Positions 1-48,674 of a stretch of DNA of 48,674 nt are shown in pieces. Origin of the DNA: Candidatus Poseidoniales archaeon (GTDB taxonomy: Archaea > Thermoplasmatota > Poseidoniia > Poseidoniales > Thalassarchaeaceae); assembly GCA_012964335.1 (NCBI GenBank), contig DTUF01000016.1, positions 1 to 48,674 of the forward strand, given 5' to 3'. The position numbers and the translations under genes are program-made. Within the stretch, counting starts at the first letter, position 1, and every line of letters begins with the position of its first letter. The notes beneath the pieces were generated by a model. That model saw nothing but the letters and a program-made list of their open reading frames with translations. It did not search any database and was not told the origin of the DNA.

Positions 1-1
1 A

Positions 2-130
2 ATATGGACTGTTCGTATGGGTTATCGCATAGACCCATGCGAATGCAATTGTTGTTTGAATGGGCTTTCAGTGGGCCGAAGTAAACGCTACGCATTGCTT
101 CAAAATGAATACATGGGGCCCATTGCTTGA
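2..130 (+). CDS. Possible C-terminal end of a gene entering from the left edge
   Basis: This plus-strand frame is open from the window edge to a TGA at 128-130 (about 42 codons). It has a small cysteine cluster (CECNCC) and no recognisable domain. It stops directly before a palindrome at 131-150, and pdxS ends just beyond on the other strand, which suits a convergent gene end. A second frame is also open from the edge to position 84, so the assignment is uncertain. It may simply be noncoding sequence. Confidence 0.25.
   Translation: MWTVRMGYRIDPCECNCCLNGLSVGRSKRYALLQNEYMGPIA
25..42. repeat. Short inverted repeat (6-bp arms, 6-nt loop)
   Basis: TCGCAT and ATGCGA flank AGACCC. The stem is perfect but short, and it lies inside the possible left-edge reading frame. 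No function can be assigned. Confidence 0.3.
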
Positions 131-150
131 GAATTCAAAGATTTGAATTC
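131..150. terminator. Palindrome between convergent gene ends, possible bidirectional terminator
   Basis: GAATTCAAA and TTTGAATTC are perfect 9-bp arms separated by GA. The element overlaps the pdxS stop codon and directly follows the stop of the possible left-edge gene. Placement between two 3' ends suggests a terminator or RNA-processing hairpin. It lacks the long T-run of typical archaeal terminators, so the role is inferred. Confidence 0.4.
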
Positions 151-1132
151 AATTACCGCGCTGGTCCATTCTGACATCTAGTGATTCAATCTCAAGACCA
201 GGCATTGGACTAGCCATCATCGATGATGCTTCAGCAACCTTTACTGGGTCATTGAAATGATGAGTTGCGTGAACTATCGCTTGAGCAGTAGTTACAGGGT
301 CTTCTGACTTGAATATTCCAGAGCCAACAAAAATCCCATCCATTCCAGTCTGCATCAACAATGCCGCATCCGCCGGAGTTGCAATCCCTCCAGCAGAAAA
401 AGTGACAACAGGAAGCCGCCCCATTCGCTTGACATCCTCAAGAATCTCCTCAATTCCTGCGATGCATTCGTCAACTGTGCCGAACGGTGTGCTAGCCAGT
501 TCAATAGCCAACTCGCTTTCATATTCTATTTTGAGAAAACCTTCAACAATCTGTTCAACCGCGAAGGAATGGTCCTCTTCATCGCACCTTTGGAGCCAGT
601 CAATTTCTTGAGCTACTAATCTTGCGTGTTGCATCGCACAAACCACATTGCCAGTCCCAGCCTCGCCCTTTGTACGCATCATAGCAGCGCCCTCAAATAT
701 ACGTCTAACAGCTTCACCTAGGTTGGTGCATCCGCAAACAAAAGGAATTGTGAAATCGTTTTTCGGGATGTGATAATATGGATCTGCTGGAGTCAATACC
801 TCCGATTCATCCACCATATCAACACCAAGTGCTTCCAACACTCGAGCCTCTTCACTATGTCCAATTCGAGCCTTAGCCATAACGGGGATTGATGTGGTCT
901 CAATTATTCCTCTGATAAGGTCGGGGTGACTCATTCGAGCTACACCACCATCAGCGCGGATATCAGATGGCACACGTTCTAGCGCCATCACCGACGTAGC
1001 ACCGGCGTCTTCTGCAATCTGTGCTTGCTCTGGCGTTACAACATCCATTATGACGCCGCCTTCCTGCATTTTTGCGAATCCTCGCTTGAGCAGTTCTGTG
1101 CCGTGTCGCATCTCTGTCATGTCAATAGCCAT
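149..1132 (-). CDS. pdxS: Pyridoxal 5'-phosphate synthase lyase subunit PdxS
   Basis: PdxS condenses ribose 5-phosphate, glyceraldehyde 3-phosphate and ammonia into pyridoxal 5'-phosphate in the cytosol; the ammonia comes from the PdxT glutaminase. The whole TIM barrel is readable. The family Asp is in GGVIMDVV (about D30). The two Schiff-base lysines are in VMAKARIGH (about K87) and [10 protein letters not shown] (about K155). The phosphate-binding GGI and FVGSGIFKS motifs lie near the C-terminus. At 327 residues it is longer than bacterial PdxS (about 290), with extra residues after the second lysine as in other archaeal forms. An upstream TTG at 1141 is in frame, but ATG at 1132 gives the normal N-terminus. 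No pdxT lies in the window, and the gene stands alone. Confidence 0.96.
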
Positions 1133-1257
1133 GTGAACCAACTATTGCGGGTCGCCTCTCGCTCATCAATGTTAGTCCGTCTCAACGAAAGGAAAAATGA
1201 CCTTTAACAAGCATTTTTGGAAAGGGAACTGAGTAATTGTTTGGAAGATTGAGATAT

Positions 1258-1500
1258 TCATTGTAATGGGTGCTCTACGCCTTCTTCTCCAAGAACCCAC
1301 TTCAAACATTTGATTACTCCTTGAAGTGCTTTGTAATTACGCGCCGCTTCTTTCATACCTTCTTTATCACCATTATCTCGGCATTCCTCAAACCAACCTT
1401 GCCATTCATCTCCGCGCTCCTCTGCAGTCTCAAGCATGTCCTCAATTTCATCCCATTGACGGTCGTAACTACGATGTGGGGCCTCGCTATCTTTCTGCAT
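1258..1500 (-). CDS. Small acidic protein of unknown function
   Basis: This 80-residue, highly charged, Trp- and Glu-rich protein is predicted to be largely helical and soluble. No signal peptide or membrane segment is visible, and I do not recognise the family. It is supported as a real gene by an ATG start with a TATA-like element 23-30 nt upstream, the spacing expected of a leaderless archaeal transcript. Overlapping plus-strand frames have less protein-like composition. It is monocistronic, with pdxS more than 100 bp downstream on the same strand. Confidence 0.6.
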   Translation of the reverse strand: MQKDSEAPHRSYDRQWDEIEDMLETAEERGDEWQGWFEECRDNGDKEGMKEAARNYKALQGVIKCLKWVLGEEGVEHPLQ

Positions 1501-1522
1501 TGGAATGCCGCCGATAAATCCC

Positions 1523-1530
1523 TATATTTG
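1523..1530 (-). promoter_or_regulatory. TATA-like box of the small acidic protein gene
   Basis: On the minus strand this reads AAATATAG, 23-30 nt before the ATG at 1500. That spacing places the transcription start at or next to the start codon, as in leaderless archaeal mRNAs. Confidence 0.5.
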
Positions 1531-1753
1531 AGTGTGATGCCGAACCGAACTAATACAACCCAATGTAGAGATGCATATTTTTGGGCGCTCGCTTGACTGT
1601 TTGATTTATCGTTCTACGAATGTTAATTGGTGGTGAGCACAATTTTGAGTATTTCCTTTACTATACTTTATGGGATCTAAAGACCTCTATCTAAAGTAAG
1701 ATTGATCCAAAAATTGGCCTTTGATTTGTGAATGAAAAACCATCTGGTTTGAT
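1531..1753. other. Intergenic stretch with no gene seen
   Basis: An AT-rich interval lies between the promoter of the small acidic gene and the 3' end of the coiled-coil gene at 1754. Short plus-strand frames here run into the coiled-coil gene as shadows. TATA-like strings such as TTTACTATACTT occur near 1660, but no credible downstream gene uses them. Confidence 0.5.
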
Positions 1754-2770
1754 TCATTCAGATTTCTTGCTGCTACCACGGTTTCCTCGGCGTGCTAAAG
1801 TGGTTTTTCGCCCTTTTCTCCTATGGTTTGAACGACTACTATCTTCTGCGACACGTCCTGCAGTGCCCCCTAGGGATAGGGCCCCTGAACCCATCAAATT
1901 CGATACCAGATTATCAGCTAATTCCTCATCATCTTGTGGTGTACTGGTTGACTCATCAATTGATTTATTGTGAAGAGTTATCCATGAAGCTCTCTCATCT
2001 TTAAAACCCTGAAGTTCTTTACGAGCAGTAGTTACTTGGGTCATCAAATCATCAATTTTTTGATGTACAGCATCTGCATCCTTGCGGCATTTCACAAATG
2101 AATCGTGAAGTCTGTCTCCTTCAGACTTAAGAAAATCTCGTTCGTCAAATTTTGGTTTTACTTCTTCCCATATTTTGTCTGCTTCTTTATTGAATGCTAC
2201 CATTTGCTTGTGTTCTTCATCTGCTTCTGCTTTGAGTTGCTCAATAGAACCTTCAAGGTCATTAATATCTATCTTTATTCGCATCTCAGTCTGAACTTGA
2301 GGTTCAAGTTCTTTGATTTCATTTTTCAATGACTTCAATTTCTTATGAAGACGGTTTTCTGCATCTAATTTTAAAGTTCCATCTCTTTCTAATCTGAATT
2401 CAATTTGTTCTACTTCAGAACTTTTCTCTGAAAGTTGTAAAATCACTGATTTATCCCTATTTGATTTTGTTGATTTAGAACGGGAAAAGAGGTTTCGTAA
2501 TTGTTCTTGAATTGCATCTCTTCGAGCTTGGTGAATTTTCGCCTTAACTCTGACTTCTTTCTGAGATTCTAAAATTTCTTTAATTTCATCACGTAAAGAG
2601 CCATATTGCTTCTGAACAGCATCTCTTTTATCGGCGTTAGTACGAGCGGATTCGTTGTGAGTGCGTCTTTGGTCTGAGAGCTTTCTCATCTTTGCTTCCA
2701 TTGCTTGAAGCAGTTCTCGAACCCCATCCTGTTCAGGGTCGGCCTCTTCGTCCTCTCGTGCCATCGGCAT
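1754..2770 (-). CDS. COG1340-like coiled-coil protein, copy 1
   Basis: This soluble, almost entirely helical 338-residue protein has long heptad-rich, Lys/Glu-rich segments from about residue 15 to 265 and a basic tail. It carries the core pattern of archaeal COG1340 coiled-coil proteins (an LE...L.L..E..L...I..L block near residues 122-155). Near the C-terminus it has a short NLMGSGALSL motif. Related patterns recur in the genes at 6190, 7035 and 9715. It lies 43 bp downstream of the DtxR-like regulator, probably in one transcript with it and the surface protein. The start is ATG at 2770; ATG at 2764 is equally possible. COG1340 members are sometimes labelled phosphoserine phosphatases, but no phosphatase motif is present. 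The function is unknown. Confidence 0.8.
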   Translation of the reverse strand: MPMAREDEEADPEQDGVRELLQAMEAKMRKLSDQRRTHNESARTNADKRDAVQKQYGSLRDEIKEILESQKEVRVKAKIHQARRDAIQEQLRNLFSRSKSTKSNRDKSVILQLSEKSSEVEQIEFRLERDGTLKLDAENRLHKKLKSLKNEIKELEPQVQTEMRIKIDINDLEGSIEQLKAEADEEHKQMVAFNKEADKIWEEVKPKFDERDFLKSEGDRLHDSFVKCRKDADAVHQKIDDLMTQVTTARKELQGFKDERASWITLHNKSIDESTSTPQDDEELADNLVSNLMGSGALSLGGTAGRVAEDSSRSNHRRKGRKTTLARRGNRGSSKKSE

Positions 2771-2813
2771 CGCCGACTCATCAATCCCATATCAAGTAGT
2801 CTTTGCTTACAAG

Positions 2814-3464
2814 TTAGTCAGTCCGTACTAATATACGAGATTGAAGAGTGTTTGAAAGTCGTATATTTACCCCATTAACCAACCATTCATCTCCATTATT
2901 AACAATCACTGAACCGACACTTACACCCATGTCGGAAAGGGTCCTTACATCCATCCCGTCAACAATAACTAACTCTACTTTTGCCTGGCAATTTACAGGT
3001 AAAGAAGAAAGAGGTAACAAGACGCCTTCGATATCGCTCTTAATCGTTCTATTAGCAGAAGGTATTTCTTCGCCATCAACAGTGTGGCTAGGGTAGCCTA
3101 GCAAACGGTCTATAGCAGATTCTAAATCATCTGTCAAAGCGTGCTCTAGGCGACAAGCGACATCTTTTACATCCCCTCTGAAATCCAACATTTGAATCAA
3201 AAACACTTCCATTAATGCTTCTCTTCGCTTAACGCGGCTGGCCGCATCAATGCCTTGTTGAGTTAATGTTACACCTTTGTATGGTACATAGTCAACGAAT
3301 CCTTTACGCCCAAGCCGTTTCAGCATCTCACTTGCACTTGGGGCTGATACATTCATCTCATCCGCAATTCGGCTCGTGCGAATCGGCTCATTACTATCTA
3401 TTAGGTGAATTTCAAAGAGTTTTTTGAGATACATCTCTTGATCTTCTTGAATAGGAATCGACAT
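2814..3464 (-). CDS. DtxR/MntR-family metal-dependent regulator with FeoA domain
   Basis: The N-terminal winged helix (about residues 5-70) has the family pattern EDQEMYLKKLFEI, then SRIADEMNVSAPSASEMLKRL as recognition helix region and GVTLTQQG as wing. The dimerisation and metal-binding domain follows, with CRLEHALTDDLESAID supplying the conserved Glu and His ligands. The C-terminal part (about 140-216) fits a FeoA/SH3-like domain. The length of 216 suits a three-domain DtxR. Such proteins repress iron or manganese uptake genes when metal is bound. The gene is sandwiched 9 bp after the surface protein and 43 bp before a coiled-coil gene. No metal transporter lies nearby, so its target is not evident; autoregulation of this unit is an inference. 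Confidence 0.9.
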   Translation of the reverse strand: MSIPIQEDQEMYLKKLFEIHLIDSNEPIRTSRIADEMNVSAPSASEMLKRLGRKGFVDYVPYKGVTLTQQGIDAASRVKRREALMEVFLIQMLDFRGDVKDVACRLEHALTDDLESAIDRLLGYPSHTVDGEEIPSANRTIKSDIEGVLLPLSSLPVNCQAKVELVIVDGMDVRTLSDMGVSVGSVIVNNGDEWLVNGVNIRLSNTLQSRILVRTD

Positions 3465-3473
3465 ATTATGACC

Positions 3474-6122
3474 TCACTGTTTTTCAGCCATGAATTTTGT
3501 TTCACACCGTGGACACTTGGCGGTAATTGGTCGCCTGTCATAAGGCACTTTTAATCTCTGTCCGCAGGATGGGCAGCGTATTTCATCACCCTTTGAAATC
3601 GATGACATCGTTGTTGATGACGTTGATGGCTTGCCTTTCTTTTTCCCAACTTGTAGCGGTTTTGTGAATGTTGGTGTAGAAACTGTGGCACTTTTCTTCT
3701 TCAATTCGCGGTTAGATGATTGTGTGGTTTCTGAATCAACCACTTGCTCAATATCTTCATCATCTTTGGTTAATTTTTCTGGCTCTGGTTCAGGAATTTC
3801 AACCGGAGTTACTGGGAACACATGTGTACATGCTGGGCACCGTGCTTGGCCATCATAATCGTTCGGCACCCGTAGCGTCATGCCACACGATGGACAACCA
3901 ACCTCCTGTTTACCAGTAGGATTCAACCTCTCCTGTCTAACCTTTTTCGCGTCTTCTTTAGCCCTCGCTCTCGCATCCCGCCTTTGTGAACGAAGTTGTT
4001 TCTTTTCATCTGGATCTTCTCCTTGCCATACAAATACGAATCGAGCAACTGCAGAGATGACTATTCCGGCTATTGCCCCATAAATGATGGCTGCCCAAGG
4101 AATATCAAATGAGTCAGAAATTGTTGGGGCTTTGGATGGATATGATTTCGTTGTTATTGTTTGGCTTCCACCACTTCGCCATTCAAGGTGTAGACTTACA
4201 GATGACCCCTCAGGCCAATCGTCAACACTAATCTCACCAGATTCGCTATCTCCTGCTTCTACTAATGGTGCTGAGGCCTGCCAAAGAATTTCATTCGTTG
4301 AAGATACTTTGAGCACAAGTACACCACCTGCGATATTGTCACTACCGGCATTTGACAAGGTGTAGGCAATGGTCGCAGACTCACCATTTACTGGGACGGC
4401 AGGATTTGATATTCCTAAGATTGCACTTGGCTGAACATCTGGTTCACTCACTGAACGTGTGGAGTTCATCTGTGATAACTGAGCTGGCATCCAATCAGTA
4501 ACAGCCAATGAAAGCCAAATCTGGTCGGCCTCCTGAGGTTCACCCAAATCAAAGGTAAGAGAACGTTGACCTGGCGCCAGTTCAACATCAGTATCTATTA
4601 CCGTTACAGAATCATCACCATTAGAGTGACCAACCTGAACTCTAACAGTACGGGAGCGACCTTCGGACAATTGTAAGTCAATCTCAGCGACCAAACCATC
4701 AGAAGTAGTCCAGTCAACAGATGTAACTTCACCTTGCAATTGTTGTGAGGGTGAAACTTGAACCTCAACCTGCCCTGAAAGATTCTCATCAACTAAACCA
4801 TCTTCACTGATTACAGCCCAAGTCAGAATTCTACTTCCAGCACTCCCTTGAAGCGTGTGCCTAACATCTAATTGCAAACTATTGCCAACCGAAAATTGCC
4901 TCGACAATCCTTCAGATGAACTTGAAGAATCACTTATTGATAGCTTTGCATTACCTTGGAAATCCCCGCCATTGTGGGCGATTAGTGTTGCTTGTAAGTC
5001 ATCACCGACATGGAAATTAGTCCCAACGATAGCCAAACCAGCACTCCCCGCAGTAGAGAAGTGTGCTGCGTCCATATCGTAAGTGTGTGAAAAACTGGTT
5101 ACAGAATCATCGTGAAGTCTAGCAGTTGTAAGTACTGAGCAATCCAATGCACCGGGCCTGACCGAAAGTGGAAATTGTCGTGATTGGCCCTCACCTTGAT
5201 TTACAAAGAAAGATTCACTGAATACCACCGAATTAGAAAATGTACATTGTAGTTCTCCTATCCATGCCAATTCACCAGAATTGCTCAAGTTCACTGTCCA
5301 AATAACCTGCTGACCTAACTGAGGGGTTGAATTATCAACGTTTGCAATAATTTCTAATCTCGGTAACGGAGGTGGGCCTACAGACATATCGTGAGTTGTC
5401 ACTTGCCCTGATAAATTTACTTTCAGCGATGTTGAATTACTCTCAAATAATTGCGGTATTGAAAAGTTGACCGATGTTGAAGATTGAGGAGATATGGTCA
5501 GATTTTGAAAAAGATAAGATTCATCATCAATAGCAAATCCTATGCTACCATTGAAGTCAACCTCACCTGAGTTGGTTACTGGGACTTCTGCCCAACCAAT
5601 ATCTCCATCCCTAAATGAGGAATTCCCGCTAGCTTCACCACTGGTTGGGTTAACTGGAATGATCTGCCATTGACTAGTCTCGCTGACTTGTGCATTGGCT
5701 GGCGCTAATCTCTTGACAAATTGACTGATTAGGTCTGTGTGGTTGGCAAATGGAGTTCCGACCTCACCAAAGAGTTGTAAATTCAGTGTGTACTGGCCAA
5801 TAGCGAGTTGGGAAATATTGAATTGAATGGTAGTAATTTCGTCTGAGGTGAGATTAAGTGAAACATTATCACTAACGATTATTGTGCTCTCTCCTTCAAT
5901 GAGTGTCATGTTTATTGCTCCCACAGAAGCAATATCGTGAGATTTGACATCGATGGATATATTCACGTCACCTGCTCCTTCTTCTAAATTGCCAACTACA
6001 ACGAGAGTTGTTGTGTCTAATAGTAATCCTGACCCAGTGGCTGAAACCACAGAAAGAAGGGGGATCACGAGAAACAGAACACACATACTTGCGAAAGTCT
6101 GGCGGACATAGGAGGCCCTCAT
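3474..6122 (-). CDS. Surface protein with CARDB/Ig-like repeats, one membrane helix and two cytosolic zinc ribbons
   Basis: An 882-residue protein starts at ATG 6122. It has a signal sequence with hydrophobic core MCVLFLVIPLLSVVSA, then about 650 residues of Ser/Thr/Asn-rich beta-sandwich repeats resembling CARDB-type domains. A single membrane segment (AAIIYGAIAGIVISAVARFV) precedes a basic stretch. The tail holds two zinc ribbons: CPSCGMTLRVP...CPACTHVF and CPSCGQRLKVP...CPRCETKF. Both resemble the MJ0042-type finger. The expected topology is repeats outside, ribbons in the cytosol. A longer frame reaches 6245 but would bury the signal peptide and overlap the divergent gene. It heads a unit with the DtxR-like regulator and a coiled-coil protein. 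Function unknown; a receptor or adhesin is inferred. Confidence 0.75.
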   Translation of the reverse strand: MRASYVRQTFASMCVLFLVIPLLSVVSATGSGLLLDTTTLVVVGNLEEGAGDVNISIDVKSHDIASVGAINMTLIEGESTIIVSDNVSLNLTSDEITTIQFNISQLAIGQYTLNLQLFGEVGTPFANHTDLISQFVKRLAPANAQVSETSQWQIIPVNPTSGEASGNSSFRDGDIGWAEVPVTNSGEVDFNGSIGFAIDDESYLFQNLTISPQSSTSVNFSIPQLFESNSTSLKVNLSGQVTTHDMSVGPPPLPRLEIIANVDNSTPQLGQQVIWTVNLSNSGELAWIGELQCTFSNSVVFSESFFVNQGEGQSRQFPLSVRPGALDCSVLTTARLHDDSVTSFSHTYDMDAAHFSTAGSAGLAIVGTNFHVGDDLQATLIAHNGGDFQGNAKLSISDSSSSSEGLSRQFSVGNSLQLDVRHTLQGSAGSRILTWAVISEDGLVDENLSGQVEVQVSPSQQLQGEVTSVDWTTSDGLVAEIDLQLSEGRSRTVRVQVGHSNGDDSVTVIDTDVELAPGQRSLTFDLGEPQEADQIWLSLAVTDWMPAQLSQMNSTRSVSEPDVQPSAILGISNPAVPVNGESATIAYTLSNAGSDNIAGGVLVLKVSSTNEILWQASAPLVEAGDSESGEISVDDWPEGSSVSLHLEWRSGGSQTITTKSYPSKAPTISDSFDIPWAAIIYGAIAGIVISAVARFVFVWQGEDPDEKKQLRSQRRDARARAKEDAKKVRQERLNPTGKQEVGCPSCGMTLRVPNDYDGQARCPACTHVFPVTPVEIPEPEPEKLTKDDEDIEQVVDSETTQSSNRELKKKSATVSTPTFTKPLQVGKKKGKPSTSSTTMSSISKGDEIRCPSCGQRLKVPYDRRPITAKCPRCETKFMAEKQ

Positions 6123-6159
6123 CGTTAATGCCTGCCCCAAGACGGTTGAATGACCTTTA

Positions 6160-6174
6160 CTATCCTCCGGATAG
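6160..6174. promoter_or_regulatory. Inverted repeat between divergent units, possible operator
   Basis: CTATCC and GGATAG (6-bp arms, 3-nt spacer) sit between the surface-protein gene and the coiled-coil operon. A weak TATA-like TTTACTAT at 6156-6163 overlaps it, about 27 nt before the ATG at 6190. A factor bound here could affect both directions; the neighbouring DtxR-like protein is a candidate. Short length makes chance a real possibility. Confidence 0.35.
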
Positions 6175-6189
6175 GAAAACCTCACCTTT

Positions 6190-7038
6190 ATGAGAGATAG
6201 TTGGGTGGGCGGCTTGCCTATGGATGTCAATACACTACTTGCCATGACTCCAGAGGAAGTGGCACAAGCGATAATCGCCCGGCGTCACGAATTGGGTGAT
6301 ACTCTTCCAAATATTGTTCGCGACAGAAAACAAGAACTTGACCAACTTAACCCACTAGTAGAATCAGCGCTGAAAGAAAGGGATAAAGCGACCGATGAAG
6401 TTTCAAATTTGAAAGAAAAGAGGGATTTTCTGCAATCAGAAGCAAAAGAACTACGGAAGAAACTTACGAGCCTTCGTGAAACTTTGATAGAAGAGAAGAA
6501 ACTCAAAAATCCAAACCCAGGTTGGGCAAAGGAAAAACTTGCCCAAAAGTTAGCAGAAATTGATGAGAAGGTTGAGACCTCTGCTCTTGATTTGAATAGT
6601 GAAAGAAAATTACTACGGCAAATGCGAGAACTTACTCGTTCTCATGAAGAATGGGTCACACAACGGCTTGATTCCAACCCCGAATTGAAAGAATATCGAG
6701 AGGGTTGGCAAAATCATCGACAATTACTCGAAGATGCCGATGCAGCGCACGAAAAACTTGTAGGTTTGGCAGAGATAAGTGGTGAACACCACACAAAGTA
6801 TGCTGAACATAAGGAAGTACAGCGTGAAGCACAAAGTCAACTAAACCGTTCTAAATCTCTCCTATCATCTGTTGATGACATAGTTAGTTACTGGAATCAC
6901 CGAATTGAACATGGATTTGAAGACCTAAAGGATGGAACTGGGGATTTGATGGCAGCTAGTCGCATGGTTTCAGAAGGAAAGCCATCAAGTATGCCACAAA
7001 GACCTGCTGTTGAGAACCGTGGGGGTGAGGAAGAATGA
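6190..7038 (+). CDS. COG1340-like coiled-coil protein, copy 2
   Basis: This 282-residue soluble, highly charged coiled-coil protein has a continuous heptad-like region at about residues 40-240. It contains the COG1340 core (KVETSALDLNSERKLLRQM, about 130-150) followed by the family's AH...EHH...EH pattern (AHEKLVGLAEISGEHH). The tail has RMVSEGKPSS at the position of the short motif found in its relatives. The stop overlaps the next start by ATGA, so it is translationally coupled to copy 3. ATG 6190 suits a leaderless transcript; ATG 6220, preceded by GGGTGGGCGG, is an alternative giving 272 residues. The gene diverges from the surface-protein unit. The molecular role is unknown; a structural or scaffolding protein is likely. 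Confidence 0.8.
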   Translation: MRDSWVGGLPMDVNTLLAMTPEEVAQAIIARRHELGDTLPNIVRDRKQELDQLNPLVESALKERDKATDEVSNLKEKRDFLQSEAKELRKKLTSLRETLIEEKKLKNPNPGWAKEKLAQKLAEIDEKVETSALDLNSERKLLRQMRELTRSHEEWVTQRLDSNPELKEYREGWQNHRQLLEDADAAHEKLVGLAEISGEHHTKYAEHKEVQREAQSQLNRSKSLLSSVDDIVSYWNHRIEHGFEDLKDGTGDLMAASRMVSEGKPSSMPQRPAVENRGGEEE

Positions 7039-8090
7039 GTCAGAAATCTAATTCCAAGCCTAAAAAAGAATCACACGGTGATAATAAACGGAAGTCAAAG
7101 AGAAGTGGAAAGGGAAAAAAATCAAGTCGTAAAGATTTCTTTGAAGATTTGAGAGAACTTGAAACTCATGAAATTGAAGATATGCTGAGTGATAATAAAT
7201 CTTCAGCAAGATCGATGGAATCGCAACTTGAATCTTTAGAAAGTGAGCGGAAATCATTGATTTCAACAGTGCAAGTACTCCGCACTGCTCTGTATAATTC
7301 GGGAGGAGTTTCTAAAGAGCGGCGAGAATTGTTGAATGCGTTACGCGAACGGAATAAACAAATAAATGCGGCAAAGGCAGTTCGTGATGATATCAACGTG
7401 CGTATTTCACCCCCATTGAACTTAATCGAAAGATTACTCAAGCGAACTTGGCGTGATTTGACAACTATCCGCGAAGACCCTAGCCGTGCACCCAATCTAG
7501 CCAATGAAACTCAAAAGTTTTCATTCTTCTTTGAATTGAAGATAATGCACAAACTAAAGGTTCAGTCAGATACATCGCACCAGCAGTTCGTAGAGTTGAT
7601 TAGACTACAAAAAGACACCATCAAGAAACTTGATAGCTTACAAGATGAATCAAGTGGAATTGCTGCAAAAGCAGCCGATGAGAATCCTCGATTATCAGGT
7701 ACAAAAATAAGCAGAAAAGAAGAGAAGGATCTCAATAACCGCATTGAAAAGATGCTTGAGGCTATTCGTAGCCAGCGTTTTCAATTACGCCGGACTAAGC
7801 GAGAGGTTGGCCGTCTTGAATCCTTCAGTAGAATTCGCAAGGATGATGAAAGCCGTGGCAGGAAGGTTCGAAAGCGAATCAACACCCTCAGGGAACACGC
7901 AATGAGCGGTGGATCACTATCAATGGAAGATATGGCTAGAATCCTAGAGACTGGGGGCCTATCACAACTTCAAGGCTCAGACTCTAAAAAGACATCAAGG
8001 AAAAAGAAAAGTGATTCACGTAGAGGGGGTAGAAGTAAAACTCAACCTCGTCGAGGAGTAGCTCGTTCACATCAGAGACGAGAAGATTAA
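7035..8090 (+). CDS. COG1340-like coiled-coil protein, copy 3
   Basis: This 351-residue coiled-coil protein has strongly basic ends (Lys/Ser/Arg-rich residues 1-35 and 310-351), suggesting nucleic-acid or membrane-surface contact. Two helical blocks (about 40-110 and 165-280) flank a more structured middle segment. The C-terminal part has HAMSGGSLSMEDM, matching the short motif of the other copies. It overlaps copy 2 by 4 bp, with GGGGGTG as ribosome site. The TAA stop is followed in the same frame, with no further stop, by the Roadblock-like ORF at 8115. It is more diverged from the COG1340 core than the other three. Function unknown. Confidence 0.78.
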   Translation: MSQKSNSKPKKESHGDNKRKSKRSGKGKKSSRKDFFEDLRELETHEIEDMLSDNKSSARSMESQLESLESERKSLISTVQVLRTALYNSGGVSKERRELLNALRERNKQINAAKAVRDDINVRISPPLNLIERLLKRTWRDLTTIREDPSRAPNLANETQKFSFFFELKIMHKLKVQSDTSHQQFVELIRLQKDTIKKLDSLQDESSGIAAKAADENPRLSGTKISRKEEKDLNNRIEKMLEAIRSQRFQLRRTKREVGRLESFSRIRKDDESRGRKVRKRINTLREHAMSGGSLSMEDMARILETGGLSQLQGSDSKKTSRKKKSDSRRGGRSKTQPRRGVARSHQRRED

Positions 8091-8114
8091 GCATTAGTTT
8101 GCGCACCTTGTTTA

Positions 8115-8489
8115 TTGACCTCTTGGGTCCACCCAAGTATTGTGAAGGCAGCAATAGTCGGCGAAGTCGCGGCGATTGAAGGTGTGTCTTGGTGTGCAAT
8201 ATCGTCAATAGAGGGTTTCATCCATGAAGTTGAGGGAGCTCCAGCAATGTTCCTAGAAGGAATCGGGTCATTAGTCCCATCAATACTCAATACTGCAAGT
8301 ATATTGCTCTCTAATATTGAATTAGGGAAACCAAGAATCGTTACTTTGAATGGGGTAGATGGGATTCTAGTCGTTGCAACAATCAACGATTCTTACTCTA
8401 TTGTTTGTAAAACAAAGAAAGGTGCAAATCTTGGAATGGTACGTAAACAGATTGAAATTGCATGTGAAAACTTGCTACCACTGCTCTAG
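8115..8489 (+). CDS. Roadblock/LC7-like protein
   Basis: The 124-residue protein has the alternating helix-strand pattern of Roadblock/LC7 domains: a first helix ending in IEGV, strands WCAISSIEG and GFIHEV, a long central helix, strands PRIVTLNGVDG and ILVVATINDSYSIVC, and a C-terminal helix. In archaea and bacteria such proteins regulate or scaffold small Ras-like GTPases; no GTPase gene of that kind is in the window. No ATG is available. TTG 8115 is chosen, with GTG 8142 as alternative. It is 24 bp after copy 3 and in the same frame, so it is probably in the same operon. The fold call rests on pattern alone. Confidence 0.6.
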   Translation: MTSWVHPSIVKAAIVGEVAAIEGVSWCAISSIEGFIHEVEGAPAMFLEGIGSLVPSILNTASILLSNIELGKPRIVTLNGVDGILVVATINDSYSIVCKTKKGANLGMVRKQIEIACENLLPLL

Positions 8490-8541
8490 ATATTTCTACA
8501 AGATAGAAAGAGAATAGTTTGAACTATAATTCAATATTATC

Positions 8542-9699
8542 TCAAGTTAGTACTTCGTCTAGACGATCTTGTTCAACAGCATTTCTTAGTTCCATTGCGA
8601 TTCTTCGTCCGCTACTCATTTGCTTTCGCCATGTTGAATTCCCATAAGGATGACCTACACTCATATGCACATTGGTCCCCCCTCCAACACGGGGGGCAAC
8701 ATCGTAGATTGAATAATTCATGTCTTTATCAATACAAGTTTGCAAACAAAATGGACCAATAATTCCTGGGTCGTAATGTTCCTTACTAGCCGTAATGAAT
8801 TTTTCACCCAATGCAAAAGCCTCCTCAAGTAAACTCTCCCTAATGGTGGCTGTGTTATGACCTACTACAGTCATCTCTGGTATTTGCTGATGGATTGGCA
8901 TGGTCATTTGCTGTGGTGCTGGAAGTCTGACATGACCATCTAAACTTGATTCGAATCTCCAATCAACACCTAGTAATTCTAGTTTTGACATCTCCTCTTC
9001 TAATGGACTATAGAAAAAATTGAGATTGAATACAGGACCAATTACATAGCGCTCAATACGAGCACCTGCTAAACTTGCTTCATCTATCACGCCTTGTTGA
9101 AGAAGGGCTTCTGATTTTTCTTTGTACTCTGAAAAAGAGGCACAAGTGAAAAATCCTCGCTCAAGAATCTTTTCTGCATGATGTAACTTCACAATTACCA
9201 AGCAATCGATATCTTCTGGATTTTCAATTGCTTCGGGGTAAGGTAATCCAGCTTTATCAAGAATCCAATAGTAATCCTGTTCTTCTGTTCGCTCTTCCAT
9301 TCGAAGCATGTTTCGGCTGCCAAACATTGGCACTCGGAAATCGTTCTCAATTTGTTCCATCCCACAATAAGATGTGAATGAGCGATTTGGGATGTAAACC
9401 ACATTTCTGTCCCTCATTACTTGTTGAAAAGAAGGCTGTAACACTTCATCAAAGCGGTCAAGGACAATTGCCTTGTCAACCATCCCTCGGATAACTCGTC
9501 CAGATTGGTTGCGTACGGTCTTGAAATATTCTGAGTAGGTCTTCTCCCGACCCTTTTGACAGTAGGCGACAGTTGGGAATCCTTCTTCAATCGCCCCATC
9601 GCAAATATCCAATGCAGAATGGCTTGCTGTCATTCCGATACGTAACTTCATACGATCATAATTGTCTAATATTTCGGAAATATCAGAGGATTCAATCAA
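8542..9699 (-). CDS. purP: Formate-dependent FAICAR synthetase PurP
   Basis: PurP is an ATP-grasp ligase that joins formate to AICAR to make FAICAR, the archaeal route for the penultimate step of IMP synthesis. The 385-residue sequence aligns from memory over its whole length with methanococcal PurP: SHSALDICDGAIEEGFPTV, then FVPMFGSRN-like (RVPMFGSRNMLR), EDIDCLVIVKLHHA, GPVFNLNFFYSPLEEE, ELLGVDWRFES, GPFCLQTCIDKDMN and the ARVGGGTN metal/ATP site. TTG 9699 is the chosen start because it matches the PurP N-terminus (IxEIxDxYD) and follows a GGGGTG ribosome site; ATG 9651 would cut this off. It follows a coiled-coil gene by 15 bp on the same strand. Confidence 0.95.
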   Translation of the reverse strand: MIESSDISEILDNYDRMKLRIGMTASHSALDICDGAIEEGFPTVAYCQKGREKTYSEYFKTVRNQSGRVIRGMVDKAIVLDRFDEVLQPSFQQVMRDRNVVYIPNRSFTSYCGMEQIENDFRVPMFGSRNMLRMEERTEEQDYYWILDKAGLPYPEAIENPEDIDCLVIVKLHHAEKILERGFFTCASFSEYKEKSEALLQQGVIDEASLAGARIERYVIGPVFNLNFFYSPLEEEMSKLELLGVDWRFESSLDGHVRLPAPQQMTMPIHQQIPEMTVVGHNTATIRESLLEEAFALGEKFITASKEHYDPGIIGPFCLQTCIDKDMNYSIYDVAPRVGGGTNVHMSVGHPYGNSTWRKQMSSGRRIAMELRNAVEQDRLDEVLT

Positions 9700-9714
9700 A
9701 TTTCACACCCCTAG

Positions 9715-10557
9715 TTAATCTTCACGTCTCATAGTCATCAATTGTTCAGTAGACAACGTTTTTCCAGCCATCAAAGCACTCATCAAATCGACATTTGCAG
9801 GAAGTGCATCGGCCTTGGAAGGTTGGACCCCATCAGCACGGTCTTGGGCTGCTTTAAGCAGATGTCTTGAACTCCAAATGCAACGCATTGCGACAATGTA
9901 GTATTGATGTTCTCGGTCTGCTTCTACTTTGGCAGCAACAAAAGCCCGGTGTGCCAATTCATGCTCATCATTTAATCGACGAGTCTCATCGTTTAATTTG
10001 CCCATTAAATCATGGGCGGCTTGAGCAGCTTCTGCTGCAGCAATAACCCTACTATGAGCAGCATCACAAGAAACTCGTAATGCATCAAGTTCACTATTTT
10101 CATCGCTACCACCGGCTGGTTTTCTTTTCTCTTCAGCAACTCGTAATTGATTTTTTAATAAATTTATTTGCTCTAGGAATTTCTTATCATTAATCTTCCC
10201 AATCATATGATCCATTTCTAATTTATTCATTTTTTTCCGAATGAATTCAGGACTATCTCCCCCTCGGCGTTGGCCTTTGTTTTCTGCATCAGCACCATGG
10301 ATTTTAATTCTAAGGGTGTTGAATTCCTTGTTTGCCGTTTCTCGCTCAGACTTTGCCTCACGCACCATGGTGTTCTCTTTATCGCGGACAGTGCGCTGAC
10401 GCTCAATCTCATCATAGATCTCACGCTTTTGGCCGTTTACCTGTTCACGACGCGATTTATTTTCAACAACTTTTGCGTTGAATTCGTCACGCTGTGCTTG
10501 ATGTTTTGTGATGAAATATTCTGTACTGGAAACGATATCTTTCAATGCCGACTGCAT
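9715..10557 (-). CDS. COG1340-like coiled-coil protein, copy 4
   Basis: The 280-residue coiled-coil protein has heptad-rich charged helices at about residues 15-95 and 105-250. It shows the COG1340 core (KLEMDHMIGKINDKKFLEQI) and the AH...AH...AH pattern in the second helix. The tail carries ALMAGKTLSTEQLM, clearly like HAMSGGSLSMEDM of copy 3. The frame is open up to 10710, but the extra 51 residues look unlike the rest and would crowd the divergent ATPase promoter. ATG 10557 follows GGGAGATGGTGG; ATG 10593 is possible. It lies 15 bp upstream of purP and is probably co-transcribed with it, a pairing that gives no functional clue. Confidence 0.78.
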   Translation of the reverse strand: MQSALKDIVSSTEYFITKHQAQRDEFNAKVVENKSRREQVNGQKREIYDEIERQRTVRDKENTMVREAKSERETANKEFNTLRIKIHGADAENKGQRRGGDSPEFIRKKMNKLEMDHMIGKINDKKFLEQINLLKNQLRVAEEKRKPAGGSDENSELDALRVSCDAAHSRVIAAAEAAQAAHDLMGKLNDETRRLNDEHELAHRAFVAAKVEADREHQYYIVAMRCIWSSRHLLKAAQDRADGVQPSKADALPANVDLMSALMAGKTLSTEQLMTMRRED

Positions 10558-10710
10558 CAACCACCATCTCCCAATCTCATTCTCACGGCCCATAGGGCCG
10601 GTACTTCGCAACCCTTCCACTAAGGTGGGGCATTTAACCACTATGATTTGCACGGCCGAGGGTGTTAATCTGAATAGACGCTGATAATCAGTAATTACTT
10701 TCAACAACAA

Positions 10711-10718
10711 TAAATACA
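10711..10718 (+). promoter_or_regulatory. TATA-like box of the KaiC-like ATPase gene
   Basis: TAAATACA lies 28-35 nt before the ATG at 10746 in an AT-rich stretch between divergent genes. The spacing predicts a very short leader. Confidence 0.4.
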
Positions 10719-10745
10719 GGTTACAAAATCGCCATAGCGGGAATC

Positions 10746-11429
10746 ATGTATATTGGCGGCATTGCAGGAATGGAGCGGGTAATTAGTCGAGACGCGGAAC
10801 CACCATACCTGAGTCTTCTCACAGGGCCACCTGGCTCGATGAAAACAAGTTTTGCTCTGTCCATAATATCTAATCACTTGCGAAGAACTGGGGGCTTCGG
10901 ATTATATTGTACAGTTGAAGAATCTGTTGACAGTCTACTGAGAACATGTAATTCAATGGGATTAGAGTTACCCCCTAATCTTCAAATCACCGATTTGACA
11001 GAATTAAGGAAAGAAAACGAAGCGATGGATTATCTAAAATTTACTCGCAGAATGATCCAACACTTCAAACAAGAAAGAGGGGACCAATTCTCTGTATTTG
11101 TTTTAGACAGCCTAGGAGCTATTTACAGCCTAACTAGCGTTAATAAGGAAATGAGGAAGAAGATGTTCGGATTCTTTGATTTCCTTAGGTCACAAGGCTT
11201 GTACACCATTATTATCACAGAAAGGCAGACTGGAGAATTTGCTGAACTTCAGGGTAATGAGGGATTCATTGCAGATGGAATTATCAATCTTGGATTAGAC
11301 AGAAGAAATGGTAAAATTGTTAGAACAATGCAAATAGAAAAGATGAGGCATTTACGTCATAGCATGGAAAAGCAAGCAATTGACATAACTGCTGGCGGAG
11401 TGACTATCTTAGGACCTCTATTTGACTAA
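10746..11429 (+). CDS. Single-domain KaiC/RecA-like ATPase
   Basis: This 227-residue RecA-superfamily protein has one P-loop domain. The Walker A segment is GPPGSMKTS (residues 27-35), with Met where Gly normally precedes the Lys. Acidic residues follow the second strand (CTVEES, about 55-60), and the Walker B strand is FSVFVLDS (Asp121). The organisation fits archaeal single-domain KaiC-like or RAD55-like ATPases, which act in signalling, motility (ArlH-like) or DNA transactions. There is no zinc finger or second KaiC domain. It is monocistronic and divergent from coiled-coil copy 4; an unknown gene converges on it. The specific role is not assignable. Confidence 0.85.
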   Translation: MYIGGIAGMERVISRDAEPPYLSLLTGPPGSMKTSFALSIISNHLRRTGGFGLYCTVEESVDSLLRTCNSMGLELPPNLQITDLTELRKENEAMDYLKFTRRMIQHFKQERGDQFSVFVLDSLGAIYSLTSVNKEMRKKMFGFFDFLRSQGLYTIIITERQTGEFAELQGNEGFIADGIINLGLDRRNGKIVRTMQIEKMRHLRHSMEKQAIDITAGGVTILGPLFD

Positions 11430-11454
11430 CTAAAATACGTTTTTTCCTACGCTT

Positions 11455-12420
11455 TCATCCCGATTGGGGTAAATTGAGTATTTCACCACTTAATCCGTGA
11501 ACAATCATCCATCCGTTTCCGGGAAAATCCACTTGCCAACCAGGTATCAAGATAGGAGATGAGGTCATCTCTGCTACCTTTTCTTCAATTCTCCACCAAT
11601 GTAGAATGCTTCCCTGAACTTCTCCTCCAGCAGCTGATTGACTTACTCTCCAGTGTCTCCTCTCTTCGCATACCGAAGGTAGTTCTGAACGGACCATTTC
11701 GATGGTCTTCCAGGACGTAGGAGAAATCTGCTCAAGTTGGGGTACAAAGGGCAGTGGTTCTGCATCACCCATTCTTGTCAATTGAGAGGAAAAGGGGTCT
11801 TCAAGGAGGGTCCAACGATGTTTTTCTTTGTTGCCTTCAGGTCCAAGTAAGTGGCCATCAATATGCCAACTCCTACCTTCAAGGAGGATTGGTCGCACTT
11901 GCAACCTTTCATAGCCGCGTTGTGATAGCCATTCAGTTAGTTTGACTTTTGGTTTTATTGCCGTGGCATCTGGTGGCGGTGGTTTAGATTTTTCAGCTCT
12001 ATTTGAAATCCCACCGATAGAAGGGGAGGCAGGCGTTTCATCAAGTTGTAATCTTATTCGCCCCGCAAGAATTGCTTGACCTAGCCAATTAGAAAGTTCT
12101 TCTGAACCCCACAGCACCAGACCAATTCTGTTGGGTCCTGTTGTTCGGTCTAAGTCAATCAATTTCCTCTCTGAGACAAGCCAGTGAGAACCATCTGGAG
12201 CGTCAACCATCCACCGCTCTAATTCCATTCTGTCAATTGGTGCCCACCCTGGTTGAGCATGCCAAACGTGAGTCCCCACATCAACTGGGCAACCAGCATT
12301 AGAGTTAGATATAGACTCAATTATTCCTAAACAATTTATTCCAGGTGTTCTAGAAATGATGGAAATAGACTTTACCCCAATACCAAGTTCCTTGAGAATG
12401 GCTGGTAGAGAAACGGTCAT
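11455..12420 (-). CDS. Protein of unknown function downstream of the RNA polymerase operon
   Basis: This 321-residue soluble protein is rich in Trp, Pro and Gly, with no signal peptide or membrane helix. A Pro-rich linker (KSKPPPPDATAIKPK, about residues 144-158) separates two parts. The first half has LVLWGSEELSNWLGQAILAG; the second half is beta-rich with scattered Trp residues. I do not recognise the family. It follows rpl30e by 89 bp on the same strand, where many euryarchaea have nusA. It shows no KH or S1 pattern and is not NusA. It may be lineage-specific. Confidence 0.7.
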   Translation of the reverse strand: MTVSLPAILKELGIGVKSISIISRTPGINCLGIIESISNSNAGCPVDVGTHVWHAQPGWAPIDRMELERWMVDAPDGSHWLVSERKLIDLDRTTGPNRIGLVLWGSEELSNWLGQAILAGRIRLQLDETPASPSIGGISNRAEKSKPPPPDATAIKPKVKLTEWLSQRGYERLQVRPILLEGRSWHIDGHLLGPEGNKEKHRWTLLEDPFSSQLTRMGDAEPLPFVPQLEQISPTSWKTIEMVRSELPSVCEERRHWRVSQSAAGGEVQGSILHWWRIEEKVAEMTSSPILIPGWQVDFPGNGWMIVHGLSGEILNLPQSG

Positions 12421-12466
12421 TGAGGCTCGGCTACTTCATGGGCACATCAATGCTCTCCTCTATGTT

Positions 12467-12480
12467 GGCCCTAAAGGGCC
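12467..12480. terminator. Palindrome after rpl30e
   Basis: GGCCCT and AGGGCC (6-bp arms, AA spacer) lie in the gap after the last rpo-operon gene. It could be an RNA hairpin separating the operon from the downstream gene; no T-run follows. Confidence 0.3.
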
Positions 12481-12509
12481 AGATTCTGAGGTTTAGCGAA
12501 TTAGCGAAA

Positions 12510-12809
12510 TCAATCAATATTGCTTCGTAATGAGAGCAAATCGCTACTACCAGCATCAACCACACAAATTGTACTCACATGGAAGGGCTTTGCACAAGCA
12601 GCACCTAGTTCTCTGTTCACCATTGACACCCTGTGAATTGGTATATCGGGGTGACTAGAGTGTAGTTCTTCGATGTAATCTAACGGACAGTTCGCCGCTA
12701 AAATAACTAATTTCGCTTCTCCATGGGCACATGCCGCTACAGTCTGGTTTTGACCAAATAACAAGGTCCCATTGTTAATTGCAGTTTTCAATTGTTTTAC
12801 TATATCCAT
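12510..12809 (-). CDS. rpl30e: Ribosomal protein L30e
   Basis: L30e is a 50S protein of the L7Ae/L30e/S12e family with an alpha-beta-alpha fold. The 99 residues show the N-terminal helix DIVKQLKTAINNGTLLFGQNQT, the strand AKLVILAANCP and the conserved C-terminal part with ELGAACAKPF and TICVVDAG. The start is ATG 12809, because GGAGG lies 7 nt upstream and the protein then begins like other L30e; ATG 12830 would add seven residues. It closes the rpoH-rpoB-rpoA1-rpoA2 cluster, its classic archaeal position, with a gap of 26 bp annotated and 47 bp to this start. Confidence 0.93.
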   Translation of the reverse strand: MDIVKQLKTAINNGTLLFGQNQTVAACAHGEAKLVILAANCPLDYIEELHSSHPDIPIHRVSMVNRELGAACAKPFHVSTICVVDAGSSDLLSLRSNID

Positions 12810-12856
12810 TTTTATTCCTCCATACTCCACATTTGTATCTCATGGTGGGATTTAGA

Positions 12857-14392
12857 TTATTCCTCATCTGGGATGTAGAATAGTTCCACACTTCCAGTTC
12901 CAAGTGCAACAGGTTGCCCAACAATAATGTTCTCGGCAACTCCAGCTAATTCGTCTTGTTCGCCGATAATACCAGCCCTTAGAAGATGATTGACTGTTAC
13001 TTCGAAAGCAGCACGGGCCAAAATACTGTGTTTGTTTCCTGATACACCGTGGCGCCCAATTGCTCGGACTTCACCTTCGCTAGTCATTACATCTGCTACA
13101 GTAATCAAGTGTCTAACATCAACATCCAATCTTGCATCTTGTAATGTCAAGATTAACTCGTTGATTATTGCTTGGCGAGCCGCTTCAACTCCGAGATATT
13201 GGTGAATCTCGGTGATGTTGTTAGTGTATGTTCGGGCACGGTCAATTCCTTCAAATTCACTTACTGCCGCTAGATTACTTCCAATGGTTGCTATGTAAAA
13301 TTCACCTGTTACAGCATCTTTTTGAGTATTAGCACGCTGAATATCTGTTACACCTTTCAAACGTAATTCCTTAACTTTCTCTTCTAAAGCCAAGAGTTCA
13401 GTATAGTTAGGCGTTACATCGTCACTTTCCTTCTTACGACCAGGAATAATTGTCAACAACTTTGGTCGGACATCGTTATCAGCCTCAATGAAAAGGCGAA
13501 GGCGACGAGTAAGAATCTCTTTGACTTCAACGGGTTTAACTCCTTTCTGCTTCATGTTACCTGGAATCAATTTTAGAGTGATTCTACGCTGAGTGACATC
13601 AGTCTCAATGACAGCTATGTCTTTTGCATCAGTTATTTCAAGAGATGCTGCAAGGTTACGAACTTTCTTTTCATCATGTTTCAATTTGTCATCTAAGTGA
13701 ATTCTCATGGTTGGTGTGGATGATTTCTTTCTAGCATCAACAATCTCAATGATTCTAGGTAGACCTTGAGTGACGTTCACTGTTGCTACACCCGCATAAT
13801 GGAAAGTACGCATGGTCATTTGTGTACCTGGTTCCCCAATGGATTGGGCAGTAAGAATTCCAACTGCTTCAAATGGATCAACACCAGTTGACTCAGCAGC
13901 TGTGTCAGCTCCTTGGATGATAGATAACGCTTGCTTTGCTGTCAACTTCTGCCTGCCGCGTCGTTCTATTTCGTCTGCTAAATTACTTAGAACACGTTTC
14001 GATAGAGTTGAACCCTCTTTTTCGGCTGCATTGGACAAAGCAGTAAAAATGCTTGAAGAATTTAGGCCCTCTATCAATTGCTTCATTTTCATTTCAGGGT
14101 CAAACTGTTCAAGTTCTTGCTGAACCTTGACTCTTCTCTTGGCTGCACGTCGACGTACTACAGTAGTGCTAGTGGTTGAGGCAGAAGAAGCACGGGTGCG
14201 CTTTCCAAATTTCTGAATTACCTGAGATAACTTATCTGCTTCATCGGACGACAGACCACAAATCTTTGCGATTTCACCTTGTGATAATATCTTTACATCA
14301 TCCCATTTGCGACCATCTGCAAGATTGTGAGCATAATCCTCAGGAATACCCATATCCATGAGTTTCTTCTTGGTTGCTGACTTTACTACCAT
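12857..14392 (-). CDS. rpoA2: RNA polymerase subunit A'' with N-terminal extension
   Basis: A'' is the C-terminal part of the archaeal largest subunit. It supplies part of the active-centre cleft, trigger loop and jaw. The signature [20 protein letters not shown] (about residues 169-188) and the following [13 protein letters not shown] are intact, and the jaw and C-terminal [17 protein letters not shown] are present. At 511 residues it is over 100 longer than typical A'' (about 390). Residues 1-60 form an extra helical domain ([20 protein letters not shown], then a LADGRKWDD segment), followed by a Ser/Thr/Arg-rich linker to about 90. The same domain begins RpoH. ATG overlaps the rpoA1 stop by one base and follows GGAGGTG. 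Confidence 0.97.
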
Positions 14393-17300
14393 TATTTCTC
14401 ACCTCCTAATACATTATCAAGAACATCTCTGATGTTAATTGCAGAACCTCTGATACTACGAGTTGGATCGGTTCCATCTTCACCATAACTGAATTGAATA
14501 ACTCTGTCTGCAGTATTTCGTACAGAGCGATGAGAGTCCCCATGGACCTTCAAATCATCCATCGCATTGATGAGACGGCGTTGCATATATCCTGATTTGC
14601 TGGTACGAACTGCAGTATCAACAAGAGATTCTCTTCCTGATACAGATAGCATGAAGAACTCAGTTGGCTCAAGTCCTTTCTTGAATGAGGATTGTACGAA
14701 TCCTTTCTCCTTAGCACCCTTTGCATTTCTCTCAAAGTGTGACAATACTCTATCCTTGTAACCACGTTCCAGACGCTGGCCACGAACTCGAGTCTGACCA
14801 ATTGAACCGGCCATCATTGAAAGGTTGTCCATAGAACCACGAGCCCCTGATACTGCCATCATAACAGCAGCATTGTCACTCGCTAGGTGTTCCTTAGCAA
14901 TTTCACCAGTCCTTGACCTTGACTGGTCAAGAATCTGCATAATATCTTCTTCAAGTGTCTCTAGTGGTGTGCGGCCCGGTCTTGCCTCGTAACCTCTTCC
15001 ATTCTTACCGTACAATTCGAGTTTACCATCTACATCTGCAACAGCTGTTGAATTAATATCAGTGATTTCTATGCGTGCTGCTGGAGGAAGGTCCTCATCA
15101 TCAATTCCAGTAGTGAATCCTATGGCAGTACACATTCCTATAGTTAGTTGACACAATTCATTGAGGAACTGTGCTCCTCGTGTGCTTCCATGGATTTGGA
15201 GAACTGCGTCAAGCAGTTTACCATCCTCTGCACCAATTCCAGTCTTGTCAATAGTTCCTGACATTATTTGACCATCAATGACTTTAACGTGATCGTTGCT
15301 TCGACTCTTGTAATCGAGATTAATTCCTGAAGGTATAATCAAATTTAGGAGTTCACGGCCATTGTAACCAATTTCACCGTTCTCATCCTTTACTTCCTTT
15401 GGCAAGTCTCCCGTCCAGTTGATTTTACTTAGGATTTCAAAGGATAAGTTCTTTGGAACTACTTTATCACCATTGGTCAACAGGTATGCACCAGAAATGT
15501 GGTCGTGGATACCGCCAATAACTGCGCCACCATATCGTGGACTGAGAATATTTTCTTGTACCCGCATCAATACCTTAGCTTCAGCACGAGCCTCTTCGGA
15601 CTGAATAATGTGTAGATTCATTTCATCACCATCGAAATCAGCGTTGTACGGTGTACAAACTGACAGATTGAAACGGAATGTTTTACCTTGCATTACTCTG
15701 ACTTCGTGAACCATCATTGACATTCGATGCAACGATGGTTGTCGGTTGAAAATTACTACATCCCCGTCAATCAAATGGCGCTCCACTACCATTCCCGGCT
15801 TAGGGCTACCATCCAAATCAATGGTCGCTAGTCGATCTTCTACCTGAGTTCTTTCTTCATCATCCTCATCCCATGGTGAACCACAGTGTGGGCAAATAAC
15901 ATCCAAGTGTTCTGGAAATTTTGTGCCTTCAGGGTTCTCTTGCTCCCACCTCCAGCGATTGTGGATGATAGTACGAGGGTCATCTTCAGGAAGTTGATTC
16001 CCATTATCATCTTCTCCACGTAAATTTAAAATTGTTGATTCTAGGTCAGCTACCCAGTTCTCTTGTAATCCTTCAATTGTACGACGATTCTCCTTCTTAA
16101 TGACCAGACCTGGTAGGAAATTAGGTGCTCTTAACACTTCGTTGAGGTCTTCAGCCATGCCTTCGTATGGCTCGTCACGATCTGGGTCTCCACCATCACA
16201 AGTTGGATTCATACAACGGAAACCAGACCAAATAAACTTGGTTCTATCAGTGATTCTCACACGGTGAGTGTCACCGCGAACAATATAATTCACACCAGGG
16301 TGGTTATCTGGCCCACGCAAAATCATCTCACGCAGTTGTTCACGGTTTCGCTTGGTGACACGAATTGGCACCGTCAAATCCTTAGCAGACATCTCTGGTA
16401 CACCGACTTCGTTGATACCTAGGAATGGATCTGGTGAAATCACTGAACGTGCACAGAAGTTAACACGCTTACCTGAGAGGTTGCTGCGGAATCTTCCTTC
16501 CTTACCTTTCAGTCTCTGTGTGAGTGTTTTGAGTGGTCGCCCGCTTCGGTGTCGTGCTGGTGGGACACCACTAGTTTGATTGTCAAAGTAGGTTGTAATG
16601 TGATATTGGAGAAGTTCCCAAAGATCTTCGACGATTAGTTGTGGTGCACCTTGATCACGGTTTTCTCGCAAACGCTGATTGATTCTCAACACGTCTACAA
16701 GTTTGTGAGTTAAGTCGTCTTCTGAACGGTCCCCACTCTCAAGTGTAATAGATGGTCGGACGGTAATTGGCGGAACTGGTAAAACTCTCATTACTACCCA
16801 CTCAGGACGGTTAGTTTCCTTGTCCATACCGATGTAAATGAGGTCATCTGAGGGAATACCCTCAAGCCATTCACGGATATCTCTAGCATTCAGTTTGTGC
16901 TCACTCTTGTCCTCTTTCTTTTCTTTGAAAGTGGTGGGCTTCTCAAGTAGAACTTTTCCTTGTTCACTACCACAGTGCATGCAAACCATTCGCTTTTTGC
17001 TACAACAAATTTTCTCAATATCCTTGATAATTTTCTTCAATTCGGGAGAACCTGGGCCGTGTTTCTGCATAATGTCCAAAACTCTATTTCGATAGAAATC
17101 TTGCTCTGAAAGTTCACTATCAACGGGGTGAGTTCCGGGGGTCTCGTGAAGAAGCGCTCGGTAACACTTGTTGCAAGTGGTTTTCAGTGCTGTCTTGATG
17201 AGGGGAGTGAATCCAGTATGAATTACAGGTAATTCGAGTTGAATGTGACCAAAGTGGCTTGGACACTCGTCATGTTTATTCCCACATGTTTCACAGCGAA

Positions 17301-17490
17301 TACCTTGCTCAATTACACCCATTTGTGGGTCCATTAGACCTTGATGGTATGCGTGGCCATCATCTTTGTAGGTATCAGCAGTCTTGACTTCTACTGCACT
17401 AAGTCGACGGATTTCATTTGGAGCCATTAAGCCGAATTTGATTGAAGCAATGCGCTTTGGAATCTTTGATGCATCTAGTTTTTTAGCCAT
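14392..17490 (-). CDS. rpoA1: RNA polymerase subunit A'
   Basis: A' is the N-terminal part of the largest subunit and holds the catalytic Mg site NADFDGDEM (about residues 616-624). Zinc-binding residues are C66, C69, C76 and H79, with a second C4 site around 106-109 and 170-173. The lid/rudder region and the [13 protein letters not shown] motif are intact. At 1032 residues it exceeds the roughly 880 of methanogen or Sulfolobus A'. Most of the excess lies at about 416-562, where a CMNPTC and a CPHC pair suggest an inserted zinc-binding element. The ribosome site is GGAAGTG. It sits between rpoB (5 bp gap) and rpoA2 (1-base overlap). Confidence 0.98.
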
Positions 17491-17495
17491 TCAAA

Positions 17496-20400
17496 TCACT
17501 TCCTGTCCTCCAATTGAAGTCGCATAGCGACCCCAAGGGATTTCATTTCATCTAGTAACAACTTGAATGCGTACGAGGTCTCAACCAAGTGAACTTCTGC
17601 ACTCTCTCCATGTACTGGGCTGACATAACAGCGACGACGATTATCCCAGTAAGCAATGTGTCCACTCTCGGCACAAACTGGCAAAGTAACACCGTCAGAT
17701 TCGTCAAGTAATCGGTCTTTGATGACCATTGAAGCACCGTGTGCAATAAGACAGTCTCTTTCCATCTCTCCGAATCGTAGCCCACCTTGTCGAGCTCGCC
17801 CTTCAGTAGGCTGTCGAGTTAGAATTTGTACTCTACCACGACTACGAGCGTGAATTTTACTGCTAACCATGTGGTGCAGCTTCTGATAATAGATACAACC
17901 AACGAAGATGTTGGATGGATACTCCTCACCTGTTTCTCCGTTTATCATGCGTTCTCTTCCTGTGTGCTGGAATCCGTTACGCAGCAAACCTTCTCTGAGA
18001 GCAGTCTCTTTTTCACCTGAGAATGCTGAGGCATCGATAAATCGGCTTTCCATTGCTCCTACTTTCCCACCAATCATCTCTAGAATGTGAGCGACTGTCA
18101 TACGGCTAGGAATCGCGTGAGGGTTGATAATTAGATCTGGCACCACTCCATCAACAGTGAATGGCATGTCTTCTTGATCAACCAAGCGTCCAACAACACC
18201 CTTCTGTCCGTGTCGAGATGAAAATTTGTCACCTAATTCCGGGATACGGTGTTGGCGTAGGACGATTCTGACTAAACGGCCAGCATCCAAACTCTCAGTT
18301 ACGAACAAATGGTCAACATGACCACTCTCACCATGCCTTACATGCATGCTTGATTCTTGGCGATATTGTCCCATCATGAAAGCACCGTGTCCTTCTTCAA
18401 GGAATCTTGGTGGACTTGTTTTCCCTACTAACACAGCAGGGTCATCATCTCTCTTTCCAGAAAGCATAGTCTCAGGGTGAGGTAATCCATCGTACTCTAA
18501 GTGAGCGTACTCTTTACTGTCCTTACGTCCTTTGACTTCATCTTGCCCAGCACCTGGAATTTGAATCTCCTCTTCCTGGCCTCCGGGGAATCTCTTACGC
18601 TCAGCATTGTATGTTCTAACGAAACTTGAACGACCAAGGGCTCTCTCAATTGATGCACGATTCATGATGACCGCGTCTTGCATATTGTAGCCATGATGAC
18701 TTAGAATTGCAACGATGTAATTTTGGCCACCTGGACGGGCCACGAAGTTTGTTGATTCCATAGATTGAGTTTGCACGATGGATCGTTGTGGATAGTCAAG
18801 AATGTGCATTCGTGTATCTGGGCGTACGCGGTGATTACTCGCTGGTAGGCCAAGAGATTGCTTGACCATCGCTGTTCCACCAGTAACACGAGGTGTTGAG
18901 TTATGTTCAGGGAACGGAACTAGGCTAGCACAAACACCCAAAATCAACTGAGGGTCAATTTCAACGTGAGTATAGACTAGGACATCTCCAGATTTCTTTT
19001 CTTTGCGACGAAGTTTATCAACATCTTCTTGGAAATAGTTTAGTGGGCAAGTGAATTTCTCAGTAACCCATGTACCGTTTGATAACTGAATTTCGGCCTC
19101 TAATTCGGCTTCTGTAATATCAAAATCACCTAGGTTCGTCCAGGTAACTTTAGCTGGGTTGATTGGGCGTTGATGTTTTGGTGAAAGGGTTGGGAGGTCG
19201 TAAGATCGGGGTGCCACTAGAAGGTCTTCTTCCTCTTCTGCATCCACCCACTCAACTATTCCTTCATTCACGAGGTCTTTGAAATTCATCTCACGATCTG
19301 CGAGAGCAACCAAGTGCTCCTTTGCTAAGGTAAGAGTGCCACTTTCAAGAACCAATAATGGGCGGAGAATTCGTCCTTTATCTGTATTGATGAAGATATC
19401 ACGATTTACTGAATCGTGGCGGATGCTCACTTCAGAGCGGATCCTACCATTTCTTCTGCGACGCTTGAAATGAGTAACCAAGCGATGAGGATTCTTATGC
19501 AAACCAAAGATATCACCGTTCACGTGAATACGTGAACCTGATGACCAATCCTCTGGCTCAATAACATTAGCTTCTTTGAGTAATTCTTTGACATCGTCTT
19601 CAGAAACTGCTTCAGATACGTCAATCATTTGTGCTGCGTTCTTCACCAAACCACAGTTCTGACCCTCAGGGGTTTCGTTAGGACAAAGTCGTCCCCACTG
19701 TGTAGGGTGAAGATCTCGAGCCTCGAAATGAGGTTGGCTTCTAACAAGTGGGCTAGTCACACGGCGCATATGGGATAGAGCCGAAATGAAAGTGGTTCGG
19801 TCAAGCAGTTGGCTGACACCAGTTCTGCCACCTACCCAGTTTCCGGTAGCAAGTGCGTGCATGATTTTTGAAGTTAGGACATCAGGTCGTAGACAACTAT
19901 TGATTTTTAATTCGCGCTTTCGATTATGATGGCGCTCAAGTTGGTACTTGAGGTCACGAGCTAGTTGAGTCATGCTGACACGGAATAAATCTTCAATTAA
20001 ATCCCCAGCAAGACGGACGCGCTTGTTTGCGTAGTGGTCCTTGTCATTTGGCTTACCTTGAGTAATTGCCATTTCCAAAACTTGGCGAACAATTCGACCA
20101 AGGAAAACCGCTTTCTTCAAGCGGTGTTCAGGCTGGTCTCCAAGATGAGGAAGTAATTCCTTATCCATCAGATTGTTAACACGCTGCTCACGGTATTCTT
20201 TTTGCTGACCAGCGGCGAATTTCTTCTCTAACCATGCGAGTGCTTCTTCATTAGTTTCAACACCATAAGCATCTTTTGTATCCAAATCACGAACGTGATT
20301 GATGTTTGCTACAACATACTTGAAAGCATCTTTATGCCCAGCAATAGATGCGAAAATTTCCTCATCAGAATCAATTCCAAGTGCTCGCATGAGTAGAACT

Positions 20401-21173
20401 GCTGGAATAACTTGTGCGCCAGCACTGCTGATCTTAACCATCAACATTCCATCTTTTCTCTTTTCAACAGTCAGTGGCTTTCGAACACCGTCTCTTTGTG
20501 AGAAAATCTTTGCAACTTCTGTTGCCCGGCTGTATCTCTTACTCATCTCAACGGTAACTCGGTTAGGGGCCAAATCCTCCATTGAAATTAGAACTCGCTC
20601 TGTACCGTTGATGATGAAGTAACCACCTGGGTCGTAAGGGTCCTCTCCCTTTTTCTTCAGCAGTGACATGTAGTGAGTACGATCTTCCTCACTCATCTCA
20701 GGACTTAGATTGCGGTTTTGGTCAATATGCCCGGGATTCAGGTTACATCTATCTGAACGTACCATTACTGGTAGGTTGCCGACCTGAACTCTGTCTTCCT
20801 TGATTGGAGTAGGGTGGTCCTCACGATGGATGGTAAAGTCCATGAAAATGGGCGAAGAGTATGTCAACTTTCGGAGACGGCACTCTAGAGGAGTTGCATC
20901 CTCATTGTTTGCACCATTTGCCTCACGGATTGTCGGTGGGCCGAGAGTTAGGTTCTTCATGCGGACTGATATTTCATTGTCCAATACGTCGAGTTTTACC
21001 AATCCACCCTCGTCATCATCAACAATTTCATCAGTACCAATTCGAATATTGCGGACAATCTGCTCAAATCGGCAATCTCGTCCATCTCCTTTTGGTAAAC
21101 AGTCATTGTATGATGCAATCTGGTGATTGACCAAGCTTCTTTCTCTGAAGTATGTCTTAATAATCTCTCTCAT
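17496..21173 (-). CDS. rpoB: RNA polymerase subunit B, unsplit
   Basis: This is the second-largest subunit, 1225 residues in one chain, as in Thermoplasmatota and Crenarchaeota but unlike methanogens and haloarchaea, where B is split. Readable landmarks are the protrusion/lobe, the fork region LCPNETPEGQNCGLVKN, GYNMQDAVIMNRASIERALG, KFSSRHGQKGVVG and MTVAHILEMIGGK. The C-terminal SYAFKLLLDEMKSLG anchor is present. The C-terminal zinc ribbon is altered: where relatives have two CxxC pairs, this has VCAESGH and CYVSPVHGE, keeping only one of the four standard cysteines in place. Ribosome site GGAGG. It follows rpoH by 13 bp. Confidence 0.98.
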   Translation of the reverse strand: MREIIKTYFRERSLVNHQIASYNDCLPKGDGRDCRFEQIVRNIRIGTDEIVDDDEGGLVKLDVLDNEISVRMKNLTLGPPTIREANGANNEDATPLECRLRKLTYSSPIFMDFTIHREDHPTPIKEDRVQVGNLPVMVRSDRCNLNPGHIDQNRNLSPEMSEEDRTHYMSLLKKKGEDPYDPGGYFIINGTERVLISMEDLAPNRVTVEMSKRYSRATEVAKIFSQRDGVRKPLTVEKRKDGMLMVKISSAGAQVIPAVLLMRALGIDSDEEIFASIAGHKDAFKYVVANINHVRDLDTKDAYGVETNEEALAWLEKKFAAGQQKEYREQRVNNLMDKELLPHLGDQPEHRLKKAVFLGRIVRQVLEMAITQGKPNDKDHYANKRVRLAGDLIEDLFRVSMTQLARDLKYQLERHHNRKRELKINSCLRPDVLTSKIMHALATGNWVGGRTGVSQLLDRTTFISALSHMRRVTSPLVRSQPHFEARDLHPTQWGRLCPNETPEGQNCGLVKNAAQMIDVSEAVSEDDVKELLKEANVIEPEDWSSGSRIHVNGDIFGLHKNPHRLVTHFKRRRRNGRIRSEVSIRHDSVNRDIFINTDKGRILRPLLVLESGTLTLAKEHLVALADREMNFKDLVNEGIVEWVDAEEEEDLLVAPRSYDLPTLSPKHQRPINPAKVTWTNLGDFDITEAELEAEIQLSNGTWVTEKFTCPLNYFQEDVDKLRRKEKKSGDVLVYTHVEIDPQLILGVCASLVPFPEHNSTPRVTGGTAMVKQSLGLPASNHRVRPDTRMHILDYPQRSIVQTQSMESTNFVARPGGQNYIVAILSHHGYNMQDAVIMNRASIERALGRSSFVRTYNAERKRFPGGQEEEIQIPGAGQDEVKGRKDSKEYAHLEYDGLPHPETMLSGKRDDDPAVLVGKTSPPRFLEEGHGAFMMGQYRQESSMHVRHGESGHVDHLFVTESLDAGRLVRIVLRQHRIPELGDKFSSRHGQKGVVGRLVDQEDMPFTVDGVVPDLIINPHAIPSRMTVAHILEMIGGKVGAMESRFIDASAFSGEKETALREGLLRNGFQHTGRERMINGETGEEYPSNIFVGCIYYQKLHHMVSSKIHARSRGRVQILTRQPTEGRARQGGLRFGEMERDCLIAHGASMVIKDRLLDESDGVTLPVCAESGHIAYWDNRRRCYVSPVHGESAEVHLVETSYAFKLLLDEMKSLGVAMRLQLEDRK

Positions 21174-21186
21174 ATCAATTGCCTCC

Positions 21187-21777
21187 TTAGTTACCCTCTA
21201 CCACTAATCTGTATGCTACATGAAGACCTGCTGACGGACTTCTTCGAGTAACTCTAACAACTCTGTTATTCAGCCAACCGGCTCGCAACTCATCATCAGA
21301 TTGTTCCATTGCCTCTTTCATTGCTTGAATCGCAGGGTCAGTAATGAGAATCTTAGGCAGAAGTTCAATTCGTAGACGTGGGCTACCATCAATGTCAGTG
21401 CCGATTAGGTCCCATGGACCAAGTTCTTCCATCTGCTCATCTTCAGGGACCAGTTCATGGAGAGGTACGATTTCGTGGTTTAGTACATTGAATCTCATTT
21501 CACCAAGTGGAATGTTTGTTTCCAGAGCCTTGAGTTCTGCTTTCATCTCAACTCGGCGAGTTGGTCGACGGCGTTTAGAAGCAGCTTGCTCACGGATAAT
21601 GTCCATGATAGTTTCAAGTTCATTATCAGTGATTTTCAGACTTAGTTTGGTAGCGACATCTTGGGAACTCATTTTCTTAATGGTATCCATGTTCGCGTCG
21701 TCTGCCAACTTGTGCGCTAATTCCTCTTTAACGCCAAGCTCCATTAATCGCTTTTTAGTTGATGATTTTACTGCCAC
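21187..21777 (-). CDS. rpoH: RNA polymerase subunit H (Rpb5-like) with N-terminal extension
   Basis: Archaeal H corresponds to the C-terminal assembly domain of eukaryotic Rpb5 and is normally about 80 residues. Here the H domain is the C-terminal half: NHEIVPLHELVPEDEQM, then PRLRIELLPKILITDPAIQA and VVRVTRRSPSAG. Preceding it are about 100 extra residues. The first 60 (AVKSSTKKRLMELGVKEELA...) match the start of A''. A basic linker (SKRRRPTRR) follows. GTG 21777 is chosen because it yields MAVKSSTKK, parallel to MVVKSATKK of A''; a TTG at 21792 is further upstream. It is the first protein gene of the polymerase cluster, 54 bp after tRNA-Lys. Confidence 0.93.
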   Translation of the reverse strand: MAVKSSTKKRLMELGVKEELAHKLADDANMDTIKKMSSQDVATKLSLKITDNELETIMDIIREQAASKRRRPTRRVEMKAELKALETNIPLGEMRFNVLNHEIVPLHELVPEDEQMEELGPWDLIGTDIDGSPRLRIELLPKILITDPAIQAMKEAMEQSDDELRAGWLNNRVVRVTRRSPSAGLHVAYRLVVEGN

Positions 21778-21831
21778 TCCGAGACCCCACAATCACCAAG
21801 AAACCGGAGGACTGAGTCCAATCTGGCGGAG

Positions 21832-21905
21832 CGGGCCTGACGGGGTTCGAACCCGCGACCAACGGATTAAAAGTCCGTCGCTCCACCTGACTGAGCTACA
21901 GGCCC
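21832..21905 (-). tRNA. tRNA-Lys (anticodon UUU)
   Basis: The minus strand folds into a full cloverleaf. The 7-bp acceptor stem is GGGCCTG/CAGGCCC, the D stem GCTC/GAGC, the anticodon stem ACGGA/TCCGT with loop CTTTTAA (anticodon TTT), and the T arm GCGGG-TTCGAAC-CCCGT with one G-U pair. The discriminator is G, usual for archaeal tRNA-Lys, and CCA is not encoded. No intron is present. It lies just upstream of rpoH on the same strand, with no AT-rich promoter between them. Confidence 0.96.
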
Positions 21906-21976
21906 ATGGCTATTGGTGACTAACCTCGGACTTGGGTACCCTTCAAAAGACTATCGCATGGCATACGCTGTCCGTG

Positions 21977-23563
21977 ATGACCGCTCGGTCATGGGTCGGA
22001 GAGGGAATCTCCAAACCCCCGTTTCATGTTGTTCACCATAAAGGTATCCTTGAAATTCTCACAAATACCCTTCAAATAGAACACTTACCCCCCAAGTCTG
22101 TGGATGGCCCTATCAGACGTGAGCTCGAGTTGCTAAGTAGTGAGGCATCTATTCATGAATGGGCATTCAAAGAAAATGAGGGGCTTTCGCTCATTGTGCC
22201 GGCAACTGTTTACCCACCACGCGAGGATACTGGGCTATTGTTTTCCTGCCTGTCCAAATTAGGCAAAGGCGATGGGCGAAAACTCTTGGAAATTGGTTGT
22301 GGAAGTGGCGCTGTTTCAATTGCACTTGCCAAATTTGGATGGGAGGTCACAACCTGCGATGTGAATCCGCTGGCAATAGCAGCAACAACTGGTAACGCCA
22401 GTTACAACAAAGTCAACTTGACAGCAATAGAAGGTGGTTTAAATGAAGGCGGGAATTTCACCAATCAGCAACTAATTGAATCCCGAGGACCCTTTGATAT
22501 TATCACTTGGAATTTACCATACCTTTCACCTGTTAAGGGTGACGAGGAAAAACTCGGGCCACTTGAGGATGCTGGATTAGTTGACACTCAGGAAAACAAT
22601 GGTTGGGGTGTTGCACTTCTGCAAAGCCTAACTAAAGAAACCGATCTCCTAAAACCAGGCGGAGCAATTTATCTCCTACACACTAACAATGAACGTGGGA
22701 ACCTGTTACAGAGTCGTTGGCGAGCGGCTGGTTGGGCAACTAGAATTTCTTCAGAACTTCAATTTGATGATGGTGAAAGATTGACTTGTTTTGCGGCCTG
22801 GAAACCGCATGAGAAAGCGGCAAGACAATCTCACGATGTACTTGATTCAACAAATCAATATTTGATGGAAACAGATTTGCCGATTGGCAGCATGGTTACA
22901 GCAAAGCAACAACTCGCTGGAAGAGGACAACGAAAACGTGTATGGGATACTAATGAAGGAGACTTTGCCGGTAGTTGGGTCCTTGATCCAGAACTGATGG
23001 AGTGTGGCCCAGGAATGATGCAACTCGATGCTGGGGTTGCTGTAATTGATGCAATATGCGCGTCTCAAGATATCCCTTTACCATCTGCTCATTGGACGAA
23101 CTGTAATCCCTTCTCAAATCACAATCTGTCAATCCACTGGCCAAATGATGTTTGGGCTGATTCTGGCAAACTTGCTGGTTGTTTAATAGAAGGACGCCAA
23201 ACAGGAAAACATCAGAAAGTAGTACTCGGAATTGGGCTTAATCTAGGTATTCCAAACACCGAGGATTATCCTTCAACTGGGCTTAGTGACATCACTAATT
23301 CAGTAACATTAGAGGGGTTCACCGACCTAATAGATACCGCCGTTTCATCACAATTTGAAACTGGAATTTTAATTCCTCCAAGGCCTAACCAAAAAAATGC
23401 CGTATGGGCGTTAATGACTAACCATCTAAGCAGGGGGCTAAGTCTCAAACAAGACGCTGAAAAATTGACGGTAACCAGCATCAGCAAGGCTGGTGAATTA
23501 ATTTGCCATGATGGAAGGAAAAGACGAATTATCTCAGATAGTTACAATCTTATTTGGAATTGA
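21977..23563 (+). CDS. HemK/Mtq2-like methyltransferase fused to biotin protein ligase
   Basis: Two enzymes form one 528-residue chain. The first (about 1-265) is a class I SAM methyltransferase with LLEIGCGSGAVSIALA and the catalytic WNLPY motif (about 179-182), a variant of the NPPY of HemK/PrmC/Mtq2 enzymes that methylate release-factor glutamine. The second (about 275-528) is a biotin ligase: DSTNQYL, AKQQLAGRGQRKRVW (biotinyl-AMP loop), SIHWPNDVWADSGKLAGCLI and GIGLNLGIP. No helix-turn-helix repressor domain is present. Likely substrate of the ligase is the biotin carrier encoded at 47675. ATG 21977 is chosen; an in-frame TTG lies at 21932. The tail converges on the next gene, 4 bp away. 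Confidence 0.88.
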   Translation: MTARSWVGEGISKPPFHVVHHKGILEILTNTLQIEHLPPKSVDGPIRRELELLSSEASIHEWAFKENEGLSLIVPATVYPPREDTGLLFSCLSKLGKGDGRKLLEIGCGSGAVSIALAKFGWEVTTCDVNPLAIAATTGNASYNKVNLTAIEGGLNEGGNFTNQQLIESRGPFDIITWNLPYLSPVKGDEEKLGPLEDAGLVDTQENNGWGVALLQSLTKETDLLKPGGAIYLLHTNNERGNLLQSRWRAAGWATRISSELQFDDGERLTCFAAWKPHEKAARQSHDVLDSTNQYLMETDLPIGSMVTAKQQLAGRGQRKRVWDTNEGDFAGSWVLDPELMECGPGMMQLDAGVAVIDAICASQDIPLPSAHWTNCNPFSNHNLSIHWPNDVWADSGKLAGCLIEGRQTGKHQKVVLGIGLNLGIPNTEDYPSTGLSDITNSVTLEGFTDLIDTAVSSQFETGILIPPRPNQKNAVWALMTNHLSRGLSLKQDAEKLTVTSISKAGELICHDGRKRRIISDSYNLIWN

Positions 23564-23567
23564 AAAG

Positions 23568-24101
23568 TCAAGCAGATTCAACGATTTCAGCAATATCTGA
23601 ATCTTCGGGACCTTCCTGTAACTTCCGCCAAACACCCCAAACTAAGAGCAAAAGAGAAGCAATGGTTGGTATGAATTGTATAGGAATTTGACGTTGTGCT
23701 GTGACCTCTATTTCCCAGGTCCCTTGGCCATTAATTTCCACCATTAATTTCCCACTCCCATCAACCTCAATTGAACTTGTGAAAGAACCGTCTTCTGCGA
23801 GTTCAAATTCTGACATCCTAGTTAGCTCAGTCCCATCTTCATCCATTACTTTGATATTATTGATTGTACAAGTGTTATTGTTTTCACAAACAGGAGATGC
23901 GTGGACCACTATGTCATCGTTTGAACCAAGTACTCCTACCGAAATAGAACGAACTTGTTGGGTTGATGAAACTTCACCAAATTCAACAATCATTGGTAAA
24001 GCAAACATAGAGATGGCAAATGCACCAACAAGGCCTATTGCCCCGACAATAATTGAGATATCATGCGGGGTCACTTTTGCACCCACTCCTCCGCCTGCCA
24101 T
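23568..24101 (-). CDS. Two-helix membrane protein with extracytoplasmic domain
   Basis: The 177-residue protein has a Gly-rich start, a membrane helix (SIIVGAIGLVGAFAISMFAL, about residues 15-34), an outside beta-rich domain of about 100 residues with a likely disulfide (CENNNTC), and a second helix (FIPTIASLLLLVWGVW). A short acidic cytosolic tail follows. No enzyme motif is visible and I do not recognise the family. ATG 24101 is preferred over an in-frame TTG at 24119. It faces the glutamate synthase operon across a long intergenic region with several palindromes. Confidence 0.7.
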   Translation of the reverse strand: MAGGGVGAKVTPHDISIIVGAIGLVGAFAISMFALPMIVEFGEVSSTQQVRSISVGVLGSNDDIVVHASPVCENNNTCTINNIKVMDEDGTELTRMSEFELAEDGSFTSSIEVDGSGKLMVEINGQGTWEIEVTAQRQIPIQFIPTIASLLLLVWGVWRKLQEGPEDSDIAEIVESA

Positions 24102-24220
24102 GGTGGGGCGAACAGCCAATGCCCCAAGAACATCGCCCTTGATAAATTTGTAAGATTTGACTCCGTTTAGTAAAAGAACCCTCTTGGTTAAGCAACTATT
24201 CTAGAACACAAATTTCCGCC

Positions 24221-24234
24221 ATCGTCAAGACGAT
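24221..24234. promoter_or_regulatory. Inverted repeat, candidate operator
   Basis: ATCGTC and GACGAT are perfect 6-bp arms separated by AA. It lies in the divergent intergenic region, upstream of both promoters. Confidence 0.35.
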
Positions 24235-24251
24235 ATTGTGCTATTAATGCC

Positions 24252-24266
24252 ACTAAATTATTTAGT
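24252..24266. promoter_or_regulatory. Inverted repeat, candidate operator
   Basis: ACTAAAT and ATTTAGT are perfect 7-bp arms around a single T. It lies 55 bp upstream of the TATA box of the glutamate synthase operon and resembles a dimeric regulator site. Confidence 0.4.
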
Positions 24267-24293
24267 ACACCGATTGAGTGAATGTCACCACCA

Positions 24294-24305
24294 TTTCCCG
24301 GGAAA
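24294..24305. promoter_or_regulatory. Palindrome next to the glutamate synthase promoter
   Basis: TTTCCCGGGAAA is a perfect 12-bp palindrome ending 15 bp before the TATA box. The position suits an activator or a repressor that acts on promoter recognition. Nitrogen control is plausible from the operon content but is not shown. Confidence 0.4.
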
Positions 24306-24320
24306 CTGAACAGGCGTACA

Positions 24321-24328
24321 TTATATTA
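24321..24328 (+). promoter_or_regulatory. TATA box of the glutamate synthase operon
   Basis: TTATATTA fits the archaeal TATA consensus and would start transcription near 24350, leaving a leader of roughly 80 nt before the ATG at 24435. Confidence 0.5.
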
Positions 24329-24385
24329 GAATTATGTTAGACATTTGAATAGACTATTCATTAATTGTTGAACTAGGGGGACTCA

Positions 24386-24487
24386 ATGATTAAAGGCGGT
24401 ACGCGCTGCCAACGCCCCCTAAGGGGGGCGGTGAATGCAACTGCTGAACAAACTGGAGGAGAATCAATCAATGATCGGCATGGGTGA
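24386..24487 (+). other. Upstream ORF overlapping the first glutamate synthase gene
   Basis: An ATG at 24386, preceded by a GGGGG run, opens 33 codons in a frame different from the main gene. The ORF passes through the hairpin and stops at 24487, 50 bp inside the downstream gene. It could influence initiation at 24435. No peptide family is recognisable. Confidence 0.3.
24413..24430 (+). promoter_or_regulatory. GC-rich hairpin just before the glutamate synthase start codon
   Basis: CGCCCCC pairs with GGGGGCG around a very short loop. The 3' arm is the G-rich stretch directly upstream of ATG 24435, so folding would hide the likely ribosome-binding bases. A translation-control or processing role is inferred. 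Confidence 0.4.
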
Positions 24488-25946
24488 AAAATCTAGATTG
24501 ACAATAGCAGAATTTGCTAAGGAATCCAGAATTCGTGCTGATAGTTACCATCGCTATCACATCGATACGATTGAAACCAAAGATAGGCAATCCCTGCCAA
24601 ACCGATTCCTTGTCAGTGTTGGTAAATTGGGCCTCGCAAAGTTGTTGATTGGTGAAGTCTTTGAGTACTGGGGGAAGTGGGATGTCGTTTTCGCTAGACC
24701 TTGTACCTATGGGGTATTCTCTGGTCCAGTGGGTGGGTTTTCACCTCGCCCCGAAAAGTGTGTAGGTTGCTTGCGATGTACTATTGAGCACCCTGAATTC
24801 GTCACTATCGCCCCAAATCCTGCCTTATCATCGCTCGGTGATTCATACCTTAATTCAAATATCATCTCGACGATTGATGAAGAGGCAAAGAAAGGCATTG
24901 TCCCCGTTCGAGGTCAAGGATATCGTGGCAGATTTGGAGGACCTGGTTGGGATGGAATGTTTACAGATATGTCTGAGATTGTTCGCCCAAGTCGTGATGG
25001 CATACATGGCAGAGAATTGATTAGCACAATTGTTGATATCGGTTCAAAACCAATGCGATTACAATTTGATGTAGATGGCGGCCTAGTAAGTGCTGGACCA
25101 AAAATGATGAGTATTCAAGTACCGTTTGTTTTTGATACACCAGCGGAAAGTGTGATGACTCCTCGACTAGCTAAGATTTGGAAAACAGCAGCAGAACAAG
25201 TTGACACTTTAGCATTAATTCCTGGAGAAATGGTGACTTCAAACAACTTAGCCTCGCCGTCAGTTGTGCCTGTCATCTCACTTGATTCATTCGAAACTAC
25301 TGGTTCTTTCAAGAATGGAACGAGGATGGTACAGTTGGATGGTTGGGACCCATCTGTTTATTCATCTATTTCCTCCTCAAACCCTGATTTGATGATATCA
25401 ATTCGAATGTCGTTTGATGCAGGATGGCAACAACAACTCAATGAAATGATTGATGCTGGTGTTTCAGTAATTCATTTCGTCGCGAACAACCACGGTGTAG
25501 CTGATGGTGGTCGGTTTATCATGGAAATTATAATTGAAGCGCATGAGATGCTACTCAAAGCAGGGGTGCGAGATAAAGTAACACTACTACACACTGGTGG
25601 AGTTGTAGCATCTGACCATCTACCAAAGGCAATCATCTGTGGAGTTGACGCTGTTGGTCTTGACCTACCTCTACTAGTTGCCATGCAAGCTAGGCTCAGT
25701 GGTGATACATCTAACAGAGAGGGGTATATGGCAAAATTCCCTAGGAGATTCAAAGATTCATGGGCTTGTCAACGAATTGTCAACTTAACTGGTTCATGGC
25801 GTGACCAGATGCTGGAAATCCTCGGAGCAATGGGAATTCGTGAAGTTCGAAGATTGCGTGGAGAAATGGGTAGGGCAATGTGGTGTACTCATCTTGAGGA
25901 AGAGGCTTTTTCAGAAATTGAAGGATTCATAGGAGGTGGAATCTGA
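24435..25946 (+). CDS. Glutamate synthase-related FMN-barrel protein with Cys cluster
   Basis: This 503-residue protein heads a three-gene operon. Residues about 90-130 hold CTYGVFSG and CVGCLRC followed by HPEF, a partial ferredoxin-like cysteine set. The C-terminal two-thirds look like the TIM barrel of the FMN-binding glutamate synthase family: VIHFVANNHGVADGGRFIM, then KVTLLHTGGVVASDHLPKAI and a CGVDAVGLDLPLL strand. The phosphate-site pattern is less canonical than in the next gene, so catalysis may be reduced or the role may be electron transfer. The stop overlaps the next start as TGATG. ATG 24435 is used; a GC hairpin covers its upstream G-run. Confidence 0.75.
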   Translation: MQLLNKLEENQSMIGMGEKSRLTIAEFAKESRIRADSYHRYHIDTIETKDRQSLPNRFLVSVGKLGLAKLLIGEVFEYWGKWDVVFARPCTYGVFSGPVGGFSPRPEKCVGCLRCTIEHPEFVTIAPNPALSSLGDSYLNSNIISTIDEEAKKGIVPVRGQGYRGRFGGPGWDGMFTDMSEIVRPSRDGIHGRELISTIVDIGSKPMRLQFDVDGGLVSAGPKMMSIQVPFVFDTPAESVMTPRLAKIWKTAAEQVDTLALIPGEMVTSNNLASPSVVPVISLDSFETTGSFKNGTRMVQLDGWDPSVYSSISSSNPDLMISIRMSFDAGWQQQLNEMIDAGVSVIHFVANNHGVADGGRFIMEIIIEAHEMLLKAGVRDKVTLLHTGGVVASDHLPKAIICGVDAVGLDLPLLVAMQARLSGDTSNREGYMAKFPRRFKDSWACQRIVNLTGSWRDQMLEILGAMGIREVRRLRGEMGRAMWCTHLEEEAFSEIEGFIGGGI

Positions 25947-27274
25947 TGGCCAAGAATAAACTACCAGTATTCCCAAGCGAGACAATGATACACAAGATAA
26001 CAAATCTATTGCACGATGGAATGGAAGCACGAACAACAGGAAAATTTGAGATTCCTCCCGCTCTAGGTGATGCACGTTGGACTGACGAGTTGATTCTCTC
26101 TACCTGGCACATGGCAGCAACTGGAACCTTACCTGAAAACCTAAATTACAAAACCGGGAAAAGCAACGGTGGATTTGACAGACTTGACTTCAAAACGCTG
26201 GATGAAGAGCAATGGCTCAAACATTCAGAAGATATCAGTACCAGTATAGAACTCAATAGACGTGACGACCACAGAAAGAAATTGAGTCCTGCTATTCCCA
26301 TTTACGGTGGCGGAATGTCTTACGGTTCTGTCTCAGTGAATGTAATGATGGCGAGGGCAATACATGCCAAGAATTGGAATACATATATGTCAACGGGAGA
26401 AGGCGGCTACCCAGAAGAATTGTACGAATGCAGAGAGAATGTAATCACCCAAGTTGCTACTGGCCTATTTGGTGTCGAAGAAAAGTCAATCCAAGCCTCC
26501 CCAATAATTGAATTCAAGTATGCACAAGGAGCAAAACCTGGACTTGGTGGCCATTTACTAGCTAGCAAAGCGGGGGAGGAAGTCGCAAAGATGCGAGGCA
26601 GTGTCCCATTTGTTAGTCTGTTTAGCCCATTCCCATTCCATTCAACTTACTCTGTTGAAGACCACTCAAAACACATTGATTGGGTACAAACTATCAACCC
26701 TGACGCATTGATATCGGTGAAGGTTTCAACCCCTCACGATGTTGACATGGTTGCCGTTGGCTCCTACTATGCTGGAGCTCATATCATTCACCTAGATGGT
26801 GGGTTTGGAGGTACGGGAGCCGCACCAGAAATTGCAAAGAAAAATATCGCTATGCCAATTGAGTTGGCAGTACCGAAAGTTCACAAATTCCTCATCAAAG
26901 AAGGGATTAGGGATAATGTAACTTTGATCGCAAGTGGAGGTATCCGAACTGCAGATGATATCGCAAAAGCGATTGCTCTAGGAGCTAATGGTGTTGTGCT
27001 AGGAACAAGTGACTTAGTCGCAATGGGTTGTACTCGCTGTTCAAATTGTGAAGGTGGACCTTCGGGACGTGGTTGTCCGTGGGGATTGACTACCACTGAT
27101 ATTGAATTACAAGAATGGATGCAACAAGACTGGGGAGTAAAACGATTGGATAACTATTACACTGCTCTACAGTGGCGCCTGAGAGACATCCTTAGAAAAT
27201 TAGGACTAAGTGATGTAAATGAATTAGTTGGCCGTACTGACGTACTAGTCTATACTAGGAGTGATGGAAAATGA
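25946..27274 (+). CDS. Glutamate synthase, FMN-binding synthase domain
   Basis: This 442-residue protein is the central barrel of glutamate synthase, which turns 2-oxoglutarate plus ammonia into glutamate using electrons passed through FMN and an Fe-S cluster. Readable motifs are PIYGGGMSYGSVS, the STGEGGYPEE loop, QGAKPGLGGHLLASK, HIIHLDGGFGGTGAAP, then LIASGGIRTADDIAKAIALG and ANGVVLGTSDLVAMGC. The cysteine cluster CTRCSNC...GRGC follows. The GGAGGTG ribosome site and TGATG overlap with the previous gene show operon membership. In archaea the synthase, amidotransferase and GXGXG domains are often separate genes, as here. Confidence 0.92.
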   Translation: MAKNKLPVFPSETMIHKITNLLHDGMEARTTGKFEIPPALGDARWTDELILSTWHMAATGTLPENLNYKTGKSNGGFDRLDFKTLDEEQWLKHSEDISTSIELNRRDDHRKKLSPAIPIYGGGMSYGSVSVNVMMARAIHAKNWNTYMSTGEGGYPEELYECRENVITQVATGLFGVEEKSIQASPIIEFKYAQGAKPGLGGHLLASKAGEEVAKMRGSVPFVSLFSPFPFHSTYSVEDHSKHIDWVQTINPDALISVKVSTPHDVDMVAVGSYYAGAHIIHLDGGFGGTGAAPEIAKKNIAMPIELAVPKVHKFLIKEGIRDNVTLIASGGIRTADDIAKAIALGANGVVLGTSDLVAMGCTRCSNCEGGPSGRGCPWGLTTTDIELQEWMQQDWGVKRLDNYYTALQWRLRDILRKLGLSDVNELVGRTDVLVYTRSDGK

Positions 27275-29847
27275 AGAATGCAGAAGCACTTCTTGATTCA
27301 AGGCGCTTAATGAACAGCCGCTTACCAAAATTTGAGATGAATGATGATGATGCTGCCGAAGGCGGTTGCGGTGTTGTCGGGTTAGCCTGTGAAATCCCTG
27401 TTGCAGGACGTCACCTGTTCAATTCCCTTGAGCAAATGCGCAATCGTGGAAACGGAAAAGGCGGGGGTGTGGCAATGGTTGGCCTCAACCATGACCAATT
27501 TGGAGTTAGCGAGGAAATTCTAACGAATGATTACTTGTATGCAGTTGCTTACTTAGATGAATCAGTACGGAAAGATGTTGAAGAACAATTCATCAATTCA
27601 ACCTTTGATGTAGATCATATCCATGATGTTCCTACCCTTGACAATTGGCAAGACCTAGAAAATTTAGATGTCCAACCACCAAGTGTTGTTTGCTATTTTA
27701 TCAGACCAAAACCAGCAGCTGTTGAAAAATTCCTTTCAGACGGTAATTTAACTGAATCTGATTTCCCGAATCGAAAAGCAATGTGGGATGAAATGGTATT
27801 CCAGAATACTCACAAATTAAATGTTGAATATTATGCCAAGGAACAACGTGCAGATGCATTCGTTCTAAGCCATGGACAAAATATGATTATTCTCAAAATT
27901 GTCGGCTATGCAGAAGACGTGATTCGATACTATAGACTGGATGAAGTGACCGCACATGTTTGGATTGGGCACCACCGATATCCTACAAGAGGTCGAGTCA
28001 CCCACCCTGGCGGAGCACACCCGTTTGGACAGGGGGTTGATGTTGCTCTTGTGCATAATGGTGATTTCTCAAACTACGTCTCAGTCAAGGACTATTTAGC
28101 TCAGAGAGGTATGGAACCTCTATTCTTCACAGATACCGAAGTTGCCGCACTCGGATTTGACCTCCACTCTCGTGTATATGGATACCCGATGGAATATGTG
28201 ATTGAGAGTTTAGCACCTACTGGTGAACTTGATTTTATAATGCTTCCAGACGAAAAACAAGAGGTCTATGAGGCCATTCAAAAAACCCACATTCATGGCT
28301 CTCCTGATGGACCATGGTTCTTCATTATCGCAAAGGCAGATGGCCTGACCCATCAATTGATTGGCATAACAGATACTAGTATGCTAAGACCCCAAGTTTT
28401 CTCATACCAACGTGGTGAAGTCGGAATAGCATTTTGTGGTAGCGAAAAGCAAGTCATTGATGCAGTCTTAGAGAGTTTGTCGTCAGAGGATAAGAGATTT
28501 TGGCGCCGTTGTGATGAATATTGGAACGCCCGCGGCGGTTCTTACACCGATGGTGGTTCATTCATTTTTGATATCAACCCCGATAACAAAGGCGGACATG
28601 AACTAACCATCACCAACAAATTTGATGCTATCGTGGATACTCATCCGGAAGGAAATTTCAACATAGAACCAGCGGCTATGGAATCTGGATTTGATTGGCC
28701 TTTAGAATGGGCTCCAAACGAGATCTTTCCTCAAATTATCGCCACTTTCCCAACTTTTGACTGGCCTGCAGCCCTCGGCCTTCTTTCCGAAATTGGCTCT
28801 TATGCTAGCCAACATTCGCGCCAGCAAGCAGTTGACTTGCTTTGCCTCCTATTAAACAGAAAATATGACACAGGTGCACTTAGAACAAGCCGATGGCTAG
28901 ATTATGTTGAAGATGCAATAATGGGGATTCTCAATCACGCAGGAACAACCCCCTGTGCATATTTCTCCGGACAGAAATCGCCAGGACATCTACCCAAACC
29001 TCAAAACCCAACTCAAGCAATAGTTGTAGACGCTCGACCCTATCCGATTGAAGGCATTGACTCACTCGCTAGAGAATTAATTGCACTACACAAAGCCGGC
29101 TGGAGAAATTTCATGGTCACACACTGTAAAGGTCACCGGTTCATAGGCAACGGCTTTGGAATGGAAACCTCTGATGTGAGGATTGATGTCTTTGGTAGTG
29201 TTGGAGATTATCTCGGAAGTGGAAGCGATGGAATGACAATCCACATGCACGGAAATGCTCAGGACCAAGTAGCTCAAATACACAAGTGTGGGACGTTGGT
29301 TGTTCATGGTGATGTTGGGCAATGTTACGGATATGGCGCTAAAGGTGGCAGATTATTTGTCCAAGGAAATGCTGCTGGTAGACCAATGATTAACTCAGTT
29401 GGTAGTCCAAAACTCGTCATCAATGGTACTGCGTTAGACTACCTTGCTGAATCCTTTATGGCCGGAGACCCGTTAGAGGGAGGCGGTTTCGTGATAGTCA
29501 ACGGCATACAGTTTGAACCAAATGGCGAAATTTCTGATTTGGACACGCCTTATCCAGGTGGCAATCTGTTTAGCCTCTCAAGTGGAGGAGCGATTTATGT
29601 TCGTGATCCTTCAAATGTACTTTCACCTTCCCAACTGAATGGTGGAGAATTTGTTGATCTCACTGATGCTGACTGGGATGTAATTCAACCTTTATTAGTT
29701 GAAAACGAAGAACATTATGGGATTCCTCTTGCAAGATTACTAACTGTTGAAGGTGAGATTCGTTCTCCATCCGAAGTCTATCGTAAGATTATTCCTCTAA
29801 AGAACAAAGCACTATCTGTTGAAGATAATTGGGCTGGAAATCATTAG
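27271..29847 (+). CDS. Glutamate synthase, glutamine amidotransferase plus GXGXG domain
   Basis: This 858-residue two-part protein completes the glutamate synthase. The N-terminal class II amidotransferase has EGGCGVVGLAC with the likely nucleophile Cys33, MRNRGNGKGGG, GHHRYPTRG and VHNGDFSNY. If Cys33 is the nucleophile, a 32-residue leader must be removed, as in bacterial GltB. The C-terminal part (about 580-830) carries the right-handed beta-helix GXGXG domain (GDYLGSGSDGMTIHMHGNA, GQCYGYGAKGGRLFVQGNAA), which supports the ammonia tunnel. It overlaps the previous gene by ATGA. All three ORFs must assemble in the cytosol. Confidence 0.9.
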   Translation: MKNAEALLDSRRLMNSRLPKFEMNDDDAAEGGCGVVGLACEIPVAGRHLFNSLEQMRNRGNGKGGGVAMVGLNHDQFGVSEEILTNDYLYAVAYLDESVRKDVEEQFINSTFDVDHIHDVPTLDNWQDLENLDVQPPSVVCYFIRPKPAAVEKFLSDGNLTESDFPNRKAMWDEMVFQNTHKLNVEYYAKEQRADAFVLSHGQNMIILKIVGYAEDVIRYYRLDEVTAHVWIGHHRYPTRGRVTHPGGAHPFGQGVDVALVHNGDFSNYVSVKDYLAQRGMEPLFFTDTEVAALGFDLHSRVYGYPMEYVIESLAPTGELDFIMLPDEKQEVYEAIQKTHIHGSPDGPWFFIIAKADGLTHQLIGITDTSMLRPQVFSYQRGEVGIAFCGSEKQVIDAVLESLSSEDKRFWRRCDEYWNARGGSYTDGGSFIFDINPDNKGGHELTITNKFDAIVDTHPEGNFNIEPAAMESGFDWPLEWAPNEIFPQIIATFPTFDWPAALGLLSEIGSYASQHSRQQAVDLLCLLLNRKYDTGALRTSRWLDYVEDAIMGILNHAGTTPCAYFSGQKSPGHLPKPQNPTQAIVVDARPYPIEGIDSLARELIALHKAGWRNFMVTHCKGHRFIGNGFGMETSDVRIDVFGSVGDYLGSGSDGMTIHMHGNAQDQVAQIHKCGTLVVHGDVGQCYGYGAKGGRLFVQGNAAGRPMINSVGSPKLVINGTALDYLAESFMAGDPLEGGGFVIVNGIQFEPNGEISDLDTPYPGGNLFSLSSGGAIYVRDPSNVLSPSQLNGGEFVDLTDADWDVIQPLLVENEEHYGIPLARLLTVEGEIRSPSEVYRKIIPLKNKALSVEDNWAGNH

Positions 29848-29874
29848 GAAAAAATTGACTTTTGAAGATAAATT

Positions 29875-30198
29875 TTATCTTTTTTTCCGAGAGACTTTGA
29901 TGCCCATTCGGTCGCGTACTAAGCGGATTTTTCCCGAACTCGTTTGCGAAATCAATCCATTAAATCCATCTTTAAGAATTGATTTGGCCTCTTCATAAGA
30001 TTCTAGAGGAATTCTAATTATTGCTTTGCCATCAATAAAATCAAACAATTTACAGCTACCACTGAGCACATCGCTTTGACTAAGTAATTTCTCCAATTCT
30101 TCCCTGTTAGTAACAGACTCATCAACTGTTAAGCCAACCCAACGATGCTTTCCGCGAGCCGCCTTTCGTAACTTGGCCACGCCACTCCTAAGGTGCAT
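29875..30198 (-). CDS. rnp2: Probable RNase P protein component 2 (Pop5-like)
   Basis: The 107-residue basic protein has the outline of archaeal Pop5/Rnp2: an N-terminal KHRWVGLTV strand, a helix (NREELEKLLSQSDVLSG), a strand pair with KLFDFIDGKAIIRIP, a helix (YEEAKSILKDGF) and a final strand GKIRLVRDRMGIKV with a Lys/Arg tail. Pop5 pairs with Rpp30 and binds RNase P RNA to activate tRNA 5' cleavage. No Rpp30 gene is nearby. Identity rests on fold pattern and length and could be another small RNA-binding protein. It diverges from the membrane gene at 30232 over only 33 bp. Confidence 0.55.
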   Translation of the reverse strand: MHLRSGVAKLRKAARGKHRWVGLTVDESVTNREELEKLLSQSDVLSGSCKLFDFIDGKAIIRIPLESYEEAKSILKDGFNGLISQTSSGKIRLVRDRMGIKVSRKKR

Positions 30199-30231
30199 CG
30201 CCCTTAACAGGAGTGGACGCGTGGAGAGGCC

Positions 30232-31566
30232 ATGGCTGAGATAGAGGAGGTAGATACTCGGCTTGATTATTACGTGGATGAATTAGGAATGGCCCCTTTG
30301 GAAGAACCGAAATTTGGCATCGGGCAATTACTTGCCACACTAGTTGATTTGAAGACCTTACCTCACATCCTACTTCTTCTAATTCTCTCAACAATCCTGT
30401 ATGCCCTTGCTCAAGGACCTGATACAGCAAAAGTGTATTCAGCAATCGGTTTCATTTCACTATCAGTCGGTTATGCTTTGACAGCAACTTCAACGCGTTG
30501 GGATTTTGCTCACCGTATGGTCAGAGTTGAAGGACTTGCTTCAGATTCTTGGTTCAAATCGCTCTTACTGCGCTCACTAAAAGCATGGAGTCTGCCATTA
30601 CTACTAAGCACCATAATTTGTCTTGGATTATTACAATTAATCAAGGGAGATGGTAACTGGGATTCATGGATTCCTCTTTCACTCGCTTCGCTCTTCCTGC
30701 TTTGGTCTATAGGCCAAGGTCTGTCATTCAAATCAGGGACAGCATCGTGGTTGGCTAACGGAACAAAAGTTCTCGATGACACACAACGTGAAGGTAGCGT
30801 AATGGGGATTTCTACTTGGCAAATCTTAGCTGTGACAACAGTTGCAGTGCTAATTGGATATGGCTATAGTTCTGGCTTTGAAGGTGAAACAAGTGAGAAA
30901 CTGAAATGGATTGGATTCATCATTCTTGCAATCGCCGTTCAAGTAGGAATGGTTTATTGGATTCAAGACACCTTGATTGATGTATCCTCCACTAAAGGTG
31001 GTGCTAGATTTGCCACCAGATGGGGCATGATTTCTCAGATATTTGTCACCTGGCATATCGCGAGTGCATGGAGGAGACTTATTGATGAACCATCTGCAAT
31101 TACAATGATAATTGAGGAATTTATTTTGATGGTTCTAACTGTGCTTCTAGCCATTTGGTCTTTAGCAAGTCGAGATGTTAGTCGTGGAGGAAAACTATTC
31201 ACTTCTGATAATGCGCTGTTTTGGGGATTAGCATTCGGCTTTGGATATGCAGGAAGTATAGCCATGATCACCAACCTTAGTGATACCATTGGGGGCGGGA
31301 ACCTTGCAACAACAATGGCAATTGGCCATTTAGTCACTGCAATTACTCTAATTATAATTCATCCACAGGTACTTAGGAATCACAAAAAGAGGATTTTAAA
31401 CCCACCGCAATCCTCTGTTCCAAAAATTGCCACTGCAGAGCAAATAGTTACCCATGTTGAACAAGTTGATGATACACCTGAAGTTGAGGAGAATGAAAAT
31501 CAAGAACTGGACATTGACCTTGATGACCTCGAATTCTCAGATGATGTTGCTGAATTAATGGACTAG
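30232..31566 (+). CDS. Polytopic membrane protein of unknown function
   Basis: The 444-residue protein has about ten hydrophobic segments between residues 40 and 375 (for example HILLLLILSTILYALA, AFGFGYAGSIAMI). They are followed by a strongly acidic cytosolic tail of about 60 residues ending in a Asp/Glu cluster. No transporter signature or catalytic motif was recognised. A GGAGAG ribosome site precedes ATG 30232. It is divergent from the Pop5-like gene and its stop abuts that of the FtsZ-like gene with no spacing. It could be a lineage-specific transporter or channel-like protein. Confidence 0.7.
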   Translation: MAEIEEVDTRLDYYVDELGMAPLEEPKFGIGQLLATLVDLKTLPHILLLLILSTILYALAQGPDTAKVYSAIGFISLSVGYALTATSTRWDFAHRMVRVEGLASDSWFKSLLLRSLKAWSLPLLLSTIICLGLLQLIKGDGNWDSWIPLSLASLFLLWSIGQGLSFKSGTASWLANGTKVLDDTQREGSVMGISTWQILAVTTVAVLIGYGYSSGFEGETSEKLKWIGFIILAIAVQVGMVYWIQDTLIDVSSTKGGARFATRWGMISQIFVTWHIASAWRRLIDEPSAITMIIEEFILMVLTVLLAIWSLASRDVSRGGKLFTSDNALFWGLAFGFGYAGSIAMITNLSDTIGGGNLATTMAIGHLVTAITLIIIHPQVLRNHKKRILNPPQSSVPKIATAEQIVTHVEQVDDTPEVEENENQELDIDLDDLEFSDDVAELMD

Positions 31567-32520
31567 TTAGAGCCCACTTACTACGGCAACTACTCTCATC
31601 CTACCATCTAAGTCATCAGAATGTCTTGCACCAAGAATAACTTGTGCATCGTCGGTTAACCCTCTGGTAAAAGCATCTGCAACTTGCTCCATCTGATAAA
31701 TTGACATTTGTCTACCACCCTCAAGTTGTAGAAGACAGCCACTAGCCCCCATCACCTCTAATCCTGCTAAAGGGGCTGATAGTGCTTTGAGGAAAAGTCC
31801 CTCTGGGTCATTTGCATCTCCTTCAGCAACTACCATGGTTGCCCCTCCTTTTCTTTGAACTACAGAACGAAGATCCATCAAGTCAAGATTGATTATCCCT
31901 ACTTGCCCAAGTGTCAGGACTAAGCCTTGAACTAACTCCTCAACCCATGATGGGCGGGTTCTCCAATCTACGCCTCGACTGCGGGCTTGCCAAGCCAATC
32001 GGTCTAGGGAAAGTTGGGCACAGACATCGGATGAATCCTCTAATCTGTTGAAGGCAGGTAGGGCAATTTCACACCTCGCCGAATGTTCTTCAAACGGCAT
32101 TGCTGCAATGGTGATAACTAGCGCTCCTTTACGAGCTGCTTGGGCCGCTAGCGCAGGTGCGGCCCCAGAACCAACCCCGCCTCCTAGTGCTGTGAGCAGT
32201 ATCATTAATTCAACGGGTGCTAGGATTTTATCCATTATTGCAGTCGCTTTCATGAAGTGTGATGCCGCTAATTCTGGTAGCGCCGCACAGCCAGCATCTG
32301 AGGATTCACCTAGTGGTAAACAGTGTGCATGCCGCGAATCTTCAAACGATGAGTCATCTGCATCTACTAGAAGTAAATCACATTCCTCAGCACAGCGAGC
32401 GTGGGCTCTCTTAGCCCATACCGAACCAAGGCCCCCTACCCCCGCAATCAAAAGACTCCCATCGTGCACAATCACTCCGTTATGCAGGCAAGCGATTGAT
32501 GTTTCGCTTACAACCTTCAA
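31567..32520 (-). CDS. Divergent FtsZ/tubulin-family paralogue
   Basis: The 317-residue protein reads as an FtsZ core. LLIAGVGGLGS forms the first strand and loop, ALGGGVGSGAAP (residues 112-122) takes the place of the GGGTGTGAAP tubulin signature, and NLDLMDLRSV (201-210) keeps the catalytic T7 acidic residues. The C-terminal domain ends as FtsZ does, with QVILGARHSDDLDGRMRVVAV. Differences are Thr to Val and Thr to Ser in T4, MPFE for KPFE, and SLDRL where IPNDRL normally gives the guanine-contacting Asn. There is no disordered C-terminal tail. It probably polymerises but may have altered nucleotide handling. Start TTG 32520 (or GTG 32475). It follows a TPR gene by 15 bp. Confidence 0.85.
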   Translation of the reverse strand: MKVVSETSIACLHNGVIVHDGSLLIAGVGGLGSVWAKRAHARCAEECDLLLVDADDSSFEDSRHAHCLPLGESSDAGCAALPELAASHFMKATAIMDKILAPVELMILLTALGGGVGSGAAPALAAQAARKGALVITIAAMPFEEHSARCEIALPAFNRLEDSSDVCAQLSLDRLAWQARSRGVDWRTRPSWVEELVQGLVLTLGQVGIINLDLMDLRSVVQRKGGATMVVAEGDANDPEGLFLKALSAPLAGLEVMGASGCLLQLEGGRQMSIYQMEQVADAFTRGLTDDAQVILGARHSDDLDGRMRVVAVVSGL

Positions 32521-32535
32521 CTTTCATGCTAGTAT

Positions 32536-32838
32536 TCAGTAAGAAGAATAGCGCTGATAGCGCCTTCTCTCATCTCTAGCCCAAGCATTGTCTGGTTCAA
32601 GTTCTAGCACTTTTTCGTAATATTCAACGGCTTTCTCAAACTCTGAAAAATATTTACCATATAGATTCCCAAGATTACTCAAAACTGGGATGCAATCTCC
32701 GTCTTCCCCCAGCATTGCTAGAAGTAGTTCTTCAGCGCCGGTTAAATCATGCATCTCCATCTTCTTTTCAGCGTCATCAAGTTGGTTGATTTGCTCATCT
32801 GATAGATTGTAAATATTAGCCCATCCTGCACTACCCAT
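32536..32838 (-). CDS. Small TPR-repeat protein
   Basis: The 100-residue acidic protein has two to three tetratricopeptide helical hairpins. The clearest is residues 50-90 (LSNLGNLYGKYFSEFEKAVE, then a YYEKVLELEPDNAWA stretch), with A/G/Y spacing typical of TPRs. Such proteins mediate protein contacts. It is 15 bp upstream of the FtsZ-like gene on the same strand, so it may be a partner of that filament protein; this is inferred from position only. Confidence 0.85.
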   Translation of the reverse strand: MGSAGWANIYNLSDEQINQLDDAEKKMEMHDLTGAEELLLAMLGEDGDCIPVLSNLGNLYGKYFSEFEKAVEYYEKVLELEPDNAWARDERRRYQRYSSY

Positions 32839-33025
32839 TCACAACCCTCAATACCCGGGCGTAGCCTTACCTCTTCATCTCTTCTAAAGAGTGATTCAAC
32901 TAGTCAAGTGGTGAAAATTATCTACTACTCAAAACGGACTACTGCGACCCAACAAAGAGGTATCTATCAGCAAACGATTATTAGACCATTGCAATTCCGC
33001 CAAATCAACATAGGTTGAGAGTAGC
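32839..33025. other. Divergent promoter region before the respiratory operon
   Basis: 187 bp separate the TPR gene from the respiratory operon. No gene is seen. The AT-rich string AAAATTATCTACTAC near 32915-32930 may hold a promoter, but no convincing TATA box at canonical spacing could be fixed. Confidence 0.4.
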
Positions 33026-33853
33026 ATGGGTGGGAAAATCAACGACTTCCGCTTCCCACTGATTGTGTTGCTTTCTGCACTCCTTTTGGTAGGAGGAACT
33101 ATTGCAGAATCAAATGGCATTTCAGGGGATAGAGCAGAGGGTGATACTGATGTTGCGAAGAGCGGTTGTACATGCCACACAAATTTTGAAATTGCACCTT
33201 CAGACAGTGTCACTTTGATTGTAGATGGCGTGCCTTACGCATGGGCTGAAGGAACATCCTACACCCTAACTATCCAGTTACTTGGCGGTCCAGAAATGGC
33301 TGGTGGCCACTCCAATACTGGGGGCTTCTCAATGCGAGTATCTTCAGGTGTACTAACCCCAGGTGCTGGATTTGAGAGTCTAGTTCACGATGATGGTTCT
33401 GAGCAAACCATGACTCACACTGAGGATGGGGCACAAACTCCTGACCGTACCTGGCAAGTCACTTGGACAGCCCCAGCAATAGATTCTGGTAATGTGACTT
33501 TCTGGGTTGCTGGAAATGCTGTTGATGGGAACTCCGCTGCAATGGCACCAGATTCATACAACCGCTTATCATTCAGCCTTTTCGAAGGTAATGACAATGG
33601 CAACACTAGGGCAATTTTTGCAGGGGATGGAAACATCCAGGCACCGGCTGCCTCGTCAGGAGGAGTTGATCTTCACAGCATGGGTGCACCATTCAGAGCC
33701 CACTGGCTCGGTCTGCTTGGATTTGGGGCTGTTATTGCTGTCCTCGTCTTCTGTGGATTCTTTTTGCGATATGGATTTAGCCACCACTACGTTGGCCGCA
33801 GTAACCTTCTCAAACTACGAATCAAACATCTACGCAGAGGTGACCAACTATGA
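33026..33853 (+). CDS. Exported, C-terminally anchored protein with a Cys-x-Cys-His motif
   Basis: The 275-residue protein has a signal sequence (FPLIVLLSALLLVGGTIA), then SGCTCHTNF near residue 48, a beta-sandwich domain of about 130 residues (GGFSMRVSSGVLTPGAGF, QVTWTAP), a linker and a C-terminal membrane helix (LGLLGFGAVIAVLVFCGFFL) with a basic cytosolic end. The layout resembles Reeler/choice-of-anchor-V proteins, which usually carry CxxCH. Here the motif is one residue shorter, so haem c binding is uncertain. It heads the Rieske/cytochrome b operon and could replace a missing cytochrome c1 as electron acceptor; this is inference. The stop overlaps the micro-ORF as ATGA. Confidence 0.75.
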   Translation: MGGKINDFRFPLIVLLSALLLVGGTIAESNGISGDRAEGDTDVAKSGCTCHTNFEIAPSDSVTLIVDGVPYAWAEGTSYTLTIQLLGGPEMAGGHSNTGGFSMRVSSGVLTPGAGFESLVHDDGSEQTMTHTEDGAQTPDRTWQVTWTAPAIDSGNVTFWVAGNAVDGNSAAMAPDSYNRLSFSLFEGNDNGNTRAIFAGDGNIQAPAASSGGVDLHSMGAPFRAHWLGLLGFGAVIAVLVFCGFFLRYGFSHHYVGRSNLLKLRIKHLRRGDQL

Positions 33854-33927
33854 CCTGCGAAGAACGACTAGAATGCTGGAGAGATGCACTCACCAATTAT
33901 CTTGCAGACAGAGGTGACAACTCATGA
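33850..33927 (+). CDS. 25-residue micro-ORF coupled on both sides
   Basis: An ATG at 33850 overlaps the stop of the exported protein (ATGA), and its own stop overlaps the next ATG at 33924 (ATGA). Both starts carry the same AGAGGTG ribosome site seven bases upstream. The peptide begins MTCEERLECWRDALTNYLAD, is soluble, contains two cysteines and one Trp, and is probably a single amphipathic helix. Placement inside a respiratory complex operon suggests a small subunit or assembly peptide. It may instead only relay ribosomes between flanking genes. Confidence 0.65.
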   Translation: MTCEERLECWRDALTNYLADRGDNS

Positions 33928-34373
33928 ATCAAGATGTAATCACCAGAATGCTTGAGCAAGTTGCTACAGGTGAAGTAAGCATTGAAGATGCCCGCACCGC
34001 ACTAAGTGGTATCGAACTCAATGAAGAAACATATGAGGCTGCAATTGACCATGGTGTGTTCAACAGAGCTGCCCCCGGTACTATTGTAAGAGCATCTCTT
34101 AGACCAAGTGGAACCTCAGCACTTGTTATTCTCACCTCAATTTGGGGATTAGGATGGACCCTTTACTGGGCTGGTAGTATGACATACGGGCTTTTCAATG
34201 GATGGGACCAACAACAACTCTCTTACCATTTTGCGATGACAATGGTTTCGCTAATTATTATGGGGATAGTCTATCTCAAATGGGTATTGCCTGACCTAGT
34301 TATTGTCAAGCATAGACGGGGTAAATATATCGGTGAAAAAGACCCCGAAAGTTGGAAAAAATATGAGGTGTGA
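33924..34373 (+). CDS. Two-helix membrane protein of the cytochrome b operon
   Basis: The 149-residue protein has a soluble helical N-terminus (VITRMLEQVATGEVSIEDAR), two membrane helices (ALVILTSIWGLGWTLYWAGS and HFAMTMVSLIIMGIVYLKWV) and a basic cytosolic tail ending next to the Rieske start. No cofactor-ligand pattern is evident. It lies between the micro-ORF and Rieske, so it is probably an accessory subunit of the quinol-oxidising complex. The AGAGGTG site at seven bases supports ATG 33924. Confidence 0.75.
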   Translation: MNQDVITRMLEQVATGEVSIEDARTALSGIELNEETYEAAIDHGVFNRAAPGTIVRASLRPSGTSALVILTSIWGLGWTLYWAGSMTYGLFNGWDQQQLSYHFAMTMVSLIIMGIVYLKWVLPDLVIVKHRRGKYIGEKDPESWKKYEV

Positions 34374-34376
34374 TGA

Positions 34377-35252
34377 ATGGCAAGGGAATTCAGACTTCGC
34401 CCCTCACCTAATGCCGATGAAGCGAGCCAAGATAGTGGATATAGCCTTGACAGGCGCCGCTTTATGCGATACTCATTCAATTCTGCAGCTGGTGTTATCA
34501 CAATGGCAAGTCTTGGTTCAATTGGGTTTGCTTCTCTTCTCATGGGTACCAAAGATGAAACGGGTGGTAGTAATTCCATCAGTTATTGGGTGCCTAAAGG
34601 ACAGGAAGCAGTTGTATGGTTCGGCTCAAAGCATCTTGAATCGATGAAAAAATCAGATTTTGAAGAACAATCTAAAACCTCTACAACCAAGATGTCGGGG
34701 GCACAGGGAGTTTGGGGTGGTATGCCAGTAACAGTAGTTTACGTCCCACACGAGGAAAACAAGGATTCACCAATATCGAGTGGTCTTCCTCGCTTCCAAT
34801 TCAAAGATGGAGTTGACCAAACTGGCGCTATTATTGGGTTTGGTGGAGAAATTGAGGATGACCCGAAGTGGTCGATGCTAAAAATTCACGATAATATCGT
34901 CATCATAATGTCACGCTGTACACATCTTTGCTGTATTCCTGGTTGGCAACTCGTTTCAAATGATTTCACTGCAGATAACTGGTTACCTGGTGGCCTAGAT
35001 GCTGGAGGGAACAAATTGTTTTGTATCTGTCATTCAAGTAGATTTGACCCTACAACAATTGAGAAGAATACCAACATAAACAAATCCACAGGGGCTGCTT
35101 TCAAATTTTTTGGAATCAAGAGAACTGGTGGGCCAGCCCCTGTTGGAATCCCTCTTATTCCGTTTAAAATAAACAATGATATTCTAGAAGTGATTGACTT
35201 TGAGGCCGAGGGAGTGGTCGAGATACTCGACTGGTACACTTATTGTAATTAG
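34377..35252 (+). CDS. Rieske iron-sulfur protein
   Basis: The 291-residue Rieske subunit takes electrons from quinol at cytochrome b. Tat-type signal SLDRRRFMRYS (about residues 23-33) precedes a membrane anchor (GVITMASLGSIGFASLLMG). Cluster box I is CTHLCC (C181, H183; C186 for the disulfide) and box II CICHSS (C216, H219; C218 for the disulfide). Compared with the usual CTHLGC, Gly is replaced by C185. The protein is longer than typical Rieske subunits, with an extra segment between anchor and cluster domain. GAGGTG precedes the ATG. It is followed by cytochrome b after 15 bp. Confidence 0.95.
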   Translation: MAREFRLRPSPNADEASQDSGYSLDRRRFMRYSFNSAAGVITMASLGSIGFASLLMGTKDETGGSNSISYWVPKGQEAVVWFGSKHLESMKKSDFEEQSKTSTTKMSGAQGVWGGMPVTVVYVPHEENKDSPISSGLPRFQFKDGVDQTGAIIGFGGEIEDDPKWSMLKIHDNIVIIMSRCTHLCCIPGWQLVSNDFTADNWLPGGLDAGGNKLFCICHSSRFDPTTIEKNTNINKSTGAAFKFFGIKRTGGPAPVGIPLIPFKINNDILEVIDFEAEGVVEILDWYTYCN

Positions 35253-35267
35253 AATGGGGGAAATGAT

Positions 35268-36134
35268 ATGTTACTACAATTTTGGTTCCTTTGGTTATTC
35301 ATTATCATCGTCACGGTGTTAGTTGCTCTAACTTTACGTAAAGAGAATGAAGACATACCCCGAAAAGAGATTCTTAGGGCTGTTGAATCCGTTGGGAAAA
35401 TGGGTCTTGCTGAGAAGTTATTCCTGTGGACCTTCTCATGGTTAGATACTAGATTCCGAATCCAAGATTATTGGGCAATGAGTCGTGATGCCTACCAATC
35501 GGTGCATCGACAAATGCCCCTAACCCACGCCGAAAAGTACAAACTCAGAATCATTTGGTACTGGTACCCACTCTACTGTTTGGGTGGAATCTCATTCCTA
35601 GCATTTATCATTCTAATTATCACAGGCACTGTTCTTGGAATTTATTATGTCCCAGGTGGAGATGGTGACCCAACTCCTGCTTACTCGAGTATGGAGTTCA
35701 TAATGACTCAATTGCCATTTGGTTACATTATCAGAAGCATCCACCACTGGGCTACGCATTTCATGGTCGCCTCAGTATTCCTTCACATGTGCCGAGTATA
35801 CTTCACTGGCGCATACCGAAACCCACGAGAGTTGAACTGGCTCATTGGGGTTGGTCTGATGTTACTTACCATAGTCTTCGGATATTCTGGTTATCTTCTA
35901 CCTTGGGATGCTCTAGCTTTTGGAGCAGCAACAATTGGTATTGCAATGGCGAAATCAACCCCGCTCATAGGTAGTTGGGTTGCAACCCTAATGTTTGGCG
36001 GCACATCTCTATCAGGAGCAGCAGTCACCAGAATGTACTTCTTACATGTATTCATTTTACCAGTAATAGTGACAACACTGATCATCATACACTTGTTTAT
36101 TGTCTGGGTACAGGGGATTGCGGAGCCGCATTGA
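35268..36134 (+). CDS. Cytochrome b, N-terminal (b6-like) half
   Basis: The 288-residue diheme quinol-oxidase core resembles cytochrome b6. It has one extra N-terminal membrane helix (FLWLFIIIVTVLVALTL), an amphipathic segment, then four core helices. Haem-ligand histidines are H159 and H173 (14 apart) in IHHWATHFMVASVFLHM, and H260 and H275 (15 apart) in FLHVFILPVIVTTLIIIH. GYSGYLLPWD is the conserved quinol-site stretch. The b6-type split is completed by the first part of the next gene. It acts in the cytoplasmic membrane with Rieske. Confidence 0.95.
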   Translation: MLLQFWFLWLFIIIVTVLVALTLRKENEDIPRKEILRAVESVGKMGLAEKLFLWTFSWLDTRFRIQDYWAMSRDAYQSVHRQMPLTHAEKYKLRIIWYWYPLYCLGGISFLAFIILIITGTVLGIYYVPGGDGDPTPAYSSMEFIMTQLPFGYIIRSIHHWATHFMVASVFLHMCRVYFTGAYRNPRELNWLIGVGLMLLTIVFGYSGYLLPWDALAFGAATIGIAMAKSTPLIGSWVATLMFGGTSLSGAAVTRMYFLHVFILPVIVTTLIIIHLFIVWVQGIAEPH

Positions 36135-36147
36135 AGGTGTGAATCAA

Positions 36148-39048
36148 ATGGGTATGATAGACAATTTTGGACGCATCGCAGATGTGTATATGCGTGAAAA
36201 AGACAAGTTGAAAGATACTGAAGAGGAACGTCGACGTACTTTTGTCGGCCACCCACTTTGGCCGCATGAAGTGCTAAGAGATAGCATAATTTTAGCATCG
36301 ATAATGGCCGTTCTGGCATTTTATTCATGGATAATTCCCCCACCTCTCCACAGTGCAGCAGACCCGTTTGCACAGGCTGGGTTCGTGTTCCCTGACTGGT
36401 ATGTTCTATTCTCATACGGATATCTCCGCTGGGGTGAGTACTTACCACAATTTGATATCCCGTTACCAAATATCATTGGAAATTTCTTTGGTTCGCCTGT
36501 TATTTCTTGGAATGCTGGATGGTGGGGTGCATTCCTTACTGGTTTCCCAGTTGGTATCTTGGCACTTCCACCATTCCTTGGCGGACGTGCTAAACGTGGT
36601 GTAGAGGACCCTTGGTTCGCTACTGCGGGAGTTATTTACTTAGCCCACGTTTGGTTCATCAGTGTCTTCTCAATCAATATCTTCCTTCTATTGTACGGGA
36701 ATAACCGTTCGGATTACTGTAAACTAAACTCTCACACGGGCCTAAGTTGCGGGGTTAGGGAACCTTGGATTGCAGATGTTTTCAATGCAATTCCTTGGAT
36801 ATTAACTGGAATTCTAATTTGGATAATGTTGTTCTTTATTGCTAAGGCATATCTCATCAAGGCAGCCGGTTCAAGAGTTAGTCCAAAAACTGGCCGCAAG
36901 GTAGCACTTGGGGCATTGATAATTGCTGTATTACTATCTGTTGTTTCATGGCCCATCTACAACGGTGGCTTCTGGGACATGGGCGGATTAGGTGCTATGG
37001 ATGATGTTGATGAGTTGGGAACACTAAGAAACCAACCTGAAGATGCCTTGCTAGCAATGGATGAAGGGAACGACTGGAGTAGTATGGAGGCGAATTGCCT
37101 AACCTACGGTGCGAGTTCAGGAAGTATGCTTTGGCAAGATACCTCATTCACAGAAGACGGAGTTGACCGTTCAGATTATTGTTTATTACCGGCAGAAAAT
37201 TGGTTGAATTGGGGTATATACCAACCCGTTCAAGAGAATATCATTGATTTTGCTGATGCAAATAATCACAAACAAACCCTGACATCTGATGGCGCAGTAA
37301 CTGGTGGTGTCAATGGATTCACAGAAATATACAATTATTCTGGAGATAGTTCTCTTTCAAGCAGTTATTCACTGAATGTTGAGGACCTTGGCGTTGATGA
37401 GTTAACAATGGATTTATCTTGCACATTTAGAACCTCAGAAAGAAAAGCTGGTGACCACAGTATCAGTGTAGATGTGACTGATGCAAGCGGCATCAGCATT
37501 GCGGAATTAGGTGGAGACCTAGAAGAAGGTGCAACTTGCATAACTAAGTCATTTGATGTTGAGCCTGGACGATATACCGTTACAATGACTATTGATTCAA
37601 CCTTTGATAGTGGTAACGCAACTGTCGTAGTGGACGCAACTTCAGATGTGTCAGTATTCCAACCATTATTGCTCAACCCTGATACTGGCATGGCTCTTGA
37701 TAGAACCAATAATACTGAATTAGCACTTGCTGGCCTTGGTGCAAATGACCTGTCATCACTTATCTTAGAGAATCCCACGTACCACCAAAATCCAAAAAGT
37801 TTGGATGCTAAACTAACCTATTCTCTATTCATTCCGCCACTTGCTCTTGGAGCAATGATTTTCGTTCTAATGCGCAGCATGGCGAGAGGATATGAGTATG
37901 AAATGAACAAGTGTTACGGGTGTGACCTTTGTGATGATGCCTGCCCAGTTAGATTGTTCACAGGTGGCGATAAACTGAACATCATTTACAACACTTGGAA
38001 TAACGAGGATGATGGAGTACCAATGTATTCTTGCTTAACCTGTACCGCTTGCACCAATGCTTGCCCTCAACTTGTTGACTACGACTCATATGTTGATATT
38101 CGTAGGAACCTGGTTGTTGGTGGACCACCAGCGGCTAATATCCCACATACTGTCTTGCAGGCAGTCTTAGCAGCTGAAGCACAAGAAGATGCAGATGATG
38201 ACTTCATTCCAACTGATGAATACCCAATCAACTCCAACGTTGCTTACTATCCTGGATGTGTTGACTACCTTGACCAAGACTTGGTATTCAGCCACCTCAA
38301 CAAGGGTGACATGAATCTCGGAGACACAACCACTGCCGCATTCACTCTTTTCGATGAGATGGGTGTTGATGTCGCTTATCTCGGTAGAGATTTCATGAAA
38401 TGTTGTGGCCACGATCAAAAATGGCAGGGCATGGATGATGTCGCTGAAAAATTGAAGACTTTCAACAAGAAGAAGTTAGAAGAGAGTGGTATTGACACAC
38501 TTGTAAGCAGTTGTGCTGAATGTTTCCGCACCTTTGCTATGGACTACGAACTAGAAGGAATCAAAGTGATGCACACTACTGAATATCTCAAAGAAGCTGG
38601 GTTTGATGTTGAATTAACTTCAAGTTGCCCTAAGAAAGTAACTTTCCATGACCCATGTAGGCTTGGCCGACAAATGGATATCTATGATGAGCCGCGTGAA
38701 CTCATAGAAAATGTGAAGGGAGTTGAATTAGTTGAGATGGAACATCACCATGATGAAGCATTATGCTGCGGAGTTTCAAGCATGATGTCATGCAACGAAG
38801 ATAGTCGAACCCTCCGAATTCAGCGATTTGAAGAAGTGATTGAAACCGGTGCTGAAATGATGATTACTTCCTGCCCCAAGTGCGTAGCGCACTTTGAGTG
38901 CCTCAAATTCGAGGGTGACCCGAGTTACAACTTTGAAATTCTAGATGTGGTTTCATTCCTTGCTCGCCAGGTAGATGAGAAGAATGCACTAGGCCAAGGT
39001 GCATCAGAAGTACTGCAAACTTCTCCCTCAGACGAAGTTGTCGCTTGA
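36148..39048 (+). CDS. Cytochrome b C-terminal half fused to an HdrD/GlpC-like Fe-S module
   Basis: The 966-residue fusion has three parts. Residues 31-270 correspond to the subunit-IV half of cytochrome b (GHPLWPHEVLRDS, PDWY at 82-85) with about five membrane helices. Residues 270-555 form a large outside beta-rich domain closed by a membrane helix (FIPPLALGAMIFVLM). The cytosolic remainder has two 4Fe-4S motifs (C589-C592-C595-C599 and C629-C632-C635-C639) and two CCG-type domains (CCGHDQ, SSCAEC; LCCGVSS, TSCPKC), as in HdrD, GlpC and LutA. ATG 36148 follows AAGGTG; an upstream frame at 36100 overlaps cytochrome b and is rejected. It likely couples quinol chemistry to a cytosolic partner; the substrate is unknown. 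Confidence 0.9.
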   Translation: MGMIDNFGRIADVYMREKDKLKDTEEERRRTFVGHPLWPHEVLRDSIILASIMAVLAFYSWIIPPPLHSAADPFAQAGFVFPDWYVLFSYGYLRWGEYLPQFDIPLPNIIGNFFGSPVISWNAGWWGAFLTGFPVGILALPPFLGGRAKRGVEDPWFATAGVIYLAHVWFISVFSINIFLLLYGNNRSDYCKLNSHTGLSCGVREPWIADVFNAIPWILTGILIWIMLFFIAKAYLIKAAGSRVSPKTGRKVALGALIIAVLLSVVSWPIYNGGFWDMGGLGAMDDVDELGTLRNQPEDALLAMDEGNDWSSMEANCLTYGASSGSMLWQDTSFTEDGVDRSDYCLLPAENWLNWGIYQPVQENIIDFADANNHKQTLTSDGAVTGGVNGFTEIYNYSGDSSLSSSYSLNVEDLGVDELTMDLSCTFRTSERKAGDHSISVDVTDASGISIAELGGDLEEGATCITKSFDVEPGRYTVTMTIDSTFDSGNATVVVDATSDVSVFQPLLLNPDTGMALDRTNNTELALAGLGANDLSSLILENPTYHQNPKSLDAKLTYSLFIPPLALGAMIFVLMRSMARGYEYEMNKCYGCDLCDDACPVRLFTGGDKLNIIYNTWNNEDDGVPMYSCLTCTACTNACPQLVDYDSYVDIRRNLVVGGPPAANIPHTVLQAVLAAEAQEDADDDFIPTDEYPINSNVAYYPGCVDYLDQDLVFSHLNKGDMNLGDTTTAAFTLFDEMGVDVAYLGRDFMKCCGHDQKWQGMDDVAEKLKTFNKKKLEESGIDTLVSSCAECFRTFAMDYELEGIKVMHTTEYLKEAGFDVELTSSCPKKVTFHDPCRLGRQMDIYDEPRELIENVKGVELVEMEHHHDEALCCGVSSMMSCNEDSRTLRIQRFEEVIETGAEMMITSCPKCVAHFECLKFEGDPSYNFEILDVVSFLARQVDEKNALGQGASEVLQTSPSDEVVA

Positions 39049-39121
39049 TGTATTATACGCATCAACGATTTTCATAGAGCGTAAACAGGTTGAAAGTAGA
39101 AAGCCCTGAGGAAGTAATCAG

Positions 39122-39454
39122 ATGAGTCAACTTGATGATGTCAAAAAACGCCGCCAACTTGAGGCAGCGCGCATCAAACAACGGCTATCCGAAATGTACG
39201 AAATAAGCGCTGAAGAAATCCCTGAGGGTGAAGAGGTAGTAGCCTTCGTGAATGTAGACCAGTGCATCGGTTGTGACCAATGTCTAATCGTTTGTGATGA
39301 TGACGCAATAGAACTTTACGACGCACCTCTAAAAAACTCTCTTCTACATGTTGAAGTGAATAAAAAAGCAAAAATTCTGCGAGACCCTTGCACCGGTTGT
39401 AGACTATGTGTTTTGGCCTGCCCTACAGATGCGATTATCATGATAGATAGGTGA
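39122..39454 (+). CDS. Two-cluster 4Fe-4S ferredoxin-like protein
   Basis: The 110-residue protein has a charged helical N-terminus (about 1-45), then CIGCDQCLIVC and CTGCRLCVLACP, two complete 4Fe-4S motifs, separated by an insert of about 20 residues. The second motif's spacing is standard; the first lacks the usual Pro after the fourth Cys. It is cytosolic and would exchange electrons with the Fe-S module encoded immediately upstream. The 73-bp gap contains an AT-rich TATTATAC string, so a separate promoter is possible. Confidence 0.9.
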   Translation: MSQLDDVKKRRQLEAARIKQRLSEMYEISAEEIPEGEEVVAFVNVDQCIGCDQCLIVCDDDAIELYDAPLKNSLLHVEVNKKAKILRDPCTGCRLCVLACPTDAIIMIDR

Positions 39455-39458
39455 GCAA

Positions 39459-39761
39459 ATGAGTGGAGAGAAAGACCCTGTACGCTTTGGTGCTGAGTTT
39501 GGCCCGTATCGCTCACAGCACCACAAGGGTGTGACACTTTCAACATTCAAGACTCTAGTCTGGGTCTCAAATATAGGCGGGTTACTGCTAGTTGTTGTCG
39601 CTTTGGAAATGATGATTATACAACAGAGATTCTACTGGGGATTAGCAGCGCTGATTGCTGGAATCGTGGTTGCACTTTTCCCATCAAATTACGAAATTGT
39701 TGGTATGGAAAAGGAAGATGAGCCAACTAGTGATGAATCGATAAACGAAGATGAGTCTTGA
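39459..39761 (+). CDS. Small two-helix membrane protein ending the respiratory operon
   Basis: The 100-residue protein has two hydrophobic helices (LVWVSNIGGLLLVVVALEMM and FYWGLAALIAGIVVALF) between a polar N-terminus and an acidic tail. No motif is recognised. It starts 4 bp after the ferredoxin with GGTGAG as ribosome site and is probably an accessory membrane subunit of the same complex. Confidence 0.7.
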   Translation: MSGEKDPVRFGAEFGPYRSQHHKGVTLSTFKTLVWVSNIGGLLLVVVALEMMIIQQRFYWGLAALIAGIVVALFPSNYEIVGMEKEDEPTSDESINEDES

Positions 39762-39764
39762 GCT

Positions 39765-40283
39765 GTGAAACAATCAAAGACTCCATCTAATAATCAGCGA
39801 ATAATGCAAGCAATGGTGGTACGTCAAATTGACACGCCCCTTGGTCCAATGATTGCTGAAGCAAGCAAATTAGGATTAACTAAACTTCATTGGTCGAATG
39901 AAGTCATTACCAGCAGTAAGACAAGAAGCGACCATCTCGATTGTGCTGAACGATGGGTGAGTGCATATTTTTCAGGGGAAAATGCACCCGAGCCGATTCT
40001 TGATTTCACAGGTTTAACTGATTTTAGACAACACATTTCCTTAACTCTACAAAAAAATGTTAGGTTTGGCCAAATGACGACCTATGGGGACTTAGCAAAG
40101 AGTGCGCGTAAAAGCGGGGCTAGTCGAGCGGTAGGCTCAACCATGGCAAAAAATCCGTGGACTCTCCTTGTGCCATGTCATAGAGTTGTGAAATCAGACG
40201 GTGGTTTAGGAAACTACTCTGCAGCAGATGGCATCAAAACTAAAGCTTGGCTACTCAATCATGAGAAACGACTGATGAAGTAA
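39765..40283 (+). CDS. ogt: O6-methylguanine-DNA methyltransferase
   Basis: This suicide repair enzyme moves alkyl groups from O6-alkylguanine to its own cysteine. The 172-residue protein has the helix-turn-helix segment GQMTTYGDLAKSARKSGASR with the arginine finger, the ASRAVGSTMAKNP motif and the active site LLVPCHRVV (Cys138), followed by GGLGNYSA. GTG 39765 is used; ATG 39804 is an alternative that trims a polar N-terminus. It is 3 bp after the respiratory operon but unrelated in function. Its 3' end overlaps gshA by 29 bp on the opposite strand. Confidence 0.95.
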   Translation: MKQSKTPSNNQRIMQAMVVRQIDTPLGPMIAEASKLGLTKLHWSNEVITSSKTRSDHLDCAERWVSAYFSGENAPEPILDFTGLTDFRQHISLTLQKNVRFGQMTTYGDLAKSARKSGASRAVGSTMAKNPWTLLVPCHRVVKSDGGLGNYSAADGIKTKAWLLNHEKRLMK

Positions 40284-41502
40284 GTTCAGCGAGTTCAGAA
40301 CCCATCGCTAACATTGCCAACTCAGCAACTAATGCATGCCAACTATCAACACGCTCCAAAATCAAATCCCCACCTTCCATCTTAGATATGTCATCTGGTT
40401 GTAAAAATTTGGTAGATGGCGTATTCAAATTTGCCATCACACCCTTCTTTGGATTGGCCCTGTAAAAAGTTGAGCAACTATGCCCCCCCGCCCCATAGAT
40501 GCAGGGTTCAATCACATGGTCATCAATACTGAGCGCTGTAGGGACCCCTTCTTGAATTAAGAAATCAATCGCTTCTGCACCACCTTTCCCGTAAGTTAAC
40601 TTGTTCACTTTGCGATTTGACAGGTTCATTAAATGTTCACCACTGCGAATCTCGAGAATTCCAAGACCGTAGGTACCCGAATCGTTCTTAACGAATAATA
40701 CCGGTTCACCTTCAATTCCGTAGTCATCGTATTTTCTTTTCAAAAATTCCAAAAATGAATCAACTTGAGCCGCCAATTCAATTAGACAGGTTTCTTTTTC
40801 AAGACATTTATCTTCGCTAACAAACCAATGTGTGCCAAGGAGCCAAGGGTCAATATCTAGGATTTCTGCAGCCTGGTCTATGAATGGTTGAGCATGCCGG
40901 AAATGGTTTGATTTTCTACGCTGGTACCACCCCATTGCTTGGGGCGGTGCAACAGGGATCCCACCAATTCCTTCCAATGGACCATGGCTTAAATCGTTAT
41001 TCAAAATTACCAAATCAGGAGATTTACCTAATACCAATAACTCACCATCAGCGACGGTATGAGAGAGTTTCAGAACCCCGGTTATCCCTTCTACTGTGTC
41101 CAATCCATTCAAATCTGGAGAACCTACAGTTACTTCCATACCACCCTTGGAAAATAATTGTTGTAGGGTTATTAGATTCTCAACATACCCTTTGTTTCTT
41201 GTGTGTCCTTCAGGCCAAATATGAAGTAAAGAAGCGTTTGGATGCTCATTTTTCAACCATTTCTGCAAGTGCTCTGATAGATGAGTAAGGTCAGGCGAAC
41301 CTACATTATTGAACCCAGCCGGGTATGCATTTGCATCAACTGCCGCAACTTTCCATCCAGCATCCCTGATATCAACTGAAGCGTACAACGGCATTGGAAG
41401 CTTTGCTCTCGCTTCTGCGAAAAACACTGACAATTCTTCTCGTTTTGACTCTAATTTTTCAGATAATTCAGAAAGCAATTCCGGGCCATCATATTCAGTC
41501 AT
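40255..41502 (-). CDS. gshA: Glutamate-cysteine ligase, Acidithiobacillus ferrooxidans type
   Basis: The 415-residue ATP-grasp-like enzyme should make gamma-glutamylcysteine from glutamate and cysteine. The N-terminal YASVDIRDAGWKVAAVDANA and YPAGFNNV strongly resemble the ferrooxidans-type GshA family, as do VILNNDLSHG, LFVKNDSGTYGLGI and TALSIDDHVIEPCIYG. ATG 41502 follows GAGGTG by five bases; GTG 41508 and ATG 41505 are also in frame. It begins nine bases after the asnB stop, so the two form one operon. No gshB is in the window, so gamma-glutamylcysteine itself may be the product used. Subfamily named from memory of the motif. Confidence 0.8.
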   Translation of the reverse strand: MTEYDGPELLSELSEKLESKREELSVFFAEARAKLPMPLYASVDIRDAGWKVAAVDANAYPAGFNNVGSPDLTHLSEHLQKWLKNEHPNASLLHIWPEGHTRNKGYVENLITLQQLFSKGGMEVTVGSPDLNGLDTVEGITGVLKLSHTVADGELLVLGKSPDLVILNNDLSHGPLEGIGGIPVAPPQAMGWYQRRKSNHFRHAQPFIDQAAEILDIDPWLLGTHWFVSEDKCLEKETCLIELAAQVDSFLEFLKRKYDDYGIEGEPVLFVKNDSGTYGLGILEIRSGEHLMNLSNRKVNKLTYGKGGAEAIDFLIQEGVPTALSIDDHVIEPCIYGAGGHSCSTFYRANPKKGVMANLNTPSTKFLQPDDISKMEGGDLILERVDSWHALVAELAMLAMGSELAELTSSVVSHD

Positions 41503-41511
41503 CATCACACC

Positions 41512-43383
41512 TCATCTAAAATCTTCCAGTAAGTCCCAAAGCCCTTTGTTTTCTCTACCAAGGCCACCATCAATTATGTGTAGTGATTCAAAGAGTCGCA
41601 ACCCAATAGCCATATCCGGTTGAGTTTTGAGTATTCTCTCTAATTTAGGATAACATGCAGCCCATTCATTTGCGTGTGGCATTAACTCAGTCATCAGTTC
41701 ATTCAGAAGAGTTGGCGTTGTTGCAGTCCCAGCGGGAAGTTTTGGTCGATTGACAATTGACTTAGGAAGGTCAGTCAATGCTGCTGCTGCCCTTAATGCA
41801 AGTTTCTCTTGCTGGCCCCGAATACGCCAATCAATGGGGATTGTGCTTGATGCTTCACGATGGGCCGCACCCAAAAAAGGAACTCTGACCTCTAATCCAT
41901 GTGCCATGCTGTGTCGGTCAACGAGTCGCAACTGAAAGTTAGTTAGTTGACCGTGGTCCATTTCAAACTGTAGAGTACTTGTCAAATCCGAAAATACCTC
42001 AGTAGGGTTATGCTTTTGAGCTCTCCAAGGTTGAGCAACTCCTTGTGCTTCTACCGCTGAAATGTTGTTTACAAGATGGTCCGCAAAGGGATGGCGGCTA
42101 GCAGAGAGTCGAGAAGATATCAACTCTTGATGACCTTCTAAATTTCGATAACGCGGATAACCTCCGTGCAATTCATCAGCACCTTGGCCACATAATCCAA
42201 CCGTAACAGCAGATGACATTTTCTCAAATAGAGGTTGGAAAAAGAGAACCGAAATATCAAGGTCTTCTCCGTGCCATCCCAATGAAGGTAATTTTCGCCA
42301 AAAGCAATCATCCTCTAATGTTGATGTGTGGTGCCCCAAATCAAGTACTGCACAAACATCTTCTGCGGCACGGTAATCAGGATTATCCTCATTCTCTGCA
42401 ACTGTCCAACATTCCGGAACAGGCTGTCCAGCCTGTGCAGCTGCCTTGTGAGCAAGCCCTGCGACCATGCTTGAATCTAAACCCCCTGAGAGAATGATTC
42501 CAAGAGGGACATCAGACATCAAACGGTCTTCAATACTGGTGCAAAGACTATCAAGCAAATCTTGAGCATCTAACTCAGAATTCCACGTACTACCTGGAGT
42601 AACTCGCTCAGAAGTATAAGTTGCAACACCAGTCAGTGTTGCTCGACCCTCTGAATCAAGAGCCCAAGTCTCAATAGTTGCAGGGGCTACTTGAGAAACA
42701 CCTTCGAACAAAGTCGTTTCATCAAGAGAATACTCAAAAGCCAACCGCGCCAACATCGCATTCTCATCAATTTTTGATACATAATCTGGATGAGCACGGA
42801 ATGCCTTCGCCTCGCTCGCTACAAGGAGTTCTCCAGATGGTGTCAAAGTACGCAATAGGGGTTTGACTCCCAGAGGGTCTCGGCAGAGAATCAATTCTTG
42901 CCGTCTAGAATCCCAAATAGCAAATCCCCAGATTCCATCCAACTTGCTTACCCAATCAACATGTGCAGTTGCTGGATTGTTGGCCTCAGAAGCACCTGAA
43001 GTTCTCCTCAAGTAACCAGAAAGTGATGAGCGAGGTGAGTCCACCGGCATTGACCTGCTAGAATTATTGTGAATTGCAGAATAGTGGGCTGCGAGGATTG
43101 CCTCTCCATCTCCTTTTGTATTCCATGGATAGCCAGAGTATGCCTTCCGTAAGTTACGAAAGTTGTAGATTTCGCCATTCTGAACCAGCCAGCAACCATG
43201 CTCAGAACCCATTGGTTGGTCTGAGCCTACCAAATCAACAATTGATAGACGAGAATGTCCAAGGGAACAAACTTCATCCGCCCAAACTTGAATTCCGTCG
43301 GGCCCTCTGTGAGATAATAGATTAGCCATCTCACGAGTGAGTGAGGTGTCCCCAACCCCTAGAATAGCAGTTATCCCACACAT
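41512..43383 (-). CDS. asnB: Asparagine synthetase (glutamine-hydrolysing)
   Basis: The 623-residue AsnB makes asparagine from aspartate, ATP and glutamine. ATG 43383 gives MCGI, exposing nucleophile Cys2. The amidotransferase shows LLSHRGPDG, SIVDL and QNGEIYNF. The synthetase domain has the pyrophosphate loop ILSGGLDSSMVAGLA, GLCGQGADELHGGYPRY and MAHGLEVRVPFL. A Ser-rich insert (about residues 110-140) lengthens the amidotransferase domain. The frame extends to TTG 43392, which is rejected because it would cover Cys2. It is upstream of gshA in the same unit. Some AsnB-like enzymes amidate other acids, but nothing here argues for that. Confidence 0.94.
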   Translation of the reverse strand: MCGITAILGVGDTSLTREMANLLSHRGPDGIQVWADEVCSLGHSRLSIVDLVGSDQPMGSEHGCWLVQNGEIYNFRNLRKAYSGYPWNTKGDGEAILAAHYSAIHNNSSRSMPVDSPRSSLSGYLRRTSGASEANNPATAHVDWVSKLDGIWGFAIWDSRRQELILCRDPLGVKPLLRTLTPSGELLVASEAKAFRAHPDYVSKIDENAMLARLAFEYSLDETTLFEGVSQVAPATIETWALDSEGRATLTGVATYTSERVTPGSTWNSELDAQDLLDSLCTSIEDRLMSDVPLGIILSGGLDSSMVAGLAHKAAAQAGQPVPECWTVAENEDNPDYRAAEDVCAVLDLGHHTSTLEDDCFWRKLPSLGWHGEDLDISVLFFQPLFEKMSSAVTVGLCGQGADELHGGYPRYRNLEGHQELISSRLSASRHPFADHLVNNISAVEAQGVAQPWRAQKHNPTEVFSDLTSTLQFEMDHGQLTNFQLRLVDRHSMAHGLEVRVPFLGAAHREASSTIPIDWRIRGQQEKLALRAAAALTDLPKSIVNRPKLPAGTATTPTLLNELMTELMPHANEWAACYPKLERILKTQPDMAIGLRLFESLHIIDGGLGRENKGLWDLLEDFR

Positions 43384-43441
43384 TCGTACCAACCGAGTAA
43401 TTCACCCGCTAAAAGACTGTGTCGGGCAATTATTGTTCATC

Positions 43442-43549
43442 TTACCAGTACATGAACCCGATAACCAATGTTGCGATGAGAGCAACGGCGTAAACAAACA
43501 GATACAGGCTCTGCGAAGGGGCGTCATCTTGCAATATCTCGTCACTCAT
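43442..43549 (-). CDS. Small single-helix membrane protein
   Basis: This 35-residue protein has an acidic N-terminus (MSDEILQDDAPSQS) and one hydrophobic helix (LYLFVYAVALIATLVIGF). ATG 43549 is chosen; the frame is open to 43648 but the added residues look random. It lies upstream of asnB and downstream of the polyprenol kinase-like gene on the same strand. Typical of small membrane subunits, but no partner is evident. Confidence 0.5.
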   Translation of the reverse strand: MSDEILQDDAPSQSLYLFVYAVALIATLVIGFMYW

Positions 43550-43644
43550 GTTACTGTCGAAGTGCACTCGGATTTTAACCATAACGCAATAAGATATGTC
43601 TGTCATTTCTAGTGTTGGTTCTAGAATAATACTAATGTATAAAT

Positions 43645-44295
43645 TCACAGACCCAATGAAGATAAGAGTAAGATGACTAAGAATGGGATCAGAACCATCG
43701 TTCCGTTATCATCTATCCAACGCAATCGCGGCCATTCAGATGCTACCTGTATAGGTGGGATTAGTAATGCAAAAAGAAGCGGTGTATCTAGGCAATTCCA
43801 AGATATTAACCACATAGCATAGACTGTAATCAGCCCACCGATGGCAACAAATTTTGGCTCTTTACCAGCTCGACGTATTTCTCCCATAACAGGGTCGCCA
43901 AATGCTAATCCAAGCACCAAGGGAGTGCCTAATGCGGCGCCCATTACACCTACAAGAGGTGAGAACGCAAGTGCTAACACAACTGATACTGCACCCCAGA
44001 AGAGAGCACTCAGTTGGGTTGCCTCATAAGCGCGTTGCCCAAATATCGTAAATCCTAATTTGAGACGGGTTAATTCTGCAACGATAATAATCCCCAGTAC
44101 AATGAATGCAACATGTTGTGGAGTAGACCCCACTTTACCTGCAATTGCTTCACCATGCCAATAGTAAACGAAGGGAATTATTGCAAGAGAAACATGGGTA
44201 ATTCTACGTAAAAGATGACCCGAAAATCCACCTACACTGTGTTTAACATGGTCTGCTTCGTATGAGTCTTCACTCAGAACTATTCCTTCATCCAT
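43645..44295 (-). CDS. Dolichol/phytol kinase-like membrane protein
   Basis: The 216-residue protein has about six membrane helices. Landmarks of the SEC59/VTE5/CDP-archaeol-like superfamily are LLRRITHVSLAIIPFVYY (first helix with RxxxH), GDPVMGEIRRAGKEPK in a cytosolic loop, and IDDNGTMVLIPF near the end. Related enzymes phosphorylate polyprenols or phytol with CTP or activate archaeal lipid precursors, so recycling of isoprenoid alcohols is plausible. ATG 44295 begins two bases after the meaB stop. GTG 44304 is also in frame. Precise substrate cannot be read from the sequence. Confidence 0.6.
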   Translation of the reverse strand: MDEGIVLSEDSYEADHVKHSVGGFSGHLLRRITHVSLAIIPFVYYWHGEAIAGKVGSTPQHVAFIVLGIIIVAELTRLKLGFTIFGQRAYEATQLSALFWGAVSVVLALAFSPLVGVMGAALGTPLVLGLAFGDPVMGEIRRAGKEPKFVAIGGLITVYAMWLISWNCLDTPLLFALLIPPIQVASEWPRLRWIDDNGTMVLIPFLVILLLSSLGL

Positions 44296-44297
44296 GA

Positions 44298-45209
44298 TTA
44301 CCACCTCAGGTTCTTTTCAACCCACTCTTGTGCTGAATTATCTGAACTCGTAAGGCTATCCAGCACCTCGTTTATGTCCTTCCTTGAGAGAAGTGCACTA
44401 TCCCAAGCAGTCAATAATCGTTCACGTGCCCGCGCTAATTCTGCACCTGGTTTTGCTGGTAGAGTTCTCAATTGGTCAGCCAACTCTTCAATTCCTTCTG
44501 AGGTTTTAGCAGATGCAAGCAAGACTGGAGGTGGATTACTTGCCACCTCAAGTGCAGAAATAATGTTGGCAGCAGCACGGTCAGAACCTTCTAAATCTGA
44601 TTTATTCACTACTATCATGTCAGCAAGTTCAATCACCCCGGCTTTTTCAGCTTGAACTTCATCACCTCTTAGAGGCGCTTCAACTAGAACGATTCTATCA
44701 GCAACGGAAACTACGCGGATTTCAGATTGCCCTGCACCAACTGTCTCAATCAGAACGACATCGTAATCACAATGACGCATTACATCCGCCGCTAAAACCA
44801 CTGCATTAGGCATTCCACCTGGTTGGTTCCTAGTAGCAAAAGAGCGAACAAACACATTCGGATTATTATCAGCAGATTCCATTCTGACCCGATCCCCAAG
44901 AAGTGCGCCTCCAGTCAATGGAGATGAGGGGTCTACTGCAATAACGGCAATTTTTAATCCATTAGATGTCCATGTACTTAGCAATCGGTCAATCAAACAA
45001 CTCTTTCCCACCCCTGGTGCACCAGTCACACCGATTACAGAACCATCTACCTCACGTGGTGAAATCCCCAGTGAATCATGACTAACCTCACCATTTTCCA
45101 CAGCAGTTAGTAACTTTGCCAAACTTCTTCGATTTCCTGAAATCGCTTGTTCAAAGAGGGTTGTTGGCAATCGTTCACGCCCCGCTAGACCAGACCCAAT
45201 CTCCACCTT
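44298..45209 (-). CDS. meaB: MeaB/ArgK-type GTPase, methylmalonyl-CoA mutase chaperone
   Basis: MeaB is a G3E-type GTPase that loads and protects the B12 cofactor of methylmalonyl-CoA mutase. The 303-residue protein has P-loop GVTGAPGVGKSCLIDRL, VDPSSPLTGGALLGDRVRM, IETVGAGQSE (switch region), and VNKSD for guanine. The C-terminal dimerisation helices are present. The frame is open to TTG 45248, but GTG 45209 (or 45203) gives a normal N-terminus. The start overlaps the end of the B12-binding subunit gene by about 35 bp, a strong sign of coupling. Confidence 0.92.
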   Translation of the reverse strand, partial: KVEIGSGLAGRERLPTTLFEQAISGNRRSLAKLLTAVENGEVSHDSLGISPREVDGSVIGVTGAPGVGKSCLIDRLLSTWTSNGLKIAVIAVDPSSPLTGGALLGDRVRMESADNNPNVFVRSFATRNQPGGMPNAVVLAADVMRHCDYDVVLIETVGAGQSEIRVVSVADRIVLVEAPLRGDEVQAEKAGVIELADMIVVNKSDLEGSDRAAANIISALEVASNPPPVLLASAKTSEGIEELADQLRTLPAKPGAELARARERLLTAWDSALLSRKDINEVLDSLTSSDNSAQEWVEKNLRW

Positions 45210-45621
45210 CACCAACCCCAACAGGCTGATTGGTGGAAACGCGCTCAACTACTGCGTCTACAAAATCTGACATCTCGTGCATTTTTGTTCCCGGGCCAAA
45301 TATCGCCCTCATTCCGGATTCAAACAGAATTGGTCTTTCAGCCAAAGGAATAATCCCGCCACCAAAAACTGTAACATCATTACAACCGGCTTCAATCAGA
45401 AGTTGACAAATTCTAGGGAACAAAAAAGCATGGGCTCCAGATAATGAGGATAGCCCAACCATGTCAGCATCTTCGTCAAGAACGGTTCGAACAATTTGTT
45501 CAGGAGTTCTTCGTAATCCCGTGTAAATCACCTCGTGTCCTGCATCACGTAAAGCCCGCGCAACAACCTTTGCCCCACGGTCATGCCCATCCAACCCAGG
45601 TTTGGCAATCACGATACGCAT
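45175..45621 (-). CDS. Methylmalonyl-CoA mutase B12-binding subunit
   Basis: The 148-residue protein is the small, cobalamin-binding half of an archaeal-type split methylmalonyl-CoA mutase, which interconverts methylmalonyl- and succinyl-CoA. [17 protein letters not shown] holds the DxHxxG motif whose His ligates cobalt; GLSSLSGAH and FGGGIIP are the other B12-pocket motifs. ATG 45621, with GAGG six bases upstream, gives the usual MRIVIAKPG start; TTG 45633 is dismissed. The large catalytic subunit is not in the window. It is divergent from pccB, which makes the pathway precursor. Confidence 0.94.
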
Positions 45622-45675
45622 GGCTATCCTCAACCTCGTGGAAATGACTCCACCCTTTCAATTGAGCGCATCTCC

Positions 45676-45683
45676 TTTTATGG
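45676..45683 (-). promoter_or_regulatory. TATA-like box of the mutase/meaB operon
   Basis: On the minus strand this reads CCATAAAA, about 55 nt before ATG 45621, predicting a leader of roughly 30 nt containing the GAGG ribosome site. Confidence 0.4.
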
Positions 45684-45697
45684 ACCACCAAATTTCC

Positions 45698-45705
45698 TAT
45701 AATTT
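45698..45705 (+). promoter_or_regulatory. TATA-like box of the propionyl-CoA carboxylase operon
   Basis: TATAATTT lies about 47-54 nt before ATG 45752, so a leader of about 25 nt is expected. It sits beside the opposing TATA-like box of the mutase operon, allowing joint control. Confidence 0.45.
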
Positions 45706-45751
45706 TCCGCATAGTCTATTGGCTAGCGTGGTCACCTGCGAGTTGAGTGGG

Positions 45752-47305
45752 ATGGAGTCGACTGAGGAAAGACTTGATGATTTGCGCCGACGCAAGGCAA
45801 TCGCAGCCGCAGGTGGAGGTGCTCAGAGAGTTGATGCTCAGCACGCAAAGGGCAAGTTGACAGCCCGTGAAAGATTGGAAATGTTGCTAGATGAAGGTAC
45901 ATTCCAAGAAATTGATTCACTAGTTGAACACCGCTGCCGTGACTTCGGCATGGACCAAAATGTAATCCCAGGTGATGGGGTTGTCACTGGACACGGATTG
46001 ATTAATGGACGACCAGTTTTCTGTTTTGCTCAAGATTTCACAGTTTATGGTGGGAGCCTTGGAGAAATGCATGGACTGAAAATTTGCAAAGTTCTCGATA
46101 TGGCAATGAAAACCGGCGCCCCAGTAATTGGGCTCAACGATAGTGGTGGCGCTAGAATTCAGGAAGGTGTTGCAAGTTTGGGCTCTTACGCTGAAATTTT
46201 CTTCCGCAATGTTAGGGCAAGTGGTATCATCCCTCAAATCAGCATTATCATGGGTCCCTGTGCAGGAGGCGCAGTATACAGCCCAGCAATCACTGACTTT
46301 GTGATTATGGTAGACAAAACCGCGCACATGTTCATCACCGGTCCAGAAGTTATCAAAACCGTCACCAATGAAGAAGTTAGTTTCGAAGAATTAGGTGGTG
46401 CTTCAACCCATGCCTCTCTGTCAGGAGTAACCCACTTCACAGCATCTGATGATGAGGATGCACTTGAGTTGACAAGAAACCTAGTATCGCATCTTCCACA
46501 AAATAACTTGGAAACTACGCCTGTAAAACCTACAAATGACCCCTCCTCACGAGATTGTGAAAATTTACAAAATATTGTTCCTGATGATTCTCAAAAGCCA
46601 TATGATGTGATTGACGTAATAAGTGAAATCGTTGATGATGGCGCATTCCTTGAGGTTCAAGCAGAATTTGCGCCTAACATCGTAGTTGGATATGGTAGAT
46701 TGGATGGGCATACTGTTGGAATTGTTGGCAATCAGCCAAAAGTTCTTGCTGGATGTTTGGACATTGATGCATCAGTGAAAGCAGCTAGGTTCATCCGCTT
46801 CTGTGATGCATTCAACATCCCACTTCTAACCATGGTAGATGTACCTGGATTCTTGCCGGGAGCCAATCAAGAATGGGGTGGGATCATACGTCACGGTGCA
46901 AAATTACTCTATGCATACTCAGAAGCGACCGTACCAAAATTGACTGTCATTATGAGAAAGGCATACGGCGGAGCCTACGATGTGATGTGCTCAAAACATA
47001 TCCGAGGAGACTACAATATCGCCTGGCCAACTGCACAACTTGCTGTGATGGGGGCTGATGGTGCGGTACAAATCATCCACCGAAACAGAATCAAAACCGC
47101 TACAAATCCCGAGCAAGAAAGAGGAAGATTGGTTGAAGAATATGGTGAACTTTTCGCTAACCCATACAAAGCAGCAGCGTTAGGATATATTGATGATGTT
47201 GTAGAGCCACGAGAAACCCGTGCAAAACTTTGCAAAGCTCTAGGAATGTTACTCGATAAGCAAGAGGACCGCCCTGCAAGAAAACACGGAAATATCCCCT
47301 TATGA
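45752..47305 (+). CDS. pccB: Propionyl-CoA carboxylase, carboxyltransferase subunit
   Basis: The 517-residue protein moves CO2 from carboxybiotin to propionyl-CoA (possibly also acetyl-CoA), giving methylmalonyl-CoA. Both crotonase-like halves are present: [32 protein letters not shown] with the oxyanion glycines, [13 protein letters not shown], then [20 protein letters not shown] and [12 protein letters not shown]. Length matches PccB/MmdA (about 515-530). ATG 45752 gives [15 protein letters not shown]; the frame extends to 45602 but would overlap the divergent mutase gene. No biotin carboxylase subunit is in the window. It is coupled to the following gene (4-bp ATGA or 11-bp gap, by start chosen). 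Confidence 0.95.
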
Positions 47306-47316
47306 GGTGTGAAATT

Positions 47317-47667
47317 ATGGAGGATGATTCGTATAGCGATGCACTAAGCAAGATTCTTCAATCTGCTCGTGGACCTCTCACCGACATTGAGGATTTTGAT
47401 ACACCAGAACCCACCAAAATTTCTATTTCTAATGCACTTGATGAGACAGCAGAATCCTCAACAGAAGAGATTGATGGAGACAGAAAACGCCTAAGACGCT
47501 TAGCCGCCGTTATGGCAGTATTATCCATGCAAGCAGTTGGAGCCACTGAATCACAATCAGATATTGGGCGCCAACTAGGTAGTGCTTGGGCTCAAGACCA
47601 CCGTCTGTCAGCAATGGGCCTGCCTGGGCTAGCGTACAGTAGAGCGAAGCGGTCGACTTGGAGGTGA
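47317..47667 (+). CDS. Small protein between pccB and biotin carrier
   Basis: The 116-residue protein has an acidic, disordered-looking first half (about 1-55), then a basic helix (DGDRKRLRRLAAVMAVLSMQ) and a Trp- and Arg-containing tail (SAWAQDHRLSAMG ... KRSTWR). The apolar stretch is too short for a certain membrane helix. Position and the layout of helix plus Trp/Arg tail recall small accessory subunits of acyl-CoA carboxylases and decarboxylases (AccE epsilon, OadG/MmdD type). No homology is claimed. ATG 47317 follows GAGGTG by seven bases; ATG 47302 would overlap the pccB stop. Confidence 0.65.
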   Translation: MEDDSYSDALSKILQSARGPLTDIEDFDTPEPTKISISNALDETAESSTEEIDGDRKRLRRLAAVMAVLSMQAVGATESQSDIGRQLGSAWAQDHRLSAMGLPGLAYSRAKRSTWR

Positions 47668-47674
47668 TGTGTCA

Positions 47675-48088
47675 ATGAGTGAAACACGCAAAGTCACTAT
47701 CAACGGCGAGACTTTTGAAGTCAAATTAGAGCCTGATGGGAATTCGTGGAAAGCGACTGTTGAAGGAGAGACATTCATTGTTGAAGTTGAAGAGGATTCC
47801 TCTCAACCAATTGCAAAACCGAAACGCTCAGGGAAAAAACGCAAAAAGTCAGGGACTGTTTCAAGCAGCATTCCAGGAAAAGTCATCACGGTAGAAGTTG
47901 AAGTAGGCCAAGAAGTTGCCGAAGGGGATGTAGTGTTGATTCTTGAAGCGATGAAAATGCAAAATGAGGTAGCAGCCCCGATTTCTGGAACAATTACTGA
48001 AATCAACTGTAAATCGGGTGAAAATATTGATGCTAACCTTCCTTTGGTTGTTATTGAGCCGCTATCAGACTCAGAAAACGAAGCGTAA
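47675..48088 (+). CDS. Biotin carboxyl carrier protein
   Basis: The 137-residue biotinyl carrier links biotin carboxylase and PccB. An N-terminal beta-rich segment (about 1-45) is followed by a Lys-rich hinge (KPKRSGKKRKKSG) and a C-terminal biotinyl domain with EAMKM at residues 91-95, Lys94 being the biotinylation site. The GKV...GQEVAEGD... and AAPISGTI hairpins are typical. GGAGGTG lies eight bases before ATG 47675; GTG 47669 is the alternative. The ligase domain encoded at 21977 is the probable modifying enzyme. Confidence 0.95.
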   Translation: MSETRKVTINGETFEVKLEPDGNSWKATVEGETFIVEVEEDSSQPIAKPKRSGKKRKKSGTVSSSIPGKVITVEVEVGQEVAEGDVVLILEAMKMQNEVAAPISGTITEINCKSGENIDANLPLVVIEPLSDSENEA

Positions 48089-48133
48089 GACAATTAACCA
48101 TCAACTGTAAAGATTACACCGGGGGCAAAGAAG

Positions 48134-48397
48134 ATGACCGAAGAAAAAGCACCCGAAAAAGTCACGGGCCCTCGTTGTGATTATCCTGGTTGTGAGGACG
48201 AAGGGGATATCATCAGCCGACTTTCTCCTGAAGGATACCTAGTTGCAACCGGCAAGAAAGCTTACTCATTTAGAGAGGCGTACCGCCGCTTTCATTATTG
48301 CCAAGACCACCACAGTGAACTAATGTCAGGTGTATGGAGTAGAATCACATTTGATTCTGATAAAGATGATGACCACGTTGCTCCTACTGCCATCTAA
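48134..48397 (+). CDS. Small Cys/His-rich protein, possible zinc site
   Basis: The 87-residue protein has CDYPGC near residue 15 and HYCQDHH near residue 54, a spacing that could bind one zinc ion. The rest is polar with an acidic tail. A G-rich site precedes the ATG. It follows the biotin carrier by 45 bp and may be in that operon. Family not recognised; no function proposed. Confidence 0.6.
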   Translation: MTEEKAPEKVTGPRCDYPGCEDEGDIISRLSPEGYLVATGKKAYSFREAYRRFHYCQDHHSELMSGVWSRITFDSDKDDDHVAPTAI

Positions 48398-48425
48398 GCG
48401 AAACAATGGCTAGCGAACTTTCTCG

Positions 48426-48674
48426 TTACACCCGACTGAGCCGAGCGATCAAAGCCATGACTGCCAACCCAACAAGGTTACAGTAAGCGAAGAGTGTCGG
48501 TGGCATCGTCAACAGGTTCATTCGCCAATTAGTTGTGTTTTCTGGACTATCTCCAAACCAAGTTTGGATGATGCTCCACTCTATCCATACGCATACCAGC
48601 AGAACAACGAGCATGATTGTGCTACTACCAAGCAATGCTTTCTTTGAGAATCCCAATCCAATGAAGGTGAGAAT
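48426..48674 (-). CDS. Membrane protein, N-terminus beyond the window
   Basis: The minus-strand frame is open to the window edge (at least 82 codons). It encodes hydrophobic segments ILTFIGLGF, STIMLVVLLVCVWIEWSII and PTLFAYCNLVGLAVMALIA with a short polar loop between. The first segment is cut by the edge, so the start is probably outside; a TTG at 48656 exists but is less likely. No family recognised. Confidence 0.55.
   Translation of the reverse strand: MLTFIGLGFSKKALLGSSTIMLVVLLVCVWIEWSIIQTWFGDSPENTTNWRMNLLTMPPTLFAYCNLVGLAVMALIARLSRV

Follow-up and report, generated by a model that had tools for sequence, protein, structure and literature searches.

The closest precedent for the locus described here is found in the anammox Rieske/cytochrome b complexes Kuste4569-4574 and Kustd1480-1485, for which a cytosolic redox module has been proposed (PMC12954380). 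In EtfD, a CCG module is fused to a cytochrome b of a different kind; electrons from the cytosol reach heme b and menaquinone by way of its CCG and [4Fe-4S] clusters, and the Hdr pattern is altered to Thr539 and His583, which results in a linear [3Fe-4S] cluster and a capped noncubane cluster (PMC13083937). The archaea of Marine Group II (MGII), none of which has been brought into culture, rank among the most abundant archaea of ocean surface waters; they possess cytochrome b and Rieske genes while a canonical complex III is absent, a finding that was left unexplained (PMC6336850). For aerobic thermoacidophilic archaea, a 2010 review noted that the reoxidation of enzymatically reduced ferredoxin 'remains to be established' (PMC2946596).

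Here, we present an MGII operon in which the C-terminal half of cytochrome b continues in frame into an Fe-S/CCG arm. The arm is a new feature on a known kind of Rieske/cytochrome b complex, and no prior description of the fusion was found in the open-licence literature searched. An earlier sequence-only reading of this DNA had considered such a link undescribed for bc-type complexes, which holds in that literature for the covalent CCG link but has to be narrowed in view of the separate modules of the anammox complexes and the EtfD fusion. With cytochrome b and a ferredoxin-side Fe-S arm covalently joined, and this link conserved, the question of ferredoxin reoxidation becomes testable; the MGII complex would, together with the anammox complexes, exemplify a Q-cycle enzyme with cytosolic-side input or output.

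The operon and its fusion gene

The window, i.e., the whole stretch of 48,674 nucleotides that was analyzed, belongs to an MGII archaeon of the Poseidoniales, with named relatives among the matches listed in the Poseidoniaceae and Thalassarchaeaceae. The operon encodes, in this order, a reeler-like CxCH protein, a DUF7318-like protein, a Rieske protein, a b6-type cytochrome b half, the fusion protein, a ferredoxin and a two-helix protein, with the following features:

33026-33853 (+), reeler-like outside-facing subunit with signal peptide, beta sandwich and C-terminal helix (NCBIfam choice_anch_V, 7.4e-22)
33924-34373 (+), small DUF7318-like membrane subunit (PF24002, 1.1e-5, just below the cut-off; position kept in relatives)
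34377-35252 (+), Rieske iron-sulfur protein, CTHLCC ... CICH (TIGR01416, 7.9e-10 over the cluster loops, below the cut-off)
35268-36134 (+), N-terminal half of cytochrome b, b6-type (PF00033, 1.4e-42)
36148-39048 (+), fusion protein of 966 residues: C-terminal half of cytochrome b, outside domain, 2x[4Fe-4S] and two CCG domains
36148-36882 (+), subunit-IV-like part of the fusion (phmmer to b6f subunit IV, 3.6e-4)
36391-36402 (+), PDWY Qo motif, residues 82-85 (present in 138 of 141 sequences)
36973-37797 (+), outside (positive-side) beta domain between two extra helices (a gap opposite L092 and L093 in the alignment)
37798-37881 (+), last membrane helix, residues 551-578, toward the cytosolic side (hydropathy, AlphaFold model)
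37912-38064 (+), HdrC-like 2x[4Fe-4S], Cys589, 592, 595, 599 and Cys629, 632, 635, 639 (PF13183, 1.8e-7; cysteines invariant)
38239-38592 (+), CCG domain 1, Cys704, 752, 753, 789, 792 (PF02754)
38638-38895 (+), CCG domain 2, Cys837, 873, 874, 909, 912 (PF02754, 7.0e-19; five cysteines invariant)
39122-39454 (+), 2x[4Fe-4S] ferredoxin, the proposed electron donor partner (PF14697, 1.7e-12)
39459-39761 (+), small two-helix membrane protein kept in the operon (hydropathy, relatives)

Core features of the bc1/b6f superfamily are present: an N-terminal half of cytochrome b with four histidines (candidate heme pairs 159/173 and 260/275), a C-terminal half with the Qo motif, and a Rieske protein with the CxHxxC and CxCH loops (residues 181 and 216, kept in relatives). 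By these features of its predicted proteins, the operon product is a Rieske/cytochrome b complex. A YCLGG motif places Cys104 of the N-terminal half at the position occupied in cytochrome b6 by the heme c_i cysteine, and we take this residue to correspond to b6 Cys35. Split cytochrome b, subunit IV, Rieske protein and c_i cysteine are thus shared with cytochrome b6f, whereas in this operon no cytochrome f was recognized, the reeler-like CxCH protein stands on the positive side and the arm is attached to subunit IV. The anammox complexes are likewise b6f-like, with a split cytochrome b, extra subunit IV helices and a cytosolic Fe-S redox module with a proposed link to the negative-side hemes; their module, however, is a separate, FAD-containing NAD(P) oxidoreductase, whereas the CCG/Hdr-type arm of the window is covalently part of subunit IV and has no NAD(P)/FAD domain, and Pfam and NCBIfam searches revealed no NAD(P)/FAD oxidoreductase gene in the operon.

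The fusion gene is a single open frame from the ATG at 36148, which relatives share as start Met in the alignment; it coincides exactly with the uninterrupted frame, from a subunit-IV-like segment to the CCG domains, that had been noticed from the letters alone. A 982-residue call from TTG 36100 was rejected as the start because it overlaps the cytochrome b gene. Of the two Pfam domains that had been suggested for checking this assignment, PF02754 matched twice (2.5e-26, second copy at residues 831-916), whereas PF00032 gave no match to the window protein at E 0.01 but did match its relatives L093 (7.8e-10) and L092 (1.4e-4); in the window protein, residues 30-94 match b6f subunit IV (7r0w_J) in phmmer, and a 4Fe-4S dicluster was recognized at residues 585-641.

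Two extra helices (at about residues 214-232 and 252-270), the outside domain (about residues 276-550, with strands at 376-503 and no Pfam match) and the last helix are apparent from hydropathy and from a moderate-quality AlphaFold model (mean pLDDT 71). In this model the last helix runs straight into the cysteine motifs, two C-x2-C-x2-C-x3-C, but the pLDDT of the 4Fe-4S region (residues 580-669) is below 50 and cluster distances are therefore unreadable from it. Basic loops (RAKRG, KAAGSRVSPKTGRK and RSMARGYE) follow the positive-inside rule such that the Fe-S/CCG arm should lie on the cytosolic side, in agreement with the coupling to that side that had been proposed.

Relatives in Thermoplasmatota

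The fusion is near-universal in MGII, where we collected 122 distinct fused sequences from both families, at about 58-96% identity and in one frame unless the contig ends. In a search of named contigs, the matches listed (at least 80) were almost entirely from Poseidoniales, and a plasmid search yielded no match covering 80% of the fusion query, only its Fe-S/CCG part being matched. The fusion withstood, within MGII, the check for a stop or frameshift between the two halves or for its absence in close relatives that the sequence-only reading had set; the exceptions encountered were contig-end truncations, an occasional genome with fragments only and a frame break inside the outside domain in one genome (G016). 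The full frame is also present in named Poseidoniales genomes and in the single-contig genome G019; on the grounds of this contig, the many genomes and the invariant cysteines, an assembly chimera was rejected. In the named genomes, the ferredoxin and two-helix genes have the same direction as the operon at 20 loci, and both are inverted at 17.

The same architecture, which had been suggested as a target for searches in other genomes, occurs outside MGII in another Thermoplasmatota class, in the families f22 (L092/L148, Thermoplasmata archaeon nzgw66) and f25 (L093), in both cases without the MGII outside domain. In a further family, f3, which belongs to the class of the window and is taken to be MGIII, the gene is split after the [4Fe-4S] motifs, so that cytochrome b C and 2x[4Fe-4S] form one protein and the CCG domains are encoded by the next gene. 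One MGIII genus (L095:1980-2957, L142:9423-10388) has YSLGG, with Ser for the heme c_i cysteine, and keeps the Fe-S/CCG genes. The core operon without an arm is found in family f4 (L124), which shares the reeler-like, DUF7318-like, Rieske, cytochrome b N, cytochrome b C and two-helix proteins, but whose cytochrome b C has no Fe-S/CCG part and which lacks the YCLGG cysteine motif. In a tree of the cytochrome b N-halves, the branching among the armed lineages fits one as well as several origins of the fusion.

The Fe-S/CCG arm and its nearest relatives

The arm follows the Hdr module order of HdrDE and HdrBC, an HdrC-like [4Fe-4S] pair followed by an HdrB-like double CCG with, in MGII, five cysteines in each domain. 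As read from the sequence, the ligand set of the window protein is Hdr-like. On the other hand, the fusion scores far below the NCBIfam cut-offs for Hdr (TIGR03290, 17.7 vs 160; NF041779, 15.7 vs 350), its cytochrome partner is of the bc type and there is no evidence for CoM/CoB.

Both by sequence (best PDB match, 2.2e-23) and by fold (Foldseek, EtfD 8e-14, LutA 1.8e-10, HdrB 5.8e-8), EtfD is the nearest solved relative. Like the fusion, EtfD of the ETF:menaquinone oxidoreductase (PDB 9ojn) combines membrane helices, two [4Fe-4S] and two CCG domains in one polypeptide. Its membrane part, however, is a five-helix, single-heme domain, which the fusion does not have, the membrane part of the latter being a Rieske-dependent cytochrome b half that matches b6f subunit IV; and the Thr539 and His583 that stand for Hdr cysteines in EtfD align with Cys753 and Glu791 of the window protein. 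An assignment of the fusion as EtfD orthologue was rejected in view of the different membrane part and ligand residues and of a true EtfD-like paralogue elsewhere in the genome. This separate protein (G000:C35, L098:3654-5732) has 2x[4Fe-4S], two CCG domains with the EtfD pattern (CPHC, CSG) and a different membrane part, and is likely an ETF:quinone oxidoreductase.

Candidate partners and proposed electron flow

The best explanation, to which we would give about an even chance, is that the arm delivers electrons from reduced ferredoxin to the quinone site on the negative side. The operon would then encode a b6f-type Rieske/cytochrome b complex whose HdrC-HdrB-like arm on subunit IV exchanges electrons with a soluble cytosolic carrier, most likely ferredoxin reduced by 2-oxoacid:ferredoxin oxidoreductases; donor, direction of flow, route and all cofactors are our inference. 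Electrons would pass from the 2-oxoacid via the oxidoreductase to the ferredoxin (39122-39454), on to the CCG clusters and the two [4Fe-4S] clusters, and from there to the negative-side quinone site or heme b_N (to heme c_i where the cysteine is present). Quinone would be reduced at the negative side by the arm electron plus an electron recycled from heme b_P, while quinol would be oxidized at the PDWY/Rieske site, its high-potential electron going to a positive-side carrier and further to an oxidase.

Several observations argue for ferredoxin as the donor. In MGII and MGIII alike, a 2x[4Fe-4S] ferredoxin gene is linked to the operon, in line with the role as partner that the sequence-only reading had assigned to the adjacent ferredoxin. 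The clearest clue to the partner comes from the MGIII operon ferredoxin (L097:7867-8718, 283 residues), a fusion whose N-terminal part was hit by NF041165, the family of zinc-containing ferredoxins (3.8e-21, short of the curated cut-off), and whose C-terminal half is homologous to the window ferredoxin. In its motif CIADGACIDACP, the second ligand position is occupied by Asp, as expected of a [3Fe-4S] cluster. Matches to the zinc-containing ferredoxin family were not found in the MGII genomes listed in the phylum sample, from which we infer that the operon ferredoxin may be the main ferredoxin of MGII. In aerobic archaea, 2-oxoacid:ferredoxin oxidoreductase passes its electrons to zinc ferredoxins, whose cluster I has a potential of -280 mV (PMC2946596); with menaquinone near -70 to -80 mV, electron transfer from ferredoxin to quinone would be downhill. 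A need for ferredoxin oxidation is indicated by the POR domain of 2-oxoacid:ferredoxin oxidoreductase in 30/30 MGII relatives, compared with a complex I 51K NADH domain in 6 of the 30. Finally, the fold similarity to EtfD, LutA and HdrB and the loss of a CCG1 cysteine in MGIII fit an electron wire.

Other observations point away from parts of this scheme. The five cysteines in both MGII CCG domains correspond to the catalytic Hdr set, needless for a pure wire; the ferredoxin gene of some MGII genomes is about 14-15 kb away from the operon; the MGIII zinc-ferredoxin clue is weakened by the below-cut-off score, and the heme c_i route by the Ser in one armed MGIII genus. In f25, the neighbor of the fusion is not a ferredoxin but an HdrA-FlpD-like protein (L102:757-2292; FlpD 1.4e-17, HdrA2 1.9e-37), which speaks against ferredoxin as the donor there and suggests that the arm serves cytosolic donors in general as a socket. 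Ferredoxin could alternatively be oxidized by a complex I that lacks its NADH module. The wider proposal, that complex III doubles as ferredoxin oxidase via the Hdr-type arm and thereby couples 2-oxoacid oxidation of the Poseidoniales to oxygen, is tentative, and we put it at somewhat below an even chance; if true, complex III of Poseidoniales would be the respiratory counterpart of the ferredoxin-driven cyclic flow into b6f.

With regard to gene naming, the window ferredoxin scores below the RnfB cut-off (TIGR01944, 45.3 bits vs 68.7); an orphan 'RnfB' gene has been recorded for MGII (PMC6336850), and the window ferredoxin probably is the gene so named, without the rest of Rnf. The presence of the 51K NADH domain in only 6/30 MGII genomes conflicts with the 'canonical NADH dehydrogenase' wording of the literature.

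Electrons might also run in the opposite direction, with quinol bifurcation at the Rieske site and the low-potential electron reducing ferredoxin, or else some other cytosolic acceptor, by way of heme b_N and the arm. This direction has been proposed for NAD(P)H formation in anammox, by cytosolic Fe-S NAD(P) oxidoreductases on b6f-like complexes whose Rieske proteins were measured as high-potential and whose models trace a path (PMC12954380), and the topology is the same here. However, an obligate aerobic heterotroph (PMC6336850) with the oxidoreductase in all 30 relatives makes reduced ferredoxin and must oxidize it, and the reverse flow would be uphill and directed to the negative side of the membrane; we regard it as unlikely.

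An equally improbable role is disulfide or thiol chemistry, in which catalytic noncubane [4Fe-4S] clusters in both CCG domains would exchange electrons with the quinone pool, either in disulfide reduction or in thiol oxidation, as in HdrDE but with a bc-type partner. All five Hdr-type cysteines are present in each CCG domain of the MGII, f22 and f25 proteins, unlike EtfD, and the HdrA-FlpD-like neighbor in f25 would fit as well. In the MGIII sequences examined, however, CCG1 lacks one cysteine (CSGHD or TCAEG); because the catalytic noncubane pair is not kept across the family, an electron wire is favored over a disulfide reductase. Moreover, no HdrA-like protein was found in the genome of the window, a weak negative from a search without positive control, and we know of no candidate disulfide in these organisms. 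Of the disulfide or ferredoxin-linked cycle initially envisaged, the ferredoxin part has therefore gained from the MGIII fusion, whereas the disulfide part has lost ground.

Entry of electrons into the quinone pool from a flavoprotein other than ferredoxin, such as ETF in beta-oxidation or an HdrA-like protein, would agree with EtfD as nearest solved relative and again with the f25 neighbor, but the separate EtfD-type protein leaves another job to the bc-linked arm, and the MGII and MGIII operons have ferredoxin and no ETF genes, which renders such a donor decidedly unlikely. The otherwise alike armless operon of L124 might suggest an ordinary complex III whose arm, a structural or regulatory leftover, lies outside the electron path; this is very improbable given that 18/18 cluster cysteines are identical across seven divergent fused proteins and that few parts of the protein are as well conserved as the CCG region.

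Outside-facing domains and neighboring genes

Within the operon, no CxxCH subunit that would represent a c-type heme protein (c1 or f) was recognized; the first gene instead has an invariant CxCH. Its reeler-like product is similar to the F-spondin reeler domain in Foldseek (4.7e-6), and the motif G-C-x-C-H (residues 47-51; 33164-33178) is identical in 28/28 aligned MGII/MGIII sequences. This motif, one residue shorter than the CxxCH of heme sites, could form an atypical heme or metal site that accepts electrons from the Rieske protein.

Judging from the predicted proteins, extra outside domains are a recurring habit in these complexes. Instead of the MGII outside domain, the f22 and f25 proteins have Ig-like domains fused ahead of cytochrome b N, in f25, where the HdrA-FlpD-like gene comes after the fusion (L093:3618-5438, L102:757-2292, L136:1420-4644), four Big_5 domains in frame. 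In f21 (L125:6994-8733), the cytochrome b C-half continues into a laminin-G-like lectin domain and then further helices, with no Fe-S arm.

Adjoining the operon in the window are genes for a multi-helix membrane protein (30232-31566) and an FtsZ/tubulin-like GTPase (31567-32520), and the same pair lies beside the operon in a genome of the other MGII family (L099).
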